A stretch of DNA of 44,591 bases from a bacterium (GTDB lineage: Bacteria > DRYD01): positions 44,457-89,047 of the forward strand of contig JAUQQQ010000008.1 in the NCBI GenBank assembly GCA_030549815.1. Direction: 5' to 3'. Within the stretch, counting starts at the first letter, position 1. Each line of letters opens with the position of its first letter. Under the pieces are notes generated by a model. It made no database searches. It worked only from the letters and a program-made list of their open reading frames with translations, and had not been told where the DNA came from. Of this stretch, positions 1 through 44,591 are shown in pieces. Position numbers and translations under genes: made by a program.

Positions 1-1
1 T

Positions 2-442
2 CTATTAAAAAGATGTAAAGAATATTTCTTTAAAGATAATGTTTTTTATAATTCAAAATTATTTCTATCTTTTGATATTTTTGATAATTCTATACATTCT
101 AATAACTCCTTAGCTTTATTAGTACAGTACATACTTGATGGAAAAATTGATAATGAAGATTTAGTATTGAAATTGTTTAGTTTTTGCAGGGAAGGGGATT
201 CAGGAAATATTCTACATTTGGCAAGTTTTCTTTATTTCCTTGATTTTTATAAAATAAGCAAAAATGCTGTAAAAACAAGATTAACAAAAAAGGATAATTG
301 TTACGAAATGGAATTTATTAATTTGGACAATAATGTTAGTATTGAACCTCGAAGTGTAAAAATCAATGGACAAAAAGATATTGTTTTACAAGTTTGTGAT
401 AAAGAAAAGTGTTTTGAAGTAAGAAAGATAACTGAATTTTGA
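2..442 (+). CDS. C-terminal part of a probable DUF255/YyaL-type (thioredoxin-domain) protein, truncated by the window edge
   Basis: The frame is open from the first complete codon to a TGA at 440-442, with no stop upstream, so this is the last ~146 residues of a longer gene; the TTG at 167 is only an internal codon. A segment reading HSNNSLALLVQYIL looks like the 'PSGNS..A..LL.L' helix of the YyaL/SSP411 (DUF255) family. The end, with VCDKEKCFEV, resembles that family's usual C-terminal Cys-x4-Cys segment. Members carry an N-terminal thioredoxin-like domain fused to an alpha/alpha toroid; their reaction is poorly known. The family match is an inference from short motifs because the diagnostic N-terminus lies outside the window. 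The stop is 13 bp before the lpxB start, suggesting co-transcription. Confidence 0.5.
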   Translation, partial: LLKRCKEYFFKDNVFYNSKLFLSFDIFDNSIHSNNSLALLVQYILDGKIDNEDLVLKLFSFCREGDSGNILHLASFLYFLDFYKISKNAVKTRLTKKDNCYEMEFINLDNNVSIEPRSVKINGQKDIVLQVCDKEKCFEVRKITEF

Positions 443-455
443 AATTACCTTATTT

Positions 456-1571
456 ATGAATATATTTATTTCTGTTTGTGATTATTCGTCTGAACTCTAT
501 GCTTATAAAATTCTTGAATATATTAAAGAGGAAATAGATGGAAACATTTTTGCTATTGGTGGGGGATTATTAAAAGATTTTAGGGGTGTCAATTTTTGGC
601 TTGATTCTGTTAAATATAGTGCTGTTGGATTTTTTGAAAATTTACCAAGGATACCATTTATGTTTTTTGATTATCTAAAATTAAAGAAATTATTAAGAAG
701 TAATAGGATAGATTATGCTATTTTATTTGACTCTCCTGCAGTTAATTTAAGGTTAATAAGGTTGTTAAGGGGTAGGGGAGTAAAAATAATTTACATTATT
801 CCTCCTAAAAGTTGGAGCTTGGAAAGAAGTAAAGTTCACGATTTTGTTGAAAATAACTGTGATGTTATTATTGTGCCTTTTAAATTTAATTTAAATGTTT
901 ATAAGGGAAAAAATGTGTTCTATTTTGGGCATCCTATTGTGGAAATAGTAAAGAAAGATTTGACTTTGGAAAATAGAAAGAGTGTTTTAGGGATATTCCC
1001 GGGTAGTAGGAAGTTTGAAGTGGAATTTGTATCTAAACCGGTTCTTGACAATGTTTTATCTTTTACAAAAAAATTCCAAGAAATATTTATTTCTTCTACT
1101 TTTTTAACAAAACAGTATTTGAGGAAATTTAATAGTGATATTGTTAAGGTAAGTGAAGATTATTATGAAATAATAAGTAAGGCAGGGGTAGCGCTTGCTG
1201 TGTCGGGAACCGTTGTCCTTAAAAACGCTATATATTCTGTACCTACTATATGCTTCTACAAAGTTTATAAAATATCCGAGTTTATTTTTAGAAAAATAAA
1301 AAAAATTAAGGTTGATAAAATAGCATTACCAAACATTTTATGGGAATATGAATTCAAATTGGGTAATGAATTTATCATTCCTGAACTTATTCAAGATGAA
1401 TACAATTATCTTTCTGTGGTTGATAAACTTGATAATATCTTGGAAAACTATGATTACTATTTATCGAAGATAAAAGAATTTAGAAAAACTTTTTTTGAAT
1501 TTTATCCTCCATTTCCTTTAAAGGATATTTCTGAATTTTTGTTAGGCTTTATGAAAAAAGGAAAGCGTTGA
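456..1571 (+). CDS. lpxB: Divergent lipid-A-disaccharide synthase (LpxB, GT19)
   Basis: LpxB joins UDP-2,3-diacylglucosamine to lipid X at the inner membrane to give the lipid A disaccharide. The 371-residue length is typical. Family landmarks appear in order: FGHPI (near 157), FPGSRKFEV (181-189, the 'LPGSR' motif), SGTVVLKNAI (the 'SGTATLE' motif), LPNIL, and PELIQDE. Two motifs are degraded. The N-terminal 'AGExSGD' motif is CDYSSELYAY, and the Glu of 'SGTxxLE' is Lys. The gene therefore belongs to the family but could have altered substrate or reduced activity. The ATG at 456 starts at the expected place for the first beta strand (MNIFISV). hfq follows 89 bp downstream. No other lpx gene is in the window. 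Confidence 0.82.
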   Translation: MNIFISVCDYSSELYAYKILEYIKEEIDGNIFAIGGGLLKDFRGVNFWLDSVKYSAVGFFENLPRIPFMFFDYLKLKKLLRSNRIDYAILFDSPAVNLRLIRLLRGRGVKIIYIIPPKSWSLERSKVHDFVENNCDVIIVPFKFNLNVYKGKNVFYFGHPIVEIVKKDLTLENRKSVLGIFPGSRKFEVEFVSKPVLDNVLSFTKKFQEIFISSTFLTKQYLRKFNSDIVKVSEDYYEIISKAGVALAVSGTVVLKNAIYSVPTICFYKVYKISEFIFRKIKKIKVDKIALPNILWEYEFKLGNEFIIPELIQDEYNYLSVVDKLDNILENYDYYLSKIKEFRKTFFEFYPPFPLKDISEFLLGFMKKGKR

Positions 1572-1660
1572 TTTATGAAGAATTATAATAAGGAAAAGTG
1601 GAAAGTTAGAAGCAGTAAATACAAGAAGAAATAACGATTTAGAAAGGGGAGTGTAAAAGA

Positions 1661-1906
1661 ATGCAAAACATAACACCTTCTATAAGAAGAAAAACAGATA
1701 GAAGAGCTAAAAGATCAAGAAATTTCCAGGATAGATTCCTTAATTCATTAAGGGGGGAGGATGTAAAAGTTACTGTTGAAACCACAAGTTCAAAGACATA
1801 TACTGGAAAAATGGTATCATTTGATCAATATGTTGTTATATTGGAAACTGAAAATGGACAAGTTATGTTGTACAAGCATGCAATAGCTTCGATAAGTAAA
1901 GCATAA
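1661..1906 (+). CDS. hfq: RNA chaperone Hfq with a basic N-terminal extension
   Basis: Hfq forms an Sm-like hexamer that pairs small RNAs with mRNAs. The Sm1 segment starts at NFQDRFLNSLRGEDVKV (about residues 22-38). The Sm2 signature is YKHAIASI (the 'YKHAISTI' motif) near the C-terminus, and FDQYVVILE is the central strand. Before the Sm core there are about 20 additional residues rich in Arg/Lys (IRRKTDRRAKRSR), where E. coli Hfq has only about six. Most Hfq proteins carry their variable tail at the C-terminus; here the protein stops soon after Sm2. The ATG is preceded by AGAAAGGGGAG at a good distance, which supports this long start rather than an internal one. gcvPA follows 16 bp later. 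Confidence 0.93.
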   Translation: MQNITPSIRRKTDRRAKRSRNFQDRFLNSLRGEDVKVTVETTSSKTYTGKMVSFDQYVVILETENGQVMLYKHAIASISKA

Positions 1907-1922
1907 TTGGAGGAATTTAAAA

Positions 1923-3335
1923 TTGTATATTCCTCACACTACCGAGGATATAGAAAAAGCGAGAAGAATTTTAGGAATAAAAGAGATTGATGACATATTT
2001 CGGGAAATAACGAATAGGGAAGAATTTTTTGACCCTAAAGAATTGGGGAAGCCACTTCCACAACAAAAAATAATTGATTATTTCGAAAATAGATCAAACA
2101 TAAAAAGATATAAATATTTTGTTGGTTCAGGTGCGTATGATCACTTTATACCCCCAATTGTCGATTCGTTAGTAAGAAGTGAATTTTTGACTTCCTATAC
2201 TCCTTACCAGGCAGAGGTGTCTCAGGGTGTCCTTAAAATAATATGGGATTTTCAATCTTTGATTTGCGAGATTTTAGATCAAGATGTTTGTAATTCTTCT
2301 CATTATGATGGTGCTACTGCAGCTGCTGAAGCTGTCTTAATGGCTAAAAGAATATACTCGAAAATAAATGAAAATGCTAACAAATTCCTCATTGCTAATT
2401 CTGTTCATCCAACATATTTGAATGTCATACAAACTTATACCTCAAATTTAAATCTTCACCCTGTATTTATCGAGTTTGATGAGAAAGGAAAGTTAAATAT
2501 AGAAAAATTAATGGAGAATATAAACGAAGATGTTTTTGCTGTTGTTATTCAAAGCCCAAACTTTTTTGGTGTCATCGAAGAAGATGTTAGTGCCATTAAA
2601 AACATAGTAGGGGATAAGATTACTGTTTTAATTACTACAAATCCTTTTGTTTATTTTCTTATTCATCCATCTGGAGGAATGGGTGCCCCTTCTCCGAAGG
2701 TTGATATAGTTGCTGCTAACTTGCAACCTTTTGGAATACCTCTTAGTTTTGGGGGACCTTATTTGGGAGTTATTGCTACCCGTATGGAGCATATTAGAAA
2801 TCTTCCAGGTAGAATTATTGGGCAAACAGTTGACAAGGATGGAAAAACTGCTTATACAATGATTTTACAAACAAGAGAACAACATATAAGAAGAGAAAAA
2901 GCCACAAGTAATATATGTACAAACCAAGGGCTGATGGCTATAAGAAATACAATATACCTGATGTCTATGGGTAAAGATAACTTAATAAAAATAGCACAGA
3001 AAAATTATACGAATATTAGATTTTTAATGACTAAAATTAACGAAGAAAAATTAGGAAAAGTAGTTTTTGAAAATGTGTTTAATGAAGCACTTTTCTATAT
3101 CCCAAATTATACAAAAGTTTATAAAGAAATAAAAGATAAATGTAATGTTATTTTTGGGATCAACTTGAGTAAGTTTAAGTTACATAAAGAAATGATAGAT
3201 AATTTGAGAAAGGCAGGAATAAACCATCATCTGGATGATTTAGCAATAATTTGCACTACTGAAAAATATTCTAAACAAGAAATAAATGAAGTATTAGATA
3301 TTCTAAAGGAGATATCTTTTCAAGCCACTATTTAA
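1923..3335 (+). CDS. gcvPA: Glycine dehydrogenase (decarboxylating) subunit 1, P-protein alpha chain
   Basis: This is the N-terminal-type half of the split glycine cleavage P-protein; with GcvPB it decarboxylates glycine and passes the aminomethyl group to the lipoyl H-protein. The opening YIPHTTEDIEKARRILG, the segments FVGSGAYDHFIPP and TSYTPYQAEVSQGVLK, and DGATAAAEAV are family hallmarks, as is the C-terminal REQHIRREKATSNICTNQ. At 470 residues it is slightly longer than usual (about 440-450). The start is a TTG at 1923, chosen because GGAGGA lies at 1909-1914 and the protein then begins at the conserved YIPHT. The PLP-binding lysine belongs to the beta chain, and neither gcvPB, gcvT nor gcvH is in this window. 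Confidence 0.95.
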   Translation: MYIPHTTEDIEKARRILGIKEIDDIFREITNREEFFDPKELGKPLPQQKIIDYFENRSNIKRYKYFVGSGAYDHFIPPIVDSLVRSEFLTSYTPYQAEVSQGVLKIIWDFQSLICEILDQDVCNSSHYDGATAAAEAVLMAKRIYSKINENANKFLIANSVHPTYLNVIQTYTSNLNLHPVFIEFDEKGKLNIEKLMENINEDVFAVVIQSPNFFGVIEEDVSAIKNIVGDKITVLITTNPFVYFLIHPSGGMGAPSPKVDIVAANLQPFGIPLSFGGPYLGVIATRMEHIRNLPGRIIGQTVDKDGKTAYTMILQTREQHIRREKATSNICTNQGLMAIRNTIYLMSMGKDNLIKIAQKNYTNIRFLMTKINEEKLGKVVFENVFNEALFYIPNYTKVYKEIKDKCNVIFGINLSKFKLHKEMIDNLRKAGINHHLDDLAIICTTEKYSKQEINEVLDILKEISFQATI

Positions 3336-3343
3336 AAGTAAAT

Positions 3344-3411
3344 CTTGCAAGGTTAAGAAGCGAAGGTGTTTACCTTGGCAAGTTAAAGAGAGGAAGATAT
3401 TTTATCTACCT
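3344..3411 (+). other. Two tandem RNA hairpins between gcvPA and rlmN
   Basis: In the 97-bp spacer, CTTGCAAGGT at 3344-3353 can pair with ACCTTGGCAAG at 3372-3382, with one bulge and an 18-nt loop. Immediately after it, AGGAAGATA at 3391-3399 can pair with TATCTACCT at 3403-3411 around a TTT loop, with one mismatch. No T-tract follows either stem, so a simple intrinsic terminator is unlikely. The rlmN ATG comes 21 bp later without a strong Shine-Dalgarno sequence. A leader or processing element is possible; function is unknown. Confidence 0.4.
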
Positions 3412-3432
3412 AAATTCTTAAAATGAGCTAGT

Positions 3433-4500
3433 ATGAAAATAAAATCGCTTAATCAGGTTGAACTTAACAAAATAGTATGTCAATTATTAGATTGTAGTAG
3501 TGAAAAAATAAATTTTAGGACAAATCAGATATTAAAATGGATATACAGTAAGTGGGAGGATGACCCTGAAAATTTCACTGATCTATCAAAGGAATTTAGA
3601 AAAAAATTAAAAACCAACTTTGATTTTAGATCATTAGAATTATTTGATTATCAACATTCGAGAATTACAGATTCTATAAAGTTTGCTTTCAAAACGGTAG
3701 ATGGGGATATAGTCGAAAGTGTTCTTATGAAGCATCCAGATAGGTATACTCTTTGTGTTTCTTCTCAGGTTGGTTGTAATGTGGGCTGTGTTTTTTGTGC
3801 TTCTGGAATGTATGGATTGAAAAGGAATTTAACGCCTGATGAAATCGTTGATCAATTGTTTTTGGCTCAGCAATTTGTACATAAAAATGAGGGAAAAAGA
3901 ATTTCTAACATTGTTTTTATGGGAATGGGGGAACCATTAGTTAATTATAATAATGTCTTAAAAGCTCTCGATATTTTTACTTCTGACTGGGGGTTTAAAA
4001 TTAGTAAAAGAAACATAACTCTTTCTACTTCAGGGATAGTTCCGAAAATTTACAAATTAGTTGATGATGGTGTTAAGGTAAAATTGGCATTATCTTTGCA
4101 TTCTCCTTACCAAAGTGAGAGAGAAAAATTGATACCAACAGCTAAAAGGTATCATATTGATGATCTCCTTCAAGCAGTATCTTACTATTTCTTAAAAACT
4201 AAGAAGAGAGTAACGATAGAGTACATACTTTTAAAGGAAATCAATGATACAGTAGATCATGCTAAAGAATTGGTAAGAATTCTAAAGAAACATAATATAA
4301 AAGTTTTGGTTAATTTAATCCCTTACAACAGTATTGGGAACATTTATTTTGAAGGGAAGTTATTACAAGAACCAGAGATTGAGAGGATAAAAAGATTTGA
4401 AGAAATAATTAAAGAGCATTATGAAGTAAGTATTAGATGGAGCTTGGGAAGAGACATAGACGGTGCTTGCGGACAATTAAGAATGAAAATAGTTTCTTAG
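3433..4500 (+). CDS. rlmN: 23S rRNA (adenine(2503)-C(2))-methyltransferase RlmN
   Basis: RlmN is a radical SAM enzyme that methylates C2 of A2503 in 23S rRNA and A37 of some tRNAs. The cluster motif is C115-x3-C119-x2-C122 in VGCNVGCVFCASG. FMGMGEPLVNYNNV, ITLSTSGIVP and ALSLHSP are the SAM-binding and substrate motifs. The second catalytic cysteine, which carries the methyl intermediate, is C346 in GACGQLRMK near the end. Length (355) is normal. The 5' leader is the structured spacer described separately. The gene ends the left plus-strand group and faces lysC convergently across 175 bp. Confidence 0.97.
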   Translation: MKIKSLNQVELNKIVCQLLDCSSEKINFRTNQILKWIYSKWEDDPENFTDLSKEFRKKLKTNFDFRSLELFDYQHSRITDSIKFAFKTVDGDIVESVLMKHPDRYTLCVSSQVGCNVGCVFCASGMYGLKRNLTPDEIVDQLFLAQQFVHKNEGKRISNIVFMGMGEPLVNYNNVLKALDIFTSDWGFKISKRNITLSTSGIVPKIYKLVDDGVKVKLALSLHSPYQSEREKLIPTAKRYHIDDLLQAVSYYFLKTKKRVTIEYILLKEINDTVDHAKELVRILKKHNIKVLVNLIPYNSIGNIYFEGKLLQEPEIERIKRFEEIIKEHYEVSIRWSLGRDIDGACGQLRMKIVS

Positions 4501-4570
4501 GAGTAGATATTTTTTAAATTTTTTTAAGAAATCAAAATCACTTAAAATTTATTTAAAACAGGTTTTTTTC

Positions 4571-4597
4571 AACTTTTGGTGAAGCTTCACAAAGGTT
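4571..4597. repeat. Inverted repeat between convergent rlmN and lysC
   Basis: GTGAAGCTTCAC at 4579-4590 is a perfect 12-bp palindrome. It extends outward as AACTTTT (4571-4577) against AAAGGTT (4591-4597), with one bulged G and one G-T wobble. It sits in the 175-bp convergent spacer where termination is expected. Neither strand shows a T-tract after the stem, so I do not call it a Rho-independent terminator. It may protect 3' ends or bind a protein. Confidence 0.45.
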
Positions 4598-4675
4598 AAA
4601 ATGAAAGGTTAAAGTGTTAGAATTGAAATGACCCGATTTAATGCTTATGAAAAATTAAGAAACCTAATCTTATTA

Positions 4676-5896
4676 TCAATAATCTTCAAAGAATTCTTGA
4701 TGTAAAGCTTTTATTGTTGTTACCAAATATTTTAAGGGCACGAGTAAAGATATACTTATATGAGAATCCTGTGCTTGGATAATCGATATTTTTTCATTTA
4801 ATAATGCTTTATTTATCCTATACATTATTCCTGGTTTTCCTCTCATATTATACCCTATTATACTCACTTTTGATAATCTACCCATTGTTTTATAATGTAA
4901 TTGATTGTTATCAAGAATTTGTTTTATCTTTTCAACTTGATTGTTATTTACAATGAATGATGCAAGGTTATTGAAAACATCAAGGTTTATAAAATCCAGA
5001 CTTATTGAATTTTCAAAAATTTCTTTTAGAACTTTATCCAAAACTAATGTTTTATTTTTCATTTGGCTTGGTAAATAAATAACAAATTTTGTGATATTAT
5101 CCTTGTTTGATATATTGCTTACCAATTGTGTAGGAACTATTTCTTTTGATGAGAGCGTGAATTTTTCTGAGAATATTGATTTTATGATGATTTTTGCGTT
5201 TGTTTCTTGTAGTATATTTATTGCTTCTGGATTAACAACGGGGTTTCCATTCATCGTTGCTTCTGCTAATTCATCTATGTTACATTTTTCTATTGTTATG
5301 CAATGTGGGACTATGTTGGGTGGAGCGCTTTTTAAACCATCAACATCCTTTATTATATGTATTTCATTAGCTTTCATTAGTTTTGTAATAAATGCTGCTG
5401 TTATATCGGTTCCTCCTCTCTTTAGTATCGTTAATTTTCCACTTTTACTAACACCTTGGAAACCACATATTACAGGGGTAAATTTGTTTTCTAATAATCT
5501 TAAAATATTATCTATTTCAATGGTTATTATGTCAGAATCTATGGGGTTGTCTGTAGTGATGATATTTGCTTGGAATGCATTTAATGGTATTGCTTTGAAT
5601 TCTGGATTTAGGTAATTTATTGCAAAGGATAGTAGTCCTGCCGCTATGTTCTCTCCACATGAAACTACGAAGGATTTAGACAAATCCAATAAATAATTAT
5701 TACCATTACTATGATTTTGCTTAAATTCTACGAATAGATTGATTAGTTCATCTGTCGAGTAAGGGTAAGGTGATCTTCCTAAAGCTGAAACTACTATTAT
5801 CGTTTTATATGGCTCATAGTTTTTAACTATGAACTCAGCTAAATTTATAATATTCTCCTTTTTAAATACACTTCCACCTATTTTTACTACTTTCAT
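4676..5896 (-). CDS. lysC: Aspartate kinase with C-terminal ACT domains
   Basis: Aspartokinase phosphorylates L-aspartate, the first step toward Lys, Thr, Met and diaminopimelate. The amino-acid kinase domain opens with VVKIGGSV. It has VSALG, SCGENIAAGLLS, and the nucleotide/substrate motif KRGGTDITAAFI, followed by IIKDVDGL. ACT-type regulatory sequence fills roughly residues 270-406, with VSIIGYNMRGKPG and ISIIQAQDSHISIS typical of the feedback-inhibition domain. The usual 'GRGGSDTTA' reads KRGGTDITA here. The ATG overlaps the end of the upstream GH13 gene by 4 bp (ATGA), implying translational coupling, an unexpected pairing. This is the last gene of the long minus-strand block. Confidence 0.93.
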   Translation of the reverse strand: MKVVKIGGSVFKKENIINLAEFIVKNYEPYKTIIVVSALGRSPYPYSTDELINLFVEFKQNHSNGNNYLLDLSKSFVVSCGENIAAGLLSFAINYLNPEFKAIPLNAFQANIITTDNPIDSDIITIEIDNILRLLENKFTPVICGFQGVSKSGKLTILKRGGTDITAAFITKLMKANEIHIIKDVDGLKSAPPNIVPHCITIEKCNIDELAEATMNGNPVVNPEAINILQETNAKIIIKSIFSEKFTLSSKEIVPTQLVSNISNKDNITKFVIYLPSQMKNKTLVLDKVLKEIFENSISLDFINLDVFNNLASFIVNNNQVEKIKQILDNNQLHYKTMGRLSKVSIIGYNMRGKPGIMYRINKALLNEKISIIQAQDSHISISLLVPLKYLVTTIKALHQEFFEDY

Positions 5897-7347
5897 AATT
5901 CTATGAATATCTGTGCTTGAAATGGGTTCAATACTACATGTACTCTTTCCAAATTTCTATAATACCTTTCCCCTTTTATTAATTCTACTAATACCACATC
6001 TTTCTCTTCTTTTTGAAGGTATTTTATTAAGGATTGAGGTAAAATGTTTTTTATACTTATAATTCCTTGTGAGAATTGGGATGAAAAGTTCATTACTACT
6101 ATCATTACTTTTTCGTTTAGCAAATAACCATATGCTATGAGATTTTTTGATGTATCGTCATATATATTTTCAACTTTGAAAATAAAGAATTTTCCTTCTT
6201 CGAGAAAATTTTTTATCGTGGGGTATATTTCTATGATTTTTTGATAAAAAGGTAAAGATTTATAATTATCGTTTGCTCTTATTATTTGCACAGGAATTCT
6301 TGTTGTCTGACCTTCAAATTGCTCCCAATAAATCATCTTCATACCTAAACAAGTAAAAAACAAGGTTAAAATATGCTCATCTTTGTTTTCTATTTTGTTT
6401 GCTATTCTTTCTTCATCGTGGTTTTCTAAAAACCTTACCATTTTTTTTTGAAATTCAAAATCCATTGAAATCATTTGTTTTATATCATTAATATTAAACA
6501 GATTATCTAAAAATTTTTTGTCATACGTATAATGGAATCCTAATTTTAACATTTTGTTTTCTAAGTTCCAATAGCATTCGGCTATAAAGGTTAAATCAAC
6601 TGATTTTGTTGCAATGCTCCAGAATTCTTCTTCAATATTTTCTAATTTAATGTAATCTTTCCAGTTGTTGTAAAAGATATTATTAAGTAACAGCATTGAC
6701 ATATCGACTCTTACTCCATCCGCATATTTAGAAATTTTTTTTAGGTTTTTTAAAAGTATTTTCTGTGCTTTTTTGGAAAAGATGTTTATTTGTAAAGTAT
6801 CTATCCATGGTGGAAAGAAAGGGTCTTTGCCATGAGCAATGTATCTTATTTTTCCTTCATTTTCAGTTACATAAAATAGGTAAGGGTTTTTTTTGTATCC
6901 ATTAAAATCGGTTTCTATGAAAATATCTTCATTTATGTAATTGTTATCTAAGGAGAAATGGTTTGGGATAAAGTCAAGGATTAAACCTATACCTAATCTA
7001 TTCAACTTATTTTTTACTTTTATTAAGCTTTTGAAATCTCCTATTAATGGATCAACTGAGTAATCGACTATCGAATATGCAGAACCTATTATATCGTCTT
7101 CCTTTAAATCTCTTACTATATGTATAAATTCTTGGAAATTTTTTATTGAAATTATCTTGGATAACTTACTTCTTTTCCATACACCCATTAACCATATGTA
7201 TTTTGTCATCCCATTGTATTTTAATTTTTCCCATTCTTCATCAGGTATTTCGTCTATTTTAAGTAAATTATTAATGTTTTCAACTTTTCCTTTGTATTTT
7301 TGAGTCATTTTGAAAAGGAAGTTTGCTGTATTAATCTCAACGATCAT
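5893..7347 (-). CDS. Intracellular GH13 (alpha-amylase family) enzyme
   Basis: The four conserved regions of clan GH-H are present: DFIPNH (125-130), ADGVRVDMS with nucleophile D215, FIAECYW with acid/base E257, and FLENHDEER with D311. The fold is therefore a catalytic alpha-glucan-acting barrel followed by a beta domain from about residue 400. No signal peptide is visible, so it should act on cytoplasmic glucans or maltooligosaccharides. It lacks the extra N-terminal domains of branching or debranching enzymes. The exact specificity (amylase, glucanotransferase, other) cannot be read from motifs. It overlaps the DUF58 gene upstream and lysC downstream by 4 bp each, so the three should be translated together. 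Confidence 0.88.
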   Translation of the reverse strand: MIVEINTANFLFKMTQKYKGKVENINNLLKIDEIPDEEWEKLKYNGMTKYIWLMGVWKRSKLSKIISIKNFQEFIHIVRDLKEDDIIGSAYSIVDYSVDPLIGDFKSLIKVKNKLNRLGIGLILDFIPNHFSLDNNYINEDIFIETDFNGYKKNPYLFYVTENEGKIRYIAHGKDPFFPPWIDTLQINIFSKKAQKILLKNLKKISKYADGVRVDMSMLLLNNIFYNNWKDYIKLENIEEEFWSIATKSVDLTFIAECYWNLENKMLKLGFHYTYDKKFLDNLFNINDIKQMISMDFEFQKKMVRFLENHDEERIANKIENKDEHILTLFFTCLGMKMIYWEQFEGQTTRIPVQIIRANDNYKSLPFYQKIIEIYPTIKNFLEEGKFFIFKVENIYDDTSKNLIAYGYLLNEKVMIVVMNFSSQFSQGIISIKNILPQSLIKYLQKEEKDVVLVELIKGERYYRNLERVHVVLNPFQAQIFIEL

Positions 7348-8273
7348 TTTTTTGAGAACATTTTTTTCTTCAGAAACTCCAGAATTTTTTTATCCATGTC
7401 TTCATTAGTGAAAAAATTCATAAAAATTATGTTATTTTTTTTGCATATTTCTTCTATTTTGTTTATTTTTGCTATTGCTTGTTTTTTAAATTCTTCTAAT
7501 ATTTTGGGAGTCAATTCTATGAATCTTGTTTTTTTAGTGAATGGATCCATTATGTTTATCATTCCATTTATTGTTGGGTTTATCTCGGATATATCTGTTA
7601 GTTTAAAAACATAAACTTCATTGTTTTTTATCTTTTTTATGGTTCTTAGATACTTTTCTATGTTTTCATAATTTTTCACATCTGCGAAACTTGAGAATAT
7701 TATTATGATAGAGGTTCTTTTGATGTATTGGTTTATAGTTTTTAGTAATTTTTCTATGTTGCTTTGTGCTCCCAAATATTTTTCTTTGTTTTTTTGGAAA
7801 TCCTCGATTAAATTATGTAGGAAATTAATTATTTTGTAGTTTTGTGAAAAGTTTTTGGATGGTCTAAAGAAAGCCATTTCATCTTTAAAGCTAATTATTG
7901 CTCCGAATCTTTCTGAGAGAGATGTAGAAATGTTGATGATTGTTGCTATTAATTCTTCTAATAATTCTATCTTAGTTTTTTTCTTTGTCCCAAAAAATAG
8001 GGAACTATCAAGATCCATAATGGAGTATATAGGAATTTCTCTCTCTTCCTGGAAATTTCTAACGAATAACTGATTCATCCTGGCACTAACGTTCCAGTCA
8101 ATATACCTTGGATCATCACCTTCAACATACTCCCTTATATCTACAAATTCTATGCCGCTTCCTTTAAATATAGACCTGTTTTGCCCAAAAATAAGCCTAT
8201 TGGAATACTTTTTGGTTAATTTTAAGATATACTTTGGAAGTTTTGAAAATTTGGAGATAAAATTTTCTTTCAC
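7344..8273 (-). CDS. DUF58 domain protein (vWA-like)
   Basis: The DUF58 signature is clear near the N-terminus: GQNRSIFKGSGIEF, VDIREYVEGDDPRYIDW and the following NVSARMNQLFVR. A von Willebrand-A-like half follows, with a MIDAS-like DLDSS at about residue 90 and hydrophobic strands such as TSIIIIFSSFADV. DUF58 proteins usually partner a MoxR AAA+ ATPase in complex assembly; no MoxR gene is present here. There is no membrane segment, unlike longer DUF58 proteins. The start is a GTG at 8273, 11 bp after accB. The function is unknown. Confidence 0.88.
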   Translation of the reverse strand: MKENFISKFSKLPKYILKLTKKYSNRLIFGQNRSIFKGSGIEFVDIREYVEGDDPRYIDWNVSARMNQLFVRNFQEEREIPIYSIMDLDSSLFFGTKKKTKIELLEELIATIINISTSLSERFGAIISFKDEMAFFRPSKNFSQNYKIINFLHNLIEDFQKNKEKYLGAQSNIEKLLKTINQYIKRTSIIIIFSSFADVKNYENIEKYLRTIKKIKNNEVYVFKLTDISEINPTINGMINIMDPFTKKTRFIELTPKILEEFKKQAIAKINKIEEICKKNNIIFMNFFTNEDMDKKILEFLKKKMFSKK

Positions 8274-8284
8274 TTATTTTACGC

Positions 8285-8773
8285 TTATTTTACTAAGATT
8301 AAGGGATCTCCCTCTTTTACGAATTTCGAATTTTCTACTAAAATTTTCTTTACGATGCCGCTGTATGGGCTTTCTATTTCATTTAAAACTTTCATCGATT
8401 CTATAATACAAACTACTTGTCCTTTCTTTATTTCTTGTCCTTCTTGAATAAATGGTTCTGCACCTGGGAAAGGAGTAAGATAAAAATTACCACTTATTGG
8501 AGCTTTAATTACTAACCCATTCTCAATTTCTTCTTTGCTTTCTACATTTTCTATTTCTATATTTTCCACTTCTTCTGTAATTCTATTTCCAGTTTCTTCT
8601 TTATTTATTTGGGTATTGGGTATAAAAACTACTTTTTCGTTGGTTTGATAATTTTTCTTCAAAATTATTTTAAAACTTTCTTCTCCTTCTTTACTTTCAA
8701 TCTCTAATTCCTCTAAGTTTTCATCTTTGAATATTTTCGTTATTTTTGTTATTAATTCAAATTTTTCTTCCAT
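8285..8773 (-). CDS. accB: Biotin carboxyl carrier protein of acetyl-CoA carboxylase
   Basis: AccB carries the biotin that shuttles CO2 between biotin carboxylase and carboxyltransferase in fatty-acid synthesis. The C-terminal biotinyl domain (about 88-162) has IESMKVLNEI with biotinyl lysine K128; the common motif is EAMKxMNEI, so Ser replaces Ala. The 'thumb' region PFPGAEPFI is present. The N-terminus (ELITKITKIFKDENLEELEI) is the usual AccB alpha/beta segment, followed by an acidic linker. The gene begins 2 bp after mnmG ends. accC is not in the window. A second, lysine-less AccB-like gene lies at 41139-41636. Confidence 0.96.
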   Translation of the reverse strand: MEEKFELITKITKIFKDENLEELEIESKEGEESFKIILKKNYQTNEKVVFIPNTQINKEETGNRITEEVENIEIENVESKEEIENGLVIKAPISGNFYLTPFPGAEPFIQEGQEIKKGQVVCIIESMKVLNEIESPYSGIVKKILVENSKFVKEGDPLILVK

Positions 8774-8775
8774 AT

Positions 8776-10638
8776 TTAGTTTCTATTCTTTTGGATTGCT
8801 AAGATAAGTAAAGATATATCGGAGACTCTTATTCCTGCTATTCTGGATGCTTGTGCGATCGTTGTTGGTCTATATTTTGTTAATTTTTCTCTTGCCTCAT
8901 AGGATAAATGTTCTATCTCAAAGAAATTCATATTCTCAGGTATAATCATTTCCTCATATTTTGTCATTCTTTCTATTTTTTCTTTTTCTATTTTCAAGTA
9001 TCCTTCATATTTGATTTCAATTTCCACTCTTTCTTGGATTTCTTTATCTAATTTAGGTCTATTTATATCTAAGCATTCCGTATTTACGTATGAAAATTCT
9101 GGTCTTTTAAGTAAAGCATATAAGCTTTCATAAGTATTTTCCAATCCCATTTCTTTTAGTTTTTGTTTTAATTCGGGATATCTATGAGGAAAAACTTCCT
9201 TTAATCTTTCTATTTCTTCCTTTATTTTTTTCATTTTTTCTTGGAATTTTTGGTAAATAGTTTGGCTTATTAATCCTAATTGATATCCCAAGGGTGTTAA
9301 TCTTTCGTCAGCGTTGTCATGTCTTAGATAGAGGCGGTATTCTACTTTTGATGTATGCATCCTATATGGTTCTGTTATTTCTTTAGTTGTTAAATCATCT
9401 ATTAACGTTCCGATGTAAGATGTATTTCTTGAAAGGACTAAAAGATCTTTTTGTTTGCTATAGAGTGCTGCGTTTATTCCTGCTATTAGTCCTTGTGCTG
9501 CAGCTTCTTCATATCCCGTTGTTCCATTTATCTGTCCTGCTAAGAATAATCCCTTTATTTTTTTTGTTTGCAGTGTTGGATCTATTTGATAAGGTTTTAC
9601 TGCATCATATTCTATTGCGTAAGCAGGCCTAATCATTTCAACATTTTCTAATCCTACTATTGTTCTTAGCATTTTTAACTGTATATCTGCAGGTAATGAA
9701 GTAGAAAAGCCTTGCACATAAACTTCATCTGTGTCAAACCCCTCAGGTTCTAAAAATATCGGATGTTCTTCTTTATCTCCAAATTTAACTATTTTGTCTT
9801 CTATTGATGGGCAATATCTAACTCCTGTGGCTTCTATTTCTCCGTTATACATTGGAGACAGATGAAGGTTTTCTAAGATTATTTTTTTTGTCTCTTTTGT
9901 GGTCCTTGTAAGATAGCAATTTATTTGATTTTCTGGGTATGGACAAGTTGGAAAAAATTCGAAGAAAACAGGCTCTTTTGATGGTTCAACAATATTCATT
10001 ACACTATAATCTATCGTTTTTCTATGAATTCTCGGTGGTGTTCCTGTTTTTAATCTAATTGTTTCGAAACCGAGTTTATGTAGTGATTTAGTTAAGAAAT
10101 TAGATGCGTATTCTCCAGCTCTCCCTCCCTCCATTTTTACAGCCCCTATATGTATCAATCCTCTTAAAAATGTCCCGGTTGCTATAACTAATGACTTTGT
10201 TAAATAAACCAATCCTATCCTTGTTTTTACTCCAACTACTTTGTTTTCTTCCACAAGTATTTCTTCTATTTCTTCTTGTTTTATGTGTAAGTTAGGCTGA
10301 TTTTCTAACAATTTTCTCATGAATTTTTTGTAAAGATTTCTATCGTTTTGTGATCTTAAGGCTCTTACAGCTGGTCCTTTGCTGGTGTTTAGGAATCTAA
10401 TGTGTATCATTGTATTATCTGCTGCCATTGCTTGAACTCCACCTAAAGCATCTATTTCTCTTACTAAGTGCCCTTTGGCAGGACCACCGATGCTTGGATT
10501 GCAACTCATTTGCCCTATATTTTCAAGTATCATGGTAAATATGGCTGTTTTGCAACCCATTTTTGCTGAAGCTACAGCAGCTTCTATACCTGCATGTCCA
10601 GCTCCTATTACTATTACATCAAAATTACCTGCTATCAT
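8776..10638 (-). CDS. mnmG: tRNA uridine-5-carboxymethylaminomethyl modification enzyme MnmG (GidA)
   Basis: MnmG, with MnmE, uses FAD and 5,10-methylene-THF to modify the wobble uridine of tRNAs reading NNA/NNG codons. The FAD-binding motif [10 protein letters not shown] is at residues 12-21. [28 protein letters not shown] and [10 protein letters not shown] are family signatures. [19 protein letters not shown] and the C-terminal [10 protein letters not shown] are also typical. Full length, 620 residues. A GGGAG lies just before the ATG. The start overlaps the end of the upstream membrane-protein gene by 14 bp. Confidence 0.98.
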
Positions 10639-11167
10639 ATTGCTCCCTCTTCTCCATTTCTAATAATGGATATATTAAGAAAATAATCGTTGTAAAAATT
10701 AAAGTTGATAAAACTGAATTTTTAAAGAATGGTATAGCATTGTAATAACATTCAATTAATCCTTGCCAAGTTTTTGAATACATGTTTGTAAAAATCCATA
10801 CTCCAAAGTTAGATATGATAAAGAAAACTGTATTATTGATTAACCCACTTAAATTGGAATGTATTATTATGTTTTTTTGAACTTTCAAGGAGTAGATATA
10901 GCTGAGAAGAGAGGAAATTAAAAATCCTATATATACAAACAAATTAATAATGCTGAACCCAATTATTAAATCTGAAATAAAAAGGATTATTAATGGGATA
11001 GAAAATGAAAAGTATTTGTTGATTTTTTTCGATAAAACAAAGGAACTAAAGATTGTTATTGCCATTAGAGGAGAAAAATTGGGTGGATGTGGTATAAACC
11101 TATAAGTGAAACCTATCAATATCAAGATTATAGCAATAATAAACCATTTTTTATGATTATCCATCAT
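10625..11167 (-). CDS. Small multi-pass membrane protein, DUF6580-like
   Basis: The 180 residues contain about five hydrophobic segments (approximately 8-25, 33-50, 55-90, 108-126 and 150-170). The early segment [17 protein letters not shown] matches the 'R.LPHPPNFTPI.A.ALF' opening that I associate with the DUF6580 family of uncharacterised inner-membrane proteins; some neighbours of that family concern vitamin or metal uptake. The C-terminal tail is charged ([12 protein letters not shown]). It starts with ATG-ATG at 11167/11164, 23 bp after rpmE, and its end overlaps mnmG by 14 bp. The family name is from memory of the motif, and no substrate can be inferred. Confidence 0.7.
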
Positions 11168-11190
11168 AGTTTTAGCTCTATTTTATTTTT

Positions 11191-11445
11191 TTATTTTTTA
11201 TTTTTTTGGGTTTTCTTAGATTGCTTTGCTGTAATTTTTTCTTGATAGTTTCCAAATTTTGATAAGAACTTTTCTATTTTACCTTTTGCTTCTACTGTGG
11301 TAGTTGTGACTCCCTTATAGAATGGGTGGCAATTAGAGCATACTTCTACTTTCAATTCTTTCTTTGTTGAAATAGTTTTAAATGTATTACCACAACCACA
11401 GGTTACTATTGTTTCAAAAACTTGAGGATGAATATTTTTTTTCAT
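11191..11445 (-). CDS. rpmE: Ribosomal protein bL31 (zinc-binding form)
   Basis: This is a component of the 50S subunit at the subunit interface. MKKNIHPQ at the N-terminus, the CGCG pair near residue 16-19, and CSNCHPFYKG near 36 form the zinc-ribbon-type bL31. The C-terminal tail is Lys-rich, as is usual. At 84 residues it is slightly longer than the common 70. No Shine-Dalgarno sequence precedes the ATG; instead a possible pseudoknot ends about 12 nt upstream. It lies 28 bp after speE, an uncommon neighbour. Confidence 0.97.
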   Translation of the reverse strand: MKKNIHPQVFETIVTCGCGNTFKTISTKKELKVEVCSNCHPFYKGVTTTTVEAKGKIEKFLSKFGNYQEKITAKQSKKTQKNKK

Positions 11446-11457
11446 AGCTTTTTTGGT

Positions 11458-11489
11458 GGGGATTTATATACCGCTATACCCCCAAGCGG
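11458..11489 (-). promoter_or_regulatory. Candidate RNA pseudoknot in the rpmE leader
   Basis: In minus-strand RNA, CCGCU (11489-11485) pairs with AGCGG (11475-11471), enclosing a loop with a run of five G. Four of these G (11483-11480) can pair with CCCC at 11461-11458, just 12 nt before the bL31 AUG. Order and loop sizes (1, 4 and 9 nt) fit an H-type pseudoknot. The bL31 start has no ribosome binding site, so this could be a translational operator. The left part overlaps the end of speE, including its stop codon. This is inference from base pairing only. Confidence 0.4.
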
Positions 11490-12427
11490 ATGTTTATTAT
11501 TTCCCTTACGTATTTGGGTAGTGAAAACAGTAATTTATGTGTTTCAGAGTCGTAGTATTTTAATTTTCCGTTAATTCTTTCTTTTATTCTTTCATCTATT
11601 TGTTGATTGCTTAATTCACTAATTTTTTGGTTTGCTGCTATTAAGAATGCCCAATCGCTGTAGAACGAGGGGATAAATGTGTGGAATATTTTAACATCTT
11701 TGAAAAACTTGCCAAATAATTCAACATAATCTTTAAGTAGGGGAACATCTTGATCTTTCCTATATTCCCAGAAAAGTAAATCTTTCATATCAGAGGCTTG
11801 CATTACGAAAATACTGTTTTCATTTGTTATTTTCTTTATTTGTTTAAGGAAATCTTCAGTGTAGATTTTAAATGCAGGAGTGCTTCCTGTTGGTTCATTA
11901 AGGTCTGAGATAATTATATCAAATTTTTCTTGGCAATCTTTTATGTAATTTTTTATATCATCGAATATTAGATTAACTCTTGGATCTGAAAACGATCCTT
12001 GATGCCATTCTGTTAAATATTCTTTTGAAATTCGGTGTAATTCTTCATCTATATCTACCATTACAACTTTTTGTACTGTTTTGTATTTTAGGACTTCTCT
12101 TAATGTTGCTCCCTCTCCTCCTCCTATGATTAATACTTTTTGAGGATTATTATGTAATATACATGCTGGATGGACTAATGTTTCGTGATAAATATGTTCA
12201 TCTACTTGTGCAGACTGAGGTTCACTGTTTAAAACCAATATTTTTCCACTGTTAAAAGTATCTATTATGTCTATTTGTTGGTATTTACTTCTTGCTCTTA
12301 TTATTACATTTTTTACTGCATGTGCATGAACTTCGTAAATACTGTGGTATTCATAGTACCATAGCCATTGTAGAGGTAGAGATTGATCAAATTTTTCGTA
12401 ATTATCCAAAGGTATGAATAAGCTCAT
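11474..12427 (-). CDS. speE: Thermus-type aminopropyltransferase (spermidine/thermospermine synthase family)
   Basis: The enzyme transfers an aminopropyl group from decarboxylated AdoMet to an amine acceptor. LIIGGGEGATLREVLK is the nucleotide-binding loop. QSAQVDEHIYHETLVHPA and MVDIDEELHRISKEYL, with EWHQGSFSDPRV, resemble the Thermus thermophilus enzyme and plant ACL5 thermospermine synthases more than E. coli SpeE. The acceptor-side motif is DLNEPTGSTPAFKIYT, where spermidine synthases have D-S/T-x-DP-x-GPA. Acceptors such as N1-aminopropylagmatine or spermidine are therefore possible. At 317 residues it is full length. The ATG comes 3 bp after the speD stop, so the donor- and transfer-enzymes are co-expressed. 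Confidence 0.92.
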   Translation of the reverse strand: MSLFIPLDNYEKFDQSLPLQWLWYYEYHSIYEVHAHAVKNVIIRARSKYQQIDIIDTFNSGKILVLNSEPQSAQVDEHIYHETLVHPACILHNNPQKVLIIGGGEGATLREVLKYKTVQKVVMVDIDEELHRISKEYLTEWHQGSFSDPRVNLIFDDIKNYIKDCQEKFDIIISDLNEPTGSTPAFKIYTEDFLKQIKKITNENSIFVMQASDMKDLLFWEYRKDQDVPLLKDYVELFGKFFKDVKIFHTFIPSFYSDWAFLIAANQKISELSNQQIDERIKERINGKLKYYDSETHKLLFSLPKYVREIINIRLGV

Positions 12428-12430
12428 TTT

Positions 12431-12949
12431 TTATCCACCTACCAATAATAAATCTTTTTTATGGTTACCATTTTTGTATTTTTCTATTTTTATTCTTGTT
12501 GGTAGGACTTTTAAGACGTTTATATTACCTTCTATTATTTTAATTTTATGTGTATAGAGGTTTTTCCTTTTGTTTTCTATACCCCTTAGAATATAAGTTG
12601 CTTTTATTTTTTTTGCTTTGAATTTTTTTGCTAAATAATAGCAAGCTTTGAATGGTTTAGTTGTATTTCCACATGTATAAATGTCAATAGCTGCATATCC
12701 TAATTCGGGCCAGGTGTGGATGGAAAGATGAGATTCTGAGATAACAACAACTCCGCTTACTCCGACTGGAGAGAACTTATGGAAAACACTCTTAATGATT
12801 GTTGCATTAGCTTGTTTTGCAGCTTCCAGCATTGTTTTCTCTACTTCAGTTATTTCATTTATACTATTTTCATCACATCCTGATAACTCCACTATTATGT
12901 GTTTTCCTAAAGTGGGAATTACAGGTTTGATTAACTCTTTTTCCATCAA
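12431..12949 (-). CDS. speD: S-adenosylmethionine decarboxylase proenzyme (SpeD/SpeH class)
   Basis: This pyruvoyl enzyme makes decarboxylated AdoMet, the aminopropyl donor used by the adjacent SpeE. The self-cleavage site is E72-S73 in SESHLSIHTWPELGY; S73 becomes the pyruvoyl group. H78 and C93 (in YTCGN) are the proton donors needed for processing and catalysis. The C-terminus (about 130-172) is roughly 40 residues longer than short SpeH proteins. A strong AAAGGAGGAGG precedes the ATG pair. Further upstream in the leader there is a second, unused AAAAAGGAGGTGG with no suitable ATG. Confidence 0.96.
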   Translation of the reverse strand: MMEKELIKPVIPTLGKHIIVELSGCDENSINEITEVEKTMLEAAKQANATIIKSVFHKFSPVGVSGVVVISESHLSIHTWPELGYAAIDIYTCGNTTKPFKACYYLAKKFKAKKIKATYILRGIENKRKNLYTHKIKIIEGNINVLKVLPTRIKIEKYKNGNHKKDLLLVGG

Positions 12950-13064
12950 TCCTCCTCCTTTCTCTTTTTATTTTTTTTCACTTGAATTTATATCGAATAA
13001 AATCCACCTCCTTTTTACCTATTACATTTATATTTTATACAAATTTTTTAATTTTCCTTGTTTT

Positions 13065-13421
13065 TTATTTTCCTTTCTTATATTCTCCTGTTGAATAATC
13101 GTAATACCAGTATTCTGTTGGAAAACTTATCTTTATGTTTTCCCCGTAAATACTGTAAGGATCGTAGTAACTATAATAACTATATGAATAAGAGTAATCT
13201 TCATAGTATTTTGCTTTATATTTAAATGATGAAAGTGGATAGTAAGAATTTGTAAATGAATCATAAACCATTATTGGTCGGTAGCATCTTGTTGGTTTAT
13301 AATAATTGCAATAACTGGATCTGTGGTAACTATTGTAATAATAGTATCCACAATTACTTTTTGCTAAACTGATAAACATTATTTGGGTAATTATAAATAT
13401 TATAATTATCAAGTTTCTCAT
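13065..13421 (-). CDS. Small secreted tyrosine-rich protein
   Basis: I do not recognise a family. Residues 1-20 form a signal peptide (MRNLIIIIFIITQIMFISLA), with cleavage likely near SLAKS. The mature part is about 98 residues, of which 29 are tyrosine (near 30%), often as YY pairs or YS repeats (YSYSYSYYSYYDPYS). There are three cysteines after the signal peptide (in NCGYY, YCNYY and RCYRP). The ATG is preceded by GGGTGGGGGTGA. It lies alone, divergent from era and upstream of speD. The composition suggests an extracellular structural or adhesive role, or tyrosine cross-linking, but nothing shows this. A longer secreted Tyr/Asn-rich protein with a similar N-terminus lies at 41647-42621. Confidence 0.8.
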   Translation of the reverse strand: MRNLIIIIFIITQIMFISLAKSNCGYYYYNSYHRSSYCNYYKPTRCYRPIMVYDSFTNSYYPLSSFKYKAKYYEDYSYSYSYYSYYDPYSIYGENIKISFPTEYWYYDYSTGEYKKGK

Positions 13422-13583
13422 TTTTTATCACCCCCACCCTTGGATTTTTAAATTAAAATTGATTTTTTGGACATTATAGTTTTTTAAAATAATGTTAAAT
13501 TTTGAATTGCTTTGTTTAGGAGGAGTATTTCTGTTTTTGGTAAAAATAGAATTATGTAAGGACAAAAAATAAAAGAATGTATC

Positions 13584-14486
13584 ATGCAAAAAAGTGGTTT
13601 TGTAAGTATAATTGGAAAGCCAAATGTTGGTAAATCAACTCTCCTTAATAATATCTTGAACTTCAAAGCTTCTATAGTATCTCCAAAACCACAGACTACT
13701 AGAGTTAATATTTATGGATATACTGTTTATAAAAACAAAAATAATGACGATATCCAGATAATATTTGTTGATACTCCTGGTTATCATAAACCTGTGAACC
13801 ACCTCTCTGAGGCAATGATAAAGCAAATTAAAGCCTCTCTAGAAGATACTGATGTTATCCTATTTTTGGTCGATGCTCTCAGTCCATTCGAAGAACAAGA
13901 TAGAAACACAATTTCTATATTCCAAGATATTAACAAACCTAAAATATTGGCTATAAATAAAATTGATAAGCTTATCGATCGAAAATCAGTACTTACAACT
14001 ATTGAGGAATACACAAATCTGAATATTTTTAATGAGATTGTACCTATAAGTGCAATAAAAAAGATAAATATTGATAGATTGTTGGAGGTAATAGAAAAGT
14101 ACCTTCCTGAAAGAGAGCATATAGATTTTGGCACTGTTCAACCTTTCTTATCCAACCTTAAGTTTTATATTTCTGAAGTAATTAGAGAGAAATTGTTTAA
14201 TTTTACTCATCAAGAGCTTCCTTATAAAACTACAGTTGTGGTTGAGAATATTGAAGAAAGACCTAATAATACTTTGTATATTTCTGCAATAATATTTGTT
14301 GAAAAAGAATCACAAAAATCTATAGTTATAGGTAAGCAAGGGAAAATGATAAAAAAAATAGGCACCTTAGCACGTGAAGAACTTGAAATGTTACTTGGCA
14401 AAAAAGTGTATCTTGACCTTTGGGTAAAAGAAAAGGAAAATTGGACATCTAACACAGATTTTCTTAGATCCTTAGGATACATGTAA
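13584..14486 (+). CDS. era: GTPase Era
   Basis: Era binds the 3' end of 16S rRNA and assists 30S maturation. The G1 motif GKPNVGKST is at residues 11-19, with the Era-specific PQTTRVNIYG switch, G3 DTPG, and G4 NKID near 123. The C-terminal KH domain is shown by SIVIGKQGKMIKKIG and the segment LGKKVYLDLWVKEKENW. Length 300 is normal. It is the first gene of the long plus-strand block, divergent from the Tyr-rich gene across 162 bp, which must hold its promoter; I could not identify convincing -35/-10 boxes there. Confidence 0.98.
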   Translation: MQKSGFVSIIGKPNVGKSTLLNNILNFKASIVSPKPQTTRVNIYGYTVYKNKNNDDIQIIFVDTPGYHKPVNHLSEAMIKQIKASLEDTDVILFLVDALSPFEEQDRNTISIFQDINKPKILAINKIDKLIDRKSVLTTIEEYTNLNIFNEIVPISAIKKINIDRLLEVIEKYLPEREHIDFGTVQPFLSNLKFYISEVIREKLFNFTHQELPYKTTVVVENIEERPNNTLYISAIIFVEKESQKSIVIGKQGKMIKKIGTLAREELEMLLGKKVYLDLWVKEKENWTSNTDFLRSLGYM

Positions 14487-14516
14487 AGATGGAAAAGAAA
14501 AATATTTTTGTAAATA

Positions 14517-15446
14517 ATGTTCAATAGAGTTTTTGTAATTATAACTATTATAATAATCTTATTAATAATTGCGGGTGCTTTGTATGTATTTTTAGTTATC
14601 TTTGGAGGTAAAACTGGAATAAATATAAATATGACATATAATTATCAATGGAAAGATATGGAACCTACATCAATTTGTTTTGACCCACTACTAAAATCTT
14701 TTTACATTACTGATAATAAGACAAAAACTATAAAGAAATATTCTTTAAATGAAGAAAAAATAACTTATTCTGTTAGCTTAGGAAAAGAGGGCAATGATGT
14801 GGGACAATTTAGACAACCTACTGACATAGTAGTAGATAAGAATAGTTTCGTATATTGTCTTGATTTTTATTTATCTAAAGTGGTTAAAATGGATAATTAT
14901 GGAAAAGTTATATGGGAGTTTGGGAGGTTTGGCAATTCTGAGAAAGATTTGGCTAACCCTAAAGGCTTGGGGATAGACAGAATAGGATTTATTTATATAG
15001 CTGATACATCTAATAATAGGATTGTAAAAATTGACTTGGATGGTAATTTTGTTATGCTTTTTGGGAAGGCAGGAAAAGAACCTTTTCAATTTAGTAATCC
15101 TTCTGATGTAGCTATTGACTCTAAAGGGTATGTTTATGTTTGTGATACGGGGAACGATAGAATACAAATCTTTGATTCGAACGCTAATTTTATCACATAC
15201 ACTAATTATGAAAACAGGCTTAAAAGTCCTGAAAAAATATATATCTATGAGGATGATACTATTTATATCATTGCTCAAAATGTAATATATAAAGCCAATG
15301 CAAATAAAATAATAAAAGAAATAAATCCTTTTTTTGATAAGAAAAGATATAAAATTGTTGATGTTGTTAAATGGACAGATAAACTCTACATACTTTACAA
15401 TGATTTAAATAATAATAGTGGTGGAATAAGGATAATGGTTGATTAA
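14517..15446 (+). CDS. Membrane-anchored NHL-repeat protein
   Basis: An N-terminal hydrophobic segment (about residues 5-30) anchors the protein; the rest should be outside the cytoplasm. At least three NHL repeats follow at about 85-220: QFRQPTDIVVDKNSFVYCLD, LANPKGLGIDRIGFIYIADT and QFSNPSDVAIDSKGYVYVCD, each ending in the D-x-x-N/S-x-R/K-V/I turn. They should form a beta-propeller of about six blades, usually a binding platform. No catalytic residues are evident. Era ends 30 bp upstream and the nuclease gene starts 2 bp after the stop. Partner unknown. Confidence 0.85.
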   Translation: MFNRVFVIITIIIILLIIAGALYVFLVIFGGKTGININMTYNYQWKDMEPTSICFDPLLKSFYITDNKTKTIKKYSLNEEKITYSVSLGKEGNDVGQFRQPTDIVVDKNSFVYCLDFYLSKVVKMDNYGKVIWEFGRFGNSEKDLANPKGLGIDRIGFIYIADTSNNRIVKIDLDGNFVMLFGKAGKEPFQFSNPSDVAIDSKGYVYVCDTGNDRIQIFDSNANFITYTNYENRLKSPEKIYIYEDDTIYIIAQNVIYKANANKIIKEINPFFDKKRYKIVDVVKWTDKLYILYNDLNNNSGGIRIMVD

Positions 15447-15448
15447 AG

Positions 15449-16330
15449 ATGAAAATAACAAAAATACCACAAAGTAAGTTTGAAATAAATTATAAAAACA
15501 TAGTTAAATGGTCGAATTACAAGGATAGAATTTTTAATGAATGTAAGCGAAAGTTTCTATATAAGTATGTGGGAGTTTTTTTACCACCTAAAACTAAGGA
15601 GAAAGTAGATTTTTTAAAAAAATTAAAAACTATAAAAAATTGGCAAGGAGAAGTAATCCATAAATATATTGATATGTCTATCAATATCGGATCTATCGAA
15701 AAAGCACTTCAAAATTTTGAGAATGAATTTGATTCTATTATGTCAAACCCTGCTGATAAAATTGCTGAGTTTTATTATGGTTATCAAATAACGAATTCAC
15801 AAATAAAAGAAATTTTTGATATCTCTATTTTTGCTCTTAAAAACTTTTGGTTTTTTTTTATTAATAATATCAAAAAAGAAAACATAATATTTATGGATTC
15901 TAAAGGAATACAGGAGTTTTTTTTGGATGAGATTACTATTCTCTATAAACCTGATTTGGTTTGCAAAGATGATGATAAAATCGATGTTTTTGACTGGAAA
16001 ACATATGATATTGAATTAGAAATTAATCAATTTAAACTTTATTACTTTGTTTTTTGTTCTCAGGGCTTTGAAACCCAATGTAGGGTTGTTAGTTTGTATC
16101 CATCTATTAAAGAAGAAAGACTTTCATTTGATAAAAATTCTATTGATGAATATAAAGACTTTATAAGAAAAAGCTATGACAACATAAAAAAATTTATGGA
16201 TGATTGTAGAATTTTTGTCCATCAAGATCATGAGAATCTGTTTGAAGAAATATTAGAAAAATTTAAACAAACTGATAATAAGAATATTTGTGTTAAATGT
16301 GAATTTAGAGAGTTATGTTTTGGTAAATGA
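15449..16330 (+). CDS. PD-(D/E)XK nuclease with Cas4/AddB-like Fe-S cysteines
   Basis: The motifs of the RecB/Cas4-type nuclease fold are in order. WSNYKDRIFNECKRKFLYKY carries the first cysteine (C32). GEVIHKYID (67-75) holds the catalytic His. KPDL gives D169, then VFDWKTYD gives the D-x-K pair (D182, K184), and NQFKLYYFVF supplies motif-QxxxY. The tail has C281-x2-C284-x5-C290, which with C32 matches the four-cysteine 4Fe-4S arrangement of Cas4 and AddB. No helicase, CRISPR or cas gene accompanies it. At 293 residues it is larger than Cas4 (about 170-200). It overlaps mlaF by 4 bp. DNA end processing or repair is likely; the exact role is unknown. Confidence 0.83.
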   Translation: MKITKIPQSKFEINYKNIVKWSNYKDRIFNECKRKFLYKYVGVFLPPKTKEKVDFLKKLKTIKNWQGEVIHKYIDMSINIGSIEKALQNFENEFDSIMSNPADKIAEFYYGYQITNSQIKEIFDISIFALKNFWFFFINNIKKENIIFMDSKGIQEFFLDEITILYKPDLVCKDDDKIDVFDWKTYDIELEINQFKLYYFVFCSQGFETQCRVVSLYPSIKEERLSFDKNSIDEYKDFIRKSYDNIKKFMDDCRIFVHQDHENLFEEILEKFKQTDNKNICVKCEFRELCFGK

Positions 16331-17067
16331 GTAATTTTATCGTTAAATTTGATAATGTTAGTTTAGTTATCGAGGGTAAGAAAATTTTGGATGATGTTAG
16401 TTTTGAGATTGAGGAAGGGACTAATACTTTTATCATGGGGCCGAGTGGCTCTGGAAAAACAACTATCCTTAAAATTGCAGCAGGCCTTATTTTCCCAACA
16501 TCAGGAAAAATAAGAATACTTAACAAGGATATATCTAATATAAAAGAACTTTACGAAGTAAGGGAAAATATTGGTTTTGTTTTTCAATACAGTGCTCTTA
16601 TCGATACTCTTAATGTTTTGGACAACGTTTTATTGCCTCTAAAATTCAGGAAAAGAAATGAATTTAAAAAAAGAAAAAAAGAATATATTGATAAAGCGTT
16701 GGAAATATTAGATTTTTTAGGATTGAGAGGATTTGAATATTATTATCCAAACAGTTTGAGTGGGGGTATGCAAAAAAGAGTTGCTTTTGCTCGAGCTGTG
16801 ATTACTTTACCCAAAATAATATTTTACGATGAACCTACAAGTGGCCTTGACCCTATATCTTCTAATCAAATTAACAAAATGATAATCGATATTAATAAAA
16901 AATATAATGTAACTAATGTTGTTGTAAGTCACGATATACTCTCTTCTAAACAAATAGCTTCTTTTGTTATATTTATCTATAATGGGCAGATAAAATTTAA
17001 AGGAAAATTGGAAGATATAAGAGAAACAAATGAAGAAATAATAAGGAACTTCTTTCAAATGGTATGA
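16327..17067 (+). CDS. mlaF: ABC transporter ATP-binding protein, MlaF type
   Basis: MlaF powers phospholipid (or related lipid) traffic between inner and outer membranes. Walker A is GPSGSGKTT (about 38-46). The signature is LSGGMQKRVAFARA, which is characteristic of the MlaF/Ttg2A group (SGGMxKR). Walker B with EPTSGLDPIS is followed by VVVSHD as the switch His. Length 246 is normal. MlaE and MlaD homologues are not next to it; instead it overlaps the nuclease gene (4 bp) and a GT9 glycosyltransferase (4 bp). Envelope function is consistent with the GT9 neighbour. Confidence 0.85.
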   Translation: MSNFIVKFDNVSLVIEGKKILDDVSFEIEEGTNTFIMGPSGSGKTTILKIAAGLIFPTSGKIRILNKDISNIKELYEVRENIGFVFQYSALIDTLNVLDNVLLPLKFRKRNEFKKRKKEYIDKALEILDFLGLRGFEYYYPNSLSGGMQKRVAFARAVITLPKIIFYDEPTSGLDPISSNQINKMIIDINKKYNVTNVVVSHDILSSKQIASFVIFIYNGQIKFKGKLEDIRETNEEIIRNFFQMV

Positions 17068-18092
17068 TAGGTGTTGTAAGATTGGATAGGATAGGGGATA
17101 CTGTTCTTACTTTGCCAGCTATCAAAATTATAAAGCAAAAGTATGCTGACCAAAAAATAGTTGGAATTTTTAACGACTATAATTCGAAATTGTTTGTTTA
17201 CAATTCAAAACTAATTTATCCCTATATCGATGTTTTAGAAATAATCCCGATGAAGTTAGTTTATAGAAGCTTGGAGGTTTTTTCAAATATATATGATTTA
17301 TTTAATTATTTAAAGGTCTTATTTTGGAAAAATAGAAAAAATTATAATTTTGAAAAATTGTTTGTTTTTAGTCCCACGACAGTCAGTTATCTCTTAGGTA
17401 GTCTTATAAAAGCAAAAAGAAAATATACTTACTTTTATGGTAGTAGGTTTAACAAAAATATTTTTGCTAAGAATTTTATTCATTATATTGACAATGTTGA
17501 TAAAAGTTTTATTGAAGATTATGGTAAAGTTAGGCACGAAGTTATTCAAAATCTTGAGGTTGTCCGATTGGATTTTGATTTTGATACCTCTAATTTAGAT
17601 GAATTTAAACCGGAAATTTTTTTACCCGATATAACTTATCCTGAATATGATTTACTTATCTTTGATAAGGAACTGTTTTTTAGTAGTAGTGAAGGAATTC
17701 AATGGTTTAAGAAATTTATTGAGCAGTTTATGAGGGAAGTTGAGAAAAGTGAGAAAAAAGTGAAGGTTGGTTTTGTTAGTAGAAGGACGGATTTGTTTGG
17801 CTTTGCTGTTAATTATGATATAATTGAAATTGTGGGGATGGTTAAAAATTGCAAATGTGTTGTTTGTTTTGATGGTGGAATTGTTCATATTGCATCTTCT
17901 TTTGATACGCCTATAGTTGCTATATTTACTAATAGGTATTTTGAGTTTGATGTTAGGAGATGGGGACCTTTGTCTACAAAACAAACCATAATTAGACTTG
18001 ATATTTTTGATAATGATAATTTGAATTTTGATTTAACTAATCCTATTGATTTTGCAAAGCATGTTTTTTTCTATGCAGAAAGGTATATTTAG
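17064..18092 (+). CDS. Glycosyltransferase family 9 (ADP-heptosyltransferase type)
   Basis: GT9 enzymes add heptose or related sugars to the lipopolysaccharide core from the cytoplasmic side. The N-terminus VRLDRIGDTVLTLPAIKII is the typical 'RxxxxGDxxxxxP' opening. The donor-site motif FDGGIVHIASSFDTPIVAIF corresponds to D-x-G-x-x-H-x-A. Acceptor and sugar cannot be deduced. Length 342 is usual. The ATG overlaps the mlaF stop by 4 bp. Its 3' end overlaps the start of the CPBP gene by 20 to 47 bp, depending on the start used there. Confidence 0.88.
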   Translation: MIGVVRLDRIGDTVLTLPAIKIIKQKYADQKIVGIFNDYNSKLFVYNSKLIYPYIDVLEIIPMKLVYRSLEVFSNIYDLFNYLKVLFWKNRKNYNFEKLFVFSPTTVSYLLGSLIKAKRKYTYFYGSRFNKNIFAKNFIHYIDNVDKSFIEDYGKVRHEVIQNLEVVRLDFDFDTSNLDEFKPEIFLPDITYPEYDLLIFDKELFFSSSEGIQWFKKFIEQFMREVEKSEKKVKVGFVSRRTDLFGFAVNYDIIEIVGMVKNCKCVVCFDGGIVHIASSFDTPIVAIFTNRYFEFDVRRWGPLSTKQTIIRLDIFDNDNLNFDLTNPIDFAKHVFFYAERYI

Positions 18093-19011
18093 TAGGCGTT
18101 TTTTCGAAGTTTTGCTTTTCCTTTTTTTCTTAGCTTTCCTTTTATTTTTGTATTTTAATAATTTTACAGTCCAAAATGATATTATGTTTGACAAAGAAAA
18201 GTTAAAAAGTATTCTTAGTAATTATGATTTTAGCACAAGTAGGATATTTTTTTGTTATTTTCTAATTGGTTTTCTTTTATTAATCTTTGGGTTTATTTTT
18301 GTTTTCTCTAAAAGGATTAAAGAAATAGATTTTAATAATTTATTAGTTTATGGGAAGGGTGGGGATTTTTATCTTGCTTTCTTTTCTTATTTTCTATTAC
18401 AGATTTTATTTAAATCGTTAGGGTTTAGTTTTGTTGATTTGTTTTTTCATAGTAAGGTTATTTTTTATTATAAGTTTGTGATAATTTTTTCTGCTATTTT
18501 TTTTAATCCCATTTTTTTTATTTTAATTCTCAATTTTTTAAAAATTTTCGATATTTTTAATTTTTTTAAAAGTTTGCTTTACAAAATGTTTGTTGATTAT
18601 AAATTTTTTGTTTTTCTCTCTTTTGTTGTTTTTTTCTTGGTTTTATCTTTGATACCACATGTTGAAGATAATCTATTAGTTGTTTATGTGAAATATTCCA
18701 ATTTTTATGAAATGGTTTTTGCTTTTTGGGGACTTGTTTTTTTTATTCCATTGGTTGAAGAGCTGATTTTTAGAAAATATCTGATTGATTACTTGCTAAA
18801 TATTTTTAGAATAAAGCTTTTGGCAGTTATTTTTTCTTCTTTTGTTTTTAGTGTAATTCATTTTGAAAATATTTTTTACAGTTTTTTGATTTTTGTTGTT
18901 GGTTGTTTTTTAGGTGTTATTTATTTAATGAAGAAAGATATTGCTTATACCTATTTTTTTCATTCTTTTTATAATTTTTTAGTTTTTTGTTATTGGGTTT
19001 ATTTTAGTTGA
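18061..19011 (+). CDS. CPBP-family intramembrane metalloprotease
   Basis: The protein is strongly hydrophobic, with about eight membrane segments. The Rce1/CAAX-like motifs lie in the C-terminal third: VEELIFRKYL (E-E-x3-R), FSVIHF (F-x3-H) and HSFYNFL (H-x3-N). Bacterial members cleave or bind membrane peptides, some giving bacteriocin immunity. Start choice: ATG 18061 and ATG 18073 are in frame, and a TTG at 18046 is possible; none has a clear ribosome binding site. All overlap the GT9 gene. T-rich codons (TTT) are heavy because of Phe/Ile content. Substrate unknown. Confidence 0.85.
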   Translation: MFFSMQKGIFSRRFFEVLLFLFFLAFLLFLYFNNFTVQNDIMFDKEKLKSILSNYDFSTSRIFFCYFLIGFLLLIFGFIFVFSKRIKEIDFNNLLVYGKGGDFYLAFFSYFLLQILFKSLGFSFVDLFFHSKVIFYYKFVIIFSAIFFNPIFFILILNFLKIFDIFNFFKSLLYKMFVDYKFFVFLSFVVFFLVLSLIPHVEDNLLVVYVKYSNFYEMVFAFWGLVFFIPLVEELIFRKYLIDYLLNIFRIKLLAVIFSSFVFSVIHFENIFYSFLIFVVGCFLGVIYLMKKDIAYTYFFHSFYNFLVFCYWVYFS

Positions 19012-19038
19012 ATAATTAAAGGAAAGGGGTTGGTTTTA

Positions 19039-19299
19039 ATGTTAAGGATTATAAGAAAATTGCATAGGTGGTTGGGGTTTTTGTTTTCCATCTTTTTTAT
19101 TTCTACTGCTATTACGGGGATTATATTAGTTTTTAGGAAAGAAATCCCGAAAAGTTTAAAAGATTTTGTTTTTGCTTTGCATACTTATGATTGGGGTATT
19201 TTCAAATATTGGGCTATTGTTGTTGGAATAATTTTGTTTGGTTTATCAATTAGTGGTATTATTATGTTTTTTGAGGTCCAATTGAGAAGGAAAAAATAG
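19039..19299 (+). CDS. Short PepSY-associated transmembrane protein
   Basis: The 86 residues start with RIIRKLHRWLGFLFSIFFI and continue STAITGIILVFRKE, the typical first segment of PepSY-TM proteins (R-x2-H-x-W-x-G ... TG). A second membrane segment occupies about 55-75. The protein lacks the PepSY domain and remaining helices of full-size siderophore reductase-like relatives. ATG 19039 is chosen because GGAAAGGGG lies at the right distance; a TTG at 19030 is too close. Function unknown; histidines H12 and H45 could bind haem, which is only a suggestion. Confidence 0.75.
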   Translation: MLRIIRKLHRWLGFLFSIFFISTAITGIILVFRKEIPKSLKDFVFALHTYDWGIFKYWAIVVGIILFGLSISGIIMFFEVQLRRKK

Positions 19300-19374
19300 A
19301 CTTTATAAAGGGAAATTAATTTTTTTGGAGAAAATTCTTTTTGATAAACTTATGAATTAGGGGGTTTAAGACGT

Positions 19375-19743
19375 ATGTATTCAGAATTAATGAACAAGTT
19401 TTTAGAAAATTCAGAGGATATTGTTGGTATTATTGTTGCTGACAGGGAAAATGAGACTCCATTACATTATTCTCTTAAAAAAAGTGTCGATTTAAAAGAA
19501 GTGGAAGAAATTGCTAAGGCTGTTGTAAAATCCTTAAAAACTTACGAAACAACAAAAAGTAAAGCTGACCTTATTACGATGATATTTAACACTAATGATT
19601 TTTCCATTATAGCCGATGATTATCAAGATAACAATAAAGTTCTTATTATATTATTCAGACCTAATTATTTAGTTGTAAAGATTGCTAGCAGTAATGCGGA
19701 GTATTTAAGAAAAATTATAGAATTAATAAAATCTGGAAATTAG
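19375..19743 (+). CDS. Roadblock/LC7-like small protein
   Basis: The 122-residue alpha/beta pattern fits a Roadblock/LC7 domain: a helix, strand DIVGIIVADRENETPLHYS, long helix VEEIAKAVVKSLKTYE, then strands around MIFNTNDFSII and NKVLIILFRPNYLVVKI, and a final helix. In bacteria such proteins regulate MglA-type small GTPases; no such GTPase gene is in the window. A GGGGG tract precedes the ATG. rbfA follows after 13 bp. The assignment rests on pattern, not on a diagnostic residue motif. Confidence 0.6.
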   Translation: MYSELMNKFLENSEDIVGIIVADRENETPLHYSLKKSVDLKEVEEIAKAVVKSLKTYETTKSKADLITMIFNTNDFSIIADDYQDNNKVLIILFRPNYLVVKIASSNAEYLRKIIELIKSGN

Positions 19744-19756
19744 ATTTGCATAGTTT

Positions 19757-20050
19757 GTGAAAGAAGAAAGAGTAGAAAAAATAAGAAGTTTGTTATATAG
19801 AGAATTGAGTTATTATATTAAAACGAAAATGAACATAGAGGATTTTCAAATCACAAAAGTTTTATTATCTCCCGATTTGAAGAAAGCCAAGTTTTTTTTT
19901 ATTATTTATTCCTCGGATCAAGATAAAGGAAAAGTGGAAGAGTTTTTAAATAGAAACTCAAAAAGAATAAGGAATGATCTTTTTAGGAGTTTAAGGTTAC
20001 GTGTTGTTCCTTACTTTATATTTGAGTATGATAGGGGGTGTTTTATGTGA
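19757..20050 (+). CDS. rbfA: Ribosome-binding factor A
   Basis: RbfA helps 16S rRNA processing and 30S maturation in the cytoplasm. ERVEKIRSLLYRELSYYI is the typical first helix. ITKVLLSPDLKKAKFFFIIY is the 'VT.V.vS.Dl..A.vy.' KH-fold segment, and LRVVPYFIFEYDRG corresponds to 'R.vP.l.F..D'. At 97 residues it is short (usual 110-130), lacking the C-terminal tail. Start is a GTG at 19757. Its stop overlaps the permease start (ATGTGA). infB and truB, frequent neighbours, are absent. Confidence 0.9.
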   Translation: MKEERVEKIRSLLYRELSYYIKTKMNIEDFQITKVLLSPDLKKAKFFFIIYSSDQDKGKVEEFLNRNSKRIRNDLFRSLRLRVVPYFIFEYDRGCFM

Positions 20051-21549
20051 ATTTATTTAGGACTAAAAGTGTAGAAGCTTTTTTGGAGGACTTAGAAAAG
20101 GGGCCTCAGTTAAAGAGAGCTTTGGGACCATTGGCTTTGATTTCGTTAGGACTTGGTGCTATAATTGGTGCTGGAATTTTTGTTATAACTGGACATGCTG
20201 CTGCTTCTTATGCAGGGCCTGCAGTCGCTATTTCTTTCATTATCTCTGGTATAGCTTGTGCTTTAGCAGGGCTTGCTTATGCTGAATTTGCTGCTATGGT
20301 TCCAGTTGCTGGTAGTGCCTATACTTATGCTTATGCTACTCTGGGTGAGTTTTGGGCTTGGTTTATCGCTTGGAATTTGGTCCTTGAATACATGATTGCT
20401 GGTGCTACAGTTGCTGTTGGATGGTCAGGGTATGTTGTGGATTTATTTAAGCAATTTGGAATACATTTACCCTCGTATTTGACAAGTGCTCCTATAGATA
20501 TTTTAACAAGTGAAGAGAAGGAGAAATTGTTACAATCTGGTTATTCCCTTTCTTTTCTTGAAAAATATTTAAACTTGCATTTTACAGGTAGTTATATAAA
20601 CCTTCCTGCTGTTTTGGTAATCTTGATGGTTGGATTAATTTTATTAATAGGAATAAGTGAATCTGCTTTTGTTAATAATATTATTGTTATTGTAAAAGCA
20701 ACTGTTTTAATTTTGTTTGTTATACTTGGTTTTGGTAAGATAGATTTTAGTAATTGGGATCCTTTTATTCCACCATCAACGGGTAAATTTGTTGAATTTG
20801 GTTGGACTGGTATTTTAAGAGCTGCAGGAGTAGTATTTTTTGCTTATATAGGTTTTGATGCTGTATCAACGGCAGCTCAAGAAGCTAAGAATCCTCAGAA
20901 GGATGTTCCTATAGGTATCCTTGGTTCATTATTTATTTCCACTTTACTTTATGTTGCTGTTTCATTGGTTATGACGGGTGTTGTTCATTATAGTCAATTA
21001 AATGTTGCTGCTCCTATTGCAGTAGCGGTTAATGCTATGGGGCCACAATTTGCTTGGCTAATGTTGATCGTTAAAATTGGAGCAATTGCTGGGCTTACTT
21101 CTGTTATTTTAATGACTTTATTAGGTCAAACAAGGATATTTTTTGCTATGGCAAGGGATGGATTATTACCAGATTTCTTCTCAAAAGTTCATCCAAAATT
21201 TAAGACACCATATATTTCAACGATTGTTGTAACTTTAGGTGCTATGCTAATAGCTGCTATTTTCCCTATAGGTTTATTAGGTGAATTGGTTTCAATAGGG
21301 ACTTTATTGGCTTTTAGTATTGTTTGTATAGCGGTTGTTATTTTGAGGATAAAAAGATCTGATATAAATAGACCTTTTAAAATGCCTTTTGCATTTTTTA
21401 TTGCTCCTTTAGGTGCTTTGGGTTGTATTTTACAGATGGTTTTCTTACCTTTGGATACTTGGATAAGATTAGCTATTTGGACAATTATAGGAATTACAAT
21501 TTATTTTGCTTATGGTTATAGGCATAGTAAATTAAACAAACCTGAGTAA
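20047..21549 (+). CDS. APC-superfamily amino acid permease (cationic amino acid transporter type)
   Basis: Twelve membrane segments are expected over 500 residues. The opening LGPLALISLGLGAIIGAGIF, with the unwound GAIIGAGIF helix, is the APC substrate and ion site. FAYIGFDAVSTAAQEAKNPQ is the signature of the CAT/YfnA branch (TC 2.A.3.3), which carries cationic or other amino acids by proton symport. The start GTG 20047 is chosen because GGGGG at 20033-20037 is well spaced; an in-frame GTG at 20038 is too close. Alanine and glycine content is much higher than in neighbours, as is usual for this family. The substrate is not determinable here. Confidence 0.92.
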   Translation: MNLFRTKSVEAFLEDLEKGPQLKRALGPLALISLGLGAIIGAGIFVITGHAAASYAGPAVAISFIISGIACALAGLAYAEFAAMVPVAGSAYTYAYATLGEFWAWFIAWNLVLEYMIAGATVAVGWSGYVVDLFKQFGIHLPSYLTSAPIDILTSEEKEKLLQSGYSLSFLEKYLNLHFTGSYINLPAVLVILMVGLILLIGISESAFVNNIIVIVKATVLILFVILGFGKIDFSNWDPFIPPSTGKFVEFGWTGILRAAGVVFFAYIGFDAVSTAAQEAKNPQKDVPIGILGSLFISTLLYVAVSLVMTGVVHYSQLNVAAPIAVAVNAMGPQFAWLMLIVKIGAIAGLTSVILMTLLGQTRIFFAMARDGLLPDFFSKVHPKFKTPYISTIVVTLGAMLIAAIFPIGLLGELVSIGTLLAFSIVCIAVVILRIKRSDINRPFKMPFAFFIAPLGALGCILQMVFLPLDTWIRLAIWTIIGITIYFAYGYRHSKLNKPE

Positions 21550-21551
21550 AA

Positions 21552-21962
21552 ATGGCTTATTATTTTGAAGATCATACTGCTGATATTATGATAGTTATTG
21601 AAAGTAATAGTTTGTTGAGTTTTTTTAATGATCTTCTTGAAGCTTTGTGGCAAATTTTTTTATCTAAAAATGAAGATCAAAAACAAGATTTTGTTGAAAA
21701 AAAAATGGAATTTCAGATAAATTTTGATAATAATGAAGAGCTTGTTTTTAATTTTTTAAGTAAATACGTGTATTTACTTGAAGTAGAAAGGTTTGTGATG
21801 AAGGAAGTTGAAAAAGTAGAAATTTTTCAGAAGAATGCTTTATTTTTGGTAAAAGGGTTTTGGGTTAAGAAAATAGTAAGTTTTATAAAAGCCCCCACTT
21901 ATCATAATTTTGAAGTTGATTTTGATGGATATTATAAGTGTAGGGTTGTTTTGGATGTATGA
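21552..21962 (+). CDS. Archease
   Basis: Archease activates the RNA ligase RtcB by helping form its guanylate intermediate. The N-terminal YYFEDHTADIMI carries the metal-binding D-H-x-x-D motif. SLLSFFNDLLEALWQIF is the usual first helix. The C-terminal IKAPTYHNFEV and ending VVLDV with the invariant Asp complete the family pattern. Length 136 is normal. RtcB is not in the window. The gene starts 2 bp after the permease and overlaps manC by 4 bp. Confidence 0.93.
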   Translation: MAYYFEDHTADIMIVIESNSLLSFFNDLLEALWQIFLSKNEDQKQDFVEKKMEFQINFDNNEELVFNFLSKYVYLLEVERFVMKEVEKVEIFQKNALFLVKGFWVKKIVSFIKAPTYHNFEVDFDGYYKCRVVLDV

Positions 21963-23320
21963 ATATAGCTGTTATAATGGCTGGTGGATTTGGAACTAGG
22001 TTATTTCCTTTATCCAGAACCAATTATCCTAAACAATTTTTAAGAATTTTTGATAATAAAAGTTTGTTATCACTTACTTATGAAAGAGTAAAGAATTTAG
22101 ATATTTTTGATGAAGTATGGGTTTGTGCTAACAAGAAACATCTGTTTTTGATTAAAAGAGATATTGAGGATATTGAACATAAGATGATTTTAGAAGAAGA
22201 ATCAAAAAATACCGCTTTTGCTATCCTTTTATCTGTTTTTAGAATTAATGATTTTCATAAAAGAGAAAATAATTTTGTTTTCTTTCCTTCTGATCACTTT
22301 ATTTTCAATGATTTGGAGTTTAATAAAACAATGCAGAATTTAGTTAATTACTTGTGTAAATATGAAAAAACGTTTGTTATTGGTGTTAAACCTAGCTTTC
22401 CTTCTACCGAGTATGGTTATATTAAGAAGGGGAAAAGTATTGATGAGTCTCTATATGTAGTTGAAAGATTTATAGAGAAACCTAATTTAGGTAAGGCAAA
22501 GTATTATTATAAAAGTAAGAATTATTTATGGAATTCAGGAATATATGCTTTTAATTCAGAATTTTTTATTAGTGATTTCTTTCAAATTAACCATGATTTA
22601 AATAAATTTGCTTTTTTGGGTGATTTATTAGGAAAAAGTAAAGATTTTCCAAATATTTCCATTGATTACTTATATAGTCAAAAAAGCAAAAATTTGGTTG
22701 TTTTGGAGAGTTCATTTGGTTGGTCTGATTTGGGCAGTTTTGAGGAAATTGGAAAGATTGCTAATAATAACAAAGAAAAGGTTATTGAATTGGAAAGTGC
22801 AGGGTATAATGTTATTGTTGATGAATTTGAAGCTTTAAGTGAAAAGAAATATTGCTTGATTGATGTAAAGGATTTGGTTGTTGTTGATACTAAAGATTTT
22901 TTACTTATTTCTAAAAAGGGTAAAAGTAAGAAAATTGCAAATGTTTTGGGTAGTATTACGCAAGAAAAAAGAGATTTTAATTCTTTTGATTTTAGGCCTT
23001 GGGGTTATTATAGAGAAATAGAGAAGTTAGACAAGTATAGGATAAAACATATTGTTGTTTATCCTAAACAAGAACTTTCTTTGCAATATCATAACCATAG
23101 GGATGAATATTGGGTTGTTTTAAGGGGGAATGGAAGGGTTTTTTTAGACAAGGAATGGATTGAAATAAGTGAAGGAGATTTTATTCGTATTCCAAAAGGT
23201 AATTTACATAAGGTTATTAATGAAGCGGATGAATATTTAGAAATAATAGAGGTGCAGATAGGTAATATTTTGTCTGAGCAAGATATAGTAAGAGTTGAAG
23301 ATAAATATATGAGAGATTGA
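21959..23320 (+). CDS. manC: Bifunctional mannose-1-phosphate guanylyltransferase / mannose-6-phosphate isomerase
   Basis: The enzyme makes GDP-mannose for envelope polysaccharides. The N-terminal nucleotidyltransferase has MAGGFGTRLFPLSRTNYPKQ (AGGxGTRLxPLSRxxxPKQ) and FPSDHFIF. A beta-helix linker follows. The C-terminal type II isomerase cupin begins at FRPWGYYREIE and has QYHNHRDEYWVVLRG, where Gln, two His and Glu bind the metal. IPKGNLHKV closes the barrel. The 453-residue length is about 20 shorter than typical AlgA/ManC. The ATG overlaps the archease stop by 4 bp. Confidence 0.95.
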   Translation: MNIAVIMAGGFGTRLFPLSRTNYPKQFLRIFDNKSLLSLTYERVKNLDIFDEVWVCANKKHLFLIKRDIEDIEHKMILEEESKNTAFAILLSVFRINDFHKRENNFVFFPSDHFIFNDLEFNKTMQNLVNYLCKYEKTFVIGVKPSFPSTEYGYIKKGKSIDESLYVVERFIEKPNLGKAKYYYKSKNYLWNSGIYAFNSEFFISDFFQINHDLNKFAFLGDLLGKSKDFPNISIDYLYSQKSKNLVVLESSFGWSDLGSFEEIGKIANNNKEKVIELESAGYNVIVDEFEALSEKKYCLIDVKDLVVVDTKDFLLISKKGKSKKIANVLGSITQEKRDFNSFDFRPWGYYREIEKLDKYRIKHIVVYPKQELSLQYHNHRDEYWVVLRGNGRVFLDKEWIEISEGDFIRIPKGNLHKVINEADEYLEIIEVQIGNILSEQDIVRVEDKYMRD

Positions 23321-23383
23321 AGGGAAAATTTGTTTTTTGGAGAATAATTAAATTGTAGTTAATGGAAAAAGGAGGGATAAAAA

Positions 23384-24580
23384 GTGGCTAAGTCCAAATT
23401 TGTAAGAACAAAACCACACTTAAACGTAGGGACGATCGGTCATATCGATCATGGTAAGACAACATTAACTGCTGCTATAACAAAAGTATTAGCTATGAGA
23501 AAAATGGCACAATTTATGGCTTATGATCAAATAGATAAAGCACCTGAAGAAAAAGCAAGAGGTATTACGATTAATATAGCACACGTAGAGTATGAAAGTG
23601 AAAAAAGGCACTATGCTCATGTTGATTGCCCAGGACACGTTGACTACATTAAGAACATGATAACGGGTGCTGCTCAAATGGATGGAGCTATTCTTGTTGT
23701 TGCTGCAACAGACGGACCAATGCCTCAAACAAGAGAGCACGTTCTGTTAGCAAGACAAGTTGGTGTTCCCAAAATTATCGTCTTCATAAATAAAATTGAC
23801 GACCCTTCAGTTGATAACGAATTAGTTGATTTGGTTGAAATGGAAGTTAGAGAATTACTGAGTAAGTACGGTTTTGATGGAGATAATGCTCCTGTTATAA
23901 GGGGAAGTGCTTTAAAAGCACTTGAATCAGATAGCGAAAATGAATGGACCCAAAAAATCCTTGATCTTGTAAAAGCAATGGATGATTACTTTGAAGAACC
24001 ACCTAGGGAAATTGATAAACCATTCTTAATGCCGGTTGAAGACGTTTTCAGTATAACAGGAAGAGGAACTGTAGTTACAGGAAGAGTAGAAAGAGGAAAA
24101 TTGTTACCAAACACTGAAGTTGAAATAATTGGATTAAAAAGGGATCCATTGAAAACTGTTGTTACGAGTATAGAAATGTTCAGAAAAATATTGGATGAAG
24201 CACTTCCTGGAGACAACGTTGGATTATTGTTAAGAGGTGTTGGAAAAGACGAAGTAGAGAGAGGACAGGTTGTTGCAGCACCAGGTTCAGTAAAAGCATA
24301 TACAAGATTTAAAGCAAACGTTTATGTATTATCTAAGGAAGAAGGTGGAAGACAAAAACCATTTACCACTGGTTATAGGCCACAATTTTATATTAGAACT
24401 GCTGATGTAACGGGAACAATAAAATTACCTGAAAATGTTCAAATGGTCATGCCTGGGGATAACGTTGAATTTGAAGCTGAATTGATTCAACCAGTTGTTC
24501 TTGAAAAAGGACAAAGATTTGCTATAAGAGAGGGTGGAAAAACAATAGGTGCTGGTGTTGTTACTGAATTAATAGAATAA
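23384..24580 (+). CDS. tuf: Elongation factor Tu
   Basis: EF-Tu delivers aminoacyl-tRNA to the ribosome. G1 is GHIDHGKTT, with Ile where most have Val. RGITIN is the switch I, DCPGH is G3, and NKID is G4 (NKxD; most EF-Tu have NKCD). The three-domain length of 398 is normal. The start is GTG at 23384, after GGAGGG. Codon use is visibly more selective than neighbours (more ACA, GTT, GCA), as expected for high expression. rpmG and secE follow; fusA and rpsL/rpsG are not adjacent, so this is the 'tufB-like' position. Confidence 0.99.
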
Positions 24581-24592
24581 GGTGGTTGAGTT

Positions 24593-24757
24593 ATGGCTAC
24601 TAAGGGTAATAGAATATTGATATATTTGGGTTGCACGAAATGTAAAGCAAAGAATTATGTTACTTCTAAAAATAGAGTAAAAACTACTCAGAAATTGAAA
24701 TTGAAGAAGTTTTGTAAGCATTGTGGTCAACATACAGAACATAGTGAGGTAAAGTAA
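24593..24757 (+). CDS. rpmG: Ribosomal protein bL33 (zinc-binding form)
   Basis: This 54-residue 50S protein was found by translating the short space between tuf and secE. It reads LIYLGCTKCKAKNYVTSKNR, then KLKLKKFCKHCGQHTEH. The two Cys-x2-Cys pairs (C14, C17, C41, C44) form the zinc ribbon. The order tuf-rpmG-secE-nusG-rplK-rplA is the classical bacterial arrangement, which supports the call. GGTGG lies before the ATG. A strong terminator starts 10 bp after the stop. Confidence 0.97.
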   Translation: MATKGNRILIYLGCTKCKAKNYVTSKNRVKTTQKLKLKKFCKHCGQHTEHSEVK

Positions 24758-24767
24758 AATAGGGGAG

Positions 24768-24799
24768 TGGCCCGAAAGTTTATTTCGGGCCATTTTTTT
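24768..24799 (+). terminator. Strong intrinsic terminator directly upstream of secE
   Basis: TGGCCCGAAA (24768-24777) pairs perfectly with TTTCGGGCCA (24783-24792) around a 5-nt loop. A run of seven T follows (24793-24799). This is a textbook Rho-independent terminator. It ends 3 nt before the secE ATG at 24803, so it occupies the place where secE should have its ribosome binding site. Confidence 0.93.
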
Positions 24800-24802
24800 A
24801 TT

Positions 24803-24994
24803 ATGAAAGTGATTGGTAATTTCATAAACGAAATAAAAGAGGAGTTACAAAAAATTACTTACCCTGAAAAGGCAGCTGTTATTAATGCTACAAAATCGAT
24901 TGCTATTATTGTTTTTTTTACTGCTATTTATATGGAAATTTTGGATTTTTTGATTAAATCAATATTTAGGTATGTATTAAAAATTAATATATGA
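24803..24994 (+). CDS. secE: Preprotein translocase subunit SecE
   Basis: SecE clamps SecY in the inner membrane. The 63-residue single-span form is usual in many bacteria. FINEIKEELQKITYPEKAAV is the amphipathic helix (the conserved 'E..KV.WP' reads ITYP here). One membrane segment follows (about 26-46). ATG 24803 directly follows the T-tract of the terminator and has no Shine-Dalgarno sequence. An in-frame GTG at 24767 would encode the terminator stem as 12 additional residues and has GGGGA immediately adjacent. Which start is used is unclear. nusG follows 12 bp later. Confidence 0.93.
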   Translation: MKVIGNFINEIKEELQKITYPEKAAVINATKSIAIIVFFTAIYMEILDFLIKSIFRYVLKINI

Positions 24995-25006
24995 AAGGTG
25001 AAGAGT

Positions 25007-25594
25007 ATGGAAGAAAAAAAAGAAGAAATAGAATTAGTAGAAAGTGAGGATAAACTTAAAAGTCATCCTAACTCGGAATGGTATATTATCCATACTTTAT
25101 CGGGGATGGAGGAGGAAGTTAAAAATAATATCGAAGTAAAAGCTAAAAATTTAGGTTTGGATAAGAAAATATTTAGATTAGTAGTTCCATTTGAAAGAGA
25201 AATTAAGAGAAAAGGGGGAAAGCAAAAAGAGGTTAAGAAGAGAATATTTCCAGGTTATGTATTTGTAGAAATGATTCTTGACAACGAAACTTGGAGTTTT
25301 ATCAAAGCTATTCAAGGTGTTACTGGGTTTGTTGGCCCTCAGAACAAACCTACTCCTTTGACCTTTGAAGAATTAATGAAAATAAGACCTTTTATTGAAG
25401 GTAATATTCCTACGAAGAGGGTTGATTTAAACATTGGTGATAGAGTTAGAATTACCTACGGGCCGTTTGTTGATAGTCAAGGTGTTATTGAGAAGATTTT
25501 CCCTGAAAAAAGTAAGGCGATTGTTTCCATAATAATATTTGGAAGAGAAACTCCTATAGAGGTTGATTTGAATGAATGTGAAAAAATAGAGTAG
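25007..25594 (+). CDS. nusG: Transcription termination/antitermination protein NusG
   Basis: NusG binds RNA polymerase and couples it to Rho or ribosomes. The NGN domain begins at EWYIIHTLSGMEEEV and contains FPGYVFVEM and VTGFVGP. The KOW domain is IGDRVRITYGPFVDSQGVIE near the C-terminus. An acidic 20-residue N-terminal extension (MEEKKEEIELVESEDKLKS) precedes the NGN domain. Start ATG 25007 is preferred over GTG 24998 because AAAGGTG is well placed for it. Length 195. Confidence 0.98.
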   Translation: MEEKKEEIELVESEDKLKSHPNSEWYIIHTLSGMEEEVKNNIEVKAKNLGLDKKIFRLVVPFEREIKRKGGKQKEVKKRIFPGYVFVEMILDNETWSFIKAIQGVTGFVGPQNKPTPLTFEELMKIRPFIEGNIPTKRVDLNIGDRVRITYGPFVDSQGVIEKIFPEKSKAIVSIIIFGRETPIEVDLNECEKIE

Positions 25595-25609
25595 TAAGGG
25601 GTTGGTAGT

Positions 25610-26077
25610 ATGGCAGTTAAAACAAAAGAGAAAATGGCGGCTGCTCCTAAGGGGCAAAAAGTTTTGGTTGCTACTTTAACATTATATTTGGAGGCGGGTA
25701 AAGCTACTCCTGCTCCTCCAGTTGGACCTGCTTTAGGACAATATGGATTAAACATAGCAGAGTTCTGTAAAAACTATAATGCTCAAACTGCTAAAATGCA
25801 GGGATACATAGTTCCTGCTATTGTTTATGTTTATAGTGATAGGACTTATAAATTTGTTTTAAAAACTCCTCCTACTTCGAGTTTAATATTAAAGGCTTTG
25901 GGGATAGAAAGTGGAAGTCCTCAGCCTAACAGACAAAAAGTTGGAAAGATAACAAAAGATAAACTAATAGAAATAGCAAAAATGAAGTTACCCGATTTGA
26001 ATACAAGAAATATTGAAACTGCTGTAAAAATAATTGCTGCACAAGCAAAAAATATGGGAGTTGAAGTTGTTGAATAG
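25610..26077 (+). CDS. rplK: Ribosomal protein uL11
   Basis: uL11 forms the GTPase-associated centre with 23S rRNA. ATPAPPVGPALGQYGLNI is the invariant N-terminal segment. TYKFVLKTPPTSSLILKALG and the C-terminal rRNA-binding LPDLNTRNIETAVKIIAAQA are typical. About 15 additional residues (MAVKTKEKMAAAPKG) precede the usual start. Length 155 versus about 141. GGGGTTGG precedes the ATG. It lies between nusG and rplA in the usual order. Confidence 0.98.
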   Translation: MAVKTKEKMAAAPKGQKVLVATLTLYLEAGKATPAPPVGPALGQYGLNIAEFCKNYNAQTAKMQGYIVPAIVYVYSDRTYKFVLKTPPTSSLILKALGIESGSPQPNRQKVGKITKDKLIEIAKMKLPDLNTRNIETAVKIIAAQAKNMGVEVVE

Positions 26078-26091
26078 GAGGTAAAAGAAAT

Positions 26092-26802
26092 ATGTCAAGA
26101 TCAAAAAGATATTCTGCTGTAGTTGAAAAAATTGACCCTAATAAAAAGTATCATCCTTTTGAAGCTATCGAGTTTTTGTTGAATTCCTGGCCCTCAAAAT
26201 TTGATGAAATGTTTGAATTACATGGGAAGTTATCTATCGATCCAACAAAATCTGATCAAACTGTTAGGACGAATGTTGTTTTGCCTCATGGTATCGGTAA
26301 ATCGCCAGTTGTTTTAGTTTTTGCTCAGGGAGATTTAGCTGATGAAGCAAGAAAAGCAGGTGCAGATTATGTTGGTGGTAATGATTTAGTAGAGCAAGTT
26401 AAAAAAGGTGAAGTTAAGTTTGATGTAGCTGTATCAACAATGGATATGATGCCGATTATTGGTAAGCAATTAGGTAAAGTTTTAGGACCAAAGATGCCAA
26501 GCCCAAAGGCAGGAACTGTTGGGAATAACGTAAAACAAATTGTTGAAGAGTTGAAAAAAGGAAAAATTCAAATAAGAAATGATAAATTAGGTAATTATCA
26601 TATACCATTGGGTAAGGTTTCTTTTGGTAAGGAAAAAATTTATGAGAACTTATTGGCTGCTGTTAAGACATTGTTACGTGCAAAACCACCGACTGCTAAA
26701 GGTAATTTTATTGAAACAGCATATATTTCTACTACGATGTCTCCTTCGCTTAAAATAGATAACAAAACTTTGATTGATCTTGCTGAGAAATTTGATTTCT
26801 AA
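26092..26802 (+). CDS. rplA: Ribosomal protein uL1
   Basis: uL1 forms the mobile L1 stalk near the E site and often represses its own operon. GKLSIDPTKSDQTVRTNVVL, MMPIIGKQLGKVLGPKMPSP and KAGTVGNNVKQIVEELKKG are diagnostic. The C-terminal TTMSPSLKID is the usual ending. Length 236 is normal. AGGAGG precedes the ATG, 14 bp after rplK. rplJ, rplL and rpoB do not follow, which breaks a widely conserved gene order. Confidence 0.98.
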   Translation: MSRSKRYSAVVEKIDPNKKYHPFEAIEFLLNSWPSKFDEMFELHGKLSIDPTKSDQTVRTNVVLPHGIGKSPVVLVFAQGDLADEARKAGADYVGGNDLVEQVKKGEVKFDVAVSTMDMMPIIGKQLGKVLGPKMPSPKAGTVGNNVKQIVEELKKGKIQIRNDKLGNYHIPLGKVSFGKEKIYENLLAAVKTLLRAKPPTAKGNFIETAYISTTMSPSLKIDNKTLIDLAEKFDF

Positions 26803-26818
26803 TATAGGGAGGGCTTTT

Positions 26819-27508
26819 ATGCTTCTAAGGTTTAACTATCCCGTAGGAAAGACTTTGAAATATGTTGCCAAAAGTAACACTGTAAGGCAAATCTCTAAAT
26901 CCATAGAAAATATTGATACCTCAAGATTGATATATTTTTCTGATATTGAATTGAAAACTATTGCTAAGGATGAGGAAGGTTTTCATATAAGGATAAGGGT
27001 TTCTAATAGGCAACCTGATGAGACAATAGATGAGGAAATAAAAACAGTTATAATACCTGTTACAAATCAAGTGATATACATGTTAGTTGATGAATTTGGC
27101 AATATTTTGGAATCTGCTGGTAGTCAGGAAGTTAGCACTTTAGTATTTCCCGAGTATGAAGTTGAGGTAGGTCAATATTGGACAAGTGTTATAAAGTTCA
27201 ATTTGCCTGGGTATAATAAATATATGGATATTAATGTTGAGTATGCAATAAAAAAAATAGAAAATGAAGTTGTTTTTATTGAGGGAAGAAGTGCGGAAAG
27301 TAGCGTCTCTATTCCTATCGATATGGAAAGTATCAGTGGGCAAAAAAGGACTTTACAAGGTAGTTTTATCGTAACTATAAATTCTTACTTTGAATTTGAT
27401 ACTTCTATTGGAACTAATAGATTACAGGAAGTTAATATTGAAACAATAATAAAAGTTGAAGATTATGTTATGGAAAATAATGTCCACAATTTGGTAAAAA
27501 TGGTGTAA
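26819..27508 (+). CDS. Uncharacterised beta-rich protein between rplA and pheT
   Basis: I do not recognise a family. The 229 residues have no signal peptide or membrane segment and alternate in a way that predicts mostly beta strands (for example HIRIRVSNRQ, VIIPVTNQVIYMLVDE, EVVFIEGRSAESSVSIPID). The opening FNYPVGKTLKYVAK recalls secreted beta-sandwich proteins of the DUF6263 kind ('G..l.Y'), but without export signals. ATG 26819 is supported by AGGGAGGG at 26806-26813. It is co-linear with rplA (16 bp) and pheT (1 bp). Its presence at the position of rplJ is unusual. Confidence 0.75.
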   Translation: MLLRFNYPVGKTLKYVAKSNTVRQISKSIENIDTSRLIYFSDIELKTIAKDEEGFHIRIRVSNRQPDETIDEEIKTVIIPVTNQVIYMLVDEFGNILESAGSQEVSTLVFPEYEVEVGQYWTSVIKFNLPGYNKYMDINVEYAIKKIENEVVFIEGRSAESSVSIPIDMESISGQKRTLQGSFIVTINSYFEFDTSIGTNRLQEVNIETIIKVEDYVMENNVHNLVKMV

Positions 27509-27509
27509 G

Positions 27510-31363
<3,854 letters not shown>

Positions 31364-31378
31364 AAGGGAATGGTATTT

Positions 31379-32317
31379 ATGAAGGATATAGTTGTTCTTG
31401 AAGAAGTAACAAAGAAATATGGTGAGAAAGTTGCAGTTGATAGGATTTCTGTTAATTTTGAAGAGGGTAGGATTACAGGTTTTTTAGGATTAAACGGTGC
31501 GGGTAAAACTACGACAATGAAAATTATTACTACTTATTTTAAGCCTACATCTGGAAAGGTTTTTGTTGATTCTTTTGATGCTGTTGAAAATCCTTATAAA
31601 GTAAGAAAAGTTATAGGGTATCTACCAGAAAATTTTCCGATTTACGATAATTTAACTGTTCTTGATTTTTTAAGATTTGTTGCTATGGCTAAAGATGTTG
31701 TCGATGTAGAAAAGGAAGTTGATAAAGTTATCGATTTAGTTGGTATAAAAAATTATAAAAATAGGTTTTTGAAAGAATTGTCGAAAGGTTATAAGCAAAG
31801 GGTAGGTATTGCACAAGCGATAATAGGCGAGCCTAAGGTAATAATCCTTGACGAACCAACACAGGGATTGGACCCTGCTCAAATAATAGAAATTAGAAAG
31901 CTCATAAAAGAATTGTCTCATGATAAAACAATTATTCTAAGTACTCATATAATGCAGGAAGTTGAGGCTATTTGCGATAATGTTGTTATAATTCATAGAG
32001 GAAGTATTAAGTTAAAAGGAAAAATCTCGGATTTAAAGAAAGAAATGCAAGGTTACCTGACGGTTGAATATTTTATTGATAATATGAATGAAGAAAATAA
32101 AAGGGTTATAGTAGATGTTTTAAAAGAGTTCGGTTTGACTCCTGATTTTGGTATCAATACTTTTGAATTTAGTATAAAGAAAGATGACGAATATAGAATG
32201 AAAGAGATAAATAAAAGGTTGATTGATAGTGGTGTTGGAGTAATGTATGTTAATAGAAGTTCGGTTTCTATGGAAGATTTATTCCTGAAAGTTATAAAGG
32301 AAGAGAATAATAATTAG
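31379..32317 (+). CDS. ABC-2 type transporter ATP-binding protein
   Basis: The ATPase drives the membrane protein encoded next. Walker A is GLNGAGKTTTMK, the signature ELSKGYKQRVGIAQA, Walker B IILDEPTQGLDP and switch ILSTHIMQEVEAICD. The motif FLGLNGAGKTT and about 80 additional C-terminal residues match the CcmA/GldA subgroup, which in several phyla pairs with GldF-type permeases. ATG 31379 fits AAGGGA at 31364-31369; the in-frame ATG at 31370 is too close. The substrate is unknown. Confidence 0.92.
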   Translation: MKDIVVLEEVTKKYGEKVAVDRISVNFEEGRITGFLGLNGAGKTTTMKIITTYFKPTSGKVFVDSFDAVENPYKVRKVIGYLPENFPIYDNLTVLDFLRFVAMAKDVVDVEKEVDKVIDLVGIKNYKNRFLKELSKGYKQRVGIAQAIIGEPKVIILDEPTQGLDPAQIIEIRKLIKELSHDKTIILSTHIMQEVEAICDNVVIIHRGSIKLKGKISDLKKEMQGYLTVEYFIDNMNEENKRVIVDVLKEFGLTPDFGINTFEFSIKKDDEYRMKEINKRLIDSGVGVMYVNRSSVSMEDLFLKVIKEENNN

Positions 32318-32339
32318 TATTTAGCGTAGAGGTGGTTGT

Positions 32340-33125
32340 ATGGATTTCAAGAAGGTAAATTTGATTGCTTCTAAGGATATAATGGAGTATTTGTCTACGG
32401 TATTTCCGTTTATATCGATGTTTGTGGCACTTTGTTTTTTGAGTATTTTTTTCATAAGTGCGGTCTATGCATTTTTTCAGGCTGCTTTTGTTGCACAGGC
32501 ATTTCCTTCTTTTGCAAAGAATTTCAATGTTAATGATATGATTGTTACTCCTTATCTTGGTTTTGTTGCTTTTTTTAGTATTTTAATTATTCCTATAATA
32601 TCTGCGAAAGCTTTTTCTCAGGAAAGAAAACTGAAAACTATAGAACTTTTATTTACTTACCCTTTTAGAGAAATAGAGTTGGTGTTTGGGAAAATCATTT
32701 CTTCGTTCATCATTTATTTTGTATTTTTGTTTTTTGCTTTTCTTTATTTAGTATTATTTATATTTGTTTATTCTTTTATTAACAAGGGTGCAATGGATTT
32801 TTCAATAGTCATTTCTGGTTTTATTGGGTTATTATTATTGGGATTGTCGGTTATATCTATCTCTGTTTTTGTTTCTACTTTTGTTGATGATATTGTCCCT
32901 GCATGGGCTATATCTTTGGTTATTGTCCTTATCTTTTGGTTGATAGGGTATACAGGAGACTTTGCAAATGTTATGTATAAAAATTTTGTAAAGACTATTT
33001 CTTTGGGGAATAATTTTGAGAATTTTTCTAAGGGAGTTATAGATTTGAAAAATGTTGCTTATTTTCTATCTTTTAATTTGTTGTTTATTTATTTGTCAGT
33101 AATATCATTGATGGAGAAAGATTGA
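32340..33125 (+). CDS. ABC-2 type permease (GldF/NosY-like)
   Basis: Six membrane segments are visible across 261 residues. The stretch ISAKAFSQERKLKTIELLFT matches the 'R.f..Er..gT.E.L.T.P' loop of ABC-2 permeases, followed by YPFREIELVFGKII. A GGTGG lies before the ATG. The ATPase partner is 22 bp upstream. The GldG-type extracellular subunit usually found next to GldF is missing; proline dehydrogenase overlaps the stop by 1 bp instead. Substrate unknown. Confidence 0.87.
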   Translation: MDFKKVNLIASKDIMEYLSTVFPFISMFVALCFLSIFFISAVYAFFQAAFVAQAFPSFAKNFNVNDMIVTPYLGFVAFFSILIIPIISAKAFSQERKLKTIELLFTYPFREIELVFGKIISSFIIYFVFLFFAFLYLVLFIFVYSFINKGAMDFSIVISGFIGLLLLGLSVISISVFVSTFVDDIVPAWAISLVIVLIFWLIGYTGDFANVMYKNFVKTISLGNNFENFSKGVIDLKNVAYFLSFNLLFIYLSVISLMEKD

Positions 33126-34066
33126 TGTCTTTAATTAAATCGGTTATCATATCAATACTTAATAATCCTGTGGCAAAAGGTATTTCTCGTATTCCTTCTG
33201 TTAAAAAGTTGGCTTTTAGGTACGTGGGAGCTGAAAAAATAGAAGATTTTATTCCTAAAATGGAAGAAATATTAAACAGTGGTTATAAAATAACTATATC
33301 TTTTCTTGGAGAACATTACACAGATAAACATAAGGTTGAAGGATATTTTAGGAACGTAATTAATATAATCGAGAAGGTTAATAATTATCAAAACATAAGT
33401 GTGTCGATTAAATTGACTGCATTGGGGCTTAGTATCGATTATGAGTATTGTAAAGAAAATGTAAGTAAAATATTGAACTTTTCTTCGCAGTTTAATATCA
33501 GAATTCATATTGATATGGAGGAATCTGTATATCTTGATGATTCATTGAAGATTTTTGATTATTTTAGGAAAGAGTTGAAATATAATAATTTAGATATAAC
33601 CTTTCAAGCTTATTTATATAGAACTCTAAAGGATATGGAGGATAGAATTTTTTCTTATGAATGGGAATCTAAACCATTGGTTAGGCTGTGTAAAGGAGCG
33701 TATAAGGAACAATTTGATAAGATATTTCCAAATAAGCAGAAGATCGATGAAAATTATTATAACCTTGCTGTAAAAATGCTAGATAATATAGATAAAGTTT
33801 ATCCTGCTTTTGCTACTCATGATGCTAAGTTAATTGAAAAAATAAAGAGTTATGCTACTTTTAAAGGTATTTCAAAGGATAATTTTGAATTCCAAATGCT
33901 TTTTGGAGTTCTTCCTGACGTTCAGAAAAAAATAATAGAACAAGGATATAATTTAAGAGTATATATTCCAATAGGGTCAGAATGGTATGAATATTTTGTT
34001 AGAAGAGTAGCAGAGAAACCATCTAATTTATTCATACTTATTTTCTCATTAATTAACAAGAGTTAG
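33125..34066 (+). CDS. Proline dehydrogenase (monofunctional)
   Basis: This FAD enzyme oxidises L-proline to pyrroline-5-carboxylate, passing electrons to quinone. Family blocks are NISVSIKLTALG, VRLCKGAYKE, YPAFATHDAKLI, FEFQMLFGV and the C-terminal RVYIPIGSEWYEYFVRRVAEKPSN with the R-R-x-x-E flavin/substrate site. Length 313 matches the small bacterial/Thermus form. Pyrroline-5-carboxylate dehydrogenase is not in the window. The ATG overlaps the permease stop (TGATG). Confidence 0.95.
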   Translation: MSLIKSVIISILNNPVAKGISRIPSVKKLAFRYVGAEKIEDFIPKMEEILNSGYKITISFLGEHYTDKHKVEGYFRNVINIIEKVNNYQNISVSIKLTALGLSIDYEYCKENVSKILNFSSQFNIRIHIDMEESVYLDDSLKIFDYFRKELKYNNLDITFQAYLYRTLKDMEDRIFSYEWESKPLVRLCKGAYKEQFDKIFPNKQKIDENYYNLAVKMLDNIDKVYPAFATHDAKLIEKIKSYATFKGISKDNFEFQMLFGVLPDVQKKIIEQGYNLRVYIPIGSEWYEYFVRRVAEKPSNLFILIFSLINKS

Positions 34067-34067
34067 T

Positions 34068-35507
34068 ATGGATATAAAAAATGTAATTTCAAGGTTAATA
34101 TTAGTAGATATACAAGATCCGGCATTGTTGGAAAAGTATCCATTTGCTGGTTATATTCTATTTTACAAAGACATAGATCAATCTATAAATGGATGGAAAA
34201 AATTGAAAGATTTTAATAAATACTACAAGGAATTTTATTTAAATAATTTCGGTTTTGATGTTTTAAGAAGCATTGATCAGGAGGGTGGAGTTGTTTTTAG
34301 GTTTGACTATCCTGATTTTCCTGCTGTTTGTTCCCAATTTTCTGTTAAGGATGAAGAAAGTGCTTATTTAATTGCTAAATTGAATGGATTAATCTTAAAA
34401 TTCTTGGGCTTTAACGTAAATTTTTCTCCTGTTATGGATGTTAATACTAACAGAAGAAACCCTATTATTGCAGTTAGAAGTTTTGGGGATGATTTTCAGA
34501 GAGTTGCTAGAATGTCTAAGAAATATCTTGAAGCTTACATACATACTTGCATTATATCAACGGGAAAACACTTTCCGGGACATGGTGATACTGACGTAGA
34601 TAGTCATATAGATCTTCCAATATCTGTATTATCGAAGGAACATCTTTACCCTTTTGAATATAACAAAGAAGTTTTGCCTTCTATAATGACTGCTCATGTA
34701 GTTTATAAAAATATTGATTCTTTACCTGCGACTATTTCGAAAAAAGTGATCGATTTATTTCAACCTTTTAACGGAATTATTTTTTCTGATGCACTTAATA
34801 TGAAAGCTTTGAATTGTTATGATTTTAACTATGTTCTTGTTTCTGCGATTCTTGCTGGTGTTGATGTTTTACTTATTCTTGGAGATGATGAATTAAAAAT
34901 CCAATCTATAGAATTTCTTGCTAAAGAAGTAGAAAAAAATGATTTATTGAGAAAAATTATTATTTCAAAATATGAAAAAGTAAATAAATTTTTGGAAAAA
35001 TGGAGCAATAGTAATGAAGATAACGAAGAATTTTTAATAAATCAAATTGAAAATTTAAAAAAATGGATGATTTATGATTATAGGATTCCTGTTATTGAAA
35101 AAGGGGATAGAAAAAGGTTCTATAATTTGTTGAAAAATCAAAATTTAAAAGTTGTTATTTTAAGTAGCCCATACATTAAATTAATAGGTATTAATGAAAA
35201 GATTAAAGAGGTTTTTATTACTTGTTTTAAAGAAAAAAACATTGATTTTATTGAATTGGTTGAAGTAAAAGATATAGATTTACAAATTGATCAGGAGAAT
35301 ACAATTTTTGTGAATTTAGTTTTGGATGATTCTTATAAAGAGCTTATTAGCAAATTTGATGGTGCTATAGTTTTCAGTTTTGCTAATCCTTATTTAGAAG
35401 GTAGTTGGGTTGTTAATTTTGGTGGTTTTTCAAGAGTTCATTTGGATAGGTTTATTAGTTGGTTCTACGAAGTTGGAGAAGGAATGAGTAAAATTAATGT
35501 AGTATAA
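34068..35507 (+). CDS. nagZ: GH3 glycoside hydrolase, NagZ-type beta-N-acetylhexosaminidase
   Basis: NagZ removes GlcNAc from muropeptides during peptidoglycan recycling. DQEGGVVFR and FSPVMDVN are barrel motifs. KHFPGHGDTDVDSH supplies the Asp-His general acid/base dyad that distinguishes NagZ from other GH3 enzymes, and IIFSDALNMKAL carries the nucleophile Asp. No signal peptide is visible, so it is cytoplasmic. A C-terminal region of about 140 residues (from 340) resembles the additional GH3 domain of two-domain NagZ forms. It begins 1 bp after proline dehydrogenase and ends 9 bp before tRNA-Leu. Confidence 0.9.
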   Translation: MDIKNVISRLILVDIQDPALLEKYPFAGYILFYKDIDQSINGWKKLKDFNKYYKEFYLNNFGFDVLRSIDQEGGVVFRFDYPDFPAVCSQFSVKDEESAYLIAKLNGLILKFLGFNVNFSPVMDVNTNRRNPIIAVRSFGDDFQRVARMSKKYLEAYIHTCIISTGKHFPGHGDTDVDSHIDLPISVLSKEHLYPFEYNKEVLPSIMTAHVVYKNIDSLPATISKKVIDLFQPFNGIIFSDALNMKALNCYDFNYVLVSAILAGVDVLLILGDDELKIQSIEFLAKEVEKNDLLRKIIISKYEKVNKFLEKWSNSNEDNEEFLINQIENLKKWMIYDYRIPVIEKGDRKRFYNLLKNQNLKVVILSSPYIKLIGINEKIKEVFITCFKEKNIDFIELVEVKDIDLQIDQENTIFVNLVLDDSYKELISKFDGAIVFSFANPYLEGSWVVNFGGFSRVHLDRFISWFYEVGEGMSKINVV

Positions 35508-35516
35508 GAATAATGT

Positions 35517-35601
35517 GGGGGAGTGGCGGAATTGGCAGACGCGTTGGACTTAGGATCCAATGGGTTTCACGCCCGTGCGGGTTCAAGTCCCGCCTCCCCC
35601 A
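35517..35601 (+). tRNA. tRNA-Leu(UAG)
   Basis: The acceptor stem GGGGGAG (35517-35523) pairs with CTCCCCC (35594-35600), discriminator A at 35601. The D-arm begins TGGCGGAATTGGCAGACGC, as in leucine tRNAs. The anticodon stem TTGGA/TCCAA encloses CTTAGGA, giving anticodon TAG, which reads CUN. A long variable arm and the T-arm GCGGG-TTCAAGT-CCCGC follow. CCA is not encoded (CAC follows). It lies 9 bp after nagZ and probably shares its transcript. Confidence 0.97.
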
Positions 35602-35729
35602 CACCTGTATCTATACTGTATCTACTTCAGCAAAAAATCCAAACGAAAAACAACAAGACCAAGAAAGAAAACAACATAAGTAATAATTCACAATGTAAAA
35701 TTTGAAAGTTTGTATTTAGGGTAAAAAGT

Positions 35730-35747
35730 AATAAAGATATCTTTATT
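35730..35747. repeat. 18-bp perfect palindrome
   Basis: AATAAAGATATCTTTATT is an exact inverted repeat with no spacer, centred on GATATC. It stands in non-coding sequence 130 bp after tRNA-Leu. It could be an operator or a weak hairpin at the 3' end of the transcript. By chance, an AT-rich genome gives some such palindromes, so the meaning is uncertain. Confidence 0.4.
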
Positions 35748-35759
35748 CCATTCTACTAA

Positions 35760-35884
35760 TTCAAATTTATCAAAGATAGTGATGGAGATGGTTATAATCA
35801 AAAATTGTTTTATTTTAGAAGATAAGGGTAGATGGAAAAGGGAAAGTGTATGTTACAGAATGTAATTATAATGGTTCTAATTAA
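35760..35884 (+). pseudogene. Possible remnant of a frameshifted coding sequence
   Basis: Two short open stretches join with one frameshift near 35818. The first reads IKDSDGDGYNQKLFYFR and the second VDGKGKVYVTECNYNGSN before a TAA at 35882-35884. DSDGDGYN resembles calcium-binding thrombospondin type 3 or dockerin-like loops of extracellular proteins. A stop directly precedes the first part. The fragment is too short to be certain; chance is a real alternative. Confidence 0.25.
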
Positions 35885-36158
35885 ATTCTTTTGTAATAAA
35901 AATAGAATAAAAAAGTGTTAGGAGAAAAGGAATGGTAAAAATATGTAATTGGCTATATGTTAGTGTCAGGATGTTTCAATTGAAGAGTTGTGTTAAAAAA
36001 AATAGAAAATTTAATTGAATCATAAACATCTGTTACATACATACTGAATCTTTTTTCTCTCTTCTGTTTGTATAATTTATCGAAGCAAAGGACTCTTTTT
36101 ATAAACACAAATTTACAAACACAATTAGTTCTTAGCCTAAATCATGAAATATAACAAA

Positions 36159-36332
36159 TTAACAAAGTGCTTTTTTAAATATGTAAACTAAAAAACTTTC
36201 TGTTGCTATAATTTGCATTATTTTTTTATCTTTTTGGCTATATATTTCCTTTATTGTTTGTTTTTTTTCTTTTGAATACTCTTCTGTATTTTCAAAATTC
36301 TTTTTGTTTTTTAGATATTCGGTTTTTGTCAT
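36159..36332 (-). CDS. Small lysine-rich protein downstream of dnaA
   Basis: I do not recognise it. The 57 residues begin MTKTEYLKNKKNFENTEEYS and are about 23% lysine and rich in Glu, then end with a short hydrophobic segment (SFLVYIFKKALC). AAAAAGGAG lies nine bases before ATG 36332; a TTG at 36341 is in frame but too close. It follows dnaA on the same strand after 98 bp. The good ribosome binding site is the main support. A regulatory or nucleic-acid-binding role is only a guess from charge. Confidence 0.5.
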   Translation of the reverse strand: MTKTEYLKNKKNFENTEEYSKEKKQTIKEIYSQKDKKIMQIIATESFLVYIFKKALC

Positions 36333-36430
36333 TTTAATCAACTCCTTTTTAATAAAAATTTACTTATTTTTTGTTTATTGATGTTTTCATTGTTGGTAAC
36401 TCAAAGTTGTAAAAAAAATGTTAAAATTAG

Positions 36431-37720
36431 TTAATGATATTTTTCATAGAGTTTTTCTCTAATGTTGCTTATATCTCTATATACTTTTGGACTTGCAAGC
36501 ATTACATTTATTTTTTCATAAGAATGTATTATTGTTGTATGATCTTTATTTAAGATATTTCCTATATTTTTGAAAGATAACCCAAGTATATCGCGAAGTA
36601 GATAGGTTATAACTTGCCTTGGGTATACTATTCTTTTCTCTCGAGAATTTGAGAATATATCTTCTTGGGATATTTGAAAATATTCAGTAACTGTTTCTAT
36701 AATGTTCTCAGGAGTTATTTTTGTGTCATCTATGGAAATATCTTTTATTATTTCTATCACATTTTCTATCTTTATTTTTTCATCATTAATTTGGTTTAGG
36801 TTAGTATGTGCTACTATTTTTATGATTGCTCCTTCTATTTCTCTTACATTATTTTTAAATTTATGTGCTAAAATATCTATGGCTTGTTCTTCTAATTGTA
36901 AGTTATAGTTTTCCAATTTTTTTTTAATAATGGCTTTTCTTGTTTCGAAATCTGGCATTTGCACATCTGCGATTAATCCTGATTGAAATCGCGATTTCAA
37001 CCTATCTTCTATTTCTTCTAAATCTTTAGGAGGTCTGTCACTTGTTAGAACTATTTGTTTATTTTCCAAATAAAGTTCATTGAATGTATGAAACAATTCT
37101 TCTTGAGTTCTTTCTTTGCCACTTATGAATTGTATGTCATCAATTAGAAGAACATCTACCTTTCTGTATTTATTTCTAAACTCTTCAATTTTTTTTTCTT
37201 TTATTGAGTTAACTAAATCGTTTATAAATTTTTCTGATGTTATATAAACAATTTTTTTTGATATTTTTCTTCTGTAGACAAAGTTTCCTATTGCATGTAG
37301 AAGGTGTGTTTTACCTAAACCAGTAGAACCATAAATAAATAGGGGATTGTATGCTTTACCTGGTTTTTGTGCAACCGCTAAGCAAGCAGCGTATGCAAAC
37401 TGATTGCTATTACCTACTACAAAATTATCGAATGTGAAAAATGGATTTAAGAATTCTAAAGATGTTTCTACTACTTCCTCTTCATTTTCTTTCATTCTAA
37501 CTTCAATTTTCCAAGAGTCTTCATTGTAATATTTTTCCAAAATATCTTTTAGAAGAGGGGAATACTTTTTTTCTATCCATTCTTTTATTGAATTATCTGT
37601 TGTTGTTATTATCATTTTTTTCGCGTTTTTATCTATTACTGAGCTACTTATATTGAAGCATATGTCATATGCTATTTGACCCAATTCTTCTGTAAATAGT
37701 GAAATCAATTCTTTATCCAT
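36431..37720 (-). CDS. dnaA: Chromosomal replication initiator DnaA
   Basis: DnaA opens oriC as an ATP-bound helical assembly. Walker A is GSTGLGKTHLLHAIG, Walker B VLLIDDIQF, with DRPPKDLEEIEDRLKSRFQSG as the sensor/arginine-finger region. The C-terminal domain IV has the signature LGLSFKNIGNILNKDHTTII. Length 429 is typical. The real start is ATG 37720; the open frame continues upstream only through the tRNA-Arg gene. Only 9 bp separate the tRNA 3' end and this ATG, and there is no Shine-Dalgarno sequence. dnaN and recF are not adjacent, and I see no DnaA-box cluster nearby. Confidence 0.98.
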   Translation of the reverse strand: MDKELISLFTEELGQIAYDICFNISSSVIDKNAKKMIITTTDNSIKEWIEKKYSPLLKDILEKYYNEDSWKIEVRMKENEEEVVETSLEFLNPFFTFDNFVVGNSNQFAYAACLAVAQKPGKAYNPLFIYGSTGLGKTHLLHAIGNFVYRRKISKKIVYITSEKFINDLVNSIKEKKIEEFRNKYRKVDVLLIDDIQFISGKERTQEELFHTFNELYLENKQIVLTSDRPPKDLEEIEDRLKSRFQSGLIADVQMPDFETRKAIIKKKLENYNLQLEEQAIDILAHKFKNNVREIEGAIIKIVAHTNLNQINDEKIKIENVIEIIKDISIDDTKITPENIIETVTEYFQISQEDIFSNSREKRIVYPRQVITYLLRDILGLSFKNIGNILNKDHTTIIHSYEKINVMLASPKVYRDISNIREKLYEKYH

Positions 37721-37729
37721 AATTTTGAG

Positions 37730-37803
37730 TGGGGTTGGCCGGAATCGAACCGGCAACCTTTGCCTTAGGAGGGCAACGCTCTATCCTTTTGAGCTACAAC
37801 CCC
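37730..37803 (-). tRNA. tRNA-Arg(CCU)
   Basis: On the minus strand the acceptor GGGGTTG (37803-37797) pairs with CAACCCC (37737-37731), discriminator A at 37730. The D-arm is GCTC/GAGC. The anticodon stem TTGCC/GGCAA encloses CTCCTAA, giving anticodon CCT for AGG codons. The T-arm is GCCGG-TTCGATT-CCGGC. CCA is not encoded. It overlaps the end of the upstream macrodomain gene by 39 bp and stands 9 bp before dnaA. Confidence 0.97.
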
Positions 37804-38313
37804 TTCATATACCTCATAATCTTCTTCGCTAAACAATACAAATCTTACTAATTCTATAGAAATTTTAGATATCTCCTCTATTACTGTATTTATTGCTATT
37901 ATAGATGCTTCTTTTATTGGATATCCGAATATACCTGTGGATATTGATGGAAAGGCTATAGATTTAATCCTATTTTCTTCTGCTACCTTTATGCAATTTT
38001 GGTACGTTTTTTTTAGCAACATGTTTTCTGGTTTATCTATTCCGTATCTTGGGCCTAATGCATGTATTATATATTTGTTGGGTAAATTGAAAGCTGGGGT
38101 TATAACTGCTTCTGATACTTTTATTGGAGCCAATTTTTTAGCATACTCATACAATTGTGGGCCTGCTTTTTTGTGTATTGCTCCTGATACGCCTGCTCCA
38201 GGACTTAATTCACTGTTTGCTGAATTAACAATTGCTTCTATGTCAAGTTGCTCAGTTATGTCTCCTTTTACAATCTCTATTATTTTAGAATTAATTTCAA
38301 TTCTTTTCCTCAT
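37765..38313 (-). CDS. Macrodomain protein (ADP-ribose-binding/hydrolase type), 3' end inside tRNA-Arg
   Basis: Macrodomains bind ADP-ribose or related ligands; some remove ADP-ribose or deacetylate O-acetyl-ADP-ribose. IVKGDITEQ, IVNSANSELSPGAGVSGAIH (MacroD-like 'NAAN...GGGVdgAIH', here with NSAN and PGAG) and FPSISTGIFGYP are the ligand loops. The natural domain end is EEDYEVYE; the last 12 residues (GVVAQKDRALPS) and stop are encoded by tRNA-Arg, the TAA lying in the anticodon loop. ATG 38313 is chosen because GAGGAG precedes it, although 15 bp away; a GTG at 38361 in frame would add 16 residues. Confidence 0.88.
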   Translation of the reverse strand: MRKRIEINSKIIEIVKGDITEQLDIEAIVNSANSELSPGAGVSGAIHKKAGPQLYEYAKKLAPIKVSEAVITPAFNLPNKYIIHALGPRYGIDKPENMLLKKTYQNCIKVAEENRIKSIAFPSISTGIFGYPIKEASIIAINTVIEEISKISIELVRFVLFSEEDYEVYEGVVAQKDRALPS

Positions 38314-38332
38314 TAAGAAAGTAAGTTTCTCC

Positions 38333-38452
38333 TCAACTGATGAAGTATTTTTTTTCTTCACAATAAAAATTTACTTCTTCAACGAAGTACTTTACCTTTT
38401 TGATTTCATTTATTTGGATCTTTTTATCTTTATTGTTCTTCTGGCTATACAT
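38333..38452 (-). CDS. Possible 39-residue small ORF before the macrodomain gene
   Basis: ATG 38452 opens a frame of 39 residues (MYSQKNNKDKKIQINEIKKV... YCEEKKYFIS) ending at TGA 38335-38333. An in-frame GTG at 38476 would add eight residues. The stop overlaps the GAGGAG that could serve the macrodomain ATG at 38313, an arrangement typical of translational coupling. The region between mtnP and the macrodomain gene (74 to 165 bp) would otherwise be empty. No strong ribosome binding site precedes it, and such ORFs arise by chance in AT-rich DNA. Confidence 0.3.
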   Translation of the reverse strand: MYSQKNNKDKKIQINEIKKVKYFVEEVNFYCEEKKYFIS

Positions 38453-38526
38453 ATTGCCTATAGAAAACTTATTCACTTACTTTCATTTGTTCTATCTTTA
38501 TTCTAAAAAATTCGTTGCAACTTGCT

Positions 38527-39345
38527 CTATATTAAATTAATTGATTCTATTTCAAATCTCGCATTTTCTAAAGCTCGATGCTCAGGTTCTTCTCTTGTTA
38601 AATCTATATCTTTTATAACTTCTAAGATTAATTCTTTCATTTTTTCTTGATTTTTTATAAAGTTTTCTATTGCTACTTTGTGGGATACTGGTTCTATTTC
38701 AGGATGTCCTTCTAAGCCTACATCGTAGTCTGTTATTAAAGCAACACCTGCAAAGGGTATTTGCATTTCTCTGGCTAATATTGCTTCTGGCATTTGAGTC
38801 ATATTTATCACTTCAAAGCCCATTTTACTGTAAAATTTACTTTCTGCTTTTGTAGAAAATCTTGGTCCTTCTATTACTACTACTGTTCCTTTCTCATGAA
38901 ATGATAATCCTAATTTTTTTGCTTTTTCTATAAATAAGTTCCTCAAATATTCGTTGTAGGGATTAGCAAAAGATACGTGAGTTGTTATAGGACCTTCAAA
39001 GAAAGTGTATACTCTGGATTTTGTTGCGTCGAATATCTGGTCTAATATAACTATATCACCTGGTTTTATATGTGGTTGCAGAGAACCAGCTGCGCATGGG
39101 CTTATTATATATTTTACTCCCAACTTTTTGAAAGCCCATATATTTGCTCGATAATTTATCTTAGAAGGAGGGTAACGATGATCTTTACCATGTCTTGGTA
39201 AAAAAGCTACTTTTTTACCTTCTACTTCTGCTAAAGCTATTTTATCAGATGTTGCACCGTATGGTGTTTCTACTATTATTTCTTTTGCTTCCAGAAAGGA
39301 ATAAAACCCTGTTCCTCCAAATACTCCTATGTCTGCTTTATACAT
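38527..39345 (-). CDS. mtnP: S-methyl-5'-thioadenosine phosphorylase
   Basis: MtnP splits methylthioadenosine, the by-product of aminopropyl transfer, into adenine and methylthioribose-1-phosphate. GVFGGTGFYSF is the phosphate loop, LPRHGKDHRYPPSKINYRAN and PCAAGSLQPHIKPGDIV are family signatures. The base/ribose site is EGPRFSTKAES and INMTQMPEAILAREM, with ITDYDVG. Length 272 is typical. It starts 3 bp after the DUF151 gene. Functionally it belongs with speD and speE, 26 kb away. Confidence 0.95.
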   Translation of the reverse strand: MYKADIGVFGGTGFYSFLEAKEIIVETPYGATSDKIALAEVEGKKVAFLPRHGKDHRYPPSKINYRANIWAFKKLGVKYIISPCAAGSLQPHIKPGDIVILDQIFDATKSRVYTFFEGPITTHVSFANPYNEYLRNLFIEKAKKLGLSFHEKGTVVVIEGPRFSTKAESKFYSKMGFEVINMTQMPEAILAREMQIPFAGVALITDYDVGLEGHPEIEPVSHKVAIENFIKNQEKMKELILEVIKDIDLTREEPEHRALENARFEIESINLI

Positions 39346-39348
39346 TTT

Positions 39349-39912
39349 TCACTCATCCCTTTCTTCTTTATCTTCTTTTTTTTGTTCTTCTTGGAAAAAT
39401 TTTATGAAATCCGTTGGTTTAATTTTTTCAAGGAATTGCTTGAATTTTTCTTTTTCTTCGTCTTCAGGTAAAGAGGAAATACTTTTAACTTCATGAGATT
39501 TTTCACTGTATTCAACTATAGGTATATTTTGTAATAAGCTTTCATTGACGTATATTGGAGATCCTGTTCTTACTGCTATCGCAATACTGTCACTTGGTCT
39601 TGCATCTATCTCAAAAAGTTTTTCATCTTTTTGGAGGTATATTGTTGCATAATAGGTTGATCCTTTTAGCTCGGTTATTACTATTTTTTGAATTTTTATT
39701 CCTAAAGTTTCTAGTATATTTTTTATTAAATCGTGTGTCATTGGCCTTTCAATTTTTAGTTTTTCAAGAGCTATTGCTATGCTTGAAGCTTCAAAATGTC
39801 CTATTATTATTGGTAATATTGATGACCCATTTTCTTCTTTTAGGATAACAACAGCATCATCTGTAACTATATCTGTAGCCAATTGATAAACATTTACCTT
39901 TTTCAGTTTCAT
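39349..39912 (-). CDS. DUF151 bifunctional-nuclease family protein
   Basis: The domain (residues 1-140) has the usual pattern: AVVILKEENGSSILPIIIGHFEASSIA, RPMTHDLIKNIL, ITELKGSTYYATIYL and IDARPSDSIAIAVRTGSPIYV. Some members of this family have DNase/RNase activity; in bacteria the role is poorly defined. A charged C-terminal tail (EEKEKFKQFLEKIKPTDF and many Glu/Lys) follows. The ATG lies 12 bp after the tRNA-Leu(CAA) 3' end with no Shine-Dalgarno sequence. mtnP follows 3 bp downstream. Confidence 0.92.
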   Translation of the reverse strand: MKLKKVNVYQLATDIVTDDAVVILKEENGSSILPIIIGHFEASSIAIALEKLKIERPMTHDLIKNILETLGIKIQKIVITELKGSTYYATIYLQKDEKLFEIDARPSDSIAIAVRTGSPIYVNESLLQNIPIVEYSEKSHEVKSISSLPEDEEKEKFKQFLEKIKPTDFIKFFQEEQKKEDKEERDE

Positions 39913-39924
39913 ATTTTACTAAAC

Positions 39925-40010
39925 TGCCGGAGGTGGGACTCGAACCCACACGGGGCGTGAACCCCGGGAGATTTTGAGTCTCCTGCGTCTGCCAATTCCG
40001 CCACTCCGGC
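39925..40010 (-). tRNA. tRNA-Leu(CAA)
   Basis: On the minus strand the acceptor GCCGGAG (40010-40004) pairs with CTCCGGC (39932-39926), discriminator A at 39925. TGGCGGAATTGGCAGACGC begins the D-arm. GGAGA/TCTCC encloses CTCAAAA, anticodon CAA for UUG. The long variable arm CGGGGTTCACGCCCCG and T-arm GTGGG-TTCGAGT-CCCAC are complete. CCA is not encoded. It stands 26 bp after rseP and 12 bp before the DUF151 gene. Confidence 0.97.
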
Positions 40011-40036
40011 TCCCAACCCCTCTCTTTTATTTATTT

Positions 40037-41134
40037 CTACTTAATAAAGCTTTCTCCTTTTATCAACCTTAAAACGTCATTGTATGAAACAAATAAAACT
40101 AATATTAATAACAATACTAATCCAGCTTTATGTAGAATTTCTTCTTTATCCGGCTCTATCTCTATCTTTCTATTTAACACTTTTGATAAACCTAATAATA
40201 TGTAATTTACAAAAATAAAGAATATTCTCCCACCATCAAGTGCAGGAAATGGTAATAGATTAAACAAGCCTATGACGATATTTATGAAACCTACTAACAT
40301 CATATACTGGTATATCCCACTGTTTGCAAAATCATACATTATTTTAGTTATTCCTATCGGACCAGCACTTTGCTCATATACTGTTTTTAATGGTATTGAC
40401 CCTGTAAATATACTCATTATAACTTTAAGATACTTCACTGTTAAATCATAAGTAGTAATAAAAGATTCTCTAATTCCTCTTAATATGTCTATTTTTATCG
40501 TTGGCTCTTGTTTTGGAGAAAAACCTATGAAAGAAAAATTCTGATCTTTATTGTATTCTGTTTTTACCTTAAATACTTTTGTTTCATTTCCTCTTTTTAC
40601 TTCTATTTCCAATACTTTATCTTTGCTTTTATGAATGTATTCAATCATTTTTTTCCCATCGTAATAATCAAATTTTATGTTATCTATTCTTGTAATGATG
40701 TCACCATTTTTAAGACCTACTTTCTCGGCGGGGCTTCCTTTCATTATCATTTGAATCTCTGTAGTTATTTGGTAAGTATAAATTGAAAAAAGAACAAAAA
40801 ATATAAATAAAGCAAGTATGTAATTAAATAACGGACCTAAGACTATTACAATAAATCTTGCCCAAAGTGGTTTAGAGTAAAAATTAGTCTCACTCAATAC
40901 TTCTCCTTTTTTGTATTCTTCCCCTTCGGGTAAAACATATCCACCAATAGGAAATAACCTTATACTATATTTTGTCCCATTTATTGTTTTTGACCACAGT
41001 TCTTTTCCTAAACCTATTGAAAATTCTAATACTCTTACATTAACTAGTTTACATCCTAAATAATGTCCATATTCATGAAAGAGTATAATAAAAAAGAAAG
41101 CAAGAACAACCAATATTATACTAATTATATCCAT
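40037..41134 (-). CDS. rseP: Site-2 protease RseP (M50 zinc metalloprotease)
   Basis: RseP cleaves membrane proteins within the bilayer, for example anti-sigma factors and signal-peptide remnants. HEYGH (about 20-24) is the HExxH zinc site in the first membrane helix. IRLFPIGGYV follows. One PDZ domain lies at about 125-200 (GSPAEKVGLKNGDIITRID). The third zinc ligand is in NLLPFPALDGGR, followed by the last membrane segment. Only one PDZ domain (E. coli has two), common in short bacterial forms; length 365. AAAGGA lies before the ATG, overlapping the stop of the AccB-like gene. Confidence 0.96.
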   Translation of the reverse strand: MDIISIILVVLAFFFIILFHEYGHYLGCKLVNVRVLEFSIGLGKELWSKTINGTKYSIRLFPIGGYVLPEGEEYKKGEVLSETNFYSKPLWARFIVIVLGPLFNYILALFIFFVLFSIYTYQITTEIQMIMKGSPAEKVGLKNGDIITRIDNIKFDYYDGKKMIEYIHKSKDKVLEIEVKRGNETKVFKVKTEYNKDQNFSFIGFSPKQEPTIKIDILRGIRESFITTYDLTVKYLKVIMSIFTGSIPLKTVYEQSAGPIGITKIMYDFANSGIYQYMMLVGFINIVIGLFNLLPFPALDGGRIFFIFVNYILLGLSKVLNRKIEIEPDKEEILHKAGLVLLLILVLFVSYNDVLRLIKGESFIK

Positions 41135-41138
41135 AGTT

Positions 41139-41636
41139 TTATATCCTTTCTGCTAATATTATATCCTTTCCAAAGTCTACCCAATCCTCTTGTTTTACAA
41201 AAATATCCATTATTCTGAATTTAAAATTTAATTCGATAGGATGTTTTATGTTTAAAATTTCAATCTCACCTATTTTTTTATTAGCTTCTATTTCTGTTTC
41301 CTTATTTACCCAATCTTCCAGTTTTATTGTTCCTACTAATGTTGATGAAATATAAAATTTATTATCATCGATGTATTTTAATTTAACTCCTCCCAAATCT
41401 TCTACACGTTCTAAAGATAAGTTTATTTCTTCTGGATTTTTTTCTTTTGTTTCTTTTTTCAAATCTATTTGTAAATCTTTTTTTATGTTTTTATCTTTTT
41501 GTTGTTTTGTAATAGGTTTAGTAATTTTTATCTTAAGGAAGCTTGTTCCATCTTTTTGCTCAAAATCAAAATATCCTATCTTATTATCTTTCATTATTTG
41601 GATCGCTTTTATAAAAATATCCTCTATTTTTGACAT
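41139..41636 (-). CDS. AccB-like protein lacking the biotinyl lysine
   Basis: The 165 residues follow the AccB layout. An N-terminal helix-strand segment (IEDIFIKAIQIMKDNKIGYF) is followed by a Lys/Glu/Asp-rich linker and a C-terminal biotinyl-type domain (about 95-165: SSTLVGTIKLEDWV ... FVKQEDWVDFGKDIIL). A gap-free alignment of the last 40 residues with AccB at 8285-8773 puts IEILN opposite IESMK, so N129 replaces K128. The nearest lysine is K131, two positions off. It therefore looks like a non-biotinylated paralogue. Plant BADC proteins are such paralogues and inhibit acetyl-CoA carboxylase; that is an analogy only. It lies 4 bp before rseP. Confidence 0.65.
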   Translation of the reverse strand: MSKIEDIFIKAIQIMKDNKIGYFDFEQKDGTSFLKIKITKPITKQQKDKNIKKDLQIDLKKETKEKNPEEINLSLERVEDLGGVKLKYIDDNKFYISSTLVGTIKLEDWVNKETEIEANKKIGEIEILNIKHPIELNFKFRIMDIFVKQEDWVDFGKDIILAERI

Positions 41637-41646
41637 TTAGAAATGC

Positions 41647-42621
41647 TTATTGAGAATTTATTATTATGGTATTTGCTACCAATTTATTGTTGTCAGAATT
41701 TATGCTTAATTCTACTTGTTTGTTCATTAAATTTCTTAATTCTTGTGTATTATTTAGTGGTATGTACTTTCCACTTTTTTTAACGAATATGCTTGAGTTT
41801 GGATTTATTTCTATTTCATAAATTTTATCTGATACTACGACTAATTTATTTTCATTAATATCTTTTATTATTCCTGTTATTTTGTTTGAATTGGTATTTG
41901 ATAATATTGATGAATTGTTATTTGCATAAATAAGATTGTTGGAATTGATTGTTGGTTCTTGTTTATAATAGTAAGGTGTTTTTTCTTGCATTTTTCCAAT
42001 GTAGTAATAGTTGGGAATTTGGCTTTCTGTTACTGATGACATAGTTTCATAGTAAAATCTTGGTGAATAATAATTATTTGCTAATAAGTTATTGTAGAAA
42101 TCGATGTTTTGAGCTAATGCAGGAGAACCTCCTATTGTATTACTGTTTTTTACAGGTACATAATTGTAGTAGTTTATTTTTGCTGTATATACATCAACTG
42201 TAGGGTATACCACTGATTGATAATCTACAGGTAAATACCCAACGTAGCTTACTTTATAAGGTGTTTGAATATTGTATTGTTGATAATTAGCTTCCCTATA
42301 TAAAATCTGGTATTCTGGTTTAGCTTCATTATTTTGCAAATAATTTACGTTTTGGTTATCAACTACTATTGATTTAACTACACCATCTTCATATTTTACT
42401 GTTACGTTTGCATTTTCAAATAAAGATGCGGGAGAGACTTTTTGTCCTGTATTATCTAAAACAGTTAAATCTTTAGAAACAGGTAAATTAAGAATGTCTG
42501 TATCGGTTTTTATTATAACACTATCTGCACCAAATCTAACAAATTTACCATTTATAACTTGCCCATAGCTTACCAAGCTTACCATGATTATTATGAGTAC
42601 TAAAACAATTAAATTTCTCAT
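41647..42621 (-). CDS. Secreted Tyr/Asn-rich protein with two DUF5666-like beta domains
   Basis: A signal peptide occupies residues 1-20 (MRNLIVLVLIIIMVSLVSYG). Residues 21-90 (INGKFVRFGADSVIIKT ... VSPASLFENANVTVKYEDG) and 245-324 (ITGIIKDINENKLVVVSD ... NLMNKQVELSINSDNNK) both resemble the small OB-like beta domain of DUF5666. The region between them, about 150 residues, is rich in Tyr, Asn and Gln (YYSPRFYYETM, NYYYIGKMQEKTPYYYKQEP). No catalytic motif is visible. AGGAGGG precedes the ATG. The N-terminus is very like that of the Tyr-rich protein at 13065-13421. An extracellular structural role is a guess. Confidence 0.75.
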   Translation of the reverse strand: MRNLIVLVLIIIMVSLVSYGQVINGKFVRFGADSVIIKTDTDILNLPVSKDLTVLDNTGQKVSPASLFENANVTVKYEDGVVKSIVVDNQNVNYLQNNEAKPEYQILYREANYQQYNIQTPYKVSYVGYLPVDYQSVVYPTVDVYTAKINYYNYVPVKNSNTIGGSPALAQNIDFYNNLLANNYYSPRFYYETMSSVTESQIPNYYYIGKMQEKTPYYYKQEPTINSNNLIYANNNSSILSNTNSNKITGIIKDINENKLVVVSDKIYEIEINPNSSIFVKKSGKYIPLNNTQELRNLMNKQVELSINSDNNKLVANTIIINSQ

Positions 42622-42690
42622 GTCTTTTTCCCTCCTATTTTTTCATCTTCCCTAATTCTTTTATTCCCATTATTTTTATTTTTATACAAT

Positions 42691-42978
42691 TTACTTTGTA
42701 AAAAAAATGTTAAAAAAAAGTGAAAGCAGCTTTTTGTTATCAACATTTTTTATGCTCTTTTCTATATCTTCTTTTAGGATTCTTATTTTTTCTAATATTT
42801 TTTTCTTTTCTTGTAACCTTCTTTCTAAAAACTCCCAAATCTCTTTTTCATTTTCATAGTGTTTTTGCAGAATTATTATGAAATTAATAAAATCAAAATT
42901 AGTCATTTCATCATTATAAAGATAATACAACTTCTCTATCTTTGTGAAAGTTTCTTTGAAATTAGTAACATTTATCAT
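42691..42978 (-). CDS. Small helical (coiled-coil) protein of unknown function
   Basis: I do not recognise it. The 95 residues are almost wholly helical, with a charged heptad-like stretch at about 45-80 (FLERRLQEKKKILEKIRILK) and a hydrophobic end (LLSLFFNIFFTK). GGAG lies 4 bases before ATG 42978. It is divergent from uvrC across 96 bp and begins the second minus-strand block, 69 bp before the secreted protein gene. Confidence 0.65.
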   Translation of the reverse strand: MINVTNFKETFTKIEKLYYLYNDEMTNFDFINFIIILQKHYENEKEIWEFLERRLQEKKKILEKIRILKEDIEKSIKNVDNKKLLSLFFNIFFTK

Positions 42979-43074
42979 TTTGCTCCATTAATAATAAAGT
43001 TATACAAAAAACATATTTTATCCTTCTTTTGTGTTTTGAATGAGTAGCAATTTGATTTGTCGAAAAATATAGAT

Positions 43075-44591
43075 ATGAAGAATATTGACTTGAATAGCAT
43101 TCCTGAGTTACCAGGTGTTTATATTTTCAAACAAAGTTCTAATGGTAAGAATAGCTATATTTACATAGGTAAAGCGAAAAATTTGAAAAACCGTATCAAA
43201 AATCACTTGTATCTTTATTCAAAACATTCAAAAAGTTTTGAAATAATAAATAATTCAGATGAATTTGAATATATTGTCACTAATTCTGAACTTGAAGCTC
43301 AAATACTCGAATCTAAATTAATCTACCAATATAAACCATATTTTAACATTCAGTATAAGTACAGAAATCCACTTAAATATATTACCGTTATCGATAGTGA
43401 TGGTTATCCATATTTTTCTGTTGAAGATAATTTTTCTTCTAACGCTACTGAAATTTTGGGACCATTTATAAATTTTATGAGTTATTCTGAAATTTTTAAA
43501 TTGTTAGGAAAGTTATTTGGTGTAAGACAATGTAAATACGATTTTAATAAAAAAAGACCATCCTTGTGTATGTACTACCATATTAACATGTGCTCCGGAC
43601 CTTGCCAAAATATGATATCAAAAGAAGAATATAACAAGAATTTTAAGAACGCACTCGATTTTATAAAAATTGAAAAACAAAATATATATAAATTAATACA
43701 GGAATACCAACAACAAATAAGAGAACTCTCAGAAAAAATGGAATTCGAAAAAGCAATCATATTTAGAGAAAAATTAAAAACTTTACAAAAATATGTTGAT
43801 AAGGTTATTAAACCTTACGAAAATGCTTATATCTATTACTTGCACGAGGATAACATAAATCTAATTGGAATATTTTTCCCCCCTTCTAATATGAAGATAA
43901 TGGAAATACAAAATGTTGAAGAATTAACACCAGTTCAAATAATATTTAATACTATCCTTAATATGAATTCTCAACGAATATTCGTCCAAGAAGAATTTTT
44001 ACAAGAACTAAAAGAATTTACTAAAAGTTACTGCCAAAAATATAACGATGATATAAGTAAAAAATTGGAAGAAATAGAAATCGATTTTATTCAAGATGAA
44101 AATTTTGAATTCTTGCAAAAAAGCTGCCTAAACAAATTGGAATACTATAAAAGAAACGATGTTTATGTTATATTGAAGAGTCTCGCACAGATAATAGACG
44201 TGGAGATCATTTACAGGATTGAAGTAGTGGATGTTAGCCATTTTTATGGGCAGGATGTTTATGGAGCTCTGGTAGTATTCGAAAAAAATAAATTCGAAAA
44301 ATCAAAATATAGAGTTTTTAAATTGCACAATAAATTTGACGACTTTTCTAACATATATGAGTTAATATACAGAAGGTTTAAAAACAATACTGATAATTCT
44401 CTTAGTTTTTATCCTCAGTTAATGATTATCGATGGGGGACCTAATCAGTTGAAATTTGCTTACAATGCTTACAAAGATGCAAACATTAATGCTGATATAA
44501 AATTTATGTCTATAGCAAAACCAGAGGATAAGATATATCTGCTAAAAGAAAAAATATACGAAATAAAAGTAAATCAAAATGTTTTAAATTT
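43075..44591 (+). CDS. uvrC: UvrABC system protein C, cut by the window end
   Basis: UvrC makes both incisions in nucleotide excision repair. The GIY-YIG domain opens with IPELPGVYIFK and YIYIGKAKNLKNRIKNHL. Cys-containing CMYYHINMCSGPCQ is a family signature (CxxYHxxxCxGPC). The UVR motif is around EKMEFEKAIIFREKL, and the RNase H-like 5' nuclease domain shows VVDVSHFYGQDVYG and MIIDGGPNQL. The frame is open to the last base (505 codons), so about 90-110 residues are missing. ATG 43075 is used; an in-frame TTG at 43057 is possible. No Shine-Dalgarno sequence is clear. Confidence 0.96.
   Translation, partial: MKNIDLNSIPELPGVYIFKQSSNGKNSYIYIGKAKNLKNRIKNHLYLYSKHSKSFEIINNSDEFEYIVTNSELEAQILESKLIYQYKPYFNIQYKYRNPLKYITVIDSDGYPYFSVEDNFSSNATEILGPFINFMSYSEIFKLLGKLFGVRQCKYDFNKKRPSLCMYYHINMCSGPCQNMISKEEYNKNFKNALDFIKIEKQNIYKLIQEYQQQIRELSEKMEFEKAIIFREKLKTLQKYVDKVIKPYENAYIYYLHEDNINLIGIFFPPSNMKIMEIQNVEELTPVQIIFNTILNMNSQRIFVQEEFLQELKEFTKSYCQKYNDDISKKLEEIEIDFIQDENFEFLQKSCLNKLEYYKRNDVYVILKSLAQIIDVEIIYRIEVVDVSHFYGQDVYGALVVFEKNKFEKSKYRVFKLHNKFDDFSNIYELIYRRFKNNTDNSLSFYPQLMIIDGGPNQLKFAYNAYKDANINADIKFMSIAKPEDKIYLLKEKIYEIKVNQNVLN

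Follow-up and report, generated by a model that had tools for sequence, protein, structure and literature searches.

A lysine-less AccB paralogue of Candidatus Calescibacteriota and its counterparts in other bacterial phyla

Introduction

Acetyl-CoA carboxylase (ACC) commits carbon to fatty-acid synthesis, and how the enzyme is assembled is still debated. The locus described here raises the question of what an AccB-like protein does when it lacks the lysine that carries biotin and a normal AccB is encoded in the same genome. It lies in a window of 44,591 nucleotides (the whole stretch of DNA analysed; contig JAUQQQ010000008.1, positions 44,457 to 89,047, assembly GCA_030549815.1) from a hot-spring relative of Candidatus Calescibacterium, and an initial annotation had flagged its product, here P0001, as a possible bacterial counterpart of the plant BADC proteins. 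Lysine-less relatives of BCCP are known from plants and the bacterial ones are new as far as the open-access literature shows: BADC was called unique to plants in a 2025 paper (PMC11926652), and no earlier report of a bacterial lysine-less AccB was found in the open-access papers searched.

Predicted architecture of P0001

The P0001 gene (41139..41636, minus strand) reads from an ATG at position 41636 down to 41139 and encodes 165 amino acids. The AlphaFold2 model consists of a helix (residues 2–17) and a hairpin (20–38), which together form the AccB-type N-terminal module also matched by the profile (residues 2–38; 41523..41633, minus), followed by a charged linker of low confidence (residues 41–77, pLDDT < 50; 41406..41516, minus) and a confident barrel of the biotinyl type (residues 84–165; 41142..41387, minus). 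Model, profile and structure comparison thus agree that both the AccB N-terminal module and the biotinyl barrel are present, which bears out the layout that the initial annotation had read from this minus-strand frame. The comparison with BCCP structures that it had proposed also returned a biotinyl barrel and not some other fold, with VIA-align Z scores of ~10 (E. coli 1bdo 10.2 and 4hr7 9.8, Arabidopsis BCCP1 9a87 9.7).

Homology to AccB extends over the whole protein. When P0001 is aligned by BLASTP over its full length with the window's true AccB, the two are 24% identical (E = 0.04) and N129 falls opposite K128, as had been claimed. Profile-profile comparison with an AccB alignment from which Calescibacteriota were left out gives E = 3e-13; none of 200 column shuffles equalled the profile score of the whole protein, of its N-terminal third or of its C-terminal domain. 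BCCP domains head both the profile and the structure matches, the fold being one that is also common to lipoyl domains, and the family profile finds weak BCCP matches only (E about 0.5) among solved structures. A Pfam scan of P0001 gave no family match, neither to AccB-type domains nor to other families of the biotinyl/lipoyl fold (HlyD, GcvH, E2, RnfC), and an NCBIfam scan of P0001 and six other lysine-less proteins gave no model above its cut-off; on TIGR00531 (cut-off 115.2) P0001 scores 16.1 bits, and the true AccB of the same divergent genome 98.3.

The strands of the biotin hairpin span residues 121–127 and 130–135 in the model, so that its tip is formed by L128-N129, with N129 (codon AAC; 41250..41252, minus) replacing the biotinylated lysine. 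P0001 has no E(A/S)MK motif, and the P-x-P thumb of ACC-type BCCPs falls in an alignment gap. At the level of the predicted structure it is confirmed that P0001 is a full-length AccB-like protein with asparagine at the hairpin tip of the barrel, in place of the biotinylated lysine.

Conservation in Candidatus Calescibacteriota

Orthologues with 28–53% identity to P0001 are present in all five further genomes of the family, giving a set of six Candidatus Calescibacteriota genomes that includes the window's. N129 is invariant in all six, as is EILN in place of the biotinyl motif, and residues G123 and I125–I130 make up the densest invariant run of the family, a density equalled in 2 of 10,000 shuffles. 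The idea that P0001 carries a modification after all, at a different lysine or of a different kind, is very improbable; the protein is lysine-rich and K131 lies near the tip, but two of the six orthologues have Tyr or Ser in place of K131, there is no replacement lysine at the tip, and in other phyla the site is occupied by Gly, His or Gln. The attachment at K131 that the initial annotation had weighed against its own reading therefore fails, and with the asparagine conserved its suggestion of an AccB relative without biotin, in the manner of plant BADC, is supported.

Comparison of two genomes (G002 and G003) gives a dN/dS of about 0.11, and the paralogue gene is under purifying selection. 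It does diverge faster than AccB (52% versus 62% identity between members of the genus), as a decaying, functionless duplicate might; we give this explanation hardly any credence, since besides the low dN/dS the frame is open in all six genomes and conservation is strongest exactly at the hairpin.

A single-sequence search of the genome contigs with P0001 found no matches, and an alignment-based contig search matched this phylum only, such that the EILNI motif is confined to Calescibacteriota. One locus (L018, JAPYWL010000021.1) is placed in the window organism's family by genome search, yet is labelled Deltaproteobacteria bacterium.

A true AccB is also encoded in each Calescibacteriota genome with the paralogue, and neither AccB was found in a genome of another family (G006, 73% complete). 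In the window the true AccB gene (8285..8773, minus) encodes an ESMK motif with K128 and matches TIGR00531 (98 bits, E = 6e-28) and PF00364 (E = 5e-19). The genome also encodes AccC, AccA- and AccD-like carboxyltransferases and biotin ligase, and P0001 thus coexists with a true BCCP, BC, CT and biotin ligase. Searches of five genomes (G000–G004) located AccC, carboxyltransferases and biotin ligase in G000, G002, G003 and G004, and carboxyltransferases alone in G001 (71% complete). Contigs C9, C2 and C5 of G000 (L108, L109, L112, L110) carry two AccC genes, a 541-residue acyl-CoA carboxyltransferase and a second biotinyl protein (SAMKME), pointing to an acyl-CoA carboxylase besides ACC.

Lysine-less AccB proteins in other phyla

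Lysine-less AccB paralogues occur in at least three phyla, with Gly, Asn, His, Ser or Gln at the site. A family-profile search covering 386 diverse genomes led to genome G028, where the best match is a lysine-less AccB with STVG for EAMK, encoded directly upstream of accC; the two genes sit between dnaE and asp23-amaP-nusB, the true AccB being elsewhere, and the AlphaFold2 model of the lysine-less protein has Gly114 at the same hairpin tip. At a threshold of E ≤ 0.001 the G028 sequence has matches in 83 of the 98 genomes of its phylum, some of these matches, mainly weak or second ones, being true AccBs. Gly occupies the lysine position in all 31 sequences first aligned, and accC follows directly on 36 of the 37 lysine-less genes examined, at a distance of 0–75 bases or, in one case, with an overlap of 8.

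The gene order, together with a report of accBC-yqhY operons in Fusobacteria (PMC5437119), suggests that the G028 phylum is Fusobacteriota. YqhY, a member of the Asp23 family encoded by the third gene of such operons, was reported to control ACC in B. subtilis, and the fusobacterial operon was counted among them (PMC5437119); the genomes examined suggest that its 'accB' is one of the copies without the lysine.

A second profile search with a check of the lysine column found further families in which the site reads EAMN, KAMN, ESMH, KGIS, FALG, RVLG, DSLG or NSMG. Several of these copies adjoin accC, those of G124 and G078 preceding it. In the G023 phylum 19 of 30 loci inspected are lysine-less (Gly, Asn, His or Gln), which is not a frequency because the search query was itself lysine-less, and most of the 19 precede accC. 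The case for a BADC-like protein is stronger than the initial annotation stated, because lysine-less paralogues are found repeatedly in other phyla, for the most part next to accC.

A true AccB was found in all 17 chosen genomes that were searched, encoded elsewhere than the lysine-less gene in the genomes checked, and in some cases the full AccB is joined in one protein with an OadA/PycB-type carboxyltransferase. Four such proteins (L227, L228, L237 and L240), from genomes that also have a lysine-less AccB, carry a complete AccB (N-terminal module, linker and biotinyl domain) at the C-terminus of the carboxyltransferase. Genome G454 has three AccB-like genes, one canonical, one lysine-less beside accC, and one for a biotinyl protein without the patch described below (L153, L154 and L155).

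Reciprocal retention of the lysine and an acidic-aromatic patch

In canonical AccB the lysine is followed 25–26 residues later by Glu and Tyr or Phe (E. coli GQPVEF). This acidic and aromatic patch is kept in 68 of 71 lysine-less copies and in 69 of 73 AccBs from genomes without such a copy, and is lost in 31 of 34 biotinylated AccBs from genomes that have one. These counts leave out seven sequences, namely PCC-type carriers and those from genomes in which two copies bear the lysine, and a gap-free recount left all three counts unchanged; Fisher values for them are not true probabilities because the sequences are related, and much of the pattern could be explained by a single ancient duplication, the counts being non-independent.

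When 68 offsets were scanned without selection, +26 and +25 ranked top as the positions that set the biotinylated AccBs encoded in two-copy genomes apart from all others. What distinguishes the lysine-less copies is the lysine itself, the prolines of the thumb, which is generally lost, and the carrier residues near the tip. The reciprocal state is seen in Calescibacteriota, the G028 and G023 phyla and several further families. The pair in the window fits the rule: P0001 keeps Val153-Asp154-Phe155 (41172..41180, minus), and the true AccB has lost the patch, with Val152-Lys153-Glu154 (8312..8320, minus) at the site. Two sister-genus genomes retain just the aromatic in their paralogues (VQY), and three proteins (L149, L153 and L195) are exceptions that retain both lysine and patch.

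In two genomes (G062 and G205; L202–L204 and L190) there are two AccBs that both have the lysine, one with VNS at the patch and the other keeping the patch and having an odd tip, IEAMKIIKDV; such pairs are possible intermediates of the split.

In a tree too shallow to separate one origin from several, a recent duplication within Calescibacteriota is neither favoured nor rejected (AU p = 0.39). A shared origin of every lysine-less copy is likewise not rejected, the tree under that constraint scoring 10.7 log units above the unconstrained one (p = 0.66).

The main rival to an adaptor is a dominant-negative regulator that would sit on AccC where AccB belongs and reduce ACC activity, the role originally put forward for BADC. 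A protein that keeps the N-terminal AccB module and a putative docking patch and cannot carry biotin would suit this, but an inhibitor needs no loss of the patch in its biotinylated partner, whereas 31 of 34 partners have lost it, the gene usually stands first in the accC operon, which would be an odd site for a pure inhibitor, and a recent plant study argues against the inhibitor model there (PMC11926652). We regard this rival as unlikely, and the inhibition that the initial annotation had carried over from plants is not specifically supported, reciprocal motif loss fitting a cooperating subunit better.

Neighbours of the paralogue gene

Four bases downstream of the paralogue is a gene for an rseP-family M50 site-2 protease (40037..41134, minus; TIGR00054 209 bits, cut-off 147.55); in three relatives the two genes share 14 bases. 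Ten bases upstream is a conserved gene for a 324-residue protein with a signal-peptide-like start (41647..42621, minus), for which no confident Pfam or NCBIfam match was obtained. The order of secreted protein, paralogue and rseP is kept in all six Calescibacteriota genomes, and rseP synteny of a lysine-less AccB is seen in this phylum only. Elsewhere in the window, positions 13065–13421 (minus) encode a small tyrosine-rich protein with a signal-peptide-like start.

The bacterial counterpart adjoining rseP in the initial annotation is thus conserved in six genomes, and was undersold in that the recurrent neighbour elsewhere is accC. The link to envelope stress drawn from the same neighbour did not gain support, the synteny being restricted to one phylum and RseP-family proteases having many substrates. 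Redeployment of the barrel with RseP in a membrane or envelope role, unrelated to carboxylases, would account for the constant company of rseP and the secreted protein, but the closest analogues elsewhere adjoin accC, P0001 shares their motif pattern (V-D-F kept, patch lost from the true AccB), and neither signal peptide nor membrane segment is apparent in its sequence; we consider it distinctly improbable.

Proposed role

P0001 is probably a non-biotinylated AccB paralogue acting as a BADC-like, non-catalytic subunit of the biotin-carboxylase half of ACC or of a related AccC-dependent carboxylase. As the Calescibacteriota gene adjoins rseP and not accC, homology and the motif pattern are what connect it to ACC, and OadA-AccB fusions in several genomes mean that an enzyme other than ACC may in some cases be the partner. 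The wider proposal, that in many bacteria AccB has become an obligate pair of proteins, a carrier without the AccC-docking patch and a biotin-less adaptor with it, usually encoded before accC, has in our judgement an even chance of being right. Loss of the lysine from a copy that retains features lost by the working copy suggests that the carrier's job is divided between two proteins, as in plant chloroplasts.

Under this proposal the two jobs of AccB, carrying biotin and holding the complex together, would be shared out, with the ordinary AccB retaining the lysine, thumb and carrier residues for what would be the first, and the lysine-less copy retaining the helix-hairpin of the N-terminus together with the V-(D/E)-aromatic patch for what would be the second. 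Having kept these two elements, the lysine-less copy is likely to dock on AccC and to recruit the biotinylated AccB. Judged from sequence, it would bind AccC or AccB physically, the patch is a putative docking surface, and we infer that the effect would be assembly or activation and not inhibition.

Published parallels favour an adaptor. The biotin carboxylase tetramer of Chloroflexus is held by AccB-type hairpins and not by the barrel (PMC11077971). In Arabidopsis no binding was seen between BCCP1 and BC alone, and it is BADC that enables the complex (PMC11926652). Ser190 of BCCP1 shifts with BADC3 and further with BC (PMC11926652), and by the residue numbers of that paper it lies 25 residues after the biotinyl Lys165, where E. 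coli has the Glu that paired bacterial AccBs lose.

Relation to known systems and implications

P0001 is like canonical AccB (TIGR00531; E. coli 1bdo, 4hr7) in its helix-hairpin N-terminus, charged linker, biotinyl barrel and V-(D/E)-aromatic patch, and unlike it in having no lysine, thumb or EAMK motif. It resembles BADC1–3 of the plastid ACC of plants, which are BCCP relatives without the biotinylation motif that occur alongside a true BCCP in a heteromeric ACC, and the likeness extends to the pair, plant BCCP also having no acidic residue 25 positions after the lysine. Unlike plant BADC, the proteins described here are bacterial, known from sequences, spread over several phyla and often encoded in an accC operon, with Asn at the site in Calescibacteriota and Gly, His, Ser or Gln elsewhere. 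The AccE or epsilon subunits of actinobacterial acyl-CoA carboxylases are, to our knowledge, not AccB homologues. They are similar in role, as small non-catalytic subunits that aid assembly (PMC11926652). YqhY is likewise a non-catalytic partner from the same operon, but of unrelated fold.

If the proposal is true, the plant BCCP-BADC pair is an example of an arrangement that is widespread and may be ancient, and not a plant invention. Many genes probably named accB would be unable to carry biotin, and the pattern would point to an unrecognised functional patch 25–26 residues after the biotinyl lysine. With biotin-less AccBs in the accC operons of entire bacterial lineages, BADC-type assembly could then be tested on simple proteins from bacteria, some of them thermostable.
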